Assembly (NCBI GenBank): GCA_022870745.1
Contig: CP085323.1
Coordinates: 5,270,001-5,334,000, forward strand
Direction: 5' to 3'
From: Silvibacterium acidisoli
GTDB taxonomy: Bacteria; Acidobacteriota; Terriglobia; Terriglobales; Acidobacteriaceae
Length of the DNA stretch: 64,000 nt
The first letter of the stretch is position 1; each line of letters starts with the position of its first letter. The notes below the pieces were generated by a model. It ran no database searches, had not been told where the DNA came from, and worked only from the letters and a program-made list of their open reading frames with translations. The translations under genes and the position numbers were made by a program. Positions 1 to 64,000 of this stretch are shown here, piece by piece.

Positions 1-227
1 CCGACGCCAACGTTGGCGAAACGGTACGCTCCGACATCATTCGAAACAGCACTGCGCACCTGCCCGGTGGCAGCGTTTGTCAGGGCGATCTGCGCACTTG
101 CGATGACCGCTCCCGTTGAGTCCTGAATAGTTCCGTTTACGGTCGCGTTGTCCTGCGCCGCCGCAACGCCGATTGCGCCGAGCATGAGCATCAATACGCA
201 AATCAAGCGCCGTTGCAGATACATCAT
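1..227 (-). CDS. TonB-dependent receptor (Oar-like), N-terminal part only
   Basis: This is the first 75 codons of a leftward gene that leaves the window. It opens with a signal peptide (a basic start followed by a Leu/Met-rich core ending in AAAQ). A carboxypeptidase-regulatory-like beta-sandwich domain follows, with the usual 'NGTIQDSTGAVI' opening. The same architecture begins the five complete receptors in the window, so I infer an outer-membrane TonB-dependent receptor. An AGGAGGT Shine-Dalgarno sits 4 nt before the first of two adjacent ATG codons (227 and 224). It has its own promoter (372-400) downstream of the arabinofuranosidase operon, so it probably imports an arabinose-containing glycan. 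The barrel is not visible here. Confidence 0.8.
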   Translation of the reverse strand, partial: MMYLQRRLICVLMLMLGAIGVAAAQDNATVNGTIQDSTGAVIASAQIALTNAATGQVRSAVSNDVGAYRFANVGV

Positions 228-565
228 GATGACCTCCTGGAAATGCAGTACGAGGGCCCGTTTTCGCTCTTTACTGAAAGGAGAACCGGCCTTCCGCACT
301 CTTCCGGCGGCTACTCCAGACTGGCCGCGAATTAGCGAGCGAAATCGGGTCAGCTCCTCTTCGGCGAAAATCTATAATTTATAATCTAGTGAGATGTCAA
401 ACGCTTATTTATAAATTTTGCGCCGCCCAGTGCCACTTCGTGGCTGATTTCAAAGGAGCGGGATCACGGCCGCCAGACATCCGCAGGGCCAGCCAGCGTG
501 TTCACTCAAAGACTCTCTATAGGGAAGGTGCCGAATCACCCTGATTGCCAGGGCGTTTCGGCGTA
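228..565. other. Intergenic region between GntR gene and receptor
   Basis: There is no convincing gene here; the short open frames lack family features. It carries the promoter of the leftward receptor gene (372-400) and an A/T-rich stretch at about 371-417 containing two TTATAAAT-like motifs. I see no clear terminator for the GntR gene. Confidence 0.5.
372..400 (-). promoter_or_regulatory. Sigma-70-type promoter of the left-edge receptor gene
   Basis: Read on the minus strand, a perfect -35 box TTGACA (395-400) is separated by 17 nt from TTATAG (372-377). The spacer holds ATTATAAAT and the upstream flank holds TTTATAAATAAG. A very similar arrangement precedes the sugar transporter at 4428-4456. 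Because a GntR regulator lies between the two promoters, the shared TATAAATTA motif is a plausible operator. Confidence 0.6.
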
Positions 566-1291
566 TTAAAGGCGCACTGCACTGCTGCCGACGATATCTT
601 CTCCATCCAGCTCCAGCCCATACTGCGTGTTCCAGTAGTGGATCGTCTGTTGCACGAACGCTGTGCGGGCCTTCCCGGCATTGCGAGAGCACAGGCCCTC
701 AAGAATTGCGACGTGCTGCTGCATCGCGGCCAGGCGCTCGCTGAGCGCACCAGGTATGTCAGGCCATCGGCCGGCAAGGGAAAATACAAAGAGGCGGAAC
801 GTGAGCTTTTCCAGCGTTTCACGAAGGTATTCGTTGTCGGCAATTTCCCAGATCCTGCGATGAAAGAGCACATCGTAGTCATGGAAGCGGCGTACATCCA
901 TCTCTTTCCCTGTTGCGGTCATCGCCATCACGAGATCTGTCAGCTCGCGCTCGCCTTCATTCGTCAATCGAACGGCGGCGCGCCCGATCGCAATGCTCTC
1001 CAGGGGAATGCGTACCTCGAGAATCCTTCTGTAGTCGTCCAGGCTGAGCTGAACAACATACGTGCCGCGTTGAGGTAGCTTCTTCAGCAGTCCCTGTTGT
1101 TCCAGTTCTCGAAGAGCTTCGCGTAACGTAGGTTGCCCAACGCTCAACTGCGCAGACCACTTATGCTCGAGAATGCGGTCTCCGCCCTTCAACTCGCCCG
1201 CAATAATTGCCTCGCGCAAAGCCTGCGCAGCCGCCTGCGGCGCCGATTGAATGGCAAGGGTACCGACAACTCGGCTGGCGGTCGTTTTCAA
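566..1291 (-). CDS. GntR-family regulator, FCD subfamily
   Basis: A DNA-binding regulator of 241 residues. An N-terminal winged helix (about residues 20-85, with 'QPTLREALRELEQQGLL') is followed by a helical FCD ligand domain (about 90-225). The metal/ligand-binding set typical of FCD proteins is present: D140, H144, H193 and H218. The start is a TTG codon with GAGGA upstream; no in-frame ATG comes before the conserved domain. It is the last gene of the leftward transporter-GH51-GntR run, 47 nt after the arabinofuranosidase. I infer that it represses this locus and perhaps the receptor to its left, with a sugar acid or sugar as ligand; the ligand is not evident from the sequence. Confidence 0.88.
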   Translation of the reverse strand: MKTTASRVVGTLAIQSAPQAAAQALREAIIAGELKGGDRILEHKWSAQLSVGQPTLREALRELEQQGLLKKLPQRGTYVVQLSLDDYRRILEVRIPLESIAIGRAAVRLTNEGERELTDLVMAMTATGKEMDVRRFHDYDVLFHRRIWEIADNEYLRETLEKLTFRLFVFSLAGRWPDIPGALSERLAAMQQHVAILEGLCSRNAGKARTAFVQQTIHYWNTQYGLELDGEDIVGSSAVRL

Positions 1292-1338
1292 TCAGAGCAA
1301 TCCTCTGCTGAGCGCGTTCCTCTATCGCATACCGTGCG

Positions 1339-2985
1339 TCATCCTAGCTGGATCCGGATCGCAGCAACTGAAGCCGGTGGCATTCGTAGATGAACTGTCT
1401 CATCTCGCACCGTACATTCGAGAGTTCTGGTTGCCACCATCTTCGGCTGAGCGAAGGAATTATGCGCGTGCATATCATCAGAAGCGAGCACCGTAGCTGA
1501 AGCGCTCGCTGAACCACCGCCTCGGATGGCTATCTGGACATCTTTCGGCTGATCCAGATCGGGATGAACCAGCGTCACGGTAACGGTCTTTCCGTTCCGC
1601 GAAGCCGAACCGTTCAGGCCCCAGAACGTCTCCGCTTTGCCGTACGCAGAATAGCGAAGCGATGGCGCAGAAACCTCGGTTCGCAGCATGTCCGCTCCCT
1701 GGTGGGCCGCGTACATCTGGAAAACATAGAAATTCGGCGTCACGATAAATTTGTCTTCGTGGCAGAGAAACAGGGCGTTGATATTGTTGACCAGCTGCGC
1801 GCAGGTCGCAATGCTCACCTTGTCGGCATGCCGATTGAAAGCATCCAGCGTCAGCGCTGTCGCCAGTGCGTCGCGGACTGTGACCTGCTGCCCGAAGATG
1901 TGAGTCGGATCCAGCTCGGTGCCTTCGCGATACCAAGGACCGTATTCGTCTACGACCAGCTTCACGCGATGTTCGCGATCATATTGACCCATCACAGACC
2001 ACTGATCAGTAATGATGCTCTCGACCAGGTCGCATTCCTTGAGGATGCCGTACCATTGGCCCTTATCGAAATTGAGCGCGTCTGCCTGTTCACGGTGTCC
2101 GTTCTCTTCGTGGAATCCGAACGAATAATGATGGATTGACCATCCTTTGAATCCCTTGTTCCGATAGGCATGCGGGCCGCCGAAGATCTCTTCGAAGAAT
2201 CGATGTGTCCAGTCAATGTCATTGCCGTTCGGACCGGAGCCGATCAGTTGCAGATCGACGCCGTAGTTGGGAATCCACGTGGTGTAGCGGCGAAATTCCG
2301 ATGCGTACTCTTCCGGAGTAAAGTTGCCGCCGCAACCCCAGCTCTCATTCCCGATGCCCCAGTAGCGGACCTTGTATGGATCGGCTGCTCCATTTGCTGC
2401 GCGTTGCTTCGCCAGTGTGGTGCTGCCTGCTGGGGAATTGCAGTACTCGACCCACTGGTCAAAGCTGAGTGCGGGGAGACTGCGAAGATTCGCCGCAACA
2501 TAAGGCTCAGCTTCAATCAGCTTGCAGAAGCGCATAAACTCATCGGTGCCAAAAGTGTTTGGCTCAAAAACCTGCGCGCCCTTCTCGTGCAGCCTTTGAG
2601 CGTCATGATCGCCCTCCCAGAAGTTGGTTCGCGTGGGCCGATTCGGGCCAATACCATCTTTCCAGTCATAGCTGTCGGCAAAGCAACCGCCTGGCCAGCG
2701 CACCATGGGAGCTTTGATCTGGCGCATGCGCTCAATCAACTCACGTCGAATTCCTGCCTCGTTCGGAATCTTCGAGTCTGCACCCACCCAGACGCCGTCG
2801 TAGATGACACCACCAATATGCTCAGTGAAATGGCCATAGATGTTCGGTGAGATCTGTCCGGCACTTTCATCGAGAAAGACCTCAACGCGAGCATCTGCCT
2901 CCGCTGACCAGAGCTGTCTCTTTCCAAACAATGCCAATCCGATGCCAGCGCCTGCTGAGTATTGAAGAAATTGCCGCCTCTGCAT
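1339..2985 (-). CDS. Exported alpha-L-arabinofuranosidase, GH51
   Basis: A glycoside hydrolase of 548 residues that removes terminal alpha-L-arabinofuranosyl groups from arabinan or arabinoxylan. A twin-arginine-like leader (RRQFLQ, then a Gly/Ala core) suggests folded export. The (beta/alpha)8 domain carries the acid/base Glu at E214 ('GIGNES') and the nucleophile at E347 ('VVDEYGPW'). A beta-sandwich C-terminal domain follows from about residue 430. The length is normal for GH51. The ATG at 2985 is preceded by GGAG. It lies 27 nt after the sugar symporter and is co-oriented with the GntR regulator, giving a cut-import-sense locus. Confidence 0.93.
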   Translation of the reverse strand: MQRRQFLQYSAGAGIGLALFGKRQLWSAEADARVEVFLDESAGQISPNIYGHFTEHIGGVIYDGVWVGADSKIPNEAGIRRELIERMRQIKAPMVRWPGGCFADSYDWKDGIGPNRPTRTNFWEGDHDAQRLHEKGAQVFEPNTFGTDEFMRFCKLIEAEPYVAANLRSLPALSFDQWVEYCNSPAGSTTLAKQRAANGAADPYKVRYWGIGNESWGCGGNFTPEEYASEFRRYTTWIPNYGVDLQLIGSGPNGNDIDWTHRFFEEIFGGPHAYRNKGFKGWSIHHYSFGFHEENGHREQADALNFDKGQWYGILKECDLVESIITDQWSVMGQYDREHRVKLVVDEYGPWYREGTELDPTHIFGQQVTVRDALATALTLDAFNRHADKVSIATCAQLVNNINALFLCHEDKFIVTPNFYVFQMYAAHQGADMLRTEVSAPSLRYSAYGKAETFWGLNGSASRNGKTVTVTLVHPDLDQPKDVQIAIRGGGSASASATVLASDDMHAHNSFAQPKMVATRTLECTVRDETVHLRMPPASVAAIRIQLG

Positions 2986-3012
2986 GTGTCTCCGATCTGA
3001 AATGGTTTCGCC

Positions 3013-4386
3013 TTAAGTGATTTCGAGCCGGGCCTGAAGCTGCTCCAGGCTGTAGCCTTTTGTTTCCGGAAAAAATCGAAGCACGACGAAGAACTGCACA
3101 ACCATCATGCTCGCGAAAAAGATGAATGGCATGCCGCCCGAGTGCGCAGCGACCACGGGAAAGAAGTTGGAGAGCGAAGCGCATGTGAGCCAGTGCGTGA
3201 AGCTGCCCAGGCTAAGCCCTTTGCCACGCACCGAGTTAGGAAAGATTTCGCTGATATACACCCAGATGACCGATCCCTGCGAAACCGCGAAGAACGCGAC
3301 GAAACCAACAAGCGGCCAGACGAGCGCTCCACGAAAGCGAGCGCTGTAGAAAAAGGCGCCGGTAAGAGAGAGACAGATAAACGTGCCTACTGCGCCGATC
3401 AGGAGCAGCTTCTTACGTCCGATCCTGTCGATAAGCGTCATCGCGATGATGGTTCCAACGAAGTTTGTAGCTCCGATGGCCACAGCCTGCAGGTCGCTCG
3501 ATACGCGCGAAGCTCCGGTGCTGCTGAAAATATCATTCAGGTAGTAAAGGATCGGGTTGATCCCCGAGAACTGGTTGAACAGCGCAGTCAGCACTGCCAG
3601 AATGACGCACTTCCTGTATCGGCGCGAGAAAAGAGGCTGGTTTCCGGCGGCGCGGTCGCTCTCGATCGACGCGCGAATCGCCTGAAGCTCAAGCTCCACG
3701 TTCTCTGCCGAAAGGATCGACAATACCTGCTCCGCTTCGTGCACACGGCCCTTCTCCACAAGCCACCGCGGGCTACGCGGGATGCGAAACAGCATCAGCC
3801 AGAAGAGCACGGCCGGCACGGCGGAGACAGCCAGTTTCCACCGCCACTCCTCGTTGCCGAGATGAAAGCTCCCGACCACAAAATTTGAGAAGTATGCGAT
3901 AAGGATTCCCAGCACGATGTTGAGCTGGAAGGTCGCCACCATGCTCCCGCGACGCGACGAAGGCGCGATCTCTGCAATGTACATGGGCCCGATGACGGAC
4001 GAGGCCCCAATCGCCACCCCGGCAATGAAGCGAAACGCGATAAGAAACAACCAGCCAGGAGCCACTGCACAACCAAGTGAAGAAACCACGAAGACCAGGG
4101 CCAGGCCTCGCAGGCTGGCACGGCGGCCAAAGCGATCCCCTGCGGCGCCTCCTATCGCGGCTCCCAGGATTGTTCCCCAAAGTGCGATTGCCACGGTGAA
4201 GCCGAGGGTTGACGGCGTAAGTTGAAACTGCGTCCTCAGCTGGCTGGTTACGCCCGCAATAACCGCCGTATCGAAGCCAAAGAGCAACCCTCCAAGCGCC
4301 GCCGTGACAGCACTCTCTACAGCAGCTCGTTTTGAAGCAGGCCGAACTTTAAGATCGCCGTCCAAACGGTTAACAGTCAACGACAT
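3013..4386 (-). CDS. MFS sugar:proton symporter
   Basis: An inner-membrane transporter of 457 residues with 12 hydrophobic segments and the sugar-porter signatures in order: 'DRFGRRAS' after helix 2, 'RIPRSPRWLVEKGR' before the central loop, 'DRIGRKK' after helix 8, and 'PETKG' at the end. These mark the XylE/AraE/GalP group. As the first gene of an operon with a GH51 arabinofuranosidase, its likely substrate is arabinose or another pentose; this is inference from context. A strong promoter (4428-4456) lies just upstream. The N-terminal 20 residues are hydrophilic, as is usual in this family. Confidence 0.9.
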   Translation of the reverse strand: MSLTVNRLDGDLKVRPASKRAAVESAVTAALGGLLFGFDTAVIAGVTSQLRTQFQLTPSTLGFTVAIALWGTILGAAIGGAAGDRFGRRASLRGLALVFVVSSLGCAVAPGWLFLIAFRFIAGVAIGASSVIGPMYIAEIAPSSRRGSMVATFQLNIVLGILIAYFSNFVVGSFHLGNEEWRWKLAVSAVPAVLFWLMLFRIPRSPRWLVEKGRVHEAEQVLSILSAENVELELQAIRASIESDRAAGNQPLFSRRYRKCVILAVLTALFNQFSGINPILYYLNDIFSSTGASRVSSDLQAVAIGATNFVGTIIAMTLIDRIGRKKLLLIGAVGTFICLSLTGAFFYSARFRGALVWPLVGFVAFFAVSQGSVIWVYISEIFPNSVRGKGLSLGSFTHWLTCASLSNFFPVVAAHSGGMPFIFFASMMVVQFFVVLRFFPETKGYSLEQLQARLEIT

Positions 4387-4427
4387 GAATGTATCTGCTC
4401 CATATGAGCCAACTGGAATCCGCTAAT

Positions 4428-4456
4428 TTATAGATAAACTATAATAAACCTGTCAA
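4428..4456 (-). promoter_or_regulatory. Sigma-70-type promoter of the arabinose operon
   Basis: On the minus strand, TTGACA (4451-4456) is followed after 17 nt by CTATAA (4428-4433), 42 nt before the symporter ATG. The spacer and -10 region are A/T-rich and contain CTATAAATTAG. The same TATAAATTA core overlaps the -10 box of the promoter at 372-400. Confidence 0.65.
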
Positions 4457-4586
4457 CAGAGATTCTCAGAAGCAAGCAGCTTTTCCGTCGTTACAGAGAA
4501 TGGTTTACGGCTGGCGGCCACCACAAAGAGGCTTTTGGCAGGATCTGAGGATTGATAAGGATTCGGAAAGCCCTGGACAAGAAAAG

Positions 4587-4621
4587 GGGACGGAGACAGC
4601 TGACGCTATCCGATCCGTCCC
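4587..4621 (-). terminator. Rho-independent terminator candidate
   Basis: An 8-bp perfect stem (GGGACGGA / TCCGTCCC) at 4587-4594 and 4614-4621. Read on the minus strand it is followed by CTTTTCTTG. It lies 26 nt after the stop of the exported protein gene at 4647. Confidence 0.5.
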
Positions 4622-4646
4622 TGTATCAACCGATGAAAGCTGCCTC

Positions 4647-5477
4647 TCAACTTACAGATCGCAACGACAGACCTTGGGTCTTGTTTACTTCCGCGGGAAT
4701 GAGTTGACCTCTGCAGCCGCCCTCCTGCGCACAAGAGGAATTGCCACGTGCTACCAGGAAGCGCGACGGACCAACAGGAACGATGCCCAGCGCGCAGTCG
4801 AAGACAAACTTCTGCGTGCTGCTGAAGTTTTCGTCGACCTTCAACAGCATATGTGGCGAGCCGTAGCAGCCGAACCACCAGTATCCGTCGTTAAAGGCCG
4901 CCGTTTGAATTCCCTTCGTGGTGTATCCGCTGTGCAGGGTGATCTTGCGAAGGAATTTCAGATCGCGGTCGTATTCATAGAGATAGTTTTCGTTGAAGCC
5001 TTCAGGAAGACCTCCGACCACGAGGAACTTGTTGTTGTGGTAGTAAATTCCTCCTGCTCCGTAGATTGCTTCACCTGCTTTGTGTTTTGACAGGAGGGTG
5101 AGATCTGCGGCGTCGTAAACGTATACCCAGGAATCGGCGAGACTCGTTGCGTCGTCGAACTTTGCCAGGTTTACCGGGACATACACCTTGCCGTCGAGAT
5201 AGCAGGGTGCGCCATGATGCGCGACAACCGGAATCTTCTTCATCACTTTACCGTTGGCATCGGTCTTGACCAGCACGGTGGTGAAGGCCCAGTAAACGCT
5301 GTCGCGATTGTTTGTGCAGATGCCCTGCAGATGTCCGGGATAACTTCCCTCGCAGGTGATGGCGGCTGTTCCAAGCGGCTTTGCTGCTTCAGCAAGCAAC
5401 GTGCGTGGCAGGAAGGCTAACGCTGCCGGCGCGAGTTGTGCGCGCAAAAATCCGCGACGTGAGAATGACATTTTCAT
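4647..5477 (-). CDS. Exported protein of unknown function
   Basis: A 276-residue protein with a Tat-like leader ('SRRGFLRAQLAPAALAFLP'). The rest is rich in short beta strands with repeated 'Y-hydrophobic-YD' and 'GGIYYHNNKFLVVGG' segments, consistent with a small beta-propeller or lectin-like sandwich. I recognise no family. It starts at ATG 5477 behind GAGAGGA. It is the last gene of the run receptor (10432) - phosphodiesterase (6850) - this gene, 20 nt after the phosphodiesterase, so it probably acts outside the cytoplasm on the same phosphorylated substrate or its product. Confidence 0.75.
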   Translation of the reverse strand: MKMSFSRRGFLRAQLAPAALAFLPRTLLAEAAKPLGTAAITCEGSYPGHLQGICTNNRDSVYWAFTTVLVKTDANGKVMKKIPVVAHHGAPCYLDGKVYVPVNLAKFDDATSLADSWVYVYDAADLTLLSKHKAGEAIYGAGGIYYHNNKFLVVGGLPEGFNENYLYEYDRDLKFLRKITLHSGYTTKGIQTAAFNDGYWWFGCYGSPHMLLKVDENFSSTQKFVFDCALGIVPVGPSRFLVARGNSSCAQEGGCRGQLIPAEVNKTQGLSLRSVS

Positions 5478-5497
5478 TTCGATTCCTCTCTTGAGAG

Positions 5498-6850
5498 CTA
5501 GTGAGCAGCCGCCGATGGATGCGCAGAAAGAATGTTGACGCCTTCGACATCGCTCATCGTGATGCCGAGCAATCCTGCAACCACTGGGGCGATATCGACG
5601 ACGTGCGCGCGAGGCAGACGGCGATGCTCAATGCCGGGACCGGTCACGGCAAACGATGCATCCAGGTTTCTGGGGCCGGGCGCATAGCCGTGCATGCCAA
5701 TCTCCGAAGGAGCGGTGAGCCATGGACCGGTGTCGCCACCTTCCACTGAGAATCCTGACTTCATGTTGATCGCCAGGAACGAATTTGGGTATCCCTTTGC
5801 AACCTTCAACTGTTCGGCTGTCATGATCCGATCGATGCCCCATACGTTTTCCTGCAGCATGCGCTGAAAGGTTTCAGTGGCAAGATCGATGGCTTCCTTA
5901 TCCTTCGGATCATGTGCGACAAGACCGAATGATCCTCCGCCTCCGAAAGCAGCAACGCGCCACTTCTCGGGATGGTCCTTGGTGCCGAGCAATCCCATGC
6001 TGGCCAGCACCGCTCCTGGATGCAGTGCGTGTTCTACCGGAAAGAATCCGTGATCGCTCACAATCACGAGATCCGTATCGCTGTCGCCGTCTGCCGTCGT
6101 GATTGACTTGCGCAGCACTCCAACATACCCGTCGATCTTTTCAAGCGTTGCGGCGGCCTGCGGGCTATCCGGACCGAACTCATGCTCGGCGGCGTCGAGG
6201 TCGACGAGGTGAATCAGCAGCAGGTCAGGCTTCTTCTGTTCTATGAGGAAAGAAGCCATCTGGGTGCGAATGCTGTCGTTGAAGGCTGTTCCAAGCGGGA
6301 GCTTGCCGGAGGCTTTTTCGTACTCCGCGAGCAGGCCCGGCGTACACAACGCCTGGTAAAAGAGCCGGTCATGCTCTGTGCGTACCGGGTGATGTGCTTC
6401 GGGAAAATTCAGATCGACGGAAGCTCCCTGCGTGACCGGCCAGTAGACGCTAGCAGTGCGCAACCCATTCTGATGAGCAACGGTCCACAGTGTCGGTGCC
6501 TGGATCAGCTGCGAATATTCGTACCAGCCTTCTTCCGCAGGCAGTGTGTGCTCCGGATCGAAGACATAGTTGCCGAGGATGCCGTGAACCGAAGGAGAAA
6601 CGCCCGTCACCATCGATGTATGGCTCGGGTAAGTAACGGTCGGCAGCACGCCGATGAGTCCTTCAGAGACCGCGCCCTTGCTCACGATCTCATTGAGGTT
6701 CGGCAGATTGCGATGAGGATCTGGCAGGCCTGCAAGTACGACTCCACGCAAACCGTCGATGGAAACAACGACAACCTTGTGCCGCTCGGCGTAGGCGGGA
6801 ACCATTCCGAGAGTGGCGGCCAGAAAAAATGCAAACAGTTTTGCTTTCAC
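5498..6850 (-). CDS. Exported nucleotide pyrophosphatase/phosphodiesterase family protein
   Basis: A 450-residue member of the alkaline-phosphatase superfamily (type I phosphodiesterase/NPP). After a signal peptide ending near AYA, the first metal Asp is D32 ('SIDGLRG'). The nucleophilic Thr is T73 within 'TVTYPSHTS'. Later metal ligands are seen in 'HLVDLDAAEHEFG', 'VSDHGF' and 'MHGYAPG'. The family hydrolyses nucleotide or other phosphodiesters through a phospho-threonine intermediate. It starts at GTG 6850 with AGGA 6 nt upstream. It follows the receptor gene by 66 nt. A paralogue (13211-14536) sits in the same position behind a different receptor. Confidence 0.88.
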   Translation of the reverse strand: MKAKLFAFFLAATLGMVPAYAERHKVVVVSIDGLRGVVLAGLPDPHRNLPNLNEIVSKGAVSEGLIGVLPTVTYPSHTSMVTGVSPSVHGILGNYVFDPEHTLPAEEGWYEYSQLIQAPTLWTVAHQNGLRTASVYWPVTQGASVDLNFPEAHHPVRTEHDRLFYQALCTPGLLAEYEKASGKLPLGTAFNDSIRTQMASFLIEQKKPDLLLIHLVDLDAAEHEFGPDSPQAAATLEKIDGYVGVLRKSITTADGDSDTDLVIVSDHGFFPVEHALHPGAVLASMGLLGTKDHPEKWRVAAFGGGGSFGLVAHDPKDKEAIDLATETFQRMLQENVWGIDRIMTAEQLKVAKGYPNSFLAINMKSGFSVEGGDTGPWLTAPSEIGMHGYAPGPRNLDASFAVTGPGIEHRRLPRAHVVDIAPVVAGLLGITMSDVEGVNILSAHPSAAAH

Positions 6851-6916
6851 TCGTTGTCCTTTGTTGCATCACGCATGGCGAGGCGATCGCCATGCGTGAC
6901 CGGTGAGTCTGCTGCG

Positions 6917-9900
6917 TTAGAAATTCAGACGCAGGCTGCCTTGTATCTGGCGTGGATTATTGACCTGGTTCAGGAAGATCTCGCCGAAACTCGACGAGCT
7001 GATGCTGGTGTTGGGACCGGCGAACTGAACCATGTTGAATGCGTTGAAGAACTCCGCGCGGAAGTCGAGCGAGAGCGTGTTGTGGATCGGAATGCTCTTT
7101 GCAGCGAGCATATCGAAGTTGAGCGTTCCCGGGCTGCGCACCGACGAGATGTAACGCGGCGCGTTGCCGAACTGGTAAGCGGGAGTCTGAGAAAAGGCCT
7201 TCGGGTTAAAGTAGAGTCCGCCGTTCGTAATGTGGCGTCCTCCCGGTACATTCGTGGATGCGCCTGTTACATCGGGGCGCATTCCATTGCCGCCCACGCC
7301 GCCGCCGAAGGAGTTGGAGTTGTTCGGTGAGGTTACAAAGATGGGCAGGCCGTTGTCATAAGTGAAGAAGCTGCCCACCGACCACCCGCCGAGGACTGGC
7401 ATCATCCATCCGTGGTTAAGCCAGGGCTTGTTCTTGCCGAATGGCAGATCGTACTCGCCACTGATACGCATCAGGTTGGTGAGGTCCTGACCGGAGATGG
7501 AGCGGTCGCAGCTCGTGCAGTTGTAGTCCTGGAAGCCCGAGGTCTGGTCTGAGACATTGTCCATCAGCTTGCTCCACGTGTAGACGAGCAACACCGACAG
7601 TCCTGAGTCGTAACGGTGTTCGAGCGAAAGCTGCATGGCGTTGTAGCTCGAGCTTCCTGCCGAGGTCTCGGTTCCGGTGGTCATGTCCTGGAACTGCGGA
7701 TGAGGGCGCAGCAGCTGTCCGTACTGCACAGTCGCCTTGCTGAGTGCCGAGGTCTTGTCGGTGATGACTCCGTAGAAAGGGTTCGGAACCGTCGAGATCA
7801 GCTTGGAACCGAGAGCGAGGTCTGCATCCGGAATCTGGTTGAAGTTGAACTGCGAGTACATGTGGCGTCCGTTGCTGCCGACGTACCCCAGCGTGAAGAC
7901 GAAGTTCTTCGGCAGCTGCCGCTGCACATCGAGCGACCATTGCTCGCCGTAGAGAATCGTCTGCTGGCGCGGGGCGCCGGTGAAGTTGTGGCCGGCATTG
8001 GTGAGCAGGCCAAGCGAGTTGCCGGAGACCGGAATGAGCCCGTTCGGGAATGGATTGTCGAGATTGAACTCAGGCGTCACGCCATTGGCTTCAGCGGGAG
8101 TCGATGTCGTTGTCGAGGAGTAGCCGACCGAGTTGCCGTTCGGCAGAATGGCCTGCGCGTGGAAGATGCCGAAGCCTCCGCGAACGACTGTTTCCTTGTC
8201 GGGCGCGTATTCGAAGCCGAAGCGCGGATCGAAGTTCTTCTTCTGCGTGAGCTGCAGGCGGGTGCTGCGTCCGTTCACACCGACGAAGCCAGGGCCGCCG
8301 GTCAGCGTTCCGAGCCCGGAGACGCTGGAATTGAGCGGCGAGCTGGAAGTGAGGTCCATGTAGACGAACTGGTTCTGGTTTTCCTTGTAAGGCAGATCGA
8401 GGTTGTAACGCAGACCGTAGTTCACGGTCAGTTTCGGCGTGACGTGATACTCATCGCCGATCCATCCGGCATAGTAAGGATGGCTGTAAGTGCGGGGACC
8501 CTGGATGCCGTTGCTCACAGTCGCCGCGCCGAGCAGCAGATCGGCCGCACCGCTGCCCGAATCGCCGGCAGCAGAGGTGGGATTCGGACCGCCGGTGAAG
8601 TTGCTCGTTGCGGTAACGGTCAACCCCGGCGGAACAGTCTGCTTGTAGGTGGGATACCAGCGGAAATCGACGCCGAACTTGAGGGTGTGCGACCCGATCA
8701 GCTTCGACACCATCGCCTCGTATTCGAAGGTGTTCTGCGAGACGGCTTCGTAGCCATCGTTGCCGATGGGGCTGAGACGAGTTGCTGTCGTCACGGGAAA
8801 CTGGTGCGTGTAGGCGGGCAGTCCAGCGGTCACGCCTCCGTTGAAGCCGAGAGTTGTTGCGTCGAAACCGTAGCTGAAGGGCAGGCGGGTGGTCAGTACA
8901 TGGCCATACGAAGCATGCTGCGTGAGAACCGTATTCGCATTGATCGCCCAGGAGTGCTGAACCATCCAGCCGTAAGACGAAAGACCCTCCTGCGTTGCTC
9001 CCGAAGTCAGGCCGTTCGGGAAGAAAGCGGAGTCGCCGTTGTTCCGATGGAACCACTCGAAGCGACCAAAGATGTTATGGGCATTGTTGATGCGGTGGTC
9101 GATGCGGGCGTGGACGGTGTTGACCTGCGACTGCTGGGTGGCGTTGGAGAAGAAATTGTTTATCGAGCTTGCGCCCTCACCGGCCTGGTTCGGCTTGGGA
9201 TAGGCGTTGAGAATTCCCATACCCACCGTATCGAGGTACTGCGCCGGAATCTTGTTTCCCGGGTAGGGGTCGCGGATGTAGCGCGTGGTCCCAGCAGGTG
9301 CCGTGGGATCGAGCCGGGTCGAACGCGGGTCGTAGATGACGATCTGGTTGCCATCGGCATCGAGCGTATGCGAGAAGTCGCCCTGGCGCTCAAGCTCGGT
9401 CGGCACGGTGCCGGTGAAGGATCCGGCGTCTGACTCGCGCAGGCCTTCGTAGGTGCTGAAGAAGAAAGTGCGGTCGCGGCCGTTGTAGACCTTCGGTATA
9501 TAAACCGGACCGCCCAGCGCGTAGCCAAACTGGTTGCGCTGGAAATTCGGGCGGGGCGTGCCTGCGGCGTTCGCGTTGAAACCATTGGCGTCGAGGTCGC
9601 TGTTGCGCAGGTACTCCCACACGCTGCCGTGGAGGTTGTTGGTGCCGGACTTGGTGGCAAAGGTCACGACCGCGCCGGTGGTGTGTCCCCACTGGGGATC
9701 GTAAGCCGTGGTGAGAACCTTGAATTCCTGGATGGCATCGACCGTCAGAACGCTGATGACCGAGTTTACGGAATCGAACTGGTTGGCGGCTCCGTCGAGC
9801 AGGCTGTCGGCCGTCTCGCCGGGGTTGCCGTTGATGCGGAAGGCCATCAGGTTGTGGCTGGTCTGGTCGTTGTTCCCGGCATCCGTGTTCATGGGCGAAA

Positions 9901-10432
9901 CGCCCTGGGCAAAGTTCACCATCTGGTAGGGGTCACGAATGTTGAGCGGAATGTTTCTGACGAAGTTGCTCTCGATCACGTTGCCGCGGTCCGGCTGATT
10001 GGTCACCAGCTCCGGCGCGGTCGCCTCCACCGTCACCGATTGCGAGACCTGGGCGGGCTGAAGAGTCACGTCCACGTTGCGCGAGGCGCTGACTTCAAGC
10101 CGGAGATCCTTGATGATCTGCTCGGAAAAAGTAGGGGCGGTCGCGTGCAGCTCGTAGCTTCCCGGCGCTACTGGCGGCAACAGGTAGTAGCCATCTCCGT
10201 TGGTGACGGCCGTTGCCATGGCACCGTTGGCTCCGTTCGTGACCTGCACACTGGCTCCGGCGACAGGGCTGCCTTTTCCATCGGTGACGTGTCCGCTCAC
10301 CTGGCTGTTCTGGGCGTGGGCAGCAGATTCGAGGAAGAACATCAGGAAGCAGAGGAGAACTCCGCTTCCGAAATTTCTTTTCCAATTGAAGCGGCAAAAG
10401 AGGCTCGCAAGGTTCTTCATGGAGTCAGTCAT
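6917..10432 (-). CDS. TonB-dependent receptor, Oar-like
   Basis: An outer-membrane receptor of 1171 residues. Signal peptide to about residue 40; carboxypeptidase-regulatory-like domain about 43-125 ('SGHVTDGKGSPVAGASVQV'); plug region about 130-290; then a long beta-barrel rich in alternating aromatics, ending in 'GSLRLNF' with the C-terminal Phe used by the BAM machinery. It is first in the operon with the phosphodiesterase and exported protein downstream. A membrane regulator gene (10654-11556) lies upstream on the same strand. I infer import of an oligomeric or phosphorylated substrate. The start could also be the second Met (10420); neither has a strong ribosome site. Confidence 0.9.
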   Translation of the reverse strand: MTDSMKNLASLFCRFNWKRNFGSGVLLCFLMFFLESAAHAQNSQVSGHVTDGKGSPVAGASVQVTNGANGAMATAVTNGDGYYLLPPVAPGSYELHATAPTFSEQIIKDLRLEVSASRNVDVTLQPAQVSQSVTVEATAPELVTNQPDRGNVIESNFVRNIPLNIRDPYQMVNFAQGVSPMNTDAGNNDQTSHNLMAFRINGNPGETADSLLDGAANQFDSVNSVISVLTVDAIQEFKVLTTAYDPQWGHTTGAVVTFATKSGTNNLHGSVWEYLRNSDLDANGFNANAAGTPRPNFQRNQFGYALGGPVYIPKVYNGRDRTFFFSTYEGLRESDAGSFTGTVPTELERQGDFSHTLDADGNQIVIYDPRSTRLDPTAPAGTTRYIRDPYPGNKIPAQYLDTVGMGILNAYPKPNQAGEGASSINNFFSNATQQSQVNTVHARIDHRINNAHNIFGRFEWFHRNNGDSAFFPNGLTSGATQEGLSSYGWMVQHSWAINANTVLTQHASYGHVLTTRLPFSYGFDATTLGFNGGVTAGLPAYTHQFPVTTATRLSPIGNDGYEAVSQNTFEYEAMVSKLIGSHTLKFGVDFRWYPTYKQTVPPGLTVTATSNFTGGPNPTSAAGDSGSGAADLLLGAATVSNGIQGPRTYSHPYYAGWIGDEYHVTPKLTVNYGLRYNLDLPYKENQNQFVYMDLTSSSPLNSSVSGLGTLTGGPGFVGVNGRSTRLQLTQKKNFDPRFGFEYAPDKETVVRGGFGIFHAQAILPNGNSVGYSSTTTSTPAEANGVTPEFNLDNPFPNGLIPVSGNSLGLLTNAGHNFTGAPRQQTILYGEQWSLDVQRQLPKNFVFTLGYVGSNGRHMYSQFNFNQIPDADLALGSKLISTVPNPFYGVITDKTSALSKATVQYGQLLRPHPQFQDMTTGTETSAGSSSYNAMQLSLEHRYDSGLSVLLVYTWSKLMDNVSDQTSGFQDYNCTSCDRSISGQDLTNLMRISGEYDLPFGKNKPWLNHGWMMPVLGGWSVGSFFTYDNGLPIFVTSPNNSNSFGGGVGGNGMRPDVTGASTNVPGGRHITNGGLYFNPKAFSQTPAYQFGNAPRYISSVRSPGTLNFDMLAAKSIPIHNTLSLDFRAEFFNAFNMVQFAGPNTSISSSSFGEIFLNQVNNPRQIQGSLRLNF

Positions 10433-10653
10433 AACGTTTCGGCGGTGAAATACAGAGTGTCACGGGGATACACGAGGTGTTTTGCACCTGATTTTTAGAA
10501 TGGATGGCTGGTTTTTTAAAGGAAGGTTACAAATCGGTGCGTGGCTTCACGCTCGGTTCGTCATCGAGTAGAAGAACGATCTTCCGGGTGAACGGCACCA
10601 GCAGGCCCGAGGTAAATCGTTGCGGATTGGATTACGTCCCGGTTAGGCGCCTG

Positions 10654-11556
10654 TCAAAGCCTGGGCTCGAACGAACCGGGCGGCGTGTAATTTGCTGCTT
10701 CGAGCACGGGCGTACGCGTAAGCTCTTGTGACGTTGCTCCCAGACCATTCAAAGGCGAGCGGTTGATGGTCGTGCGGTTCACATGATTTCTTTTGGCCGG
10801 CAAGCTTTTCAGGGCGGCAGCCTGGCGCGGTTCGCTCATCCGCTTCATGTTGTTTGCAGGTGAGAGCTTCCTGTTCAAACCACCTGTGCTTCCTGACGAA
10901 TGGCCCACCGGGTTGTTCCGGCTGTAGGAAGGTGCATCCTGATGAAGAAGCGGTTCTTCTACGGAATAGCTGGCTGCAACCAGCCGCTCCGGCTGGCTTC
11001 CCTGCTGCACCGTAGAGGGCGCTGAGGTTACCGTTCTAGCCGATCCGGAAAAATGCCTTAATGACAGGAAGGTGACCGACGCAGCGGCAATCATCACAGC
11101 AACCAGCAACAGGGCCACGCGAAGGGACTGCATCGGCCACGAGCGCTGCGCTACGGCAGCCTGTAGCAGGACAGGCGACGCGGGTAACGCCGGCACGCTG
11201 ACCGTCTCAGATACGGTGGCCTTTTCGACACAGCGCTCAAAGCGCGGTACGTAGCCGCCTTTAGGCAGGTCGATGCGAATAGCGTCTTCCCTGCCTTCGT
11301 TTTCGTAGAAAAGATCGAGTTTTCCCCGTAGCCGGCGTGCGCTCACGCGAACGATCGGGTCGATCTTCGGATCGTAACCCGGAGAGCGGCCGAAGCAGGC
11401 GACCCCGATGGTCGTCTCCTTAAGGCTCTCTTCTTCCCCAGCCAACATGGTGTCAACACAGAAAACCAGCAGCTTTACCAGGCTTGGAGAGGATCGGAAA
11501 GGATCTGAATCGACCAGTCTTGAAAGCTGGCTGCGTATGTCTTCCCTCACCACCAT
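10654..11556 (-). CDS. Membrane-anchored regulator, truncated paralogue (R1)
   Basis: A 300-residue protein, one of four related regulators in the window. The N-terminal domain (about residues 5-100) has the shared signature 'IGVACFGRSPGYDPKIDPIV' then 'RLRGKLD' and 'LPKGGYVPRF'. The same domain is found at the N-terminus of some bacterial TPR/cyclase-like proteins, where it is presumed to bind DNA. One membrane helix follows (about 150-172). Unlike its three paralogues, the rest (about 125 residues) is Ser/Pro/Asn-rich low complexity with no folded sensor domain. I begin at ATG 11556 because longer versions add residues with no counterpart in the paralogues. It lies upstream of the receptor at 10432. 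Confidence 0.75.
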   Translation of the reverse strand: MVVREDIRSQLSRLVDSDPFRSSPSLVKLLVFCVDTMLAGEEESLKETTIGVACFGRSPGYDPKIDPIVRVSARRLRGKLDLFYENEGREDAIRIDLPKGGYVPRFERCVEKATVSETVSVPALPASPVLLQAAVAQRSWPMQSLRVALLLVAVMIAAASVTFLSLRHFSGSARTVTSAPSTVQQGSQPERLVAASYSVEEPLLHQDAPSYSRNNPVGHSSGSTGGLNRKLSPANNMKRMSEPRQAAALKSLPAKRNHVNRTTINRSPLNGLGATSQELTRTPVLEAANYTPPGSFEPRL

Positions 11557-11738
11557 GTCGCGAGTATAGATAGGGAGAGATGAATGCCCGTTAAAAATCA
11601 GGGAAAACACGGACGAAGCGGCGCCAAGGCAAGATGGCCGCCAGTTCCCTTCCGCCTGCGGAATCGGCGTCCATGCGGATGCCGTTTCATGTTCTGCATC
11701 AACAAGCGCTGCCACGATCTATGATGGACTTGTAGACA

Positions 11739-12356
11739 ATGAGAACAGAAACAGGGACTTTACAGCTCTGCGTTGGGACAATGCGGAGCAACAAAACAGC
11801 AGAGCTGCTGCGAAGAGTAGAGATGCGGCGGCAGTATGCCATGCAGGATGTGATTCTGTTCAAGCCGTGCGCGGACACGAAAGCCGCCCCAGGCGTGGTT
11901 GAAAGCCGAAATCCAAATGGAACGTCCAAGATGGATGCCATCGAGTTCCCTTCGGACGATCCGTGGAGCGTTCTGCCGATCATTACCGAGCACGAGCAGA
12001 CCATCGGCAAACGCGTAGACTGTATCGCCATCGACGAAGGGCAGTTTGTCCATCATCTTTTCATGTTTACGAAGCGGCTTCTTGAACGCGGGTACGACGT
12101 GATGATTTCCGGCCTCGAGCTCGATTTCCGCGGCGCACCGTTCGGAGACATGCTGAATCTTTCGTGGCTCGTTCATCACTTCGGCGGCAGCCGCACCGAG
12201 CAGGTTGCTTATTGCTCCTGCGGACAGGTCGCGCTCTACCCGCAACGGCTGATCAACGGCAAGCCCGCTCCCTACAACAGTCCTGTCGTTCTTGCGGGCG
12301 ATGGTTATGAGCCGCGTTGCGCCGAGCATTTCGTACTGCCCGGCGCGCCCCACTAA
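11739..12356 (+). CDS. tdk: Thymidine kinase, type II
   Basis: A 205-residue enzyme that phosphorylates thymidine for the salvage pathway. The P-loop region reads 'VGTMRSNKTAELLRR', the magnesium/catalytic segment is 'DEGQF' (normally DEAQF), and the C-terminal lasso and structural zinc site are present as 'YCSCG' ... 'CAEHF'. The length is typical of the type II family. The usual SGK of the P-loop is SNK here, an unusual substitution that could weaken ATP binding or be compensated. It is a monocistronic gene between a regulator and a convergent SGNH hydrolase. Confidence 0.88.
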   Translation: MRTETGTLQLCVGTMRSNKTAELLRRVEMRRQYAMQDVILFKPCADTKAAPGVVESRNPNGTSKMDAIEFPSDDPWSVLPIITEHEQTIGKRVDCIAIDEGQFVHHLFMFTKRLLERGYDVMISGLELDFRGAPFGDMLNLSWLVHHFGGSRTEQVAYCSCGQVALYPQRLINGKPAPYNSPVVLAGDGYEPRCAEHFVLPGAPH

Positions 12357-12387
12357 CCTACCGGTCTCGCCGCACCTGGATCGACAG

Positions 12388-12413
12388 GCTTCGCCAGAAT
12401 CTACTGGCGAAGC
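12388..12413. terminator. Hairpin between convergent genes
   Basis: A perfect 10-bp stem (GCTTCGCCAG / CTGGCGAAGC) with a 6-nt loop. It overlaps the last codons of the SGNH hydrolase and lies 32 nt after thymidine kinase. It has no T-tract, so it may be a bidirectional or Rho-assisted terminator. Confidence 0.4.
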
Positions 12414-13183
12414 GCCTGCTCGATTGCCGATTCTGCGAGCGTTGACATGATCCTGTAACCGTCCTCGGTTGGGTGAACCTCATCCGAAGAGAGCCCAGGC
12501 TTCATCGCGCCCACACTGTCCGCCATCGCGGAGTAGTAGTCGAGATAGATGAGCCCGTTTTGCATACAAAAGTTCTTCAGCCATCCATTGACTTCAAGGA
12601 TGTCCGCAGTTCCGTTGACATCTGGACGCCAATGATAATGTGCGGCCGGAAGGATCGATGAAAGGACGACTCGGATATGATTCTGCCTTGCGATGGCGAC
12701 CATCGACGCGACATTATCCTCGATCATCGCAGGGCTGGACGGGCCTGTATTGCGTGCGATGTCGTTTGTCCCAGCGAGCACGACAACCACCGCAGGATGT
12801 AGCTTCACGACATCCTGTTGAAAGCGGATGAGCATCTGCGGAGTGGTTTGCCCGCTGATACCCCGGTTGATGTATGGCTTGCCCGGAAAAAATGTTCCAA
12901 CCTTGCGGCCCCACCGATCGGTGATGGAGTCGCCCATGAAGACAACCCGCTGCTCTCCGGACGGAGGCACCGGCAAAGCCGCGTCTTCATCGCGATATCT
13001 AGCAAGATCGGGCCAGTCGGCAAGCTGTTTGCGCATGCGTTCGATCTGCGCCGGAGTCGGCGGGGCTGGCTGCTCCGTTGCCGCCGGTGGCTGCGGCAAT
13101 GGAGCCGGTATCGATTGCGCTTGTAGAAACGGAGCGCCCAGGGAAACTGCAATCGCGAGAAAGAGAGAATGCTTGAATGGCAT
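12401..13183 (-). CDS. Exported SGNH/GDSL hydrolase
   Basis: A 260-residue esterase-like protein. A signal peptide (to about residue 23) is followed by a Pro-rich linker and then an SGNH fold: block I 'GDSIT' with the nucleophile S86, block II 'RGISGQT' with Gly, block III 'GTND' with Asn, and block V 'DEVHPT' with Asp and His. Such enzymes remove acyl (often acetyl) groups from glycans or cleave small esters. It is the last gene of the receptor-phosphodiesterase-hydrolase run, 27 nt after the phosphodiesterase, so it probably acts in the periplasm or outside on the imported substrate. Confidence 0.88.
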   Translation of the reverse strand: MPFKHSLFLAIAVSLGAPFLQAQSIPAPLPQPPAATEQPAPPTPAQIERMRKQLADWPDLARYRDEDAALPVPPSGEQRVVFMGDSITDRWGRKVGTFFPGKPYINRGISGQTTPQMLIRFQQDVVKLHPAVVVVLAGTNDIARNTGPSSPAMIEDNVASMVAIARQNHIRVVLSSILPAAHYHWRPDVNGTADILEVNGWLKNFCMQNGLIYLDYYSAMADSVGAMKPGLSSDEVHPTEDGYRIMSTLAESAIEQALRQ

Positions 13184-13210
13184 AGTGTGTTCGCACCTGA
13201 TTATGACGGT

Positions 13211-14536
13211 TCAACGTAAGATCTGTGACAGCGGTTGGGCCTGAGCTTCGGGCAGGGAGAGTTTCAGAATGCGCGCTATGGTAGGTGCCACCTGAAGATT
13301 AGGGAAAGTACCCAGATGAGATCCGGGCCGGATGGAAGATCCCGAAGCAACGAACAGTGCGTTCATCTCCGGGTTGCTGTTCGGATATCCGTGCTGACCC
13401 AGTGTTGGGGTATCGCTGACGAGCGGACCGCTGTCTCCATCCTCGAAGGCATAGTCTTGTGAAGCCGTGATCCAGAGGTCTGGCGCCTGGCTCGTCTCCT
13501 TTGTCGATGGCATGCCGAATCGTTGAGCATCGGCATTGGAATAGATCTGATCGACACCGGGCATAGCGCGCAGCTCTTTAGCGAGTTGCGCCGCCTTCTG
13601 CTCGCGATCTGCGCCCTTCAGAAATATGTCCGCATGGCCACCTTCGGCCTTTACCCAGACATCCTGCATCTCCGGCAACTGCCTCAGGAAGACAGCGGGA
13701 CGGACCAGGTGATGGAGCGAGGAGAAGCCATGATCAGACGCAATGATATAGGTAACGCGTTTCTCAAGACCGGCCTCATGAACCGCTGCGACAATCCGGG
13801 CGAGACAATGGTCGGCATTAGCATACGCAGCGAAGGCCGCCGGGGTCAGTGGGCCGTAACGATGCTGTAGCGTGTCGGTTTCAAGAAGATGAACCAGCAG
13901 AAGATCTGGCGTGTGCTTCTTGAGTATATCGACCGCCGCATCCGTCCAGACCTGGTCGCGCCACGCCGGGCTCTTCGACGCAAATTGCCCGATGTCGTCC
14001 GCGGTCAGGCTTCCATCGTGGATCAGCTCCTGAGCGATCGGACCTGCGAGCGCCGGCTTCTCCTCGAACTGCCAGGCGATGTTTTTGACACCGGCGACCG
14101 CAACCCAGTCGACCTGGCCAACGGTAAGGCCGTTCCGTGCTGCGATGTCGTAGAGCGTGTCGCCGTGTACCAGGATGCTCTTGTCCACTTCAGGTTTCAT
14201 CAGGACCTTCGAGCTACCCGGTACAGGCTCGAGCAGGCCGTTTGCGACGACATGATGATGGCTTGCATCGACGCCTGTGATCAGCGTGGTGTGATTCGGC
14301 CAGGTAACAGTTGGATTGATGGGAATCATACCCTCGGCAACCGCTCCAGAGGCGGCCAGCGAGAGCAGCGTCGGCATCGGTGGGCTTTGGTGGAGAGCGC
14401 GAGCGGGAAAGCCATCGATCGTGACGAGAATAACGATGGGGCGAGATACTGCGGAATCTATAGCTGTGTTTTGCGCGAAGCAGCTGAACGACGATGCGAG
14501 CCAGAGGCTCGCCCAGAAGAGTTTTGCCAGCATCAT
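13211..14536 (-). CDS. Exported nucleotide pyrophosphatase/phosphodiesterase family protein (second copy)
   Basis: A 441-residue alkaline-phosphatase superfamily enzyme, paralogue of 5498-6850. A signal peptide ends near CFAQ. The first metal Asp is D41 ('TIDGFP'), the nucleophile T78 lies in 'TVTWPNHTT', and later ligands lie in 'HLLETDTLQHRYG' and 'ASDHGFSS'. I chose the ATG at 14536 (AGGA just upstream, signal peptide directly after). The open frame runs 47 codons further upstream, but that part is Arg-rich and unlike an export signal. It follows its receptor by 76 nt and precedes the SGNH hydrolase. Confidence 0.88.
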   Translation of the reverse strand: MMLAKLFWASLWLASSFSCFAQNTAIDSAVSRPIVILVTIDGFPARALHQSPPMPTLLSLAASGAVAEGMIPINPTVTWPNHTTLITGVDASHHHVVANGLLEPVPGSSKVLMKPEVDKSILVHGDTLYDIAARNGLTVGQVDWVAVAGVKNIAWQFEEKPALAGPIAQELIHDGSLTADDIGQFASKSPAWRDQVWTDAAVDILKKHTPDLLLVHLLETDTLQHRYGPLTPAAFAAYANADHCLARIVAAVHEAGLEKRVTYIIASDHGFSSLHHLVRPAVFLRQLPEMQDVWVKAEGGHADIFLKGADREQKAAQLAKELRAMPGVDQIYSNADAQRFGMPSTKETSQAPDLWITASQDYAFEDGDSGPLVSDTPTLGQHGYPNSNPEMNALFVASGSSIRPGSHLGTFPNLQVAPTIARILKLSLPEAQAQPLSQILR

Positions 14537-14612
14537 GATCCTGAGGTAGTAAAGGAAGAAGGTGGCCGGTGCCGCGAATCTGCGGCACCGGCAAAGAGCC
14601 CGACGGCAGCGG

Positions 14613-17600
14613 CTAGAAGTAGTACCGTGCCGCCACCTGCGTGACGCGCGGAGACCCCGCGCTGCTGATTTTGCCAAACAGCGAGCTGCTGAGCGTAGCC
14701 GTAGGATTGCTGAGGTTCACATGGTTGAAGAGGTTGAAGAACTCACCGCGTATCTGCAGTGTGTGCTGATGCCACAGAGAGATGTCCTTGAAGGCGGAGA
14801 AATCCACGTTCGCGTAACCGGGACCGACGAGTGAATCACGCGCGACATTTCCGTATGGTGTCCCTGCGGGAACCTTTGCAAATGCAGTTGTATTGAAGTA
14901 CTCGGCTATCCTCTCGGTTCGGCTGCGACCACCAGGCAGGTAAGGGTTGCCGACGAGGTTAGGACGGTCGTTGTTGGTGCCGTTCAGATTCGAGTCGACA
15001 CCGGAGAGGATGTTGATGGGCGAGCCGCTGTGCAGTTGCACGAGCGTATTGAGCTGCCAGCCTCCAAGCACATTGCGTCCAGCGAATCCGTATTGCTTGA
15101 AGTGCGGCACTTCATAAGAAGCCGACGCGACGAAGATCTGCGGGACATTCAGTACGGAGATGCCGCGATCCCGTGCCGGATCGTTGTCGTCGGTAAGCTG
15201 GGTAGCAGAGATGCTGGATACATCGCTTCCAACCACGTCGATCACCTTCTCCCATGTGTAGTTGGCAAGCAGAGAGAAGTTGTGCTCGAAGTGCCGGCTG
15301 AGCGTGAGCTGCAAAGCGTTGTAGGATCCGCTGCCGATCGGGGCAAGCTCATAGATCCCGGCGTAGGTATAGGTATTGGGCGTGGGCTGATACGGCCTGC
15401 GCGCGTTCAGAGCTGCGGTGGCGGTACTGGCTCCCGGCGCGTAGATCGGCGCGTTTTCATCGCGCACGATGTACTGCTTGCGAGACGCATTGCCGACGTA
15501 GGCAATCTGCGCCAGCCAATGCCTGGCGAGCTGCTGCTCGACGTTGAGGTTGTACTCCTCGACGTAGGGGGTGCTGCTGTTGCCATTGGGGGGCAGGGCG
15601 GAGATGCTGGCGCCTGACTGGAATACAGGGTTCGTGGTGCTGACGACATAAGGAAACGGATCAGCCGTGGCGCCGTAAGGATTCGCTAGGCTCGTAGTCT
15701 TCGTGAGAGTGAGGTCAAGTGCGTACGGCTGCTGCTGAAGGTTTTCCGTGTCGCCACCCTCGAAGCCGCTGTAGAAGATGCCGAAGCCGCCGCGCAGCAC
15801 CGTGGTGCCTTTGCCATAAACATCGTAGGCGAAGCCGACGCGGGGAGAGAAATCCTTCCACTGCGTATGGAAGATGCCGTTAGGGATGTCATGATCTCCG
15901 GAGAAGACCAGGCCCACCGGCGCGGTAGGAAAGCGGGTGGACTGCTGGTACGGAACAAAGGTTCCGTAGCTATGATTTCCGGCAAGCGGCGAAAAGACTT
16001 CCCAGCGCAGGCCTGCATTTAAGGTCAGGCGGCGCGTGATGCGCCAGCTGTCCTGCGCGTAAAGTGCGGGCTGCGACTGGTGAAGCCGATAGTAGGTGCC
16101 ACTGTTCTGACGAAAGGTCGCCGCGTCTCCGAGCAGGAAATCGGCAAGCGCGTTGCCAGTTGTACCACCGGTGAAAGTGGACGCCGTCGAACCGTCATAT
16201 ACGCCGGTATCCGCATACCGGTTCCAAACGAAATTGCCGCCAAGTTTGATCTGATGATTGCCCCGCGTCCACAGGAAGTTGTCATACGCGGCGAGCGATT
16301 GTTGCGTCTTGTTGTCCTGGCTGCTGCTGCCCGAGCCCGCAATGAAATATCCGGTGATCGAAACATAGGGCTGCGTCTGCAGCAGAGCACCTTCGCTGAT
16401 CTTGCTTCCCAGCGACGAGAGGTAGTTGTTGTCGTGGATGTTGCCGATAATGCTGTGGTTCAGCGTGAAGGACAGGTTGATGTCGTTGAGCTTGGAGGGA
16501 GAGACGACCCAATTCTCGTCGAGAATAAAGTTCGACAGGCCGTTCGTCTGGTCAGTACCGCTGTAGCTCAGTATCTCGTTGCTTCCGCCTGTAGGGGTAT
16601 AGGTGAAGCCACGGCTGATGAAAGCCGTAAACGACAGCTTATGATTCTGGGTCAGCTGCGCATCTACGCGGCCAAGTCCTTCGTTGGAGGAGCTATCGGA
16701 GTTGCTGGTCTGCTGCGGTGTGACTCCGGTAGCCGGATCGGTGAGGGGCACAGCCTTCAGAATGCCCTGCGCAACCGGATCGAGCAGATTCGGACAGATC
16801 ACGCCGGCTTTGCCGTTGCAGCTGTACACCGTACCGTTAGCCTGCTTGGGATACTTCGATGCGGGAAGAGCGGAGAGATCGCCCGCCGCCTCGGCCGGGG
16901 TGGGAGTCACGATGCTGGAGCTGCTGATAATCGTTGGAGTGTGAATCTGAAGACCTTCGTACGAAAGGAAGAAGAAGATCTTGTCGTGATGGATGGGGCC
17001 GCCGAAATTGCCGCCGAACTGGTTCTGCTTGAGCGGCGTCGTTCCGGTAACGAACTCCTGGTGCGCGTTGAGAGCATCGTTGCGCAGATAGTCATATAAG
17101 AGGCCGTGGTAGGCATTCGTTCCAGACTTGGTGATGACATTGACGACTGCGCCAGGCAGACGGCCGAACTCGGCGTCGTAGTTGCTGCTCAGCACCCGGA
17201 ACTCATGCAGTGCGTCAGGATTCGGCAGCAGGTTGCCGGTATCCCGAAAAAATGCGGTGTTGTAAGCGCCGTCGAGGAAAAAGGAGTTGGAGTTGATGCG
17301 CATACCGTTGGTGCTGAAGTACACACCGTTGTAGCTGCCGGTAGCGACCGTTCCGGTGTAGTTTGAGACGCCCGGCGAAAGAAGGGCGAGGCCGTAAGCC
17401 GAACGGCCGTTCAACGGCAGGTCCCGAATCTGCTCCTGGTCGATGGTCTGGCCGAGCTGCGATTCCGTCGCGTCGATGCCGGGTGTCGCCGCCGAAACTG
17501 TAACCGCCTGGTCGACCCTTCCCGGAGAGAGCGCGAAGCTGACATGCGCATTCTCATTCACATTGACCGTGATGCTGGTCTGCCGCTCAGAGGTGAACCC

Positions 17601-17966
17601 CGCGGCGGTGCAAACCAGCTCGTAGCGGCCCGGTACGAGAGACGGAAAGATGTAGTTGCCCGACTTGTTGCTCACGAGGATATGAGACTCGTGCGTATCG
17701 ACATTAAGGACGTTGAGCTGCGCGCCCGCAATGGCAGCCCCGCTCGGGTCGGTGACGGTACCTGAAATGGCACCTGACGTCGTCTGCGCATACAGCGCGG
17801 AGGTTGCTAGGATGGTGACGCACGAGGCTCGAAAGAGCACAGGGCTGACTGGCAGAAAACCTCGGGCGATGCGCATAAGGGCAGCGCCGGCGGTGGAAAT
17901 ATAACTTGTGGTGCGAGACGCAGATTTGGGCACTGGATCCTCTGTTATATGCCAAGGCAGCTCCAT
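14613..17966 (-). CDS. TonB-dependent receptor, Oar-like
   Basis: A receptor of 1117 residues. The signal peptide begins at either the first Met or the internal 'MRIARGF' (17877), with the cleavage region near ALYAQ. Then come a carboxypeptidase-regulatory-like domain ('SGTVTDPSGAAIAGAQLNV'), a plug, and a barrel ending in 'VAARYYF'. It is the first gene of the operon with the phosphodiesterase and SGNH hydrolase. It is divergent from regulator R2 (18180), with a short intergenic region carrying a palindrome (18117-18129). I infer that it imports the product or substrate of the two exported hydrolases. Confidence 0.9.
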   Translation of the reverse strand: MELPWHITEDPVPKSASRTTSYISTAGAALMRIARGFLPVSPVLFRASCVTILATSALYAQTTSGAISGTVTDPSGAAIAGAQLNVLNVDTHESHILVSNKSGNYIFPSLVPGRYELVCTAAGFTSERQTSITVNVNENAHVSFALSPGRVDQAVTVSAATPGIDATESQLGQTIDQEQIRDLPLNGRSAYGLALLSPGVSNYTGTVATGSYNGVYFSTNGMRINSNSFFLDGAYNTAFFRDTGNLLPNPDALHEFRVLSSNYDAEFGRLPGAVVNVITKSGTNAYHGLLYDYLRNDALNAHQEFVTGTTPLKQNQFGGNFGGPIHHDKIFFFLSYEGLQIHTPTIISSSSIVTPTPAEAAGDLSALPASKYPKQANGTVYSCNGKAGVICPNLLDPVAQGILKAVPLTDPATGVTPQQTSNSDSSSNEGLGRVDAQLTQNHKLSFTAFISRGFTYTPTGGSNEILSYSGTDQTNGLSNFILDENWVVSPSKLNDINLSFTLNHSIIGNIHDNNYLSSLGSKISEGALLQTQPYVSITGYFIAGSGSSSQDNKTQQSLAAYDNFLWTRGNHQIKLGGNFVWNRYADTGVYDGSTASTFTGGTTGNALADFLLGDAATFRQNSGTYYRLHQSQPALYAQDSWRITRRLTLNAGLRWEVFSPLAGNHSYGTFVPYQQSTRFPTAPVGLVFSGDHDIPNGIFHTQWKDFSPRVGFAYDVYGKGTTVLRGGFGIFYSGFEGGDTENLQQQPYALDLTLTKTTSLANPYGATADPFPYVVSTTNPVFQSGASISALPPNGNSSTPYVEEYNLNVEQQLARHWLAQIAYVGNASRKQYIVRDENAPIYAPGASTATAALNARRPYQPTPNTYTYAGIYELAPIGSGSYNALQLTLSRHFEHNFSLLANYTWEKVIDVVGSDVSSISATQLTDDNDPARDRGISVLNVPQIFVASASYEVPHFKQYGFAGRNVLGGWQLNTLVQLHSGSPINILSGVDSNLNGTNNDRPNLVGNPYLPGGRSRTERIAEYFNTTAFAKVPAGTPYGNVARDSLVGPGYANVDFSAFKDISLWHQHTLQIRGEFFNLFNHVNLSNPTATLSSSLFGKISSAGSPRVTQVAARYYF

Positions 17967-18116
17967 CCGGCGGCGGTCCTCGGCAGATCGGTGTTGATGA
18001 AATTGACGTTATCCATCCTGTTGTCTTCTGGAATCGCTAATTCACCGTTGTAACCCGAATATGCCGCGTAACTCTTATCAAATCTGTTGTTTGCCATCCT
18101 TTCACAGAACCCTCTC

Positions 18117-18129
18117 TGTAACGGTTACA
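18117..18129. promoter_or_regulatory. Palindromic operator candidate
   Basis: TGTAACGGTTACA: perfect 6-bp arms about a central G, in the 213-bp region between the divergent receptor and regulator R2. A half-site-like TGTAAC also occurs at about 18051-18056. The position suits control of either gene; the binding protein is unknown. Confidence 0.4.
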
Positions 18130-18179
18130 AGAGCATTTCACGTGCCTTTCACAAGCGAATGATTTACTGAAAAGGCAAG

Positions 18180-19397
18180 ATGGACGCAACGCAGCAGCTC
18201 CCGCCAATACCAGTGTCCCCGGATTCAGCGACTCAGGATGAGCGTTGGCTGCTGGTCCGGCGAATCGTGAAATCCGAGGCATTCTCCAAGTCAGACCGCA
18301 TGTCCAGATTGCTGCTGTATGTCTGCCGCATGCACATTGCTGGACGCGACGAAGAGATCAACGAACAACGCATCGGAATCGAGGTCTTCCGCCGCAAGCC
18401 AAGTTTCGACTCGGGTGCGGACAGCATCGTGCGGTCTCATGCGACGCGACTGCGGCAACGGCTGGATGTCTACTTCAAGACCGAAGGCAAGGCAGAGCCC
18501 TTCCGAATCGACATCCCCCGGGGAGGTTATATTCCCCGCTTCTACAGGGAGGAGCTGCAACCTGCGCCGCCTGCCGAAGAAGTGTCCAGCGATCAGCTAC
18601 CCAGCAGCCCGGTGCAGGCGCCAACGCCGTTGGAGACTGAAGCTCCTACCCGGCGCTTCGAGCAGCAGAACTCATTTCTTCGTCCACTGCTTATCGGCGT
18701 CGCTGTCGTGCTGGTGGCGATTGCGGGTCTCTACGTCAGCCGTTTGCTGCCAGGAACAAATCAGGCTCCCAGGCAGACAGAGGTGGAAAGGCGCTTCTGG
18801 GGTGGCCTGTTTGGAAACGGTAAACGAACGCTCCTGGTGACAGGAGACAGTGGCCTCGTGTTGTACGAGACATTCGCAAGAAAAGATGTCTCTCTGCCGG
18901 ACTACGTCGCCGGAAATTATCATCAGGCTCCGGAGCCTTCGGCTGCAGTTTCGCCCGAAATAGAAAGGGACCTTTCCTCGCGGCGATATACCTCCGTGGC
19001 GGATCTCAATCTGGCGATACGGCTTAGCAGGCTCCCGGAGTGGAGCGACCAGCACGCCGAGGTGGTCTTTGCGCGGGACCTCCGTGCGTCTGATGCAGTG
19101 CGATCGAATCTCATCCTTATAGGGTCGCGACAGGCCAATCCCTGGGTGTCACTGGTCGATTCGTCCATGAACTTCGTTCTGACATCGGACGGAAACGGAC
19201 GATATTACTTCTTAAATCGCCATCCTCTGCCTAACGAACAGTCGATCTACAGGCCATCGCAGAACGGAAGCGTGACTTCGGACTCCTCGGTTTACGCCTT
19301 GATCTGCTATCGCGCCGGGGATTCTGATACCGGCAAGGCGCTGCTGCTGAGCGGTATCTGGCAGTCCGGCACGCAGGCTGCCGGAACTATGTGCTGA
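18180..19397 (+). CDS. Membrane-anchored regulator with extracytoplasmic domain (R2), frameshifted near its end
   Basis: A 405-residue open frame. The N-terminal domain (about residues 20-120) carries 'EEINEQRIGIEVFRRKPSF', 'ADSIVRSHATRLRQRLDVYF' and 'IPRGGYIPRF', as in its three paralogues. A membrane helix lies at about 163-185. The extracytoplasmic domain (about 200-400) shares 'NLILIGS', 'NPWVSL' and 'MNF' with R3 and R4. The frame stops at TGA 19395-19397, but the homologous C-terminus continues in another frame to 19537. One missing A near 19385 (GGAAC for GGAAAC) would explain this. It is either a real mutation, a sequencing error, or programmed slippage. It is divergent from the receptor at 17966 and is its likely regulator. 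Confidence 0.8.
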   Translation: MDATQQLPPIPVSPDSATQDERWLLVRRIVKSEAFSKSDRMSRLLLYVCRMHIAGRDEEINEQRIGIEVFRRKPSFDSGADSIVRSHATRLRQRLDVYFKTEGKAEPFRIDIPRGGYIPRFYREELQPAPPAEEVSSDQLPSSPVQAPTPLETEAPTRRFEQQNSFLRPLLIGVAVVLVAIAGLYVSRLLPGTNQAPRQTEVERRFWGGLFGNGKRTLLVTGDSGLVLYETFARKDVSLPDYVAGNYHQAPEPSAAVSPEIERDLSSRRYTSVADLNLAIRLSRLPEWSDQHAEVVFARDLRASDAVRSNLILIGSRQANPWVSLVDSSMNFVLTSDGNGRYYFLNRHPLPNEQSIYRPSQNGSVTSDSSVYALICYRAGDSDTGKALLLSGIWQSGTQAAGTMC

Positions 19398-19537
19398 CCG
19401 ATCGGCACTTCACCGACTTTCTGTCGAAGATAGAAAAGCGCGACGGTTCATTCCCGGGGTTCGAACTTCTGGTGCAGGTTCGGAGCGTGGCCGGCAACGC
19501 ATTTACCTCGTCGATCGTTGCGAGCCGGGTCTCCTGA
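19386..19537 (+). pseudogene. Out-of-frame C-terminal tail of regulator R2
   Basis: Reading from 19386, the frame begins 'NYVLTDRHFTDFL', includes 'FPGFELLVQV' and ends 'SRVS' at TGA 19535-19537. It aligns with the last 50 or so residues of R3 ('ATDFLFHSPQMDTVV', 'NFELLLMT') and R4 ('AADFVLHGNVAPLM', 'PFEVVLKT'). It is therefore the displaced end of the R2 protein and not a separate gene. Confidence 0.75.
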
Positions 19538-19640
19538 GCAGGACAGCTTCGGCGGCTCAGTTATTCGAGGCACGCTAGCAAGTGGAAGATTTCACTTCGG
19601 TGCTGCCGCAAAGCGCGGATCATCCACATTCAAAACTGGC

Positions 19641-20603
19641 CTACCCAGTATTGCGAACCACATTCCGGTATCGATTCGGTGAGACGCCGACTGTTCTCTT
19701 GAAGGCATTGCTGAAAGCACTCTCCGATGCATACCCGAGTGATCCGGCAAGTTCTGCCACTGTCACTTCGTCATCGCGCAAAGCCCGTTCCGCAAGCCGC
19801 ATACGCCACGTCGTCAGGTAGCTGAGCGGGGACACGCCCGCAGCAGTCTTGAAGCTGACGGCGAAGCTCGTTCGAGACATTGCTGTCTCCTTCGCAAGCT
19901 CCTCGAGCCCCCACGCATGCTCAGGCCTGCTGTGCATTGCACGGAGCGCCGGTGCAATCCTCGCGTCTGCCAGCGCACGCAGCCAGCCGACCGGCAGATC
20001 TCTGGAAGCGCCGACGTGCGCGCGCAAAATCTGGATGAACAGGAGTTGCGCCAACTGGCCGGAGGCCAAACTGGCTCCGGGCAGATCTGACGATCTCTCG
20101 CGAACCAGCTGCTCCAGCAGCCACTTGAATGCTGTCGCCTGTGGAGAGGAGGCGGGAACGTGTATCCAGGGAGGCAGCGCATCCGCGAGCAGCTCGCGGC
20201 TCATAGGATCGAGCAGAACATGGCCGCCCAGATAACTGAAATCTTCGCCTTCGCCAAGGTGCGCAGTGTTTGAGCCGGGATGCGCTGTGCTGGATTTGCC
20301 GGCTCGAAAAATCTCCATCGCATCTACCGGCTCAAGATCCGGACGGCTGGACAGAACGAACGATCTCTTCGCCGTAAGCAGCCCAACATCCCCGCTGCCA
20401 ACCAGGATCGGCTCCCGCTCTCCATCGATTCGAACCCAGCAGCATCCTTTTACGACAGCAAAAAACTTGATCTTATCTGGAGCAGGAAAGCGCATCGCCC
20501 AGTCGCCTCCAGCCGTGAAGCCACCGGTCACCAGGCTTTCTGCCCGGGTGAACTTCAGGATGTCGGAGAAAGGATCCTCGCTCATCCTTGTACTATCGCG
20601 CAT
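19641..20603 (-). CDS. AraC-family regulator with cupin sensor domain
   Basis: A 320-residue regulator. The N-terminal half is a cupin (AraC_binding_2-like) ligand pocket. The C-terminal 100 residues hold two helix-turn-helix motifs ('LEELAKETAMSRTSFAVSFK' and 'VAELAGSLGYASESAFSNAF') followed by the family end 'GVSPNRYR'. Proteins of this kind usually activate a neighbouring or divergent oxidoreductase gene. Here it is divergent from the aldehyde reductase (20660) with 56 nt between the starts, so that gene is the likely target; this is inference. Confidence 0.9.
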   Translation of the reverse strand: MRDSTRMSEDPFSDILKFTRAESLVTGGFTAGGDWAMRFPAPDKIKFFAVVKGCCWVRIDGEREPILVGSGDVGLLTAKRSFVLSSRPDLEPVDAMEIFRAGKSSTAHPGSNTAHLGEGEDFSYLGGHVLLDPMSRELLADALPPWIHVPASSPQATAFKWLLEQLVRERSSDLPGASLASGQLAQLLFIQILRAHVGASRDLPVGWLRALADARIAPALRAMHSRPEHAWGLEELAKETAMSRTSFAVSFKTAAGVSPLSYLTTWRMRLAERALRDDEVTVAELAGSLGYASESAFSNAFKRTVGVSPNRYRNVVRNTG

Positions 20604-20659
20604 GAAATACGTACTGACAAGTATTCTCCGTTCAGAATCATTCCCCTATCGTCGAATCT

Positions 20660-21688
20660 ATGAGCAACGAACTAGTAGTGGTTACCGGCGGATCGGGTTT
20701 CATCGCTTCTCACTGCATTCTGCAACTCCTGCAAAAGGGATATCGTGTGCGAACGACCCTCCGCTCCCTGACGCGCGAGGCAGAGGTTCGCGCCATGCTG
20801 AACCAGGGCGGTGCCGATCCGGGCGATCGTCTCACCTTCGTGGCAGCCGACCTATCCGCTGATACAGGCTGGGCAGAAGCGGTTGCCGGATGCACCTACG
20901 TCCTGCACGGAGCTTCACCTACCCCGTCCGGGAGCTACGCGACTGAAAAGGATTGGATCCAGCCTGCCGTCGATGGAGTCCTGCGGGTCTTGCGTGCCTC
21001 ACGAGATGCGGGTGTGAAGCGTTTCGTCCTTACCTCCGCTTTCGGAGCAATCGGCATGGGCCACAAGCCGCAGACGAGGCCCTTCGACGAAAACGACTGG
21101 ACGAATCTAAACGGCAAAGTTGCGCCCTATCAGAAGTCAAAGACGCTTTCGGAGCGCGCAGCATGGGATTTCATAGCGAAGGAAGGCCGGGGCCTTGAGC
21201 TGTCAGTAGTCAATCCCACAGCCGTTCTTGGCCCGGTGCTCGCGGCAGACTACTCGCACTCCATCCGCATCGTTCAGCAGCTGATGGACGGACTGCCCGG
21301 ATGTCCGAAGATCAACTCAGGTTTTGTGGACGCGAGAGACGTAGCCGACCTGCATCTGCGCGCCATGATCGATCCCGCGGCCAACGGAGAAAGATTTATT
21401 GCGATCTCCGGCGAGAGCCTGTGGATGCTGGATCTCGCCAGGATTCTGAAGCGGCGCATGGGCGCAACGGCCGCAAAGGTTCCTACGCGCGAGCTACCCA
21501 GTTGGATCATCCGCACGCTGGCAATACGGAACCCGACGATGAAAAACCTCGTTCCTTTTCTTGGCGTAAAGATGAACGCAACTTCGCAAAAGGCAATCAA
21601 GCTGTTGTGCTGGTCGCCACGGTCGAGCGAGGAGGCAATCGTCGCCGCTGCTGAAAGTCTGCAGCAACTTGGATTACTGAAAAGGTAG
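20660..21688 (+). CDS. NAD(P)-dependent aldehyde reductase, extended SDR
   Basis: A 342-residue Rossmann-fold oxidoreductase of the dihydroflavonol-4-reductase/aldehyde reductase group. The nucleotide-binding motif 'VTGGSGFIASHCI' lies at residues 7-19, the catalytic Tyr-Lys pair in 'YQKSK' (about 154-158), and the Ser in 'LTSAFG'. It probably reduces small aldehydes or ketones in the cytoplasm. It is divergent from an AraC regulator, a common arrangement for inducible reductases. It converges with the kinase gene at 21736. Confidence 0.87.
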   Translation: MSNELVVVTGGSGFIASHCILQLLQKGYRVRTTLRSLTREAEVRAMLNQGGADPGDRLTFVAADLSADTGWAEAVAGCTYVLHGASPTPSGSYATEKDWIQPAVDGVLRVLRASRDAGVKRFVLTSAFGAIGMGHKPQTRPFDENDWTNLNGKVAPYQKSKTLSERAAWDFIAKEGRGLELSVVNPTAVLGPVLAADYSHSIRIVQQLMDGLPGCPKINSGFVDARDVADLHLRAMIDPAANGERFIAISGESLWMLDLARILKRRMGATAAKVPTRELPSWIIRTLAIRNPTMKNLVPFLGVKMNATSQKAIKLLCWSPRSSEEAIVAAAESLQQLGLLKR

Positions 21689-21735
21689 AAACCCTGCCCG
21701 CTCAAGTACTGGAGAGTCGAGAATTTCAAATCGCG

Positions 21736-23973
21736 CTAGCCGGGTTGATTCCGTTTTAGCGAAGCCAAGAATTTCATCTCCACAGTCGTGCCGTCTCCGT
21801 TCCGCAGGGAGAGATGCCCACCCAGTTGGGTAATCAACAGCCGAACGATGGTTAGGCCAAGCGTCTCTGAACTGGCAAAGTCGAAATCCGGGGATAGACC
21901 GACGCCTGAATCCTGCACAGAAAGATGCACCCACTGGTCCGCCTGCGCGAGCCGCACCTTAAGACGCCCGGTTTCACCACTGGGGAATGCATGCTTGCAT
22001 GCATTGGAGACCAGCTCATTGAGAAGTAAACCGCACGGCACAGCGCGCTCGAGATCGATACTTACGCTCTCACCCTCCATCACGACTTCGACGCGATTCT
22101 GCATGTCATAGAACGCGACAAGTTGCGGAACCAGCATGGCTGCGTAAGCGGTCAGATCTACGGCGGAAAACGAACCGGACTGGTAGAGCAGTTCGTGAAT
22201 GTGGGAGATGGACATGACCCGATTGCATGCCTCCTCCAACTGGCTAACTGCTGCGAGATCGTCGCTACGGCGGGCCTGCATCTCTAACATGCTCGTGATG
22301 ACGTGCAGGTTGTTCTTGACGCGGTGATGCACCTCCTGCAATAAAGCATCGCGCTCGGCAACACGAACCTGTAATTCGGCCGTTCTATTCGCGACCTCTT
22401 CCTCAAGCCGCACGCGGTGGTTTTTTTCCGCTTGGCGCAAGGCATTTTCGGCGCGTCCTCTTTCGATCAGGTGCGCAGCCAGTCTGGAGTACAAGTCAGC
22501 CCATCGGAGCTCCGATTCGGTGGGGACGTGCGCATCCTTGAAGTGAACAGACAATACTCCCTGGAGATCATCGCGCCGGGTCTTCAAAGGTGTACTCACC
22601 GCCGCCCTGTAACCGAGCGTCGCCGCGGTCGGTGCGTGATCGCCCCATGCCGGATCGGTGATGAGGTCAGAGGCGATCACGCGCTGCCTCGTACGGATGG
22701 CAACGGCACAGGTCGAATGAAAGTCGCGATCGACCGGTGGAATAGCATACAAGTCCCGCGGATCGAAGCCGCGTGAAGCTGCATACCGGAGCACGTCAGC
22801 CTCGGGATCATGGAACTGGACTGTGCCGCGGTCAGCTCCATAATGCACGATAGCCGCATCCAGCACTTCTCCTAACGCAGTCGACAGGTCGGTGATAGAC
22901 AGCAGCCGCTCAGTAAGATCATGCACCCTTGTGATGGCCGTAAGTTCTTCAGCTAAAGTACCCTCGACTTGTGCCAGCTCGACGTTTGCCCAGGTACGCT
23001 CTGCCACATCCTCCAGCAGGCGCAGCTCCGGGCCTGCCCATTGGCGCGGCGTTCGGCTTTGAACACCCACGATTGCGACCAGTTGCCCCTTCCTGACAAG
23101 CGGAACAGCGGCCCAGGCTCTCACGCTGATGGCTCGATAGGCGGCGCGGTATGTTTCCGATTGCGCTTCGATTTCCGTATCACTCATGAGCAGCGTACGC
23201 CCCTGCCGATAGGCTTCAGCTATATCCGCCGAAAAGTCGGAGAGATGCATCTCTTCCGGAATTGGCGCTGGATCTCTTTCATATCGCGCAGTCAGGCGAA
23301 AGGTGTCCTGGTCCGGGTCCACTTCAAAATAAGTCGCGCGCATCACGTCGAAGTACTCGGCAAGCAGCTTCATAGCTGCATTTTGCACTTGCGCTGGATG
23401 GGAAAGCCTTCGTGTTGTGTCATGCAGGTTCAGAAGAAAAGCCTGCCGCTGCTGACTTTCGCGAAGGGCCACTTCCGCGAGGACTTTGTCAGTCGTCTCA
23501 GCGAGAGTGCAAAAGATGCCCTCAACCTTTCCTGAGTCTCCACGGATTGGGGTGTAGATAACGTTCCACCAGGCGTTTTCTATCTTCCCTCGCCTCATCA
23601 CGGGAAGGAGGCTGTCGGTCAGGACGACGCCTTCTCCTTGACTGACACGCCGATAGATCGGGTCAAGGGTGCCTGCAAGTTCCTGGAAGCAATCATGCGT
23701 TCCCTTGCCAAGTGCGACCGGGTGCTTGCCGGGGTGAAGCTTTGTCCAGAGAGCGTTGTAGATTTGCAGATGCTCCGGTCCCCAGAGAATGATCGCAGCC
23801 ACTGGACTGGCAAGCGCCAGATCGACCGCGGTTCGCAACGTTTGAGGCCAGCTTTCTGTCGCACCAAGGGGGGTAGAAGTCCAGTCGTATGTGCGGATGA
23901 GCGCGCCCATCTCGTCCCCGCCTGCCGGCCAGACGGATCGATCGCTTTTGCTGACACATGCAGTTTCTGTCAT
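21736..23973 (-). CDS. Sensor histidine kinase, HisKA_2 type, PAS-GAF-GAF
   Basis: A soluble kinase of 745 residues. The N-terminal PAS-like region (about 30-150, with 'PLGATESWPQTLRTAVDLAL') is followed by two GAF domains, a coiled stretch, and the HisKA_2 phospho-acceptor box 'HHRVKNNLHVI'. The ATPase has N box 'LLLNELVSNACKHAF' and G1 box 'VQDSGVGL'. There are no membrane segments. I start at ATG 23973, which has GGAGG 5 nt upstream. The longer frame to 24042 adds 23 residues without a ribosome site. It lies 135 nt downstream of the CheB-receiver fusion, so the pair probably forms one phosphorelay sensing a cytoplasmic signal. Confidence 0.9.
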   Translation of the reverse strand: MTETACVSKSDRSVWPAGGDEMGALIRTYDWTSTPLGATESWPQTLRTAVDLALASPVAAIILWGPEHLQIYNALWTKLHPGKHPVALGKGTHDCFQELAGTLDPIYRRVSQGEGVVLTDSLLPVMRRGKIENAWWNVIYTPIRGDSGKVEGIFCTLAETTDKVLAEVALRESQQRQAFLLNLHDTTRRLSHPAQVQNAAMKLLAEYFDVMRATYFEVDPDQDTFRLTARYERDPAPIPEEMHLSDFSADIAEAYRQGRTLLMSDTEIEAQSETYRAAYRAISVRAWAAVPLVRKGQLVAIVGVQSRTPRQWAGPELRLLEDVAERTWANVELAQVEGTLAEELTAITRVHDLTERLLSITDLSTALGEVLDAAIVHYGADRGTVQFHDPEADVLRYAASRGFDPRDLYAIPPVDRDFHSTCAVAIRTRQRVIASDLITDPAWGDHAPTAATLGYRAAVSTPLKTRRDDLQGVLSVHFKDAHVPTESELRWADLYSRLAAHLIERGRAENALRQAEKNHRVRLEEEVANRTAELQVRVAERDALLQEVHHRVKNNLHVITSMLEMQARRSDDLAAVSQLEEACNRVMSISHIHELLYQSGSFSAVDLTAYAAMLVPQLVAFYDMQNRVEVVMEGESVSIDLERAVPCGLLLNELVSNACKHAFPSGETGRLKVRLAQADQWVHLSVQDSGVGLSPDFDFASSETLGLTIVRLLITQLGGHLSLRNGDGTTVEMKFLASLKRNQPG

Positions 23974-24108
23974 AAGATCCTCCAATTTCAGGCCCGGAGG
24001 CGCCCTGGTGTGACAATCCACTACATTGCCGATCAGCTGCACAGATCGGTGATCGTCCCGAACAGCGCGGGTCGCCTCTGTGGAGACACCGTCTCCACCC
24101 TTAAAAAC

Positions 24109-25317
24109 TCAGCGCGAACGACGTAGCTCTTTCTCCCGCCGGTCCAATGCAAGCTCTGTGACAGCCCGCAGTGAACCAGTGTGAAAGGGCTTCACCAGAT
24201 ATCCATAATGTTCCGCTGTTTTTACTTCAGCCAGCGTCTTCAGATCAGCATGTGCGGTGATGAATACAACCGGAATCTGAAGACGCTCCCAGATTTGCCT
24301 CGCGGCCACAATCCCGTTTATTTTCCCAGCCAGTTGGATATCCATAAAAATGACATCCGGATTCTTCTCGGCTGCGGCAGTAATCGCGTCTTCACCTGAG
24401 CTGACTGAGTCGCAGACGAAATAGGAGAGCCCATGAAGCTGTTCCTGCAGGTTTTGTGCAACAAGAGATTCATCTTCAACGATGAGAACGCGGGTTTGAT
24501 GAACTCGGGAAGGATGCCGCGCAACCAGTTCAATCAATTTGTCAGCAATGCTGTCCGCAGGCAACACGTAATCCACCGCATTGTTCTCAATCGCACTCAG
24601 CGGCATGCCCGGAAATTCCGCCTCCGATGGCTCCTGAACGATGGCTATGCCTCCCCGCTTCTTTATCTGCCACAGGCCTGCGGTCCCATCAGACAGGGTG
24701 CCGCTTAGAATGACGCCGATCATTCTGCGGCCGTAAATCGATGCTGCCGAGCGAAATAAGACGTCGATGCTCGGACGAGCGAAGCTTTCCCTTGGACTTC
24801 TCTCAAGGCGCATCAGGCCATCTTCGAGAGTGAGATGGTGATCCGGCGGGCAAACGTAAATTTGTGCCGGGTGGAATGGCTGGAGGTCCGCGGCAATGTG
24901 CACTGGCATCGACGCGTATGACTGAATCAGCCCGGCCGAACTGGCAGCCAGCCATCCCGGTGAGCAGTGTTGCAACACGAAGAAAGTAGCGGGAAATCCC
25001 TGCGGCAAACGAGCCACGATAGCACGCACTGCAACCGTGCTGCCGGCCGATCCCCCGATAACGATGACTTTGACAGGACCGTTCCCGTGATCGACGTGCC
25101 AGCCTTCATGCCGGACAGGCTCTCCAGGTAAACCGATAGGCTGAGCCGGCGCGGACTCTTGGGGACCTTTATTTAGAGAGCGCTGATACTGCCTCATCAC
25201 CTCACGCGTAGCCTGGACGCTGGCGCGCCCCTCACTAATGACCTCGAAACTGAAGCCAGCGAGCCGGCGGGAGAATTCCGCGATGCCCCGCGCCATTTCC
25301 GGCAGATCGTCTGTCAT
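24109..25317 (-). CDS. CheB-type methylesterase fused to a C-terminal receiver domain
   Basis: A 402-residue protein. Residues 1-75 form a helical, linker-like segment. Residues 80-265 are a CheB methylesterase domain with the triad S90 ('IGGSAGS'), H117 ('LQHC') and D210 ('LSGTLSDGT'). Residues 275-395 are a receiver domain with phospho-acceptor D326 ('FMDIQLAG'), acidic E281-D282, T354 and K376 ('VKPF'). Classical CheB has the receiver first; here the order is reversed. A strong GGAGGG precedes the ATG. No CheR or chemoreceptor lies nearby, so the target may not be a chemoreceptor. Confidence 0.9.
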   Translation of the reverse strand: MTDDLPEMARGIAEFSRRLAGFSFEVISEGRASVQATREVMRQYQRSLNKGPQESAPAQPIGLPGEPVRHEGWHVDHGNGPVKVIVIGGSAGSTVAVRAIVARLPQGFPATFFVLQHCSPGWLAASSAGLIQSYASMPVHIAADLQPFHPAQIYVCPPDHHLTLEDGLMRLERSPRESFARPSIDVLFRSAASIYGRRMIGVILSGTLSDGTAGLWQIKKRGGIAIVQEPSEAEFPGMPLSAIENNAVDYVLPADSIADKLIELVARHPSRVHQTRVLIVEDESLVAQNLQEQLHGLSYFVCDSVSSGEDAITAAAEKNPDVIFMDIQLAGKINGIVAARQIWERLQIPVVFITAHADLKTLAEVKTAEHYGYLVKPFHTGSLRAVTELALDRREKELRRSR

Positions 25318-25550
25318 GGACCCTCCTGACTAAAGTACGAGCCCTCGAACTACCGCCATTAGTTTACGCCTGTGCGTCCATCTCGGCCCCCGGGTAATGG
25401 AGAGCCGGCCAGGGACCTTGTTGATTGGGGCATATCGCAGGGTGTCTCCTTTCGTGAGGTGCAACTAGCCGGAGATTTACGGCTAACGAACTCCCAGCCT
25501 GCGAACGTAGAAAAGCCTAAGGAAAGGCGTGCGATAAAAGCTTGTCCTGA

Positions 25551-25850
25551 TTGAACCTGCGTCAGTACGAAGTGTGCATGAGCTTTCAAACGCCAGATCA
25601 TGCCGGATCGTCTCGCCAGAATCTCTGGACCTTTACCGTCGAGCAGGTACAACATATGACCGGAGAGGCACGTGCGAAAGAGGCAGCCGTCGCACTCTGG
25701 GCTTTGCTCCATGGAGCAGCAACGCTGGAGGCAGGTCAGGTACCAGGAGAGAACAAACCCGCCAGCGGTTTTGAGTTTGGGCTGAGTGCCTGGCTTCTCC
25801 TTGCCGGCACGCCATTCCCTGCTTCGCCGGCAAAGAAACCACGGCGCTAA
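25551..25850 (+). pseudogene. TetR-family regulator remnant (C-terminal ligand domain)
   Basis: The frame contains 'LWTFTVEQVQHMTGEARAKE', 'AVALWALLHGAATLEAGQV' and 'ASGFEFGLSAWL'. This matches the conserved end of TetR regulators with the 'ALWA-LHG' C-terminal domain. The helix-turn-helix half is absent upstream, where no open frame continues. It is therefore a 5'-deleted remnant. Confidence 0.6.
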
Positions 25851-26233
25851 CTACGTTTCCTCAGCGGATCACTCACCTCATCCTGGGCGGCAATCCACCT
25901 GGCAAGCTGGATTATCCGGCAGAACCACTCTTTCTGCAGACTGCGTTCAAGCCAGTGATCGACCTGGCCGATGAGGAGATTCTTTTCTTCGAACCGGCTT
26001 CTGAGGCAAGTGTGAAAGCAGCAGAAGCGTCGCATCGCCGTATCGCGCACCGAAGTGGCGACCAGGATGCACCTCTAACGCGTGAGCAGTTCATACCCTT
26101 TCTGAAAGCCGTATCCGCAGGTTGGGGAATTTCTGTCGATCCCAGATATCTCCGCGGAACGGATAAGCGTTTTAATCAGGAAACTCCTCAGCGATCCGAA
26201 ATACCGCAGAAACGTCCGGAGCTTAAACGATAA
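25775..26233 (+). other. Unassigned open frame in a decayed region
   Basis: An open frame of about 150 codons without a good ATG. From 25862 it reads like protein ('QRITHLILGGNPPGKLDYP', 'PLFLQTAFKPVIDLADEEIL', 'TREQFIPFLKAV'), but I recognise no family. It overlaps the TetR remnant on the left and the glycosyltransferase remnant on the right in other frames, so it may be a remnant or chance. Confidence 0.25.
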
Positions 26234-26309
26234 AATCGCCTCTGATAAGGGCCTGCCCTTCGCAGCGACAACGATCATCAAGGCATTTCGCTCTGTAGCC
26301 GGCTCTTGA
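26106..26309 (+). pseudogene. MGT-type glycosyltransferase C-terminal remnant
   Basis: The frame reads 'VGEFLSIPDISAERISVLIR', then 'LLSDPKYRRNVRSLNDKIAS', 'KGLPFAATTIIKAF' and a stop at 26307-26309. This resembles the last 60 or so residues of macrolide/UDP-glycosyltransferases (G-x-L ... LT.E.L...I..VL.D..YR ... DG...AA..I). A stop codon precedes it in frame at 26103. The N-terminal domains are missing. Such genes often accompany TetR regulators, which fits the neighbouring TetR remnant. Confidence 0.5.
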
Positions 26310-26568
26310 GGCAACAGAGTATATCGCCCGTGGCGTACGTGCGGGTCACGGGCGTGCAAAGTACCACGACAGTATTCCCGTCCTCAAAATATCGCACTAG
26401 AGGAGCGGGAAGTCTGCTGTTTTGCCTCGCGTCTGGTACACGCGGTCACTGTGAGGCCGGAAGAAAGCCGTTTCTTTCCCTTTTTTGTATCTTGTGAGTG
26501 GCGATGTGGAACTGCTGGGAGCGGAGGAAGAAGATATCAGCCGCGACCAGCAGGGACAAAATGAGTAG

Positions 26569-26821
26569 CAAGGCAGGCTGGCCGGGCAATGGGGCTTAGA
26601 GGGCGCGTTTGGCGCCTATCGCTACACAAAGATTGATCCGAAGACCGTTAGTGTGTAGCGATAGCTGGTGGCGTTTCTACTGCTCGTCAATTCGGCGGCA
26701 TACCGTGCAGGCTATGAGGGATTCATGCCGAATGCCTGCCTTGTAGATCTGTACGAAGTTGGGACGAGGCCAACTCTACGCCTGGATAAGAACGAGGCGG
26801 ATTCTCCTCGTATCAGTCTAG
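26569..26821 (+). pseudogene. alkB-like DNA dealkylase remnant
   Basis: In one frame, 'AYRYTKIDPKT' (26614-26646) and 'AGYEGFMPNACLVDLYEVG' onward to 'LRLDKNEADSPRISL' (26707-26820) match the AlkB segments GYRYSPIDPQT and DACLINRYAPG...LHQDKDE. They are spaced within one residue of the E. coli protein. Two in-frame stops (26656, 26662) interrupt the link. The iron-binding His of H-x-D is Arg. The fragment ends where the neighbouring gene's stop begins. The protein is certainly inactive; family assignment is from memory of AlkB. Confidence 0.6.
26616..26664. repeat. 13-bp perfect inverted repeat inside the alkB remnant
   Basis: CTATCGCTACACA at 26616-26628 and its exact reverse complement at 26652-26664, with a 23-nt loop. 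The left arm is the ancestral alkB sequence (codons for Y-R-Y-T). The right arm replaces the conserved GKPWPAMP region and supplies both stop codons. Confidence 0.8.
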
Positions 26822-28525
26822 TCAAGAGATGGTTTGCAACCTGATCATGTTTCCTTCAGCGGAGGAGACACTCACACCACTTTGAAACATGGAAGCGGCA
26901 CCAACTGCCACGCCGATGCTGTAGTCAAAGTCCCTGAAGCGAAACTGCAGGCGGTCTCGTGAGACCTGCTGTAACGCGCTCTTGTCAGGGACCCATTCGA
27001 ACTTGAGAACGAGGCGTCCCGGCGATCGAACATCTACCAACTTGAAATTGAGCCATTTCTCAGCAAACAGGACCGACAGTGTTCCGCCTTCGGCCAAAGG
27101 TACGGTCACCTGGAGGCTCGATTGCGTTTCACTGACTGTCGGCAGGCCAGCCATGGTGAGTGGTATTTCCTTCCCGTCCAATCCGATTGCAACAAAACGC
27201 CCCATGGCGCGGATGCCATCGTGGCCTTCTCGAATGTCGTCACTCCAGTGATAACCATCGAGAACAGCCAGCATGCGTTGCTCGATGCCATGCTTCTTCA
27301 CCGGGTCGGTGAGATAAGGCTGAGGAAAACGATCATCGTAGATGTGCAGATCCCTGAGGTAGAACTCATTGCCGCGGAAATGCAGGTTAGCTCGCAGGTA
27401 CTTGCTCTGATACCAGACCGTGCGTTGTGGCGGATCATCTTTTCCAAACGGATCTTCCAGCATGACCTGCGCCTGGGCCGGCGTGGATGAAAAGGAGCGT
27501 TTGAAGTTGCGCCCCGTCTCGCCCATGGTTTCGACAACAACCTTGCCGCCGTCTCGCAGTATGGAGAGCTTTTCCATCTGCATGGCATAGGCCTTGCTCA
27601 TCATGGGCCATCCGAAGCTGTTTTCTTGGCCAAGCTGCGCATAGGCAATGCTCTGCGTCGGCGCATGCGCCATCATATCGAAGAAACGATCGACAAACGT
27701 TTCCGATTGGCCCGAAGGCCAGACGGGTTCCATCGTATCTGGATACCTAAAGACGTTGTCGTAATAGTAGACCGGGTCCTGGCCCAACAGGCGAAACATT
27801 GGTGTTTCGATCTGATTCTTCCTCTCGAGCGCCGGACTCCAGGCATTGATGCGATTCGGATAATATGCCGCGATGGGAGATCCCCAAATGGTGAAACCAT
27901 CCGTAGCCAGTTGATCCCGGCAATTGCCGAAAGCGTCAATTTCATATTGATCGGAGAGGTGAGCGGCGGAGATCGCATCCATGTTCCACGATGCAACGGT
28001 CTTCGCGCTGTGGCCAAAGATTCGCTTGAACGTGGCCATGGCTGTGTCTGCCAGCTTCTTCCGATCCTCAGGACTGTAACCGATTGAATAGGCAATGGGC
28101 ACATGGTAATCCCATTCCCATTGCGGATTCCCTCGCCACGCAATGCCCGCGTCGTCACAGATCTTACGGTTCATCTCAAACCAGATACCCACCTCATGAT
28201 TCGCCGGCATCTCCGCTTTGAGAAACTCGACGTACGGGCCTTCTACAAGTGCGTCGTATTGTAAGAGCCATGTGGCAGGAAACTTGCGGGCTTTGATGAG
28301 AGCCATCTGTTCGCGCACTGGCTTCATCAGATCCATGGGCTCACGTGGCTCCTCGGCGCGGATAAAGTTCATGATGTTCACCGCTCGAAGGCTGCGTGCT
28401 TTATGCGTATCACTGGCCTGGGCAAATGGTATGGACCAGGAAGCGACCATGGTGGTCAGGCCCCCGGCAATGAATTCACGCCGATTGATGGAGCTTCGGC
28501 CCTGACCAGCTTTCGCCTTCAACAT
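26822..28525 (-). CDS. Tat-exported protein of unknown function, possible deacetylase/glycosidase-like barrel
   Basis: A 567-residue protein with a twin-arginine leader ('NRREFIAGGLTTMVASW'). The N-terminal two-thirds has features of a (beta/alpha) barrel acting on carbohydrate ('ATWLLQYDALVEGPY', 'NHEVGIWFEMN', 'SWNMDAISAAHLSDQYEIDA'), reminiscent of polysaccharide-deacetylase-like folds. The C-terminal 170 residues look like a beta-sandwich. I cannot name a family. The ATG at 28525 has AGGA 7 nt upstream; the frame to 28594 is less likely. It follows the receptor by 153 nt in the sigma-factor operon, so it is probably a substrate-processing enzyme under that sigma factor. Confidence 0.75.
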   Translation of the reverse strand: MLKAKAGQGRSSINRREFIAGGLTTMVASWSIPFAQASDTHKARSLRAVNIMNFIRAEEPREPMDLMKPVREQMALIKARKFPATWLLQYDALVEGPYVEFLKAEMPANHEVGIWFEMNRKICDDAGIAWRGNPQWEWDYHVPIAYSIGYSPEDRKKLADTAMATFKRIFGHSAKTVASWNMDAISAAHLSDQYEIDAFGNCRDQLATDGFTIWGSPIAAYYPNRINAWSPALERKNQIETPMFRLLGQDPVYYYDNVFRYPDTMEPVWPSGQSETFVDRFFDMMAHAPTQSIAYAQLGQENSFGWPMMSKAYAMQMEKLSILRDGGKVVVETMGETGRNFKRSFSSTPAQAQVMLEDPFGKDDPPQRTVWYQSKYLRANLHFRGNEFYLRDLHIYDDRFPQPYLTDPVKKHGIEQRMLAVLDGYHWSDDIREGHDGIRAMGRFVAIGLDGKEIPLTMAGLPTVSETQSSLQVTVPLAEGGTLSVLFAEKWLNFKLVDVRSPGRLVLKFEWVPDKSALQQVSRDRLQFRFRDFDYSIGVAVGAASMFQSGVSVSSAEGNMIRLQTIS

Positions 28526-28678
28526 GCAAACGTCCTTTCGAACCTCGCTGTCCCGCTGGTCATCAAAAACACGAACCTTCGAACAACGGGACAACGATGT
28601 GCTATGACATGGAAATAAACGAGACAGCCATCCCCTCGTCTCCTGGCATGCGGGAGAACGAAGAATAGGCGCCTCCGT

Positions 28679-31600
28679 TCAGAACTTCAGCTTGAGCGCT
28701 CCCTGCATGACGCGGGGAGGAATCGCGCCCGTACCGGTGATCTGCCCGAAGGTTGCGGAAGTTGGATCGGTATTCGGTACGCCGAAGCTCGGGTGATTGA
28801 AGGCATTGAACATCTCCCAGCGGAACTGGAGGCCGTATCTCTCTCTGAACGTCCAGTTCTTCATCAGCGCTGCATCGGTCGAGTTGACCGTTGGCGAGAT
28901 AAAGGGATTTCTCGCGGTATTGCCGAAGGTTCCTGGCGCGTTCGTCACAAACGCTTCGGGATTCAGATAGTGGTTCAACCAGTTTTGCTGATTGCCACGA
29001 TGCACATTCGGCGACACCCCAGGCACCATGTCAGCACGATCCCCGTACTGATCGGACCCTGACGCATTCGATCCGTCTCCGCATCCGCAGATTCCGAAAG
29101 GGGAACCGCTGTATGCGTTGATGATCGCGCTCAGTTCCCAATCACCAAGGATGTTCCGCAGGATCGGATTCCAGGATTGGAATGAAGGTACGGTATAGAC
29201 GAAGTAGCTGGTAGAAACCAACGGAACATTGAGCTGCGAAACCCCTCTGTTATAGCGAATATTGAATGGGTTGGGAAGCCCACCCTGTACCGCGATGTTG
29301 CCGGTAGCCGAGAGGTCGATAACCTTAGACCAGGTGAAATTCGTTCTTGCCTGGAAGCCATGGGACAGGCGTTTCTCCAGTCCGACCTGCAGGGAATGAT
29401 ACGGAGATGTTCCGAGGCTGCTCTCCTCTTCGATCTGGTTAAAGCGTGGATAGGTTAACCGCTGCGCATTCAACGCGGGATTCGTTGAATAGATACCGGG
29501 ATTTCTATCGAGGATTGTGCCGAGATGGTAGGACTCTTTCCCGACATATGCAATATGCAACGCAAGGTCCTTCGAGAGTTGCTGATCCACGGCAAGGTCC
29601 CAACTTTGCGTCATCAGCGCATGAAAGTTGCTGTCAAACACGGCTTCTACGCTTACGGGTTGCAGGATTACAGAATTCGACGGGGGGATGTAACCCGTGG
29701 AAGCAAACGGCGGAAACGGCGTTGCGTATCCGGTTGTGGCGTATGTCGACCAGGGGCTATCAAAGGGAATTGTATAGCCCGATCCCGGCGTAGCATTCAG
29801 GTTGTATACAGGACTGAAAGGTGCGATGTCTGCCGTGTGGTTGTAGGTTGAATACGGAAGAGGTCCTGTGAACATGCCAAAAGCACCACGTATCGCAGTG
29901 TTCGGCATGCTCGCAGGCTGCCAGCTGAAGCCTACTCTTGGTTGAAAATATCCATAAGTCGCAGGCATCAGTGCAGCATTCACGCCTTTATCGCCCGGAA
30001 AGACCAACCCGACGGGAGCATTGGGAAACCTGGTGCTCTGCTGACCAGGACGGAATGCAGCGCCGCGTCCTTCCCCAGGGGTCGAGGGCGGAAGGTTCGG
30101 GTCCCAACGCAAGCCAGCGGTGATGGTGAGGTTTGATTTCACCCGGTATTCGTCTTGTGCGAACAGTCCCAGCTGCCATCCTTTGACACTGGCAATCTCA
30201 CCGCCGCCCTGTGTGAAATTGTTCAGATAACCTAGAAGATAATCAGCCAGACCGAAGCCCGTGTAGTTCGAGAAACCGCTGATGGGTGCCGCGGGATAAT
30301 CGGCATTTTCCTGCGCGAACTGCTTCCAGAGATTGCCTCCAACACTGAGCGTATGTGCGCCGATTGTTTTGCTCAGGGCATCGTTCAGTCCATAGGAATG
30401 GCGGTTCTCCACCTGCAGTGCGTTATAGCCTGAACTGAAACCGCTGGTGGAAAGGCCTTCCAGATAGCAGTGTCCGGGAATGTCGTTCACGGCAATGTAC
30501 TTCGACATGCAGATCTGATTGCCACTCTTGTCAGTCGGCTCGGCGTACGAAGCAACATAGTCTTCCGTCCAGAAAAGGGTGGCTTCGTTAACAGTTGTGG
30601 AGTTGATGACCCAATCGTGGCCCAAAACCACGTTGTAATCTCTTCCCTGTTGCGCGTCGTTGATTGCCATCAGGTTGCCGTTGATCGATGAGGCAGGCTG
30701 TTCCTCCCACAGAGTGAAGCTGCGCAGATACAAGCGATGATGATCGTTTAGCGTGTAATCGAGTCGTGCTGTTCCTTCATCGTAGTTTTGAATCTGCTCA
30801 GGACTGACGTAGCTCACTTGGCCCGTGGCGGGATTCTGGCCGAGAGGGAGAGCAGTCGTCGCGAGCCTGACGGCGGCGGGCGAAAACAGGGATGGGTTGA
30901 TCTGATCGGGCTTGCCGTTCACTGTTGTAAACAGATTGGGCTGGTTCGTGTAAGGTGTGGTGCTCAGGGTTGTACCGGCGGGAAGCGCAGCAGCCACCGC
31001 GCTGAAATCTCCATTCAACATAGCTTGTGTGGGCGTGTAAGCGATGCTGTATTGCGAGGCATAATGCTGACGCGTGCCCTGGTAGTTCGTAAAGAAAAAC
31101 AGTTTGTTCTTTATGATGGGTCCACCGATGTAGCCCCCAAACTGGTTTCTCTTAAGCGTGTCGACCGTATCGGCAAAATAATTTTTGGCGTTGAGATCGT
31201 TATTACGCAGGAACTCGAAAACACCTCCATGGAACTCGTTGCCACCCGACCTTGTCTTGATGCTGACGACAGCTCCAGGAGCATATCCGTACTGAGAGTC
31301 GAAATTCGTGCTCACACGAAACTGCTCCGTTGCGTCTGCATTCGGGAAGGGCGCGGTCTCGGGCATGTAGGTATCCATGTTCGGCGCTCCGTCCAGCAGG
31401 AAGAACGTACTCCCCTGTCTGCCGCCGCCTGAAGAGGCATTGACCTCGGTAGGAATCGCTGTTCCACCGGGCGCCAGCCCGACCGGGGACTGCAGAACAT
31501 TGGTGACTCCGGCACTCAGGAAAATCAGACTTGAAGGATCTCTTCCATTGAGCGGAAGCTCTGTGACAGCGTGCTGATTGATGACCTCGCTTACCTCTCC

Positions 31601-31996
31601 AGAGGTCGTGTTGATCAACTCTCCCCCACCGGATACCGTCACGGTCTGCTTAGACCCGCCGACTGTCAAGGAGACACTCAACCCCTTCTTTTCGCCGATG
31701 CTCAATACGACGCCTTCGGCGACGAACGGCTGAAATCCGGGGCATTCGACCGTAATGCGATAGCGGCCCGGCTCAAGCGCTGGGGCGAGGAATTGGCCAG
31801 CCTGGTTTGTCGTCACCTTGCGCGTGCTGCCCGTATCCTGGTTCACGATCAATGCACTTGCGTTAGGCAGTACGGCACCGGAGGAGTCTGTTACAGCGCC
31901 GGTGATCTGCGCAGCCGATTCCTGTGCATGAAGGCGAAGAGCCGGGTTGATAATCAGAGCGCAGATACAGAACGCCCAAAGAAAGAAACGCATCAT
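28679..31996 (-). CDS. TonB-dependent receptor, Oar-like, in ECF sigma operon
   Basis: A receptor of 1105 residues with a signal peptide (ends LRLHAQ), a carboxypeptidase-regulatory-like domain ('TGAVTDSSGAVLPNASALIV'), a plug, and a barrel ending in 'GALKLKF'. I prefer ATG 31996 (GAGG 6 nt upstream) over 32008. The gene begins 28 nt after the large anti-sigma gene, which overlaps the sigma gene. All three are therefore probably co-transcribed, unlike the other receptors in the window, which pair with single membrane regulators. Confidence 0.9.
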   Translation of the reverse strand: MMRFFLWAFCICALIINPALRLHAQESAAQITGAVTDSSGAVLPNASALIVNQDTGSTRKVTTNQAGQFLAPALEPGRYRITVECPGFQPFVAEGVVLSIGEKKGLSVSLTVGGSKQTVTVSGGGELINTTSGEVSEVINQHAVTELPLNGRDPSSLIFLSAGVTNVLQSPVGLAPGGTAIPTEVNASSGGGRQGSTFFLLDGAPNMDTYMPETAPFPNADATEQFRVSTNFDSQYGYAPGAVVSIKTRSGGNEFHGGVFEFLRNNDLNAKNYFADTVDTLKRNQFGGYIGGPIIKNKLFFFTNYQGTRQHYASQYSIAYTPTQAMLNGDFSAVAAALPAGTTLSTTPYTNQPNLFTTVNGKPDQINPSLFSPAAVRLATTALPLGQNPATGQVSYVSPEQIQNYDEGTARLDYTLNDHHRLYLRSFTLWEEQPASSINGNLMAINDAQQGRDYNVVLGHDWVINSTTVNEATLFWTEDYVASYAEPTDKSGNQICMSKYIAVNDIPGHCYLEGLSTSGFSSGYNALQVENRHSYGLNDALSKTIGAHTLSVGGNLWKQFAQENADYPAAPISGFSNYTGFGLADYLLGYLNNFTQGGGEIASVKGWQLGLFAQDEYRVKSNLTITAGLRWDPNLPPSTPGEGRGAAFRPGQQSTRFPNAPVGLVFPGDKGVNAALMPATYGYFQPRVGFSWQPASMPNTAIRGAFGMFTGPLPYSTYNHTADIAPFSPVYNLNATPGSGYTIPFDSPWSTYATTGYATPFPPFASTGYIPPSNSVILQPVSVEAVFDSNFHALMTQSWDLAVDQQLSKDLALHIAYVGKESYHLGTILDRNPGIYSTNPALNAQRLTYPRFNQIEEESSLGTSPYHSLQVGLEKRLSHGFQARTNFTWSKVIDLSATGNIAVQGGLPNPFNIRYNRGVSQLNVPLVSTSYFVYTVPSFQSWNPILRNILGDWELSAIINAYSGSPFGICGCGDGSNASGSDQYGDRADMVPGVSPNVHRGNQQNWLNHYLNPEAFVTNAPGTFGNTARNPFISPTVNSTDAALMKNWTFRERYGLQFRWEMFNAFNHPSFGVPNTDPTSATFGQITGTGAIPPRVMQGALKLKF

Positions 31997-32024
31997 TGTT
32001 AGCCTCATAAGGGTGCTTCTCGCC

Positions 32025-33878
32025 TCACTTCAAACTGGGTTCGTGAACCTTTTGATCGATGTCTTGTAGTTCTGTGTCTAATTGGGTCAACGAGGTGCGG
32101 AGGTTGATCTCGATGCCGTCGGCGTCATTCTCGTCGTGGGGTTGTGAGCTGCTCAGCAATGCGACGACCGCTTCGTGGATCGCTTCCGTCGAGGAATGAA
32201 TCCGATGGATACGATCCCGCCAGTCTCCTGATGAGTCAGGGGCGCGAACCGTACCCGCTTCAAGCTGCGCTTTGACTGAGGTGTTTGCAGCCGGCGTATT
32301 GGAAGATTGAGAGAGGATTTCACCAAGTTGGTTCTGGAGAGCACGAACGTCCTCTCGCAGAGCCGAAATGTGGTCCGAAAGCAGGGTCTGCAACTGCTGC
32401 CGTTTTTCCTCGTTGAGGATCAGGACCTCTTGGGACGGATGACGATCGGCAAGCCGATTCAGTGCCCAGGCGCGTGCCGAAGCTAACTGGGCCAAAGACA
32501 GCGCCTGATTTACATAGGCAATACGCTGGTCTTTATCAGGGAAACGAGTATTGAGCTGCGCATCTAAGAGAGGTGGCGTTGAGATCATTTGCTGGGTTGA
32601 GGAATGCGCCGGATTACCGGCATCGGGCTCAGAAACAGATGCTGACTGGCGAGCAGCTTCATCGATCGTGAGAATATGCAGCCGGGTATGCGGAATTGTC
32701 TCCATCGTGGATACAAGCTCTTGCTTGCGGGCGTCATTATCAACAACCCCTTCCACCAAAATTTCCCGGTCATCATGCTGACTGACCTTGATCTGCTCAC
32801 CAAGGTCCGCACCAAGATTGTGCAAGGCGACTTCAGCCGAGACTTCCGCTATGGCCAGCGTCGCACTGTCTAAGTGGGTGGACCGGGGAATGACAATCGG
32901 AGGTGGCGAAACAGCTCCAACTAGCTTAGACAGTTCAAAAATATTAGAGGCCACCGACGCGAGCGGTACGACTTCGTAGGAAAGTTCAGCGATCTCTATC
33001 TCGCTGTTATCCCGTAAACGAAGGTCTTCCCTCACCGCGTGATAATCGCTCGTACGGACCGTCAAATCCATTTCGGCGATATTGCCGCGAGCATAAGTAG
33101 TCTGCAAAGTGAGCCGATCACGTTCAGTCTGCACAACACGATCGTTGTGTACCTGACGGGAAGCCCGCCAGCGGCGATAGCTGACCACATCCAGGGGGGA
33201 ATTCCAATCAAGCGAATACTTCGAATATGCAGCTCTGACCAGCGACTCTCCAGTCGGGTTCGAATCCGTGTGGCTAACAGTTCGATGATGTTTCACGTCT
33301 CGATACATTGTTCGAGTCAGCGTTTTACTTCCCACGCTAATGCGGAGTTTCTGCACAACAACCGGCTCAGCCGTTTTCAAGAGGGAAGCATTCTCGGAGT
33401 TCTGTGCCCTGCTAAGAATCTCCTCTGCCGACACCTTCGCGGGCGCGTGCAGAAAATACGCAGCTGGAATGCTGAAAAGCAACAATAGCAATCCGGCAAT
33501 CCACGCGACTTGACCTATCTCTCCCGGCCCGAGTGCCCGATACAGGGCGTTTAGCCATACCCTGAACGGGGAGGGCCTGCCCAATTCGTTTGCAAGGGCA
33601 TCCACCCTGGCGAGAAATACAGATCTATGCTCTAGAGGCGGGGGAAGATAAGGGGAAGCGACCGCCTCCTGATACGCATAAAGATCAGAGATTCCCTGCT
33701 CAATCGCCTGCCTGCGACTTCTGCAAGACCAGCAGGCCTGGATGTGATAATCGGCCTCGTCCGTCTCCCGGTCGGTAAGTTCCCCATCAAGCAAACGCAG
33801 GAGGGTTTCATTCGTAAGATGATCACTGTCAAAAAGCCTACGTGCTTCACGCGGTGGAAAGCGGCGCTCTTTCTTCAT
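32025..33878 (-). CDS. Large zinc-finger anti-sigma-like membrane protein
   Basis: A 617-residue protein. Residues 20-60 carry a zf-HC2 anti-sigma motif, H45-x3-C49-x2-C52. A membrane helix lies at about 124-143, and about 470 residues follow on the far side, rich in coiled-coil-forming and acidic sequence towards the end. Typical anti-sigma factors are 200-250 residues, so the extracytoplasmic part is unusually large and may bind the receptor or cell wall. The ATG at 33878 overlaps the sigma stop (ATGA), showing translational coupling. Earlier starts are inside the sigma gene and unlikely. I infer that it sequesters the sigma factor encoded at 33875. Confidence 0.82.
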   Translation of the reverse strand: MKKERRFPPREARRLFDSDHLTNETLLRLLDGELTDRETDEADYHIQACWSCRSRRQAIEQGISDLYAYQEAVASPYLPPPLEHRSVFLARVDALANELGRPSPFRVWLNALYRALGPGEIGQVAWIAGLLLLLFSIPAAYFLHAPAKVSAEEILSRAQNSENASLLKTAEPVVVQKLRISVGSKTLTRTMYRDVKHHRTVSHTDSNPTGESLVRAAYSKYSLDWNSPLDVVSYRRWRASRQVHNDRVVQTERDRLTLQTTYARGNIAEMDLTVRTSDYHAVREDLRLRDNSEIEIAELSYEVVPLASVASNIFELSKLVGAVSPPPIVIPRSTHLDSATLAIAEVSAEVALHNLGADLGEQIKVSQHDDREILVEGVVDNDARKQELVSTMETIPHTRLHILTIDEAARQSASVSEPDAGNPAHSSTQQMISTPPLLDAQLNTRFPDKDQRIAYVNQALSLAQLASARAWALNRLADRHPSQEVLILNEEKRQQLQTLLSDHISALREDVRALQNQLGEILSQSSNTPAANTSVKAQLEAGTVRAPDSSGDWRDRIHRIHSSTEAIHEAVVALLSSSQPHDENDADGIEINLRTSLTQLDTELQDIDQKVHEPSLK

Positions 33879-34492
33879 ACACAGCCCTTTACAAGTCTGC
33901 TCATGGCGTTTCGAAGTGACCCGGCAACGGTCGATGTGCTGACGTTGAGAATCTCGCTGATCTCCCGGTAGCGAAATCCCTCCAGGCGCAGATTGAGGCA
34001 ATCCCGCTGCAACTGCGTAAGCTTTGAAAGCCCGTCGCGGATTCGCGAATAGCGCTCCTTTTCCAGAAGTAGTTCTTCTGGTCCCGGCGTGCTGTCAGGT
34101 GTCGAATGGCTCAGGTGCTCCCACATTTCGGGAGGGGCGTCGATGAGGCGTCGACGGCTTTTATGAAGATTGCAAGAGAGGTTGTGGGCCACCTGATATA
34201 CCCAGGCGCGGAGGTTTTCGTCTCCACCGCCGCTTTGAATATGGCGATAGAGACGCAAAAAGGACTCCTGGACGACCTCCTCAACATCCTGCGGAGAGAT
34301 ACCGCTGTTGATCAGGTATCTGTAAAGGGACGGGCGCAGCGTGTCATACAGCCGGACGACACGCTGCCCTGAGTCATCTGTTCGCCGCTCCGACTTGATA
34401 TCGTCAGCGCCGCGAAATGATATTCCGGGAATTCCGTCCGATGATGCATTCGCATGCGCGAATGAATAGACAGTTTCCAACTGCACATACAC
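33875..34492 (-). CDS. ECF sigma factor
   Basis: A 205-residue sigma-70-family factor. Region 2 (about residues 50-115) includes 'QDVEEVVQESFLRLYRHI' and 'NLRAWVYQVAHNLSCN'. Region 4 (about 145-200) includes 'LTQLQRDCLNLRLEGFRYRE' and 'ISEILNVSTSTVAGSLRNAM'. It is probably held inactive by the anti-sigma protein encoded next and directs transcription of the receptor operon, as in iron and glycan uptake systems. The start is a GTG without a strong ribosome site, so the N-terminal 40 residues are uncertain. Confidence 0.88.
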   Translation of the reverse strand: MYVQLETVYSFAHANASSDGIPGISFRGADDIKSERRTDDSGQRVVRLYDTLRPSLYRYLINSGISPQDVEEVVQESFLRLYRHIQSGGGDENLRAWVYQVAHNLSCNLHKSRRRLIDAPPEMWEHLSHSTPDSTPGPEELLLEKERYSRIRDGLSKLTQLQRDCLNLRLEGFRYREISEILNVSTSTVAGSLRNAMSRLVKGCV

Positions 34493-34992
34493 CCCAAGAT
34501 TTCGCGCTGCATTCAGCTCCGCGGAAGAAGCTGACCGGCCGCCATTCTTTCTGCTGTATATGAAACAACTGAGGTTGCGATTTTGTGCTTCACCTGGAGA
34601 ATAAATTCTCTACAGAAACAAGACCAATTATCGCTGCGGCCCGCCGAAGCTCTTTTCTGCAAAGCTTCACACCGCCTCTCCGATTCAAATCACAGCGAAA
34701 ACGCACTGCGAACTGCCCGATCAGATTGCCGGCACCGGCCTGACCTGTACGGCGGTTCGTCGTCTGCATCTTCCTTCCAGAGCTAGTTTTCTAGAAATTG
34801 AATGCCCGAAACGCACCAACCGGATAGCGGTTGGTGCGGCCGCCCTCTCGAAGAGTGCCCCGGGCGATTGGGCGTAAAGGCTATGGCGCTTACTGAACGA
34901 GTAGAGCCGTCAGTCTCGGGAAACGCACACAAATGCGCAAGCCATGAGTTTCACGGCCAGGTTCCGCCCTGTACCTATGAGGTTGGCCCGAG
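34493..34992. other. Intergenic region upstream of the ECF sigma gene
   Basis: No supported gene. It holds the 5' region of the sigma operon and, at 34812-34838, a hairpin that may end the GH27 transcript. Short open frames show no family features. Confidence 0.5.
34812..34838 (-). terminator. Terminator candidate after GH27 gene
   Basis: A perfect 11-bp stem (CGCACCAACCG / CGGTTGGTGCG) with a 5-nt loop, followed on the minus strand by TTTC. It is 155 nt beyond the alpha-galactosidase stop. Confidence 0.45.
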
Positions 34993-36222
34993 CTAACGGA
35001 CAACGAGCAATACAACCCCATGCGGCGTGACTCGAATAGCTGTTGCCGTCTCGATCTGAGTCAAGTCTTTGTGTTGCCAGACATCGCGAATTCTTGTCGT
35101 TTTTTTGAGTCCGAACATCTTCGGGTCGAATGGTATGTTCATCGGGCCCTGATTGCGGTTGAAGAGCCCGACGGCAATTGAGCCGTCTGCAAGTGGCCGC
35201 GACCATATCTCAAGCGGTCCCTCACTCCATATACGGCTCGCCTGCCGGCCGGCGGAGTCCTGGTCAATCTCCAATACCTCGCGGTTGTTGAGAATGTTCA
35301 GGGAGTTTTGATCCATCTTCGACAAATCGTTCCCGGCCAAGAGTGGAGCAGCCAGCAGCGACCAAAGACTCATTTGAGTCCGTGATTCGTCTGGGGACAT
35401 CCCACCGTTTCCGATTTCGAGCATGTCTGGGTCGTTCCAATGCCCAGGTCCTGAGAATCTTGCCAGTCCCTGCTGAGCAAAACCGATCTCAGTTACGCTT
35501 AAATAGTCATCGCGAACATCGTCTCCGGTGCGCCACAGATTCGCCCCGACTTTGCTCGCCCAAGTCCATCCTCCCGATAGACCATGTTGGCTGACGCTGT
35601 AGACTATAGGTCTGCCGGTCGCCTGAAGAGCTGCGTGCATCTTCTGGAAGACGGCGAACATCATTTGTCCCGCAAGTTCTGGATCACCGTGGGCCTCTTT
35701 CTGAAGAACCTGGCGATACGTGCAGATGTCGTACTTCAGATAGTCGACTCCCCACTTTGCGAAGGTTCTTGCATCCTGCTCTTCGTGCCCCATACTGCCT
35801 TCGTTGCCCGCACAAGTCAGTGCACCTGGTGAGGAATAGATACCGAGCTTCAATCCTCGGGAATGGACATAGTCGGTGAGAGCCTTCATGTCTGGAAAGC
35901 GCTCATTACCCAGCAATTCACCGGAAGCGCCGCGCTTGCCCTGCCAACCATCGTCGATGTTCACGTACTGATAGCCGTTGTCCCGCATTCCGGTAGCAAC
36001 GAGTGCATCGGCGGTCGCACGGATATCGGCATCGCTGACCTTGGCCCCGAAGTGATTCCAACTACTCCAGCCCATGGGCGGAGTGGACGCTAACTGAGCA
36101 GTTGCCGCCTGGTTCGCACCGAGGAGGATCAACAGCCAAATCGAGAAGATTCTTGTCGCTCTGAACCATTCAAGGCGTGATGCACAGGCGACGGTATGGG
36201 TAAAACATCTTTTGAGCACCAT
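34993..36222 (-). CDS. Exported alpha-galactosidase, GH27
   Basis: A 409-residue glycoside hydrolase that removes alpha-galactosyl (or related) ends. A signal peptide (core 'IFSIWLLILLGA', end ATAQ) leads into the hallmark GH27 opening 'PPMGWSSWNHFG'. The nucleophile is the Asp of 'DYLKYDIC' and the acid/base lies in 'WRTGDDVRDDY'. A short C-terminal beta domain follows. I start at ATG 36222; the frame to 36261 would need a TTG. The gene is divergent from regulator R3 (36354), and the region between holds a 12-bp inverted repeat. It probably works with the receptor at 38225. Confidence 0.92.
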   Translation of the reverse strand: MVLKRCFTHTVACASRLEWFRATRIFSIWLLILLGANQAATAQLASTPPMGWSSWNHFGAKVSDADIRATADALVATGMRDNGYQYVNIDDGWQGKRGASGELLGNERFPDMKALTDYVHSRGLKLGIYSSPGALTCAGNEGSMGHEEQDARTFAKWGVDYLKYDICTYRQVLQKEAHGDPELAGQMMFAVFQKMHAALQATGRPIVYSVSQHGLSGGWTWASKVGANLWRTGDDVRDDYLSVTEIGFAQQGLARFSGPGHWNDPDMLEIGNGGMSPDESRTQMSLWSLLAAPLLAGNDLSKMDQNSLNILNNREVLEIDQDSAGRQASRIWSEGPLEIWSRPLADGSIAVGLFNRNQGPMNIPFDPKMFGLKKTTRIRDVWQHKDLTQIETATAIRVTPHGVVLLVVR

Positions 36223-36290
36223 TGAGAGCTGATATTGAGCGCCAGGTCGTTGAGACAACAAGGGGTGTTACAGGATTATCCCTGCTGGCT

Positions 36291-36326
36291 CCGTCCGCAT
36301 GTAACCGTCGATTAACATGCGGACGG
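36291..36326. promoter_or_regulatory. 12-bp inverted repeat upstream of regulator R3
   Basis: CCGTCCGCATGT (36291-36302) and its perfect complement ACATGCGGACGG (36315-36326) flank a 12-nt loop, 27 nt before the R3 start codon and 68 nt before the GH27 start. It could be an operator for R3 autoregulation and GH27 control, or a stable leader hairpin. Confidence 0.5.
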
Positions 36327-36353
36327 TAAGCTTTGGTCTCGAGGGAGTCCTCA

Positions 36354-37757
36354 ATGTCTTTCACACCGACCGCCGAGCCGGAAAGTCCTTCGCGCATCGA
36401 AAAGGCAGAGGTCTGGTCTGATGAAAGCGCGAACCCTTCTGCCGGTCTTGAGACTGATCCGCGGTGGCTCAGCGTCCAACGCCTCGTGCACTCTGAGAGT
36501 TTTGCGAAGGCGTCCAGGCTCTCCTCTTTTCTCCTCTATATAGTTGAACGTTCTTTGAGGGGACGCCCAGAAGAGATCACGGAGCAGCAAATTGGCGTAC
36601 ATGTATTCGGCCGGCCCACGAACTACAATCCTGGCGATGACAACATTGTTCGCCAGACCGCGAGACAACTAAGGCAGCGGCTTGCACTGTACTACCAGGA
36701 GGAAGGGCGCAACGAGATCGTACAGATTGTTGTGCCTCGTGGCGGTTATACGCCGCAATTCCAGGGTGTTGCTGAAGAATCCGCGCCCCCGAAAAGCAGA
36801 GTTATTGAGGCCCAGGTCGAACCCAAAATTCGCCCTGAAGCTGCAGGCGCAATGGATGCGGCTCCTCCCGCTGGCATCCAGACCCAACCTCAGCGAGCGT
36901 GGTTGATGCCTAGTGTTCTGGTCTTTGTCGGAGTGATTATTGGTGTGGCGCTGACGCTCGTCAGCATCGTCGGCAGAGATAGAATCCGATACCCGCATAA
37001 CGAGAGCGAAAAGCTCTGGAATACCTTATTTACAACCAATCAGCGGACGATCATTGTTCCTGGCGACGCAGGCATCAATATGTACGGGAATCTGGCTGGG
37101 ACCCAGGTCGATATCTGGGAGTACGGATCCGGTTCATACCTAACCAAACCAGCTGCTCAAACACCGCCAGGCTTCAACTGGGCACCGTTTGCGGCCCGGC
37201 GCTACACCACGATCTCCGATCTTAAATTTGTCTCTACTCTGCTCCAGATTCCAAACGTCGATCGGTCGCGTATGGAGGTGCGCTTCGCTCGCGACATAAC
37301 GGCAGAGGATTTAAAGCAATCCAACGCGATTCTGATTGGTTCTTCCAACTACGATCCCTGGATTCAGATTTTCGACAAGAATCAGAACTTCAACATGGTC
37401 TACAACGGGGCTGAGAACAGCATCAGCGTTCACAACCGCAATCCGTTAAAAGGAGAGCAGGCAACTTATAAGTGGAGCGAGACTGACCCGCAGCGAACGG
37501 GATATGCCATTATCTCTCTGACAGATAATCTGGGCTCTACCGGTAAGGTTCTCCTTGTCGAAGGCACGACCATGGGTGGAATAGACGCCGCTACGGATTT
37601 CCTCTTTCATTCTCCGCAAATGGACACCGTCGTTCGCGATGCAATGGGCAAAAACCAGAAACCATCCAATTTCGAGTTGCTGTTGATGACCACTATTTAT
37701 ATGGGTGGCAGCATGAAGGCGAAGGTCATTGGAGAAAGAATCCACTCGCCTGCCTAG
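36354..37757 (+). CDS. Membrane-anchored regulator with extracytoplasmic domain (R3)
   Basis: A 467-residue protein, the most complete member of the window's regulator family. The N-terminal domain (about 35-140) includes 'EEITEQQIGVHVFGRPTNY', 'DDNIVRQTARQLRQRLALYY' and 'VPRGGYTPQF'. A membrane helix lies at about 182-206. The extracytoplasmic domain (about 215-460) holds 'AILIGSSNYDPWIQIFDKN', 'VHNRNPLKGEQ' and 'VLLVEGTTMGG', all shared with R4 and partly R2. ATG 36354 has a good GAGGGA site. It lies between GH27 (divergent) and a receptor (downstream, same strand, 467 nt). I infer transcriptional control in response to a periplasmic signal; DNA binding is not proven. Confidence 0.78.
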   Translation: MSFTPTAEPESPSRIEKAEVWSDESANPSAGLETDPRWLSVQRLVHSESFAKASRLSSFLLYIVERSLRGRPEEITEQQIGVHVFGRPTNYNPGDDNIVRQTARQLRQRLALYYQEEGRNEIVQIVVPRGGYTPQFQGVAEESAPPKSRVIEAQVEPKIRPEAAGAMDAAPPAGIQTQPQRAWLMPSVLVFVGVIIGVALTLVSIVGRDRIRYPHNESEKLWNTLFTTNQRTIIVPGDAGINMYGNLAGTQVDIWEYGSGSYLTKPAAQTPPGFNWAPFAARRYTTISDLKFVSTLLQIPNVDRSRMEVRFARDITAEDLKQSNAILIGSSNYDPWIQIFDKNQNFNMVYNGAENSISVHNRNPLKGEQATYKWSETDPQRTGYAIISLTDNLGSTGKVLLVEGTTMGGIDAATDFLFHSPQMDTVVRDAMGKNQKPSNFELLLMTTIYMGGSMKAKVIGERIHSPA

Positions 37758-38224
37758 CGCAGAACCACTTGAGCGGGCGATAAAGCGCGCGTTCGTCTTT
37801 GCAGCTGCCTGAATCTACCGTCCTTCTCGTCCAGCTCGACCGGATAGGCATTTTCTATACAGGCGATAGCTTGGCCGATCCGAAGAAGAGGTCGCTTCAA
37901 GCGCTCTGCCCTCTGACAAAACCATCTTCAATCACAAGCCTATCGAAACCTTGAGCGTGCTCAATCCAGGAGCATCGAGGCGCATAGTCTTCCACTGTGC
38001 CTCGCATTGGTGTACCCAGGCTGAGCTGACGAATTGACCGTTTGCTTTGGCTGCGATGAACGACTGGTTAAATGTGCAGCCAGTCCGCAACGTAATTCAC
38101 CGGATACTCCCTATTGTTGCGTTTTGGCAGGTGATGAACTGTCCATGCGATCGGCCAGAGAACACATGGCCGAAACAGTCCGCACAAGAGTTCAGTATGT
38201 GTGCGATTTTTCTGGAGGAGAGTC
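37758..38224. other. Intergenic region between R3 and receptor
   Basis: No supported gene. Some frames read like short remnants (for example 'IGIFYTGDSLADPKKRS' from about 37840 and 'IETLSVLNPGASRRIVFH' from about 37940), but no family is recognisable. The last 15 nt hold the strong GGAGGAG site of the receptor. Confidence 0.4.
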
Positions 38225-41200
38225 ATGGAGCAATTGTTTCAATCTGACGATTTATTCCCTGGGAATACTTTGCCGGGGGCGGCCGGTTTCCGGTTCCATT
38301 GCGCGCGCGTTTCGCGATGCACAAAACGGCATTGGCCAAGCTGGGCTATTCCACTGCTTGCCATGCTACTGCTTGTAGCCTTTTGCACGGCAAGCTTCGC
38401 ACAGCAAGGTTCGAATGCCGGGCTGACCGGCACCGTCACAGACAAGAGCGGTGCTGCGATTGCCGGCGCGCCAGTGGTTGCGACCAATCTCGATACGAAT
38501 GTGACTTATACCGCCATAGCCACCGGCGCCGGAGTCTATAACATTCCGTCAGTTCCACCAGGTTCCTATGATGTATCAACCACCGTACCTGGGTTCAATA
38601 AGGCCATCGTCAAGAACGTTATCGGTCATGTCGGGGAGCTGTCGACGGTCAACCTTAAGCTGGATGTCTCAACGACGAGCAACACTGTGACCGTTTCCGG
38701 TGATGCGCAGCTGATGGACACAGGGTCATCACAAATTAACAACATCGTCGCAGAGAAGGAGCTGGAGACCTGGCCGATATCGGCGACAGGAACTTCGCCG
38801 GGTGGCGAGCGAGACATCTCGCAATACATCTATAACAATCTGCCGGGCGCTACCGGTATCTCGTTCACCGGCTCCATCAACGGAGGCCAGACCGGCTCGA
38901 ATGAAATCTACTATGAGGGCCTTCCATTGGGCTCATTTGACACTGGAGAGGAAGGTGCCAGCGTCGACGCAGTCAGGGAAATGAGCGTGCAAACCGGCGT
39001 GATGAACGCTCAATACAACGGCGGTGCGACTGCTGTGACCAATGTCGCCCTCAAATCCGGCACGAATGCATTCCATGGTTCTTTGGTTGGAATTCTGCAA
39101 AACGAAGATATGAATGCCAACAGCTACGCCGCGAACCAGGCAGGTCATCCGCGCGCGGAAGACAGGTTCAATCTTTTCAGCGGGTCAGTCGGCGGACCGG
39201 TTCGTATTCCGCACCTCTATAACGGTAAAGACAGAACTTTCTTCTTCTTCAACTATGAGCGGGATCAGGTTGCCGACCTCGGATACGGCGGACCGAACGT
39301 TTCAATGCCGACCGAGCCGATGATGCGTGGTGATTTCTCTGCGTGGTTGAACCCTTCCCTGACCCAGAACCCAAATTCAGGGACTGTTTCCACCAAGGAT
39401 ATTCTTGGCCGGCCGGTGGTCTATGGACAGATCTATGATCCCGCAACGACGCGCATTCTTAAGGCGGGTGAGCCCGATCCCGTAACGGGGTTGATAGCGA
39501 CAAGTTCGGGATTCGTTCGCGATACCTTTCCGAACAACCAGATACCCACGAACCGCTTCGATCCTGTTGCTGCAAACATTCTGAAATTGAAATTTCCAAC
39601 GAACTACCTGAGCAGCCAGGTTGTAAACAACATTCCGACTCTGGCGTCAAAGCAGCCTACTCTCAACCAGCACTTTGTCACGGTCAAAGTCGACCAGGTT
39701 TTGACGTCGAAGCAGAAGCTCTCATTGATGTATGACTACGACTTCAGAAACTTAATCAATACAGGCGGCAGTCCCGCTCCGGCTGGGTTCTGGTCCGATC
39801 CCAATACAGCCAAGAATGTTTTAGACCAAGCCTTTGTGCAGGGCTTCCACGAGCAACTTGCCAGGATCAATCACTACTGGACGATTTCGCCTTCAATTTC
39901 CAATCACATCGGAGCCGGTTATTTCTTCGTTCCGATCTCTTTTCAAAGTGTGCAGTCATCTCAAAACTGGACCTCTACACTGGGCATACCAAACTTCAAT
40001 GCAGACGGTTTCCCGCAAATTGTGTTTGGCGGTCAAGCCGCTCTTGCCGGTACCACGAATACCCTCGGCGTTGCGGGAACGTATCAGGGCGAACTGCGCA
40101 GCAACTCCGATTACATGCTCATCGACCAGGTGTACATCAGCCATGGCGCGCATCAACTGCAGTTCGGTTTCGAAGGCCGCTTTTACCTTACCAACTGGAC
40201 ATATCCCACTGCTCCGGGCGCCTTCGCCTTTCAGAACGCGATGACAGACGATGGAGACGCTACGGCAAACTACGCTGGCAACGCGTTTGCCAGCTTTGAG
40301 CTTGGACAGATTGCTTCTCTCTCGAGCACGATATACGACGGAACACAACATTATCGCCGTCATGAGGAGGGCCTGTACTTTCAGGATGACTGGAAGGTCA
40401 CGCCGCGATTGACATTCAACCTTGGGCTTCGCTGGGAACCTGTTGGCGCGCTCTATGAAACCAGGGGAGAGTGGAGCGGTGTGGACCTGTCAGTCCCAAA
40501 TTCCGCGGCCGGTAATCTGCCAGGTGCGTTGGTCTTCGCGAGTCAGTTGGGGAAGAACTCCTTTGAGAATCCGGACTGGAAGGTTATTCTTCCCCGCGTC
40601 GGATTTGCATATAACCCCACTCCGCGCATCGTCTTTCGCGCCGGATTTGGCATCAACTCTCAAGCGCCGGTGTATAGCGCCGAACCGTTCCAGGGATCAA
40701 CGCTCCCTCCTACCACTGGATACACTGCATCGGTTGCCCTCAACGCAACTACCAACCCCCAGGCCTACTCGAGCATAGCCGTAGGCAAGCTAAGCAATCC
40801 ATATCCCTTCCCTACCGCGCCGTTGCCGAACTACAATCCCGCGCAGTCAAATCTCCAAAGCGTTACCGTCAATAACCCGAACGGCTCCAAGCCGATGCTT
40901 TTCGGGAATTACACTGGCGGATTCCAGATCGACGCGGGACACGGAATCATCGGTCAAATCAATTACGTCGGCAATGCTGGCCGCCGCATTCGTCAGGCTG
41001 CGCTCACCCAGAAAAATCAGCTCCCGCTCGGCGACCTGTCGGCTTATGGAGACGAGCTTCTGGACAACATTTCACTCCATCCCGATATCCCCCTGCCTTA
41101 TCCAGGTTTTACCGGTACTGTGCAACAAGCCCTGGCTCCGATACCGCAATACGCCGGCGGTGGCGTGACACTCTTCGATGCAGGTGAGGGATGGTCACGC

Positions 41201-41956
41201 TATGACGCTTTACAGGCTACTCTCAACAAGCAAATGACGAAGAATCTCTCCTTCTTCATCAACTACACATGGTCCAAGACGCTTACAGATACCAATGGTG
41301 GTGTGCAGGATATTGCCAATCTCAAGGCCGAAAAGGCTGTTGCGTCGTTCCTCCATGTTCCGCAAATATTCAAGTTCACAGCAATCTACGCGCTGCCTTT
41401 CGGCAAGGGCGAGCCTGTGAGCATGCACGGGCCGCTCGACTGGGCCCTCGGTGGCTGGAAACTGGCAGGTAATGGCATCTACCAGTCCGGCGATACACTC
41501 GCCATCACAGATAGTTTTGTCTCGAATGGCATCTTTGCCACATCGCGTCCCAACTACACAGGGCTCCCGGTCAAACTCAACAGCAAGGGCTTCATCGATA
41601 CGGTTCACAATACTGGGCCCCTGTACCTGAATCCAGCAGCCTTCACGCATGTACCTTACACAGCGGACCACAAGATGGCGCTGACTACCGGCAGCGTGCC
41701 TTCCATCTTGCCCGGCATTCAGAGTCCCGGATACGCATTTGAGAATCTCGGACTGCAGAAGGGTGTCGAACTGGACGAAGGACGCAATCTGTCCTTCCGT
41801 GCCGATGCGTTCAACGTATTCAATCGCGCGGGCCGCGGCGACCCGGTCACCGATATCAATAACGCCAACTTCGGTCGCATTCTTGGCACGCAATCCTCGA
41901 CGCGCCAGAACTTCACTCCCCGAACCCTACAGGCCCAGGTAACCATCGCATTCTAG
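38225..41956 (+). CDS. TonB-dependent receptor, Oar-like
   Basis: The largest receptor in the window at 1243 residues. A long basic N-region leads to a signal core ('WAIPLLAMLLLVAFCTASFA'), a carboxypeptidase-regulatory-like domain ('TGTVTDKSGAAIAGAPVVA'), a plug, and a barrel ending in 'AQVTIAF'. ATG 38225 is chosen because GGAGGAG lies 4 nt upstream; the frame reaches 38201. Regulator R3 and the GH27 alpha-galactosidase lie upstream, so an alpha-galactoside-containing glycan is a plausible ligand. The FN3 protein fragment follows. Confidence 0.9.
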   Translation: MEQLFQSDDLFPGNTLPGAAGFRFHCARVSRCTKRHWPSWAIPLLAMLLLVAFCTASFAQQGSNAGLTGTVTDKSGAAIAGAPVVATNLDTNVTYTAIATGAGVYNIPSVPPGSYDVSTTVPGFNKAIVKNVIGHVGELSTVNLKLDVSTTSNTVTVSGDAQLMDTGSSQINNIVAEKELETWPISATGTSPGGERDISQYIYNNLPGATGISFTGSINGGQTGSNEIYYEGLPLGSFDTGEEGASVDAVREMSVQTGVMNAQYNGGATAVTNVALKSGTNAFHGSLVGILQNEDMNANSYAANQAGHPRAEDRFNLFSGSVGGPVRIPHLYNGKDRTFFFFNYERDQVADLGYGGPNVSMPTEPMMRGDFSAWLNPSLTQNPNSGTVSTKDILGRPVVYGQIYDPATTRILKAGEPDPVTGLIATSSGFVRDTFPNNQIPTNRFDPVAANILKLKFPTNYLSSQVVNNIPTLASKQPTLNQHFVTVKVDQVLTSKQKLSLMYDYDFRNLINTGGSPAPAGFWSDPNTAKNVLDQAFVQGFHEQLARINHYWTISPSISNHIGAGYFFVPISFQSVQSSQNWTSTLGIPNFNADGFPQIVFGGQAALAGTTNTLGVAGTYQGELRSNSDYMLIDQVYISHGAHQLQFGFEGRFYLTNWTYPTAPGAFAFQNAMTDDGDATANYAGNAFASFELGQIASLSSTIYDGTQHYRRHEEGLYFQDDWKVTPRLTFNLGLRWEPVGALYETRGEWSGVDLSVPNSAAGNLPGALVFASQLGKNSFENPDWKVILPRVGFAYNPTPRIVFRAGFGINSQAPVYSAEPFQGSTLPPTTGYTASVALNATTNPQAYSSIAVGKLSNPYPFPTAPLPNYNPAQSNLQSVTVNNPNGSKPMLFGNYTGGFQIDAGHGIIGQINYVGNAGRRIRQAALTQKNQLPLGDLSAYGDELLDNISLHPDIPLPYPGFTGTVQQALAPIPQYAGGGVTLFDAGEGWSRYDALQATLNKQMTKNLSFFINYTWSKTLTDTNGGVQDIANLKAEKAVASFLHVPQIFKFTAIYALPFGKGEPVSMHGPLDWALGGWKLAGNGIYQSGDTLAITDSFVSNGIFATSRPNYTGLPVKLNSKGFIDTVHNTGPLYLNPAAFTHVPYTADHKMALTTGSVPSILPGIQSPGYAFENLGLQKGVELDEGRNLSFRADAFNVFNRAGRGDPVTDINNANFGRILGTQSSTRQNFTPRTLQAQVTIAF

Positions 41957-42004
41957 CCTCGCAAGAGGCTCAGCTATCGCTATTTCTTCCGAAACTGCAT
42001 TTAA

Positions 42005-43084
42005 CTGGCTCAAAACCCGTATGGTTCGCTCCCCGCTTATTTCGCGCAGGAAGCGACCGACACTCTGCCCGGAGGCACAGTGGATACCACGCCTCCTACG
42101 TCTCCTACCGGGCTGACAGTGGCACCGGCGCAAGCAACGGCGGCCACACTCAGCTGGAACGCGTCGACAGATTCAGGGAGTGGTGTTGTCGCGTATGACA
42201 TCTATCAAAATGGAGTAAAGATCGTTTCCACTGGAGCGGGAGGAGCCCTTCCCGCACCCATCAACAACATCGTGGAGTGGGGAATTCTGGGGTTGACGGC
42301 AGGTACGTCGTACACCTTCGACGTAGTGGCCCGGGACGCCGCCGGCAACGCGTCCACTCCCAGTGCTTCGGTGAACCTGGCAACACCCGCTGGAGGAAAC
42401 TCACTGTCAGCCCCGAGTTCGGTAACCGCTACCCAGGTGAATTACACGGACGTTCAACTAGCCTGGAGCGCCGCCTCAGCTCCAACAGGTATCTCCAAAT
42501 ACGTTATCTTTGCCAACGAAGTCCCGGTGATGTCAGTCGAAGGAAATGTGACTTCGGCCGATGTGGTCGGTCTCTCGCCCGGAACGACTTACAACTTCAC
42601 CATAGAAGCTCGTAACGACGTGGATACCGAAGGCATAGTCAACTCGGCGGCCATAACAACTAAATCCTATCCGGCAGGAGGCGCTGTCTCAAATGTCAGC
42701 GGCCAAATAACGGGCAGCAATATCGTGTTCACCGCAACCTTCCTTGCACCCTATGGTTTCCATCACATCTATCTGGATGCCGATAGTAACTCCGCAACCG
42801 GGTATGACTTCACATGGACATCCCCAGCCATGGGTGCGGATTACCTCATTGAGAACACAGAACTCAGCGTTTATTCCGGCACTGGAACAGACTTCACCTG
42901 GACTCCTCTCATGGAGGTAGACCCAGTTATCACAGGCAATGCGTCTACGGGTCTCACGTATACCTGGACTGTTCCACTGTCCGCCTTCTCACAGACCGGC
43001 TCCGCCTTCAAACCCCAATTTATGGGGCACGGCGGCGGCTATGCTCCAGAAGCGTACAGCCCCGTATTGACTCCACTGCAATAA
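42005..43084 (+). CDS. Two-FN3-domain protein, apparently lacking its N-terminus
   Basis: The open frame begins after TAA 42002-42004, and its only good start is GTG 42080 (GGAGG 4 nt before), giving 334 residues. Two fibronectin type III domains (about 5-100 and 112-200, with 'GLTAGTSYTFDVVARDAAGN' and 'GLSPGTTYNFTIEARND') precede a C-terminal beta domain (about 205-334) of the carbohydrate-binding or DOMON-like sort ('HHIYLDADSNSATGYDF'). There is no signal peptide, odd for such domains. In-frame codons before the GTG ('NPYGSLPAYFAQEATD') look like the tail of a longer protein. I think it is a 5'-truncated remnant of an exported glycan-active enzyme. Confidence 0.65.
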   Translation: MAQNPYGSLPAYFAQEATDTLPGGTVDTTPPTSPTGLTVAPAQATAATLSWNASTDSGSGVVAYDIYQNGVKIVSTGAGGALPAPINNIVEWGILGLTAGTSYTFDVVARDAAGNASTPSASVNLATPAGGNSLSAPSSVTATQVNYTDVQLAWSAASAPTGISKYVIFANEVPVMSVEGNVTSADVVGLSPGTTYNFTIEARNDVDTEGIVNSAAITTKSYPAGGAVSNVSGQITGSNIVFTATFLAPYGFHHIYLDADSNSATGYDFTWTSPAMGADYLIENTELSVYSGTGTDFTWTPLMEVDPVITGNASTGLTYTWTVPLSAFSQTGSAFKPQFMGHGGGYAPEAYSPVLTPLQ

Positions 43085-43120
43085 CAATCCTCGCAGATCG
43101 CCAATAGTTTGATTCACTTA

Positions 43121-43158
43121 AAGGGCCACATCCACCTGAGGCGGTGGATGTGGCCCTT
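43121..43158 (+). terminator. Strong Rho-independent terminator
   Basis: A perfect 16-bp stem (43121-43136 with 43143-43158) with a 6-nt loop, followed by GTTCTTGG. It lies 36 nt after the FN3 protein stop and isolates it from the TetR gene. Confidence 0.75.
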
Positions 43159-43328
43159 GTTCTTGGCGCTGTCATCCCTTGCGAAAACATCCACATTCCA
43201 CGAAACCTGTTACCAGGAACTCTTTCAAGTGGCAGCTGGGTTGCTCCCAGGTGGGACCGAAGCCCACGAGCGGTTGTTCAGAGTCGACGTTCGACATTTT
43301 GTAGCAACTGTTTTAGTATCGATCCGGG

Positions 43329-43904
43329 ATGGCGCGAATTGTTGAATTCGATCAGGAACTGGCCGTGCGGCGCGCCATGGAGGTCTTCTGGGAAAAGGGC
43401 TACAAGGGCGCATCGCTGCGTGATCTGACCAAGGCCATGCAGATCAATCCCAGCAGTCTCTACAACACCATCGGAGACAAGCAGGAGCTGTTCGTCCGCT
43501 GTATCCGTCGCTACACCGATGACCGCAAAGAGTACATCGCTCAACACGCAGCAAGCTCGCGGTCACCTCTGCAAACCCTAAAACTCTTTCTCGACGACGC
43601 AGTAACGAACGTCATCACGGGTGAACGGAGTTGCCTCGCCATCAAAGCCGCCTTCGAAGTCGCAGGCGAGGATGAGCGCATCAAGTCGATCCTCAAGGAC
43701 GACGAAGATGCCATGTATCGCTTCCTCCGCTCGCTTCTCGCCAAGGCCATGAAACAGGGTGAAATCCGCAAGGAAGATCCCGAACTCATCACCGACTACT
43801 TGCTTAGTGCATACACCGGCTGGCACGAGTCATTCATCCTGCACCGCGACCCTGTGAAAATTCAAAGAATGGCTCGGTACGTTTTGAAACAGCTCTCACG
43901 CTGA
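43329..43904 (+). CDS. TetR/AcrR-family repressor
   Basis: A 191-residue regulator. The N-terminal helix-turn-helix (about residues 12-58) reads 'FWEKGYKGASLRDLTKAMQI' then 'NPSSLYNTIGDKQELF'. The C-terminal helical ligand domain resembles the group that controls oxidoreductase genes. It precedes an SDR gene by 93 nt on the same strand and is probably its repressor. The ligand is unknown. Confidence 0.9.
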   Translation: MARIVEFDQELAVRRAMEVFWEKGYKGASLRDLTKAMQINPSSLYNTIGDKQELFVRCIRRYTDDRKEYIAQHAASSRSPLQTLKLFLDDAVTNVITGERSCLAIKAAFEVAGEDERIKSILKDDEDAMYRFLRSLLAKAMKQGEIRKEDPELITDYLLSAYTGWHESFILHRDPVKIQRMARYVLKQLSR

Positions 43905-43997
43905 TCGCTTGCCTTCGGGCATGCGCTTCAGACCTGTTGGAGTGCGTAAGATGCGCTCTTTTCTGAAACGATCATTTCAATATAAGGAGAGACGTCC

Positions 43998-44792
43998 ATG
44001 CTTGAATCCATCGCGCAACATTTGAGTCTAGAGGGCAAGATCGCACTCGTCACCGGCGGCTCCAGAGGAATCGGCAAAGCAATCGCAGACCGCCTGTCCC
44101 AGGCGGGTGCAAAGGTGATTGTCGCATCGCGCACGCCGCCAAGCGGCGAAAGCTCGCAACATCACTTTATCGCAGCCGATCTCTCTACCCCGGAGGGTGC
44201 TCGCTCCGTCGCAAAATACATTCGAGCGGAGTTTGGCAGCGTCGACATTCTCGTTGACAATGTCGGCGGCCTAACCTCGCCTGGAGGAGGATTCAGCACA
44301 CTCACCGACCAGCATTGGGAACATGAATTGCAATTCAACCTCCTCTCCGCGGTACGCCTTGATCGCGAACTAATTCCCAGCATGCTCGAGAAAAAGGCAG
44401 GCGTAATCATTCACATCTCCAGCGTGGCAGGCAGAGTTCCGTTCTGGCAGGTGAACATGGCATATGCAGCAGCGAAAGCGGCTCTCAACTCGTACAGCAA
44501 GGCATTGGCCAACGAGATAGCAGGTCGAGGTGTTCGCGTATTGACCGTGTCCCCAGGTGCAACAGCTACGGAAGGCATGATCGGATTCCTTCAGCAATTT
44601 AGCGGCAACTCCGACGCAAGCCCAAACGAGACCTTCATGAACCTCGCAGCGCAATTTGGAGGCTTACCGATGGGCCGTATCGCAGAACCAGCAGAGATCG
44701 CCTCATTGGTCGGCTTTCTTGTCTCTCCGGCTGCTTCTTATCTTGCGAGCGCCAACTTCACAATCGACGGCGGCGCCACCCAGAGCGTCTAG
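43998..44792 (+). CDS. Short-chain dehydrogenase/reductase
   Basis: A 264-residue classical SDR. The cofactor motif is 'TGGSRGIGKAIADRL' (residues 15-29), the structural 'NVGG' replaces NNAG, the catalytic Ser is in 'HISSVAG' and the Tyr-Lys pair in 'YAAAKAAL'. The C-terminus 'YLASANFTIDGGATQSV' is typical of FabG-like enzymes. A strong GGAGA site precedes the ATG. Downstream of a TetR repressor; probably an inducible NAD(P)H-dependent reductase or dehydrogenase. Confidence 0.9.
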   Translation: MLESIAQHLSLEGKIALVTGGSRGIGKAIADRLSQAGAKVIVASRTPPSGESSQHHFIAADLSTPEGARSVAKYIRAEFGSVDILVDNVGGLTSPGGGFSTLTDQHWEHELQFNLLSAVRLDRELIPSMLEKKAGVIIHISSVAGRVPFWQVNMAYAAAKAALNSYSKALANEIAGRGVRVLTVSPGATATEGMIGFLQQFSGNSDASPNETFMNLAAQFGGLPMGRIAEPAEIASLVGFLVSPAASYLASANFTIDGGATQSV

Positions 44793-45611
44793 CTTCATCT
44801 CAAAGCCGGGTTATGAACGGATGTAGCCCGGCTTCGTATATTAATCAATAACACTCTACCTAAAAGGCGAGAGGTTTGAAGTGGAGGCGCCCAGTAAAAA
44901 AGCTCGCAAGAAATTTTCCAGTTCCTGATCCATGTCGATCATCTTCTTCTGGCAAAGTTTTGACGCGATGATGTCTCGCCTGCTCCCGGCCTTTGCATTA
45001 AGCAATATTTGGGCCGTGTGGGAAGGATTGCGAACGGTCCCGTCTGACGCATTGACAATTCTCCCTGCAAGGATGTTGGCTTTGCTAACGCGCGTAGGAT
45101 TGCATCCACCGCGACCACTAAACCGCAGCGCATATGAGGAGAATGCGCTCCCATGGCCTCATCCGGCCCCGCTCGCCAGCTGCGCGGCAGGACAACGTTT
45201 CCCTTCCTGCACTTTAGCCTTTGTTCCTCCAGCGCTTAAGTGACATGACTAAGCAGCTTTAATATCCGGCGCGGCTCTCAAGCGTCTCCCCGTGGTTGTG
45301 GCAATCAATGAGGCCCATGGGAGCGCATTCTCCTGAGCACTTCGATGAATATCCTTGTGGTGCTAGGCATGAACGGACGCTCCTCGCGCTCGTGGTTCGG
45401 TCGCCTCCCGCGGAGAACCAGAAATCTCTTGCCGCTTCCCCCGGTATCGCGATATTGGCTGCGATGAATTCGCGGACAACTTCTGTGCTCGAAGACTGAA
45501 AATGTCTAAGGGGAACGGGGTCTTACTTAAAGCAACACTTTCGGAGCGAGCCAATAGCTCAGTCAGCCTTGCTTCTAGAGCAGGTTGCTCAAAACCCGCC
45601 ACATAAGATCG
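44793..45611. other. Long intergenic region with a MITE-like element
   Basis: No confident gene. On the minus strand from about 45130 down to a stop at 44856, one frame reads protein-like ('KANILAGRIVNASDGTVRN', 'SRRDIIASKLCQKKMID') without an ATG at the right place or a known family. It abuts the inverted-repeat element at 45134-45337, which may have split or truncated it. The remainder (45338-45611) shows nothing clear. Confidence 0.4.
45134..45337. mobile_element. MITE-like element with imperfect terminal inverted repeats
   Basis: About 204 bp bounded by long inverted repeats: 45134-45162 and 45308-45337 are complementary over about 27 positions with one indel and one mismatch near the outer end (shared core GGAGAATGCGCTCCCATGG). 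The interior has no coding capacity. No clear target-site duplication is visible. The size, arms and lack of a gene fit a miniature inverted-repeat element. A large imperfect cruciform of another origin is possible. Confidence 0.5.
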
Positions 45612-47417
45612 CTAGTCTTGTTTCTTGTTGTCCTTTGATAGACCCTGCATAAGATCGATTATCGTTTCAAATAATTGATTGCGAGCCTCCAGTCTCACTC
45701 CGGCGCGCGTTATATAGCGAACTACAACATCAACACCTGATCCCGCCGGCCGCATATTGACGGATGGCATGGCACTGAACTGCGGAGATCCCTCTTCGTG
45801 CGTGACTCGCTTCCACTCCTCCTGAGCCATCCTGGCATCAGCCTCTGTGGCCCGCACCAATGCTTCGTATATCTTCTCGATGAGCGGATGAACGCTCGTC
45901 CCTGACGGAATATTGACGTTAATTTCGTCCCACATCCACTGCCCCACTGTGGAGAAGTTGAAATATCTGCCACGGATCGCGTAGCCATTGAGGAACGAAA
46001 CTCTTCTGCCCGTAGGATGGCCATTTGCTGTCCAATTGCCTGTCTCCAGTAACCATGTGCGGAACAGCCCCAGTTGCACTACTTCGCCGCCTACACCATC
46101 GATCTCTACCCAATCGTGAACCCTGATCCCGTTCGGCCCCATCAGTACAAACCATCCGCAGAAGGCCAGGATGAAGTCCTGGAATACCAGAGTCAGTCCT
46201 GCCGTGGCCAGGCCTAAAATCGTTGGCATCTGCCGCGGAATGCCGAATACAACCAGAGTAATGAGCAAAAGGCCGACGAGTTGTGTGGCCAGATTCAGAA
46301 CCGTCTTCAATGTTTGCTTTTGTCTACGGTCGTGGAACATACGTTCTAGCCCCACCTGCACACTCCAGCCAGCCAGAATCGTCAGCAGACATACCGCTGC
46401 GATGGCAGCCAGCGATTGCAGTATGAGATGAATGACAATCTTGTTCTGTATTTCTACCTGCTTGCCCCATCGGCCGTATAGAGCTACAAGCTCCTGCTGC
46501 GCTCCAAGGCGGTCGTTGAGGATGCTTTGAATATTTTGTTGAACTGCCAACCGCTGCAGTCTTTCGACGCGTTGGGTGCTTGAGATCGGTGCCGCTGTCG
46601 CAGGATCGTGGGCAGCAATCTGCGACGTTTCCGCCTTCATTCTTGCTTGATCTTCGGTCAGTGCTGCTACGTCAGCGAGGGCTAGCTGTTTAGCCTGTGA
46701 AATCAACTGACTTCTTTTGCGGTGAGACATCCACGCGAAAAGCTGTTGCGCAAGGGTCTTATATTGCTCTGCAGAACTGACGGCAGTCTGCCCTTCTTCC
46801 TTCGAAGCGCTATCGTAGTATTTCTTCACTGCGGCTTGACGCGACGCTAATTCCTGTTGAAGCTCGACTCGCTGGTCGCCGTCTTCACGCGAAAGATCTT
46901 CAATAGCGTCCTGCAACTCATTCTGATCGAGGTCAAGCTGGACCTTTGCAGTTTCATGATCGGTACCTTTGGACTCTGTGGAATCTGACTTCGCCCCAGT
47001 ATTGCCAGAGAGCGTGGCAACCCTGGCCTGGTCGTCTTCTACGGTTGCCTCGAGCTCAGTAACACGTTGTTGTAGAGCGAGGGCCTTGCCGGTAAGCTCA
47101 GGCTTTACCAGGCTTGCCTGTCTTAGAGACTGTGAAAATGCTTGGTCCACCTCGTGATCTGCAAGTCTCTCTGCCTCGCGAGCGAACTCCTGCTCTTCCG
47201 CAGATTGCGCCATGCCTGCCAGCGTCGCTGCTGTTTGCCATGGCCTCTGGTCAACGATGCCGGTCGAGACATACTCCCCGGTCCAGTTCCCTTTTTTCGC
47301 TTGCAGGAAGGGCAGATATTCCATCACGCCGCGTGTCATAAAAGAGCCCGCCAATGTGATGCCAAGTACAACCAGCAGAATCGCAACCGCAAGTTTACGA
47401 GCTCGCGTCATGTGCAT
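45612..47417 (-). CDS. MscS-family mechanosensitive channel with periplasmic coiled coil
   Basis: A 601-residue membrane protein. After a signal-like first helix comes a long, mostly helical soluble segment (about 60-300) rich in Gln, Glu and Ala, predicted to coil. Several membrane helices follow, the last of which ('LGLATAGLTLVFQDFILAF') is the pore helix of MscS. The beta domain then reads 'GIRVHDWVEIDGVGGEVVQL'. The role is pressure release on osmotic downshock. The coiled periplasmic part resembles larger MscK-like relatives. Start at 47417 or at the third codon (47411). Confidence 0.88.
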   Translation of the reverse strand: MHMTRARKLAVAILLVVLGITLAGSFMTRGVMEYLPFLQAKKGNWTGEYVSTGIVDQRPWQTAATLAGMAQSAEEQEFAREAERLADHEVDQAFSQSLRQASLVKPELTGKALALQQRVTELEATVEDDQARVATLSGNTGAKSDSTESKGTDHETAKVQLDLDQNELQDAIEDLSREDGDQRVELQQELASRQAAVKKYYDSASKEEGQTAVSSAEQYKTLAQQLFAWMSHRKRSQLISQAKQLALADVAALTEDQARMKAETSQIAAHDPATAAPISSTQRVERLQRLAVQQNIQSILNDRLGAQQELVALYGRWGKQVEIQNKIVIHLILQSLAAIAAVCLLTILAGWSVQVGLERMFHDRRQKQTLKTVLNLATQLVGLLLITLVVFGIPRQMPTILGLATAGLTLVFQDFILAFCGWFVLMGPNGIRVHDWVEIDGVGGEVVQLGLFRTWLLETGNWTANGHPTGRRVSFLNGYAIRGRYFNFSTVGQWMWDEINVNIPSGTSVHPLIEKIYEALVRATEADARMAQEEWKRVTHEEGSPQFSAMPSVNMRPAGSGVDVVVRYITRAGVRLEARNQLFETIIDLMQGLSKDNKKQD

Positions 47418-47837
47418 ACCGTCACATCGTCCCTTCGCCTGTTTGTTGAATCGATCTTATTTTTTATAGCTGCCCGCGGGGCTTCCTGCAAAAGGACTCG
47501 TTATCTACCCGCCTGACAAGCAGACGCATCTCATTTCCTGGACGCGCAGCACGGAGCGACAAGGTCGAGGTCCGTTGAAATCTTATGGCCCGCTTTGTGG
47601 ACTACTTTGCCTGGAATGAGCAGACTGTGAGGGTGCTTGGGCATGCGGAAGTACTTGTTGCAAACGGGAACGCAACCGACCAGGCATACCGAGAGGCCTG
47701 GATCGTCGAGCAGACTTACTACTGCTGGCGTGAGAATGCTGACCGCGTCACGGAGATGGCCGTACAGCACAGGTGCTACCGCGCTCTATCCGAGTGTATT
47801 GGTGTATCCAGAATCTCCGTTTCGCACGACCGCGTAC
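47418..47837. other. Intergenic region
   Basis: Open frames exist on both strands (up to 149 codons on the plus strand from 47585, running antisense through the DUF1569-like gene), but none shows family features or a good ribosome site. I see nothing supportable. Confidence 0.4.
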
Positions 47838-48293
47838 CTACCGCCCGAACTGGCGCAGGTGATGGTCGCAATGCAGATAGCCCCACCGCATCCATTCGCT
47901 GTCCGTTAACGGGCCGAGAAATGGATGTGGCGGCCAGATTATCTTATGACCGGCGAATACATCAAGGTATTGCAGCAGCTGCGACCGATCGTCATGAAAA
48001 TCACTCGGCCGCGTACCGCCGGCATCGTGCCTGAGCTCAGGAGGGGTTGGCGCATTCTGAGGCCACTGAAACGACGATCGGAACAAGAGCCACTTCAACA
48101 CTCCCGATGGAATTGGGAACCTTTTTGCTGTTGCCGCTCGCTCGCCCAGTGACATCCGGAACGCGTCGGTAAGGTGGCAAATCATCTCCCCAACGTTCAT
48201 CTTTCCCCATCGCGCCTGGTCCCCTGCACTCACTGCAGCCGTGCGTGTGAGAATTTCATTCAGGTTCGAGCTCTGGCCGAGATTCTTCATCAT
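47838..48293 (-). CDS. DUF1569/DinB-like protein
   Basis: A 151-residue small helical protein. 'RWGKMNVGEMICHLTDAFRM' near residue 28 and 'WGYLHCDHHLRQFGR' at the C-terminus supply the spaced His residues of the DinB-like four-helix fold seen in DUF1569 proteins, which may bind a metal. The function is unknown; relatives are thought to be thiol- or metal-dependent. Two adjacent ATG codons (48293, 48290) have AGGA upstream. Monocistronic, next to the molybdopterin enzyme gene. Confidence 0.75.
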   Translation of the reverse strand: MMKNLGQSSNLNEILTRTAAVSAGDQARWGKMNVGEMICHLTDAFRMSLGERAATAKRFPIPSGVLKWLLFRSSFQWPQNAPTPPELRHDAGGTRPSDFHDDRSQLLQYLDVFAGHKIIWPPHPFLGPLTDSEWMRWGYLHCDHHLRQFGR

Positions 48294-48346
48294 GCGGATG
48301 TCCTACTCTCTACCGTTAGAAAAGTTGTCGTGACCGGAAATAGTAG

Positions 48347-49225
48347 TCAGAGTCCGTCATAGCGGGAGTATCCACGCTTCTGCCAATAATCTTCAGGTTG
48401 GTTGGCAAGGTATCTAATGCCGGTAATGGCCTTCACATTCTTCAAACCCAGCTTGACGGGAACCACAAGCCGCAGCGGCGCGCCATGCTCCACAGTCAGC
48501 GGCTCGCCATGGTAATGCGTTGCTAGAAGAGTTTGTGGATGCTTTGCCGTCTCCATGTCGAGCGAAATGTAGTACGGGTCTGAATTGCCGTCGACATCCA
48601 GATTCACAGAGGATTCTATACGGGCCCATTTCGCCTGGGACGCAGGCGGGAAGGCCTGAAGCAAGTCGGCAAACTGAATTCCACTCCACCATGCGATTTC
48701 GCTCCATCCCTCTACACAAACAAATCGGGTAATCTCCTCACGGAGAGCGAATCGACTGAGCAACCCGCGTATGTTGAGCGATACCGTCAATCCGGACTGA
48801 AGCCCATTGAGAGTCAGTCCCCACGCCGGGATGTAATCAGATGCGGGGGTGGCGCCGTTGTAGTTATTCTTGAGCCCGGTGACCTGAGACTTGGAGTAAG
48901 TGGGTACCAGCCGATTCGTCGAATACAGTGCTTCGGCAACATCGTCGTCGACATCGATTGCCTTATTGAGGAGCCAATCCTTGCCAGGCGGATTGAATTT
49001 GCGATGCTCGCCAAACCGCTGCAAGGTTTCATCCGGAAGCAAGAAAGTCCCCGTCGCAAGAGTTGCGAGCGCTCCCGCTCCGAAGATCAAGAGATCACGA
49101 CGAGTTCGCTTTCGCAGGATGTCCGGCCCTAGCTCAAAGGTGTCTCTTGAGAATGGACCCGAGTTCAGTTGCTCGATAGGCTTTATTTTTCGTGAACCGC
49201 TAAGACTCTTATTGTGCGTCGCCAC
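48347..49225 (-). CDS. Exported molybdopterin oxidoreductase, sulfite-oxidase/YedY-like
   Basis: A 292-residue enzyme. A Tat-like leader with 'RKRTRRDLLIFGAGALATL' is followed by a sulfite-oxidase-type molybdopterin fold. The molybdenum-ligating Cys is in 'RFVCVEGWSEIAWWSG', and the conserved end region reads 'GAPLRLVVPVKLGLKNVKAI'. YedY-like proteins reduce oxidised Met or other S/N-oxides with electrons from a membrane cytochrome. The partner cytochrome b gene overlaps it by 17 nt upstream, so the two are translationally coupled. It begins at GTG 49225 with AGGAG upstream. Confidence 0.88.
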   Translation of the reverse strand: MATHNKSLSGSRKIKPIEQLNSGPFSRDTFELGPDILRKRTRRDLLIFGAGALATLATGTFLLPDETLQRFGEHRKFNPPGKDWLLNKAIDVDDDVAEALYSTNRLVPTYSKSQVTGLKNNYNGATPASDYIPAWGLTLNGLQSGLTVSLNIRGLLSRFALREEITRFVCVEGWSEIAWWSGIQFADLLQAFPPASQAKWARIESSVNLDVDGNSDPYYISLDMETAKHPQTLLATHYHGEPLTVEHGAPLRLVVPVKLGLKNVKAITGIRYLANQPEDYWQKRGYSRYDGL

Positions 49226-50135
49226 GTTTTTCTCCTACTGCTTCCACTCTCAAGGACCAGCCAGTGATCATGCTACGAACCGTGTCCCATCCATCTGCAA
49301 GGACAAGGATGACGTGAGGTACAACGAAGAAGATGAAGAAGCACATCAGCCAAAAATGCCAGACGCGCGCGGCGTTGTAGCCCCCAAACGCTGTTGCCAG
49401 AAGATGGAGCTGCATCGGTTTGTGAATTGCCCAACCGGTGAGAACGACTAGGACCCCAGCCACCACCACTGATGCATAAGCAGCCTTCTGAAGCGCGTTG
49501 TACTTGCCTCTGTGCGCTGGATGAAGCAAAGGTCTACGAAGAACCAGCGCGAAGGGTGCTAACGAGTAATAACGAACCATGTGCAGAGCTGCTGTAGCAT
49601 CGTCCCGTCGCGGAAACAACGCACGCCAGCCTCCTCCGATAGCCAGGCCTAGCACGTAGAGCAGGCCGTTGGCCATGAACAGGTAAGCGCAAAACCAGTG
49701 GAGCCGAAGCGCGACTCCGAGCATGCCTGGTCCGAGACTCAGGTGGTTGTACAACCAGTCTGGTGGGCTGCTGTAGTGATGCAAGCCGGGCACATGGGCG
49801 CACAACCAGATCCCGATGTCTGCTGCCCTGTCAAAATTACCTGCTGCATCGGTACGATGTTGAAAGATGGGAGAAGACCAGTAGATGGAGATCCCGCTGA
49901 GTATGAGTCCTAGCAACAAGGGGATGGATGTCCAGTGCGCCCAGCGTATCAGCAGGTGGTGCTTACGCTGGACACGAACTACCGCCGTGGTGACGGGCGA
50001 GATAGCCACTACAAGAGGCGAACTAACCGCGGGCAAAGGATCTGGAAGCTTCTGGTCGATGATTTCAGTTTGTCGTTCACGCTGTCGCCGTCGTGCGTCT
50101 CGCTTGCTTTGGCGGTTTCGTCTGCTCCTGTTCAT
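49209..50135 (-). CDS. Membrane cytochrome b (b561/hydrogenase-type), partner of the molybdopterin enzyme
   Basis: A 308-residue protein. A basic N-terminal 55 residues precede four or five membrane helices with candidate haem ligands: His in 'RWAHWTSIPLLLGL', 'LHWFCAYLFM' and 'WHFWLMCFFIFFVVPH'. This pattern belongs to cytochrome b561/Ni-Fe hydrogenase b-type subunits. It should pass quinol electrons to the exported molybdopterin enzyme encoded in overlap downstream. GGAGGAG precedes the ATG. Confidence 0.85.
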   Translation of the reverse strand: MNRSRRNRQSKRDARRRQRERQTEIIDQKLPDPLPAVSSPLVVAISPVTTAVVRVQRKHHLLIRWAHWTSIPLLLGLILSGISIYWSSPIFQHRTDAAGNFDRAADIGIWLCAHVPGLHHYSSPPDWLYNHLSLGPGMLGVALRLHWFCAYLFMANGLLYVLGLAIGGGWRALFPRRDDATAALHMVRYYSLAPFALVLRRPLLHPAHRGKYNALQKAAYASVVVAGVLVVLTGWAIHKPMQLHLLATAFGGYNAARVWHFWLMCFFIFFVVPHVILVLADGWDTVRSMITGWSLRVEAVGEKRGDAQ

Positions 50136-50158
50136 TGGCTCCTCCTCACTTATGTACC

Positions 50159-50182
50159 CGGTCCCAGGTAAGCCTGGGACCG
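50159..50182 (-). terminator. Intra-operon hairpin
   Basis: A 10-bp perfect stem (CGGTCCCAGG / CCTGGGACCG) with a TAAG loop, between the exported protein gene (ends 50199) and the cytochrome b gene. There is no T-tract. It may be a partial terminator or a processing and stability element that sets different expression levels. Confidence 0.4.
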
Positions 50183-50198
50183 AGGTTTAGGAAGTGAG

Positions 50199-50828
50199 CT
50201 ATTTCGCAGGCTGAAGAAATATGTTTTGCCCAATTAAGCTGCCGTCATCCTGCTTTTTCGCGGGAATCAGAACATGTTGCCCAGGCTGAAGCGGCTTCGT
50301 TGTCGGAGCAATCAGGATTACAGGCGTGCCGGCAGGAACCTCAATTGTCTGGCTGCCGACAGTCAGTTCTGAACCAGATCCCGTGCTGCTGACAGCTCCA
50401 TTTGTCATGCGCGAACCACTCTTCGGCTTCGACGCAACCGCACCATTGGTCATGCGGCTGTTTGAAGGAGCACCACCTTGTCCCGGCTGCATGTAGCTAC
50501 CCTCAGCGAGACCACGAAAGACCTCGGGGAAGATCTTGATGTCCGTTGCATGCTCCTTGCCGTCCTCGCCCTTCACAGAACCGACACCGATATAGCTGTT
50601 CTTGGTGATGTGCTTCAGGTCTGAGGGCTCTCCCGCGTATACGGTGGCCGGTTGTGCAAGCTTGACCGTGACAGGCCCTTTCTGCGTCTGAAGGTTGATT
50701 GCAGTGGAGCTGACATCTACGATTGCGCCTCCAACCGGCACGACTCCCGGAGGAAAGGACTGGCTGAGCGCGGAGGAAGCTGAAATTGCAACTGCGAGAA
50801 GGGCGACGGAAGAGAAAGAAAAGCGCAT
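50199..50828 (-). CDS. Exported protein, DUF5666-like
   Basis: A 209-residue protein with a signal peptide (ends ALSQ). Small beta-barrel repeats follow: 'VPVGGAIVDVSSTAINLQT' with 'VKLAQPATVYAGEPSDLKH', and a second half 'LTVGSQTIEVPAGTPVIL'. This resembles the DUF5666 OB-like fold. A linker with the repeated phrase 'SRMTNGAV' (twice) joins the halves. ATG 50828 has AAGGAG 6 nt upstream; the frame to 51050 is rejected. Function unknown; its place before the cytochrome/molybdoenzyme pair suggests a periplasmic accessory role. Confidence 0.72.
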   Translation of the reverse strand: MRFSFSSVALLAVAISASSALSQSFPPGVVPVGGAIVDVSSTAINLQTQKGPVTVKLAQPATVYAGEPSDLKHITKNSYIGVGSVKGEDGKEHATDIKIFPEVFRGLAEGSYMQPGQGGAPSNSRMTNGAVASKPKSGSRMTNGAVSSTGSGSELTVGSQTIEVPAGTPVILIAPTTKPLQPGQHVLIPAKKQDDGSLIGQNIFLQPAK

Positions 50829-51031
50829 ATGAACTCCTTGAAGGCGAGGTTGAGTAGGACAGTTGCGGTTGTGCCCTTCGTCGGGCATTACATGTGAGAA
50901 ATCAAGCGGCAACGCGTACAGTCGTGGAACTCTGAGACAGATTTCGTTTGAATCAACAAATCCGATACAAGCTCCCTGGTCCTGATTGAGCTTTATGCCC
51001 AGGCGAACCGGAGCCCCAGCGTGACAGTTTG

Positions 51032-51880
51032 CTAATTGCCGCCTGTCCACCAGACCGGCGGTAGCGGTACATGGCGAATGTGGATCTTGAGAAGAGCCCT
51101 TCCAATCTCTGGAGCAAATTCCTGCGTAATGTTGCCAACCGCCAGACCGCCGAAGGCAACAGTTGCTCCCTGACCAGCATGAGTCAGGTCATCGAAACCA
51201 GTCGGCAAGTAGGCATTGCCAATGAAACCTGCAGCAGCCGCACCGGTGAAGTTCGACAGAGCTGGCATGGTGTGCCCCCCGTCGGTCTTATCAATAAAGG
51301 TGAAGAGAAGAGCATGGCTCAGGCGTCCGGGAACTGAGCTGCTTCGAGAACGCTGATAGCGAGTATCCTCGTGCAACAAAACAGAAGTGGAAAAGCGCGC
51401 AATGGCCAGTGATCCGGTTCGAGCAAATGCGTCTCCGTAATTGCGTCCAAAGGCTTCAGCACCGGCGCGCCATTCATGCGGGTAGCTGTCAGGCGCATTC
51501 GCCATGCGAATGCCTGCAAACGCACCATTGAAAACAAAGGCACGAGGCCCGAACGCCGGTTCTACGATCGACTGAAACTTTTCTCTCAGGTGCATTGACC
51601 GCATAGGGTTGCTCGATGGATCGTTTGGAAGGGAGCTTTGCTGCGGAGAGGGCGACGGAGCATCGGGCAGGTTTGGCTGCTCGGAGACAGAAGATAGGAA
51701 GGTCTCCACGGCAGCCTGACCGAATGCCGGGCGAACCGATCCGGCAAGAACGAGCCCAGGCGTTGAGAGCAAAACGCCAAAGAGAAATGACCTCTTCAAC
51801 AGTGACGGCGAGACTGCTGAACTCTCGTGGCAATGTCGGCTTCGATAGAACTTAGTTAAACGAACAGCAAGATATTTCAT
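51032..51880 (-). CDS. Exported hypothetical protein
   Basis: A 282-residue protein. A basic start is followed by a hydrophobic core ('RSFLFGVLLSTPGLVLAG'), a Pro/Ser linker ('NLPDAPSPSPQQSSLP'), and a Gly/Ala/Phe-rich domain with several amphipathic segments. This is typical of acidobacterial surface or outer-membrane-associated hypotheticals. I recognise no family. It starts at ATG 51880 with GAGG close upstream. It ends 204 nt before the DUF5666-like start and may be co-transcribed with it. Confidence 0.68.
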   Translation of the reverse strand: MKYLAVRLTKFYRSRHCHESSAVSPSLLKRSFLFGVLLSTPGLVLAGSVRPAFGQAAVETFLSSVSEQPNLPDAPSPSPQQSSLPNDPSSNPMRSMHLREKFQSIVEPAFGPRAFVFNGAFAGIRMANAPDSYPHEWRAGAEAFGRNYGDAFARTGSLAIARFSTSVLLHEDTRYQRSRSSSVPGRLSHALLFTFIDKTDGGHTMPALSNFTGAAAAGFIGNAYLPTGFDDLTHAGQGATVAFGGLAVGNITQEFAPEIGRALLKIHIRHVPLPPVWWTGGN

Positions 51881-51997
51881 GCGCCTCGGTATCTAACGTT
51901 GGACCAGTTGTAGATCTGTGATTGATGCAGCTTCCTGGTATAGGCCTCTGTCATGCGAAGAGGCCACCGGGCGCCAATGGAATTCGCCTCGGAATTG

Positions 51998-52570
51998 TCA
52001 GTTCACTTCCGCTGCCGCAAATTGCGAAAGCTTCCGAGTGAGTAGAATTCCGCCGATGAGAAAATAGATCGCTCCAAACGCAGCGTATCCACTCACATCC
52101 TTGATGTGACGTTTGTCGGCAAGACCGCCCACAAAGTATGCAATGCCTGCAATAGTCGACTGTGCGCCGCTCAAGATCATTGCCCACTGTCCGCCTAACT
52201 CCTGCTTTCGGCGAACGAACCCGGCGATGAGTTGGAGCGCACCAGCGCCAAATGCCCAGAAACCAAAGACTGCAACCGCGTAAGTTGGTTTGTGAAATAC
52301 GGTGATGCCAATGGCGATTGCCGCCGCTACCCCAAGAAGCGCATTAATGATTTGCGAAGTGTGTGTATTTCCGTATTGGCTCGAGGTCTTGAGGTCGTAA
52401 ACCGTGCAGGTAACGTCCCAAAGTGGATAGAGCAGGAAAAGTATGGCTGCTAATTGAGGTTGTGTAAGCGCAGTTGAGATGACGACTGATGCCCAAGTCA
52501 CCTGAAACGCCGTGCGCACAAAGTAGAGGTTGCGTAAAGCGCGCATAGAGTCGATCGATATTGTTTCCAT
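51998..52570 (-). CDS. DUF308-like integral membrane protein
   Basis: A 190-residue protein with about six hydrophobic helices in pairs ('AAILFLLYPLWDVTCTVYD', 'FGFWAFGAGALQLIAGFV', 'YAAFGAIYFLIGGILL'). This is the layout of HdeD/DUF308 proteins of unknown function. I start at the internal ATG 52570 because a TATATA -10 box at 52609-52614 places transcription start near 52602. The ATG at 52600 would leave no leader. A palindrome between -10 and -35 suggests repressor control. Confidence 0.72.
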   Translation of the reverse strand: METISIDSMRALRNLYFVRTAFQVTWASVVISTALTQPQLAAILFLLYPLWDVTCTVYDLKTSSQYGNTHTSQIINALLGVAAAIAIGITVFHKPTYAVAVFGFWAFGAGALQLIAGFVRRKQELGGQWAMILSGAQSTIAGIAYFVGGLADKRHIKDVSGYAAFGAIYFLIGGILLTRKLSQFAAAEVN

Positions 52571-52608
52571 GATTTGCCCCACTACCTTTGCTGTCTGCAT
52601 GAGCTGTT

Positions 52609-52637
52609 TATATACCTACTAGTTGGTTCATTTAAAA
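52609..52637 (-). promoter_or_regulatory. Promoter with overlapping palindrome
   Basis: On the minus strand a -10 TATATA (52609-52614) lies 17 nt from a weak -35 TTTTAA. Between them is ACCTACTAGTTGGT (52614-52627), a palindrome with 6 of 7 paired positions, like many TetR-family operators. Confidence 0.4.
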
Positions 52638-53179
52638 GTACTGACGACCCTGAATGCCAAGCCTTCAGGATTGGTCCCTGGTGCTTTGCTGGAAAGATCC
52701 CGTTCACTGCTGCCTGTTTTGACTACCTACTGATAGGATTGGTTACAGAATATTTTTCAAGCTAACCGAAGAAGTGGTGCTCCTTCACCGGACTCTCAAG
52801 ACGCTGCCCACTGCTGCAAGCCGTACATGCTTGTCATGGATGTCTCAACCCGCGGAGTAGAAAAATACCCAGTATCAACGACCAACTCGGCAGGTAGACC
52901 GGGGGCGTACGACAGGGTCAAGAGACGGAGATAGCGCAGCGCGGGCCATTGCAGACTCCCCACCGGTTGCCAGCCAGGATTCGGAAACCATCCTTCGTGG
53001 CATCCCCAACTATTGGCAACACAACAGGCTTTACAGTGAAGGCACGGCCGTCCGGGAAAAAAGACAACCAAAGCGATCATTGACAGGCTTCTCCAGATTC
53101 TGCCTGCAGCCTGAATACCGCCCAGTGGTCAGCACTGGTATTTGACCGAGCAGGAATCTAAACAATTTGAGCAGATGAT

Positions 53180-53210
53180 AACCGCCATCAGTGGTTCGCT
53201 GACGGCGGTT
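53180..53210 (-). terminator. Terminator candidate after the secreted protein gene
   Basis: A 12-bp stem with one mismatch (AACCGCCATCAG / CTGACGGCGGTT) and a 7-nt loop, 18 nt beyond the stop at 53228. On the minus strand it is followed by ATCATCTGC, so the T-tract is weak. Confidence 0.4.
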
Positions 53211-53227
53211 CGTCACTGAGCTATTGA

Positions 53228-54526
53228 TTACTCAATCTGGGTGCTGTCGATGTAAATCAGCACTCTGCCGCCGGTTGCAGGATCGGTATTCAGGGAGCCT
53301 GAAGAGGTGTCGTTGCCCTCTGTGCTAATCCACAGGTGGCCTGCGGTAGTGGAGAACATCCCCTCGGGTTCCCAGGGCGCCTGGCCGTCATCCACGCTCC
53401 AGTATTTTGCGGTGTCTGAAGGCGTCACCTTGATGATGGATGAGTCATGCCGAAGTGAAGAGAGCCAATAGCTGTTGGTTTCATATCCAGAGTTTTGATC
53501 GGGAGCAGCACCCTGCACATTGCGCTGATTGACGTAGAAGACTTCGGAAGGAGTGGCGATGCCGTTGGTAGTCAACAATTTATTCCCGTCCATCTTCCAT
53601 TGGAACAGGCGCGTATAGAGCGCACGATTGTTGGAGCTTGTACTTCCACAGCCATAACCAGCCAGGTTGCAGTACTCACCCGACAAGAGCAAGGGTGTTG
53701 ATGGACGAGGATCCTGCGCAGCCCAGTCGTAGGCCACTGGAGTGCTGCAGGAATCGGATGCCTGATACTCACTGATCTCGGGCAGCATGTAGCCGTATCC
53801 ATCCGCGCACCACTTACCTTCGACTTCGCCGAAGATCCCTGTGACGCCATCGGATTTCTTGCATAGCGTGCTGTCTCCGTCGACCGCGATGAGGTTATCG
53901 AGATCGAAGACATGAAAACCGTTACTTGTGTTTGTGGTGTAGAGATAGTGACCAAACACGGCGAGGCCACCTGCGTGCTGAATTGCCGGTTTGTATGTGC
54001 CGCTGCCAGTGGGCACCACGAGAATGACGTCGCGATAAGGCGCATTGCTCAGGGCCTGCGTGTTCATGATCGAGATGCGTGAACCGTTGGGATACTCCTG
54101 CGGTTCGCCGGACGGCGGATTCGCATTGATGTAGCTCCAGCCTACGATGTGCACGTTCGTGCTGTTGACGGTGAGCTCCGTCATTCCCTGAGGGGACCAC
54201 GCGCTTGTGCTCTCGTCTCCTGAAGCCCATGTGACGCCATTGCCGTAGCCAATGACTGAAGGCGCCTGGTCAGAACTGATTTCGGGAGCTGTCTCGTCGA
54301 GGTTGCCCGCCAGAAAATTCGCGAGCGTGGTGTGTGTGCCGACTCCGGCCATGTCATTAGGAAATGTCGTCCACGTGTTTGCGTCGGTCAGTTTCGCGCA
54401 GGATTTGTCGCTCGTATCTTCGACCATGGGTGCATTCTCTGTTCCGGCCTGGCTGTGCATTTGTAAGGTGCACAGGGATAACAACGCTGCTGCCACGGCA
54501 GCACTATAAGACCTTTTCCAACTCAT
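53228..54526 (-). CDS. Secreted protein of unknown function, beta-rich
   Basis: A 432-residue protein with a signal peptide (ends QMHSQ). Pairs of Cys are spread along the chain and there are many Asn/Ser/Thr and aromatic residues. Segments such as 'LAVFGHYLYTTNTSNGFHVF' and 'EPEGMFSTTAGHLWISTEGN' suggest an LVIVD/propeller-like fold, possibly with phosphoesterase-like or lectin function; no family can be named. ATG 54526 has GAGAGGA 6 nt upstream. It follows the receptor gene by 82 nt and probably shares its transcript and substrate. Confidence 0.72.
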   Translation of the reverse strand: MSWKRSYSAAVAAALLSLCTLQMHSQAGTENAPMVEDTSDKSCAKLTDANTWTTFPNDMAGVGTHTTLANFLAGNLDETAPEISSDQAPSVIGYGNGVTWASGDESTSAWSPQGMTELTVNSTNVHIVGWSYINANPPSGEPQEYPNGSRISIMNTQALSNAPYRDVILVVPTGSGTYKPAIQHAGGLAVFGHYLYTTNTSNGFHVFDLDNLIAVDGDSTLCKKSDGVTGIFGEVEGKWCADGYGYMLPEISEYQASDSCSTPVAYDWAAQDPRPSTPLLLSGEYCNLAGYGCGSTSSNNRALYTRLFQWKMDGNKLLTTNGIATPSEVFYVNQRNVQGAAPDQNSGYETNSYWLSSLRHDSSIIKVTPSDTAKYWSVDDGQAPWEPEGMFSTTAGHLWISTEGNDTSSGSLNTDPATGGRVLIYIDSTQIE

Positions 54527-54608
54527 GACGATCCTCTCTTCTTCGTGATTAGGGCGAAAAATAGGGGGCATTGTGAATGCCCCCGCGGATGACCAGCCAA
54601 AATGTTTG

Positions 54609-57600
54609 TCAGAATGCGTACTTGAGAGAAAGCTGCAGTGTGCGCGCGCCGCCGAACGAGGTGATAGCTCCGCGGCTTGCGCTCGTGGTGGAAGATGTAG
54701 GCAGCTCCCAGAGCGGATGGTTCAGGACGTGGAAGGCATCTGCGCGGAACTGGAGAAACTGTTCGCCGGAGCGAACATCCCAGCCGATCGGGAAGTTCTT
54801 CGACAAGGAAATATTCTCGTCGGTCTGGTGCGGACCGATCAGATTGTTGCGCCGCTCATTCCCTAGCAGATAAGTTGCCGGATTAGAGAAGCAGGACAAG
54901 TCATACCACTCTGCAATAGAAGGGTGCGCTAACTTACCGCTGCATGTCTGCTCCGCGCGCTCGGTGTTGTAGCTACCGATATCGGCATTGTTCGTCGCGG
55001 CCACATAGAATGGAAATCCGCTCAGCACCGAGAAGTTTCCAGCGAAGTTCCATCCGCCTGCGATCACCGGCATGACGACACCATGATTGAGCCAGCGGCG
55101 TCCATACCCCCAGGGCAGAGGATAAGCTCCGCTTAGCTTCAACGAGTGCTTGTGATTGAAATCGGCGAGGCCGTAATCAGCCTGCAGATCCCGCCCGTTC
55201 TGCGGTGTCATTTCTTCCGAGGTGAGGATGTCGAGGGCCTTTGCGTACTGATAGTTCGCATTTAGGAATGCGCCCGAATGAAACTGACCGGTTAGCTGAA
55301 GTTGCATCCCGTTGAAGTTTCCGCGCCCGATATTAGCGGCCTCGAGCACGTCACCAACCCAGGAGTAAGGACGGCGCGCTGCAAGCGAAGTTGGGTTATC
55401 AGGATCAGCCAACGAAGCCTGGTTTGGATTGTGGCGGGCCTCGAGATGAGTCGAGACGCTGCCCAGATATGCCGCCTGTGCTGTAATGCGCGAACTCAGG
55501 GCACGCTGAATGGAGAGGTTCCACTCCTGGGTGTAGGGAGTCGGCATGACTAATGCCGTTGTATACGGCGCCTGTGCCGTGGCGGCAGGATTGGCTGAGA
55601 AGCTGTCCGTAATGGGGACGATTTGCGTATTGGTGTACGTGTAGCTTTGCAGATAGAAGTTCGGGGGATTCAACAACAGGAACTGGAAGTTGTTGTAGAG
55701 AGGCAGTGCGTAGTAAATGCCGTAGCCGCCGCGGAGCGTCATCTTCGGCGTAGGCGCATACGAAAAACCTAAACGCGGAGCGAGGTTGAGATAGTTCTGA
55801 TGGAAGGTGCCATTGTGCGTAGTGTTGGTAGCTACGTCGTACACGTTCGAGTGGCCGTACCGATCCGCAGGGGCCTGGAAGAAGTCATAACGAAGGCCGA
55901 GATTGAGCGTCAGCTTATCGGTCGCGCGCCAGGTGTCTTCGATGTACGGCATGAAATTGAACTGTCGCAGATAGGCTACAGTCGCGCCTGTGGCGCCTTC
56001 AGCATGGTAGGGGTAACCGAGCAGGAAGTCCGCGAAGTCGCGGCCGCCACTGGGCTTCGAAGCATGGTTGTTGGTGTAGATGCCGTCGAAGCTGAAGTCT
56101 CCGTTGGCATAGCTGGTGAAGAGGCCATCGAACTGCACACGTTCGAGTGCGAATCCTATGGCGATGCTGTGACGTCTATGCACCCAGTTGATCTCATCCG
56201 CGTACTGGTACAGATTCTGCGTAGCGCCCTGCGGAGCGGACTCGAGGCCAACGCTAGAGAGCGAGCTGAAATTCACCACCGGGGGCGCCCACTGCAGCGG
56301 GCTTGGGTTGAGTACTCCAAGCCCGAATTCCTGCGCGTAGTTTTCGCGCCCGATGCCGGTCAGCGTGATCTCGGTTTTGCTGTAGTTGTATCCGATGCGC
56401 GCCGTGTTCACCAGCGTTGGTGAGAAGATGTGCGTCTCTTCGATGTAGGCGTTCTTCGAATAGCGTGTGTAGATCGTGTTGTTGATGTCTTCCAGCTGCC
56501 ACGTCGGTGAGAAGTCATAAGGGCTCGTGGTGCTGAAGGCACCGTAAATTGAGTCGTTGCGCCCGATTTGATAGTCGAGGCGGCCGTGATACAGATCATA
56601 GGTCGTAGTCGCACTCTTCAACTCTGTAAAGTTGTACCCGGTGTACGGGCTTCCAGTGGGTAGAGGAAAGTACTGAAGATAGCGCGTGGCGAAGGGCGAG
56701 ATTCGATTGGCCGGAATCGTGTCGTTTGGAAACTCCTGGACCGTCTTGGCAGCCGCGTTATAGGTCAATGGGTCATAGATCGTCGCGACACCGGTGAAAT
56801 TTCCACCGCGTTCCGCCGCTGTAGGCAGATCGGCCTTGAGGATCGACTGGCTTGCCTGGCGAAGGCCGGAGTAGTCGAAGAAAAAGAAGAGCCGGTCTCG
56901 GAGAATCGGGCCACCGATGTTTCCGCCAAACTGGTTATAGCGCAGCTCCGGCTTGCTCGTGCTTTCCTTGACCGACGCATCCAGGGCATCGTTCTTGAAG
57001 TAGTTATAAAGCCGCCCATGGAATTTGTTAGTGCCGCTTTTCGTGATCACGTTGACGACGTTCGGCTCGTCGAAGCGCGCGGAAGCGCCATTGAGGGCCG
57101 TAACCACTTCCTGCGTCGCTTCAATGTCCGGCTGGATATTTGCGGTCTTGGTAAGCAGGTTGAAATTGGTCACGCCGTCTTCAAGATACGAAGCCATCCC
57201 CCACGCGTTGCCGCCGATCGTGAGCAGATTTGCACCGACGTTGTAGTAGTTCACATCCGAACGGCTTGCGCCTGTACCCGTGTAGGGATCGACTCCCGCC
57301 TGCACGGAAAGAATAGCGAAGAGATTGCGGCCGTCGGATGGAAGATTCTCAAGCTGCTTTTCGTTCATGGTTGAGCCGATGACGTGGCTCTCGGTATCGA
57401 GTGCAACTGCGTCATCGGTGACCTGCACGACCTGGCTTGAACCACCGACCGACATCGATGCGTCCCACTGCGAGACGTGATCGGCGGAGACTGCAAGTGT
57501 CATCTTTTGTGACGCGAATCCCTCGTGCGCAACCTCGACCGTATAGTTACCAATCGGAAGTTGCTCGAAGTTGTATTCGCCATTGCTGTTTGTCAGGAGA

Positions 57601-57821
57601 CTGCGATTCAACCCTGTGTCCGCGGAGGTGACCTGCACAGCGGCGCCTACGATACGATGGCTCGCCGTATCGGTGACGATACCCTTGATGCTGCCAGTGA
57701 TGTACTGAGCCCAGGACGGCGAGGCCAGTAAAACGAGGAGAATTACGGCGAGGATGATGCGACGGACAGGACGATCTGTCCATCGGTGAAGCGATTGCTT
57801 TGACATAGGTGGCAGCATCAT
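54609..57821 (-). CDS. TonB-dependent receptor, Oar-like
   Basis: A receptor of 1070 residues. The signal peptide (core 'IILAVILLVLLASPSWA') is followed by a carboxypeptidase-regulatory-like domain ('KGIVTDTASHRIVGAAVQV'), a plug and a barrel ending in 'LQLSLKYAF'. It lies 37 nt after the metallophosphoesterase and before the secreted protein on the same strand, so all three are likely one operon downstream of regulator R4. Start 57821 or the internal Met at 57806. Confidence 0.9.
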   Translation of the reverse strand: MMLPPMSKQSLHRWTDRPVRRIILAVILLVLLASPSWAQYITGSIKGIVTDTASHRIVGAAVQVTSADTGLNRSLLTNSNGEYNFEQLPIGNYTVEVAHEGFASQKMTLAVSADHVSQWDASMSVGGSSQVVQVTDDAVALDTESHVIGSTMNEKQLENLPSDGRNLFAILSVQAGVDPYTGTGASRSDVNYYNVGANLLTIGGNAWGMASYLEDGVTNFNLLTKTANIQPDIEATQEVVTALNGASARFDEPNVVNVITKSGTNKFHGRLYNYFKNDALDASVKESTSKPELRYNQFGGNIGGPILRDRLFFFFDYSGLRQASQSILKADLPTAAERGGNFTGVATIYDPLTYNAAAKTVQEFPNDTIPANRISPFATRYLQYFPLPTGSPYTGYNFTELKSATTTYDLYHGRLDYQIGRNDSIYGAFSTTSPYDFSPTWQLEDINNTIYTRYSKNAYIEETHIFSPTLVNTARIGYNYSKTEITLTGIGRENYAQEFGLGVLNPSPLQWAPPVVNFSSLSSVGLESAPQGATQNLYQYADEINWVHRRHSIAIGFALERVQFDGLFTSYANGDFSFDGIYTNNHASKPSGGRDFADFLLGYPYHAEGATGATVAYLRQFNFMPYIEDTWRATDKLTLNLGLRYDFFQAPADRYGHSNVYDVATNTTHNGTFHQNYLNLAPRLGFSYAPTPKMTLRGGYGIYYALPLYNNFQFLLLNPPNFYLQSYTYTNTQIVPITDSFSANPAATAQAPYTTALVMPTPYTQEWNLSIQRALSSRITAQAAYLGSVSTHLEARHNPNQASLADPDNPTSLAARRPYSWVGDVLEAANIGRGNFNGMQLQLTGQFHSGAFLNANYQYAKALDILTSEEMTPQNGRDLQADYGLADFNHKHSLKLSGAYPLPWGYGRRWLNHGVVMPVIAGGWNFAGNFSVLSGFPFYVAATNNADIGSYNTERAEQTCSGKLAHPSIAEWYDLSCFSNPATYLLGNERRNNLIGPHQTDENISLSKNFPIGWDVRSGEQFLQFRADAFHVLNHPLWELPTSSTTSASRGAITSFGGARTLQLSLKYAF

Positions 57822-57858
57822 GGGTCTCTCGAAAAATGTTTGAAAATGGAGTCAGGAT

Positions 57859-58803
57859 TTAGTCGTTGCGTGGAGAGATGGTCTTGAATCCGTACGTCTC
57901 GTAGCGCCAGCTGGCTTTGCCGTCTCTAAGACTGACGGTGGTGTAGCCTTCCGGCGTGCCCCAATGACTGCCGCGCCACCAGTCACCACAGACGGCTCCG
58001 CAGGTGACAAAGGGAATGCCCTTGAATGTGACAGTCTCGTTAATATGGATATGCCCCTGCAGAACCACGAGGACGTTGTGCTTCTCGAGCAGCGCGATGA
58101 CCTGGTAGGCATTGGAAACGAAAGCCTGTTGATATTTGGGCGGCTTCGACATGTCATGCGCGCTGTAGGCCATGGCGCCGGTAGTCAGGGGACAATGGAC
58201 GGCGACAACGATAGGGGTTCCGGGATGAAGTTTTGCCAGATCCGCAGCGAGCCATGCGATCTGCTCCTGGTCGATGATGGCCTCCCATTGACGATCCGCG
58301 GTTGGCTGAATCGAATCCAAAACGATGAAGTGATATCCCTTGTGATCGAAGGAATAGTAGGTGTCGCCGACGCGCTGCCGATAGGCACGCTTGCCCTCGC
58401 GTGGATCCTCGAGCGATAGCCCACTCTGTTCGTAAATCCCGACGAGATCATGGTTTCCGATGACGTGATGAACCGGCATCTGCAATGTCTTTTCTGTCAT
58501 CGCGTAGAGGTCCCACAGAGCTTCCGCGCGCTCTACCTTGGTCTTCGTTCCGTCGAAGACGTGGTCTCCACCCTGGATCGCAAAATCCGCACCCGACGTT
58601 CGCAACTTGTCAAAGCACATGGCGCAGCGTTTTGCTGCATCCAACTCGGGCTGAATGTGCGTGTCGGTAAAGAAAACGAAGTCAAAGTCGCTTAGATGAT
58701 CCGGCGCACTGGACCGTGACTCTTCCTGGTTTGCCTGGGCCAGGTTGATACCGGAGGCCAGCAGCGACGCGCCTCCGATGGAGATGAAACTTCGGCGATT
58801 CAT
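57859..58803 (-). CDS. Exported calcineurin-like metallophosphoesterase
   Basis: A 314-residue protein. A Tat-like leader ('MNRRSFISIGGASLLASG') precedes the five metallophosphoesterase motifs: 'FTDTHI', 'GGDHVFDG', 'GNHD' with following hydrophobics, 'AVHCPL' and 'QGHIH'. A dinuclear metal site hydrolysing a phosphomonoester or diester outside the cytoplasm is expected. GAGGAG precedes the ATG. It is the first gene of the phosphoesterase-receptor-secreted-protein run. Confidence 0.88.
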   Translation of the reverse strand: MNRRSFISIGGASLLASGINLAQANQEESRSSAPDHLSDFDFVFFTDTHIQPELDAAKRCAMCFDKLRTSGADFAIQGGDHVFDGTKTKVERAEALWDLYAMTEKTLQMPVHHVIGNHDLVGIYEQSGLSLEDPREGKRAYRQRVGDTYYSFDHKGYHFIVLDSIQPTADRQWEAIIDQEQIAWLAADLAKLHPGTPIVVAVHCPLTTGAMAYSAHDMSKPPKYQQAFVSNAYQVIALLEKHNVLVVLQGHIHINETVTFKGIPFVTCGAVCGDWWRGSHWGTPEGYTTVSLRDGKASWRYETYGFKTISPRND

Positions 58804-59184
58804 GTTTGCTCCTCGATTTCAATGCCAGTTTCGGGTGGCAGACTGGCGATGTTAAGTGTCACCACGTAACTGCTAACGTTAACGGCACCGTTTCCCGCTA
58901 TCAGCGCAAGGCAAACAGCAGCGAGAGCGATCTGCTCCGCCTGACGAATGGGCAAATGAGACTTCCGATATTCAGGTGGACATAGATGTGGACGCTCAGG
59001 TGTACAAACGCAGATAGCTTCAACCGGAGTGATTGAAAAAAGAAAAACGGCACTTCCCTGCCCACGAGCATTGCGACATATTGCCGCAATGGCTTGAGTT
59101 GAGGACTTGTTCTCCAGCGAGTCGTGAAAGGAATGCGGGAAGGTCTGGCGCCCTGGATTCTTACTGATACTGCAGAGTTCGTCG
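58804..59184. other. Intergenic region between metallophosphoesterase and R4
   Basis: No supported gene. It holds a TAACGTTAAC palindromic stretch at 58874-58883, in the promoter region of the metallophosphoesterase operon. The minus-strand frame at 58901-59089 has no family features. Confidence 0.45.
58874..58883. promoter_or_regulatory. TAACGTTAAC palindrome, operator candidate
   Basis: TAACGTTA is a perfect 8-bp palindrome overlapping GTTAAC, 71 nt upstream of the metallophosphoesterase ATG. It could be bound by a LacI-type regulator or by R4. It is short and may be chance. Confidence 0.3.
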
Positions 59185-60558
59185 TCAGTAGACGCGTTGC
59201 AAGAGAATGCTTGGAGGGGAGGACTCGGAGTCCAGGTTCGTAGTTTTTAGGACGACCTCGAATGGGCGTAACGATCCGTGGCTCATAGCATCCTGCATCA
59301 GAGGCGCTACATTGCCGTGCAGAACAAAGTCTGCCGCGGCTTCTGTGCCCGCCATGGTCAGCCCTTCGATCAGCAAAACCCAGCCGCTGCGATCAAGATT
59401 CGGCATCATCGCCACGATCGCATATGTCGTATACGGTGCACTCGTACTGTTGTTGATGTAGACCGGCTCTTCACCCTTCCGGGGATTCCGGTTGATGATT
59501 TCAGACTCGTAGGTATCGCCGAGCGCATGGTAATTGATTTGAAAATTCATACCCGGCTCAAACAGCGTTACCCACGGATCACCATAACTCGACCCGAGCA
59601 GTATCAGGTTGGACTGCTTCAGATCGCTGAGTTGAAGAGTTCTGGCATTGCGCAGCCTCACTGGATGCCCACTCGCTTCCGGCAAAAGAACCATCGCGGC
59701 TGCAGCCGCAGAATCCGCCACGCTGGTGAGTCGTTCACGGCTTAGTCTATGCATCGTCCGATGTTCAGGCGTATCTTCCTTGTCGAACTGGGCGAAATAG
59801 CTGCCGTCCATATAATCGTGCAAATTAGCGTAACGGCCGGAAACATCCTGCAGCACACCCAAGCCATTGTCTGCGGTCACAATGAACGTCCCGGCTCTAC
59901 TCGAAAAGATCTGTGACCACAGAGTATGAGCTGGCGACGAAGTGACGCTTTGATGAAACGGGGACCTAAGCTTCCAGCCGGCCAAACCTCCCAACAGGAT
60001 GAGCGCTAGCGACAGGGAGAGCATCTTCAGCCATGAGATCGCACTGGCTTTGCCTTCTCGAGTCGTGGCTGAAGTTTCCGGGATATCCCGCTTCTCGTCA
60101 TCAGGAAGGCAACTGGAGCCGGAAGCTTCGAGTCCGTCAAGTTCAAGGGGCTTCGGGGCAGACTCGGTTGAGGGCCGAAAGTTTTCCTCAAAAATTGCGA
60201 TGTAAGCGCCGCGGGGAATCCTGATTCGGACGGGTTCGTTCCCGCCCTGTTGCTGGAAATACTGATCCAGGCGGCTGCGAAGCCGGTGCGCATAGCTACG
60301 AACGATATTGTCTTCGCCCGTGCTGTAACCGGGGCGGCGACGGAAGACGTGCTCTCCAATCGCCTGCTCGGTCAGCCTGTCGGGTGAACCATTCAGCGTG
60401 GATTCACAAATGAAGAGCAGAAACTGAACCAGCAGAGTCGACTTGCAGAAGTGCGAGCTCTCTGAGACCTTAACTGCAAGCTGCCAACGTGGGTCGTCTT
60501 CGATAGAAGAATGACCTTGATCGAGCACAATCTCAGAGTTGACGGCCGGTGGAGACAT
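59185..60558 (-). CDS. Membrane-anchored regulator with extracytoplasmic domain (R4)
   Basis: A 457-residue paralogue of R2 and R3. The N-terminal domain (about 20-120) carries 'DRLTEQAIGEHVFRRRPGY', 'EDNIVRSYAHRLRSRLDQYF' and 'IPRGAYIAIF'. A membrane helix lies at about 183-205. The extracytoplasmic domain (about 220-457) has 'NLILLGSSYGDPWVTLFEPG', 'MNFQINY', 'NRNPRKGEEP' and 'GWVLLIEGLTMAGTEAAADF'. It lies upstream of the metallophosphoesterase-receptor operon on the same strand, the same setting as R1. Likely regulator of that operon; mechanism inferred. Confidence 0.78.
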   Translation of the reverse strand: MSPPAVNSEIVLDQGHSSIEDDPRWQLAVKVSESSHFCKSTLLVQFLLFICESTLNGSPDRLTEQAIGEHVFRRRPGYSTGEDNIVRSYAHRLRSRLDQYFQQQGGNEPVRIRIPRGAYIAIFEENFRPSTESAPKPLELDGLEASGSSCLPDDEKRDIPETSATTREGKASAISWLKMLSLSLALILLGGLAGWKLRSPFHQSVTSSPAHTLWSQIFSSRAGTFIVTADNGLGVLQDVSGRYANLHDYMDGSYFAQFDKEDTPEHRTMHRLSRERLTSVADSAAAAAMVLLPEASGHPVRLRNARTLQLSDLKQSNLILLGSSYGDPWVTLFEPGMNFQINYHALGDTYESEIINRNPRKGEEPVYINNSTSAPYTTYAIVAMMPNLDRSGWVLLIEGLTMAGTEAAADFVLHGNVAPLMQDAMSHGSLRPFEVVLKTTNLDSESSPPSILLQRVY

Positions 60559-61038
60559 ATAAGCTGCTTGGGTGTAAGCCTACCGTCGAACTGTGAAGAA
60601 CTCGTGAATAGGAAGCACCGCTCACAGACTCCAATTGTGTCAGTGCCTGTCTCAACTTATCGAGACTGCCCCTTTAAACGCGAGTTGATCGGACGACTTT
60701 CCACCTGAGCTTATCGAGGTTCACCGAGGGGCCGAAGCCACGCCACCACGCGCGCCGCGCGAACCAGGTTGAGTGCGTAAACCAGCAGATACGCAACCCC
60801 TTTCAACTGCCGAATACAGGGCAATACACCGATCCATATTTTCTCGATGAGCGAACAGGCGATTTAGCTTAGAGCTATGGCTTTGCATTAAAAATGAATT
60901 CCAACCGTTGTTTTTCATTCCCAGATACAGTCGTCGAAAAGCGACTAGACTTTCGAAACAGGACTGTTTAGAGAGTGGCGGTTTTTGGCTTCCACAACTC
61001 GCTTTTCGCTCCATTGGAAGTTTCCGAAAGCTGCCGGA
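60559..61038. other. Intergenic region with a possible transposase scrap
   Basis: On the minus strand, 60863 to a stop at 60711 reads 'GVLPCIRQLKGVAYLLVYAL' then 'NLVRAARVVAWLRPLGEPR'. The 'YALNLVRA' run resembles C-termini of some IS transposases, but this is weak and too short to be sure. Nothing else is recognisable in the region. Confidence 0.3.
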
Positions 61039-62718
61039 TCATGCGTCCAGTTTCAGACTGATGATCGCCGGAGCTTCTTCTTCTTCATACGTTAGACCTT
61101 TATCTGATTTGGCCAAACGCCAATGCAGGATGCCCGCGGCGAGACACAATCCCCCGAATAGCCAGATTCCCCCATAGCGCATTTGCAGCAATTTCAATTC
61201 ATATGTTGCAGCAGAGATTGCAAGACGTACGCCAAGTAGCATTCCTCCCAGGAAGAACATCACGATACTCGTTCGTCCAGGCATCCAGTAGCAAACAAAG
61301 GGCAGCTTGTGCAGAGAGAACATGGATGCATCCACAAGTATGAATCCCAGGATCCCGAGCACCGCAAGATGAACTGCGGCCATCCACACACTACCCTTCC
61401 ATAGAGTAAGTCCTGCGACAGTGATCCAAATAGGGAGAACGCCAATGGAGAACAGGGCTCGCCTTGTTGCCTTTTGATAGCTGGTTGACGCATGAACCTG
61501 GGTCATCTGAAAGATCCAATTCGCCTTCAGCATGACTGGGATGGCGACAATGATGCGTGTCCCCGATACCGACATGCCAATTGCCATGAAGGTTGCGGCG
61601 AGAAATGCTGGGGAGAAGCTCCAGGAGCCACTCATCAGCAACCCTCCTCCGGCCGGACTCTTCAATGTGAGAGAGAGCACCGTGAGTCCCACGCTTAGAA
61701 AAAAGCCCATTATGAGCCTGTGTTGCCGGCTGCGCATGAGTGTTCTCCAGCTGAACGACAAGATTGCAGAGTGCAAGGGATCGCCTATGGTTGGGATTTT
61801 TCGGCTCCAACCGCTTAGAGCTGGCTTGATCTCGGGGTCTTCGATAATCCGAGGTGTGGCGCGCACGTAAGCCATCATGACCGATATCAGACCACCGGCT
61901 GTTGTAACTGCCAATGCTGTCCAGGCTCGTTGCGCCAGAGAGACAAATACGGTGTGAACGTTTCCGCTAATGGACCCATTCAAGCTTTGAAACAGCCCCA
62001 GGAACCAGTAGGAAGGAAACTCGTGCAACAGATGCTGATTTGCTGCCGCTGTGAGTGCCGGGGTGGTTTCAAGCGAAGGCTCAAGAACGAAGTCGATCAG
62101 GATCGCGACAAAGGAGGCCATCTGCAAAGCGCTGGATAGCTGCAGATACAGTTGTCTCGGCAGGAGCACAGAGACGAGACCCTGAATGGTCAAAATGCCT
62201 CCAAAGACGAAAGCAGAGGCCAGGGTAACCGTCGTCCAATAAGCTCCGATCGAACGCGTGAGTCCGAGAAAGCCACCGTGGGAAGGCTCGAACTGGAGAG
62301 CCCAACCCAATCCGGTAAACGAGTTCAGGAAGAGAATGGCCGCACCTAGAGCCATGGAAATGGCTGAGATTTTGGCCAGAAACAGCGTCGAGTTTCGTAC
62401 CGGCAACGGCCCTAGAATCAGCATGTCTTTCCGCTCCGGGAATATCGATTCCCAACTCATGGTGGCGAAAAGCCCAATGACGGCCATTGAGACAGCAATG
62501 AGAAAGTGTTCCATGCCCCAGAGAGCCTCCTGTGGCAGGCCACTGATGAGAATCAATGGAGCGGTGATCGTGAAGCTGATGAATGTCAGCATAGTGGCAA
62601 AGCCGCCAGCCAGATTGGAACGATCCCCCTGTGGGGCCAGTAGTTCGAAATCGACCAGGCGAGTAAGAAACACGACCCGCAATACGCGATAGGGGCTTGA
62701 ATTTCCTCGCCTACGCAT
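61039..62718 (-). CDS. ABC exporter permease
   Basis: A 559-residue membrane protein with about 12 hydrophobic segments and soluble loops, and no nucleotide-binding motifs. It resembles large ABC-2-type permeases found beside small ATPases in acidobacteria. The ATG at 62718 overlaps the end of the ATPase gene by 8 nt, showing a translationally coupled two-gene transporter. Substrate unknown. Control by the divergent PadR regulator is likely, and PadR proteins often govern drug or peptide exporters. Confidence 0.8.
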   Translation of the reverse strand: MRRRGNSSPYRVLRVVFLTRLVDFELLAPQGDRSNLAGGFATMLTFISFTITAPLILISGLPQEALWGMEHFLIAVSMAVIGLFATMSWESIFPERKDMLILGPLPVRNSTLFLAKISAISMALGAAILFLNSFTGLGWALQFEPSHGGFLGLTRSIGAYWTTVTLASAFVFGGILTIQGLVSVLLPRQLYLQLSSALQMASFVAILIDFVLEPSLETTPALTAAANQHLLHEFPSYWFLGLFQSLNGSISGNVHTVFVSLAQRAWTALAVTTAGGLISVMMAYVRATPRIIEDPEIKPALSGWSRKIPTIGDPLHSAILSFSWRTLMRSRQHRLIMGFFLSVGLTVLSLTLKSPAGGGLLMSGSWSFSPAFLAATFMAIGMSVSGTRIIVAIPVMLKANWIFQMTQVHASTSYQKATRRALFSIGVLPIWITVAGLTLWKGSVWMAAVHLAVLGILGFILVDASMFSLHKLPFVCYWMPGRTSIVMFFLGGMLLGVRLAISAATYELKLLQMRYGGIWLFGGLCLAAGILHWRLAKSDKGLTYEEEEAPAIISLKLDA

Positions 62719-63484
62719 CGATCACGTCCGCGATCTGTCGCGCAATGGCGACGGTGTCCTGCTCTATGGCCAATTGAGCGAAGATGCCCTCAAGAGTTGG
62801 AAGAGCCATCAGCGTCTGAAGCCTTCGGATGTCGTCGTCTGCCACGATTTGTCCGCGATGCAGGATCACAACCCGGGTGCAGATTCGCTCCACCGTCTCC
62901 AATTCGTGCGAACTGAACATCACGGTTTTCCCTCTCGCAGCGAGTTCCGCAATGAGGTTCCGTAACGTAAGTGCAGATCCCACATCCAGTCCGGAGAATG
63001 GTTCATCGAGTAATATCATTGCCGGATTGTGTAAAAGTGCAGCGGCCAACAAAACCTTTTGCCGCATGCCTTTCGAATAGCCAGACATCGAAACATCACG
63101 GTCTTGCTCCAGTCCGAAGAGACGAAGTAGTTCTTGAATGCGGGTGCGAGCGATTTTGGTTGGAAGGGAGCGGAGTTGCGCCACCATCGTTAGATATTCA
63201 TTTCCGCTGAGATGGGTGTAGAGTTGCGGTTCCTCTGGTACGTAGCCCAGTCGTTCCCTGAAGCTGCGAAGGTTGTTGTGGATCGGCTCGCCCGCGAACC
63301 GGACCTCACCTGTATCGGGCTTGATCAGTCCGGTAATGATCTTCATCGTCGTTGACTTTCCCGAACCATTCGGTCCAAGGTAGCCAGTCACCTGCCCGGC
63401 ACAAGCAGTAAAGCTGACATGCGAAACCACCGGGATGCCGGAGTAACGTTTCGAGACATCGGAGACTTGAAGAGTGTAGGACAT
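62711..63484 (-). CDS. ABC exporter ATPase
   Basis: A 257-residue ATPase. Walker A 'GPNGSGKSTT' lies near residues 36-45, the Q-loop in 'YVPEEPQLY', the signature 'SGYSKGMRQKVLLA', Walker B 'MILLDEPFSGLD', and the switch His in 'FSSHELETVERI'. This is the CcmA/DrrA-like group of ABC-2 exporters. First gene of the operon with the permease. A TTGACA -35 box lies in its upstream region inside the PadR-type palindrome. Confidence 0.93.
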   Translation of the reverse strand: MSYTLQVSDVSKRYSGIPVVSHVSFTACAGQVTGYLGPNGSGKSTTMKIITGLIKPDTGEVRFAGEPIHNNLRSFRERLGYVPEEPQLYTHLSGNEYLTMVAQLRSLPTKIARTRIQELLRLFGLEQDRDVSMSGYSKGMRQKVLLAAALLHNPAMILLDEPFSGLDVGSALTLRNLIAELAARGKTVMFSSHELETVERICTRVVILHRGQIVADDDIRRLQTLMALPTLEGIFAQLAIEQDTVAIARQIADVIDA

Positions 63485-63488
63485 GAAC

Positions 63489-63538
63489 CCTATGTAGCAT
63501 ACTTCTTAGCATGCTTGTCAAGTAGACTGCTACATAGG
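63489..63538. promoter_or_regulatory. PadR-type operator: 11-bp inverted repeat
   Basis: CCTATGTAGCA (63489-63499) and its exact complement TGCTACATAGG (63528-63538) flank the divergent ABC and PadR promoters. ATGTA/TACAT half-sites are typical of PadR operators. A minus-strand TTGACA (63516-63521) lies between the arms, so binding would block the exporter promoter. Confidence 0.6.
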
Positions 63539-63551
63539 TACACTGGCGGCC

Positions 63552-63869
63552 ATGGCAGCCGAGGCCAAACTCTCCCACACCGCAACGATGATCCTGCAGG
63601 CGATCAGCGTTGGATATATATATGGGCTCAGCGTGATGCAGGCTACTGGCCTACCCAGCGGCACAGTCTATCCAGCCATGCGCAGGCTGGAACGAGATAG
63701 TCTCATCACCTCAAAGTGGGAAAATCAATCTATCGCGGACGCAGAACAGCGCCCCCTGCGGAAGTACTATAAGTTGACCGCTGCAGGCAAGGCGATTCTG
63801 GAATCTGCGCGCAAGCGTTACCCACTTCTGGCAAAAATCGTGTCTCCCTCTGAGATGGAGCGCGTGTGA
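63552..63869 (+). CDS. PadR-family repressor
   Basis: A 105-residue winged-helix regulator. The DNA-binding core reads 'YIYGLSVMQATGLPSGTVYP' followed by 'AMRRLERDSLI'. The wing ends in 'RKYYKLTAAGKAIL', the classic PadR phrase. It lacks the long C-terminal domain, so it belongs to the short subfamily that dimerises through one helix. Divergent from the ABC exporter, with a palindrome between, it is the probable repressor of both. Its TGA overlaps the GTG of the next gene. Confidence 0.9.
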   Translation: MAAEAKLSHTATMILQAISVGYIYGLSVMQATGLPSGTVYPAMRRLERDSLITSKWENQSIADAEQRPLRKYYKLTAAGKAILESARKRYPLLAKIVSPSEMERV

Positions 63870-64000
63870 GACGCAGACTCGATGCGGCGTTTGCCCAAGC
63901 GATCCTGTGGACTGCAGCCAGGTTAGTCCCGCGCTGTCAGCGCCAGGATTGGTTCGCGGAGTGGCGCGGAGAAGTCTTTCAAATCCAACGGACGAATCGA
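63866..64000 (+). CDS. Start of an unknown protein coupled to PadR, cut by the right edge
   Basis: A GTG at 63866 overlaps the PadR stop (GTGA), and 45 codons are open to the window end. The sequence is Arg/Trp-rich ('AILWTAARLVPRCQRQDWFA') and resembles the N-termini of acidobacterial membrane proteins encoded after PadR genes. No domain can be assigned from this length. Confidence 0.55.
   Translation, partial: MRRRLDAAFAQAILWTAARLVPRCQRQDWFAEWRGEVFQIQRTNR

Follow-up and report, generated by a model that had tools for sequence, protein, structure and literature searches.

The CheB methylesterase of chemotaxis carries its receiver domain in front of the enzyme (REC-CheB). The opposite order has a precedent in PhyR, a protein of the alphaproteobacterial general stress response, in which the output domain comes first and the receiver last. 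In passages of PMC5898713 PhyR is described as having two domains. Archaeal architectures given in passages of PMC5847659 include "CheB" and "REC-CheB," and passages of PMC2577667, PMC6194562 and PMC4618731 contain nothing on a CheB-then-receiver order. Our literature search, mostly of papers outside subscription, found no paper with a CheB bearing a C-terminal receiver as the subject of its title or opening abstract lines, which is no proof of absence, and no known job for solo CheB proteins.

Here we describe such a fusion in the genome of the soil bacterium Silvibacterium acidisoli (one contig, 5.36 Mb), of which we analysed a stretch of 64,000 nucleotides, called the window below. The 402 amino acid long P0001 (24109..25317, minus strand, as are all features given here) has an RBS-like AGGAGG immediately upstream of its gene and two Pfam domains: CheB_methylest (residues 85-261; E 6.2e-52; 24535..25065) and then Response_reg (residues 277-386; E 9.1e-23; 24160..24489). 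The N-terminal extension (residues 1-83; 25069..25317) has no Pfam match and contains two helices predicted with low confidence. An earlier note on this DNA had read the gene as a methylesterase before a receiver; the Pfam matches bear out this order, and a residue check finds S90 (25048-25050), H117 (24967-24969), D210 (24688-24690) and the phospho-acceptor D326 (24340-24342) all where the note had placed them. The catalytic Ser-His-Asp triad is present in P0001; among the aligned CheB domains the serine and the histidine are conserved in 85/85 and the aspartate in 84/85. The CheB domain matches the fold of solved CheBs (3sft; Z 27.9, rmsd 1.7, 179 aligned residues). The loop of the catalytic serine reads GGSAGS, with a serine at position 93 where 78 of the 84 other aligned CheB domains have glycine, and this serine could lower the activity. 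The receiver also keeps its acidic pair E281/D282, T354, Y373 and K376.

The 402 codons of the P0001 frame are open, and G+C is distributed unevenly among codon positions, as in the neighbour gene. A gene remnant is found upstream of the P0001 gene. Rfam at gathering scores gives no family between 19000 and 29000, the promoter scan is at chance (3 found, 2.3 expected), and the terminator scan (9 found, 4.6 expected) places none at the end of the P0001 or P0002 gene. A reading as a defence system was rejected: the PADLOC matches are weak and confined to the receiver part. In the predicted structure of P0001, residues 270-286 have pLDDT < 50 and pTM is 0.52; the model, whose alignment held, P0001 aside, single-domain rows only (17 of the 19 CheB and 34 of the 175 receiver segments at hand), gives no position for the receiver relative to the active site. 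It is plausible that the reversed domain order brings a control unlike that of classical CheB.

Downstream of P0001 lies the sensor kinase P0002 (21736..23973 from its probable ATG). Its open frame extends to a GTG at 24042, which is probably not the true start, because the ATG at 23973 comes after GGAGGATCTT; with this ATG the gap between the two genes is 135 bp. Pfam identifies a first GAF domain (22993..23388), a second GAF domain (22462..22893), a HisKA_2 phospho-acceptor domain with the motif HHRVKNN (residues 570-644; 22111..22335) and a HATPase_c domain (21769..22029), the last two both exceeding their cutoffs. The gene had been described as a soluble PAS-GAF-GAF kinase. The two GAF domains and the solubility stand (no transmembrane segment is apparent in P0002, the top 19-residue hydropathy mean being 1.57), but the match to a PAS domain at the N terminus is weak (PAS_4, 20 bits against a cutoff of 23.1 bits).

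Is P0002 the partner of P0001, as the earlier note proposed? In a genome-wide HisKA_2 search, which left out the sister family HWE, P0002 is the sole match (85.4 bits against a cutoff of 22.3). The receivers nearest to that of P0001 are 40-50% identical to it, and a HisKA_2-type kinase is present in 25 of their 35 loci, in 24 cases no more than 300 bp from the receiver frame, and absent from the other 10. The sample began with 16 loci (12 with a kinase), and the genomes of the remaining listed receiver-only matches were then added to give 35. The same kinase model is positive in 1 of 20 CheB-centred regions, L147, a region that has a P0001-type receiver as well and enters both counts. The pairing of P0002 with P0001, as judged from gene association, is well supported because this receiver type occurs near HisKA_2-type kinases in 25/35 loci versus 1/20 CheB regions, and the proposed partnership is likely. 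No intact paralog in the genome comes close to this receiver, the next being 34% identical; a decayed relative of it is found elsewhere. The best named NCBIfam match is PhyR for the receiver (85.4 bits, next 49.5) and PhyK for P0002 (135.5 bits, next 66.1), each below its cutoff. Set directly against solved structures, the receiver scores higher with 3cg0 (71.6 bits), a Desulfovibrio regulator, and with Rv1626 (55 bits) than with PhyR (about 50 bits).

We consider it fairly probable that P0002 and P0001 form a dedicated cytosolic two-component system, apart from chemotaxis, whose output is an esterase or amidase of the CheB type. The GAF-GAF-HisKA_2 kinase would detect an intracellular signal, autophosphorylate and then phosphorylate the P0001 receiver at D326. 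The C-terminal receiver would in turn govern, by stimulation or by restraint, the CheB-type serine hydrolase ahead of it, which may demethylate protein glutamates or deamidate protein glutamines on a target encoded away from this locus. As to its origin, P0001 may have arisen when a solo-type CheB domain became fused with a receiver of the kind that accompanies HisKA_2 kinases.

In our tree the CheB domain of P0001 pairs as sister group (100/97) with solo CheBs, most of which carry a C-terminal Cys/His motif, and stands outside the 99/88 core of this solo CheB-Cys/His clade. The REC-CheB clade excludes it, both in a tree with 14 REC-CheB rows after 8 near-copies were dropped (100/99) and in another with 22 rows (99/98). 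The C-terminal CxxC...CxxGH, taken as a strict pattern, is found in 22 of 25 relatives and is absent from P0001. P0001 shares an Arg-Pro at positions 181-182 with all 44 solo CheBs, whether or not these carry the motif. Solo CheBs were found in many of the genomes searched. The gene following CheB starts with a receiver in 0 of 26 CheB-Cys/His genes, 8 of 22 REC-CheB genes and 8 of 23 CheB-only genes; with 0/26 for CheB-Cys/His versus 8/22 for REC-CheB genes, the CheB-then-receiver gene order is no hallmark of solo CheBs. CheR-CheB cassettes have the gene order of the P0001 domains. A fusion of their adjacent CheB and receiver genes was rejected as the direct source of P0001: their CheB belongs to a different clade, and identity to the P0001 receiver is at most 32% for the receivers directly after it.

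The CheB-then-receiver architecture is confined to P0001 among the 97 distinct CheB domains examined. No second fusion was found among the matches listed from 347 Acidobacteriota genomes, and all listed genome matches spanning both domains, P0001 aside, contain an internal stop codon. In the seven of these Acidobacteriota matches that we inspected (L016, L019, L021, L022, L028, L033 and L034), a CheB or REC-CheB gene is followed by a separate receiver-first gene. The whole-genome sample beyond Acidobacteriota was small, comprising 46 genomes (at least 3 of them Acidobacteriota by title), plasmids and one scan for close relatives; L171 and L172, the two matches inspected from the 46 genomes, are separate genes. 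The plasmid search matched 649 records, the best 30 of which were listed, many annotated "chemotaxis protein CheB." Of the two matches with at least 80% cover, H11 (L042) is a REC-CheB and H19 (L043) a CheB with a separate neighbour gene; H2 and H8 are separate genes, and H17 is a CheB with the Cys/His motif. Outside the inspected set are H1, H20, H21, H25 and H28 (72-77% cover), of which H1 and H25 carry two-gene annotations. Viral contigs gave no relative, phage records none covering 80% of the query, and a DNA search for an empty insertion site in nine genomes of the genus (its own included) gave scattered matches only, which define no such site. Near relatives of P0002 were likewise absent among the matches listed from the 347 Acidobacteriota genomes. 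Because neither a second fusion nor a near kinase relative was listed and the relative of the receiver is decayed, the system could be a recent one, one the cell can do without, or one in decay.

The earlier note had found no chemotaxis genes nearby. In genome-wide searches this holds for the 64-kb window, which has no CheR, CheW or MCP domain and, lacking CheR, no obvious writer of methyl groups. It does not hold for the genome, which encodes CheA, CheW, CheY, CheB, CheR and one MCP. With a che operon, a single MCP and intact catalytic residues in P0001, one could suppose that P0001 is a second, stray CheB of the chemotaxis-like system, which demethylates this MCP and differs in its arrangement alone. 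We regard this as quite improbable. Both a REC-CheB and a CheR are already part of the che operon at 3.46 Mb, and P0001 is therefore not the only CheB of the genome; the case named as refuting, in which a che operon elsewhere uses P0001 as its sole CheB, is absent. Moreover, the P0001 receiver, of the type that neighbours HisKA_2 kinases, is 25.8% identical to that of the REC-CheB over 62 aligned residues. P0001 is probably outside the chemotaxis system, because its CheB domain is not part of the REC-CheB clade, and the separation originally suggested gains support from this and from the separate operon.

The genome also encodes a single solo CheB as well as two CheB-CheR hybrids, and for 19 of 27 solo CheB-Cys/His relatives a stretch that we examined contains a CheR match. 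These data leave room for P0001 serving CheB-CheR-PAS hybrids, erasing glutamate methylation made by their CheR on a shared coiled-coil target. Such a service seems to us unlikely: each hybrid has a CheB domain of its own, one of them also has the solo CheB as a neighbour, and the window has no CheR. We are more doubtful still that the CheB domain is a dead or weak relic, with the receiver left as a phosphate sink or a binding module for the kinase. The unusual GGSAGS loop with S93, the lack of another fusion among the genomes searched, the upstream gene remnant and the decayed receiver copy are in keeping with decay, but the frame is open over its whole length with gene-like codon-position G+C, the triad and receiver residues are all kept, and 2 of 44 solo CheBs likewise have a serine at position 93.

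Returning to the dedicated two-component system, we see a modest chance that, gated by phosphorylation, it directly deamidates glutamines or demethylates glutamates in a protein that is not a receptor, as a general cytosolic CheB switch without its own CheR and under PhyR-like receiver control. As a natural fusion of a solo-type CheB and a receiver beside the genome's sole HisKA_2 kinase, P0001 brings the regulation and chemistry of solo CheBs within reach of work on just two purified proteins. Should the receiver indeed regulate the enzyme, P0001 would also show that this form of control can evolve whichever end carries the receiver.

Compared with known systems, P0001 shares with chemotaxis REC-CheB the catalytic fold, the triad and a receiver on one polypeptide. 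However, its receiver is C-terminal and of a different type, no che operon surrounds it, CheA, CheW and CheR are missing alongside, and the clade of its CheB is another. The closest CheB domains are those of the sister solo CheB-Cys/His proteins, from which P0001 differs in having a receiver in place of the Cys/His C-terminus and no CheR in the window. PhyK-PhyR resembles P0002-P0001 in its PhyK-like HisKA_2 kinase and in an output followed by a receiver. In contrast to the sigma-like domain of PhyR, the output of P0001 is CheB; its PhyR match covers residues 258-392 only (85.4 bits against a cutoff of 240), both NCBIfam scores are well under cutoff, and other solved receivers are nearer than PhyR. 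REC-PAS regulators beside HisKA_2 kinases, with GGDEF, sigma-54 or HD outputs, have receivers 46-50% identical to that of P0001 (four typed), but these four start with the receiver, PAS comes next, and the outputs are other ones. Finally, CheR-CheB cassettes with hybrid kinases (L016/L147, L040, L059, L172 and others) likewise connect CheB, away from a che operon, with kinases and receivers, and in L147 a CheR, a CheB, a HisKA_2 kinase and a P0001-type receiver are adjacent. Unlike P0001, these are separate genes, with CheR present and a CheB of another clade.

The fusion protein P0001 (402 amino acids; gene at 24109-25317, minus strand) matches a CheB methylesterase domain at residues 85-261 and, C-terminal to it, a receiver domain at residues 277-386. 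The triad (S90, H117, D210) and receiver D326 named in the earlier note are all present at these positions. Across 85 aligned CheB domains, the triad serine and histidine are conserved in 85/85 and the aspartate in 84/85; residue 93 is serine in P0001 and glycine in CheB-CheR (18/18), REC-CheB (22/22) and most solo (38/44) proteins. The receiver carries E281/D282, T354, Y373 and K376, which we take to be the residues of a working receiver. The CheB part of the predicted structure is well modelled (Z 27.9, rmsd 1.7 over 179 residues versus 3sft); pLDDT is below 50 at residues 270-286, and pTM is 0.52. The domain arrangement is real and intact.

This arrangement is unique in the sample examined. 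A search of 347 Acidobacteriota genomes with P0001 (five candidates scored per genome) gave no other stop-free match to both domains among the matches listed. The same holds for the matches listed in 200 family genomes, which partly overlap the 347 (nine candidates scored; E up to 1e-26), and in 46 genomes reached through other loci (E up to 1e-20), these being 46 of the 80 loci kept in a species-wide scan. Six genus-mates within the family set have no P0001 match at E 1e-26 or better. The species-wide scan covered one genome each for 84,980 species with six short P0001 peptides, and is blind to distant fusions; 80 of 182 relatives were kept, and by home-made profiles a CheB-then-receiver frame occurs in 0/80.

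What are the nearest relatives of the two domains? In two trees (85 rows, and 89 rows with eight near-copies dropped), the CheB domain of P0001 is sister to a clade of solo CheBs (support 100/97, two trees), the REC-CheB rows form a separate clade (99/98 with 85 rows, 100/99 with 89), and the CheB-CheR hybrids form their own, with one partial row inside it in the 89-row tree. Most solo relatives carry a CxxC...CxxGH motif at the C-terminus (22/25 by a strict pattern; of the remaining three, one has a CRVAH variant and two are truncated at contig ends), whereas P0001 lacks the motif and has the receiver in its place. L003:1477-2409 and 26 relatives are solo CheBs sharing this C-terminal region, in which three proteins tested have no Pfam match; for 19 of the 27, retrieved sequence includes a CheR match. 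Among 97 distinct CheB domains we found 27 CheB+Cys/His, 26 CheB alone (some cut short), 22 REC-CheB, 21 CheB-CheR and one CheB-REC, P0001 itself; the loci were picked by similarity to P0001, so these counts are not population frequencies. A CheB gene followed by a receiver-first gene is seen at L016, L040, L043, L044, L171, L172, L173 and L176, in several phyla. A receiver-first gene directly follows 8/23 CheB-only, 8/22 REC-CheB and 0/26 CheB-Cys/His genes, some of these loci having been found through that very gene order.

The P0001 receiver is 46-50% identical to four receivers chosen as its best matches, which belong to REC-PAS regulators with GGDEF, sigma-54, HD or no further output. Among the best 30 of the receivers compared, identity is at most 38% with REC-CheB receivers and at most 32% with receivers directly after CheB genes; the next receiver of any length in its own genome is 34% identical. 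A decayed receiver fragment at C1:599572-599711 of that genome (minus strand; L164:2073-2212) matches the P0001 receiver over 116 bp at 75% DNA identity, then continues in a second frame; it adjoins a 722-codon frame resembling, we presume, a TonB receptor. This fragment is the remnant of a second gene with a P0001-type receiver.

The kinase P0002 (minus strand, frame ending at 21736) combines two GAF domains with HisKA_2 and HATPase_c; its PAS match is weak, and no membrane segment is apparent. Its likely start is the ATG at 23973, preceded by GGAGGATCTT and 135 bp past the P0001 gene. Downstream, the neighbouring gene (20660-21688) is oppositely oriented, and the next large upstream frame (26822-28594, minus strand, as the pair) ends 1.5 kb before the fusion-gene start. 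From this spacing and flanking layout, the two genes look like one transcription unit. The upstream frame (590 codons) has no Pfam/NCBIfam match at E 0.001, and 1.2 kb of it is copied at C1:3400597-3401798 in the same genome with 77% DNA identity. The 1.5-kb gap contains a remnant (25554-25811, plus strand) that shares 60% translated identity with a frame in L165 across 86 codons; it resembles the C-terminal portion of TetR-like regulators.

Is P0002 the partner of P0001? We took 35 stretches, each at most 14 kb, from the listed receiver-only Acidobacteriota matches (41 in 34 genomes, counted by hand), and called HisKA_2-type kinases by a home-made profile plus H-box pattern. Such a kinase is present in 25/35 receiver loci (in 24 no more than 300 bp from the receiver frame; 10/35 without; 12/16 in an earlier subset) and, by the identical profile and pattern, in 1/20 CheB-centred regions. 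The latter, L147, has consecutive genes for CheR, CheB, a REC-PAS-HisKA_2 kinase and a P0001-type receiver; with that receiver, the region figures in both sets. P0002 is the sole HisKA_2 match in its genome, in a search covering, of the HWE/HisKA_2 kinases, the HisKA_2 family. With these counts and this sole match, the pairing is backed by more than adjacency, and P0002 is, judging from sequence, a well-supported putative partner of P0001. P0002 has no match at E 1e-80 in the 199 other family genomes or at E 1e-60 in the 346 other phylum genomes. In three Acidobacteriota genomes (L182, L183, L190), a HisKA_2-type kinase frame begins downstream of a REC-CheB gene, after a gap of 0.4-0.9 kb; these kinase frames adjoin a receiver protein of the P0001 type.

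The earlier note's absence of chemotaxis genes holds for the window but not for the genome, a single contig of 5,359,900 bases with five CheB domains, three CheR domains, a single MCP signalling domain (at 5.06 Mb) and, confined to 3.46 Mb, three CheW domains. The 3.46 Mb run comprises CheA (Hpt, dimerisation, ATPase and two CheW domains), CheW, CheY, REC-CheB and CheR, with no MCP within it. The remaining CheB domains belong to two CheB-CheR-PAS hybrids and a solo CheB, divergently oriented beside one of them. Since the run holds its own REC-CheB and CheR, a chemotaxis operon using P0001 as its only CheB, the case named as contrary to the earlier reading, is absent. As candidate targets of P0001 we consider the single MCP, glutamates that the CheR domains of the hybrids modify, or a protein that undergoes glutamine deamidation with no CheR involved.

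In classical CheB, the unphosphorylated receiver obstructs the active site, and the P0001 receiver may work likewise or in some other way. Here, most likely, a signal would reach the GAF domains of P0002, the HisKA_2 kinase would autophosphorylate, the phosphoryl group would pass to D326, and the activity of the CheB-type hydrolase would change. The system is assembled from known parts, and P0001, a singleton in the sample examined, is a good handle on the solo CheB proteins.

The best named NCBIfam matches are PhyR for the P0001 receiver (85.4 bits; next 49.5; cutoff 240) and PhyK for P0002 (135.5 bits; next 66.1; cutoff 750); both scores are far under the cutoffs, so neither protein is a member. 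Against solved structures, the receiver scores 71.6 bits with 3cg0 (by its entry name a response-regulator diguanylate cyclase with PAS), 55 bits with Rv1626 and about 50 bits with PhyR entries, so what it resembles is a broader group than PhyR. Excerpts of published work describe an interface between the sigma-like and receiver domains of PhyR, phosphorylation of Sphingomonas PhyR and SdrG by HWE/HisKA_2 kinases (both in PMC5898713), and phosphorylation of Caulobacter MrrA by several such kinases (PMC5964349). Among the genomes and loci we compared, no other CheB with the output domain before the receiver was found. In PhyR, as in P0001, the receiver follows the output domain, so this order is known among response regulators.
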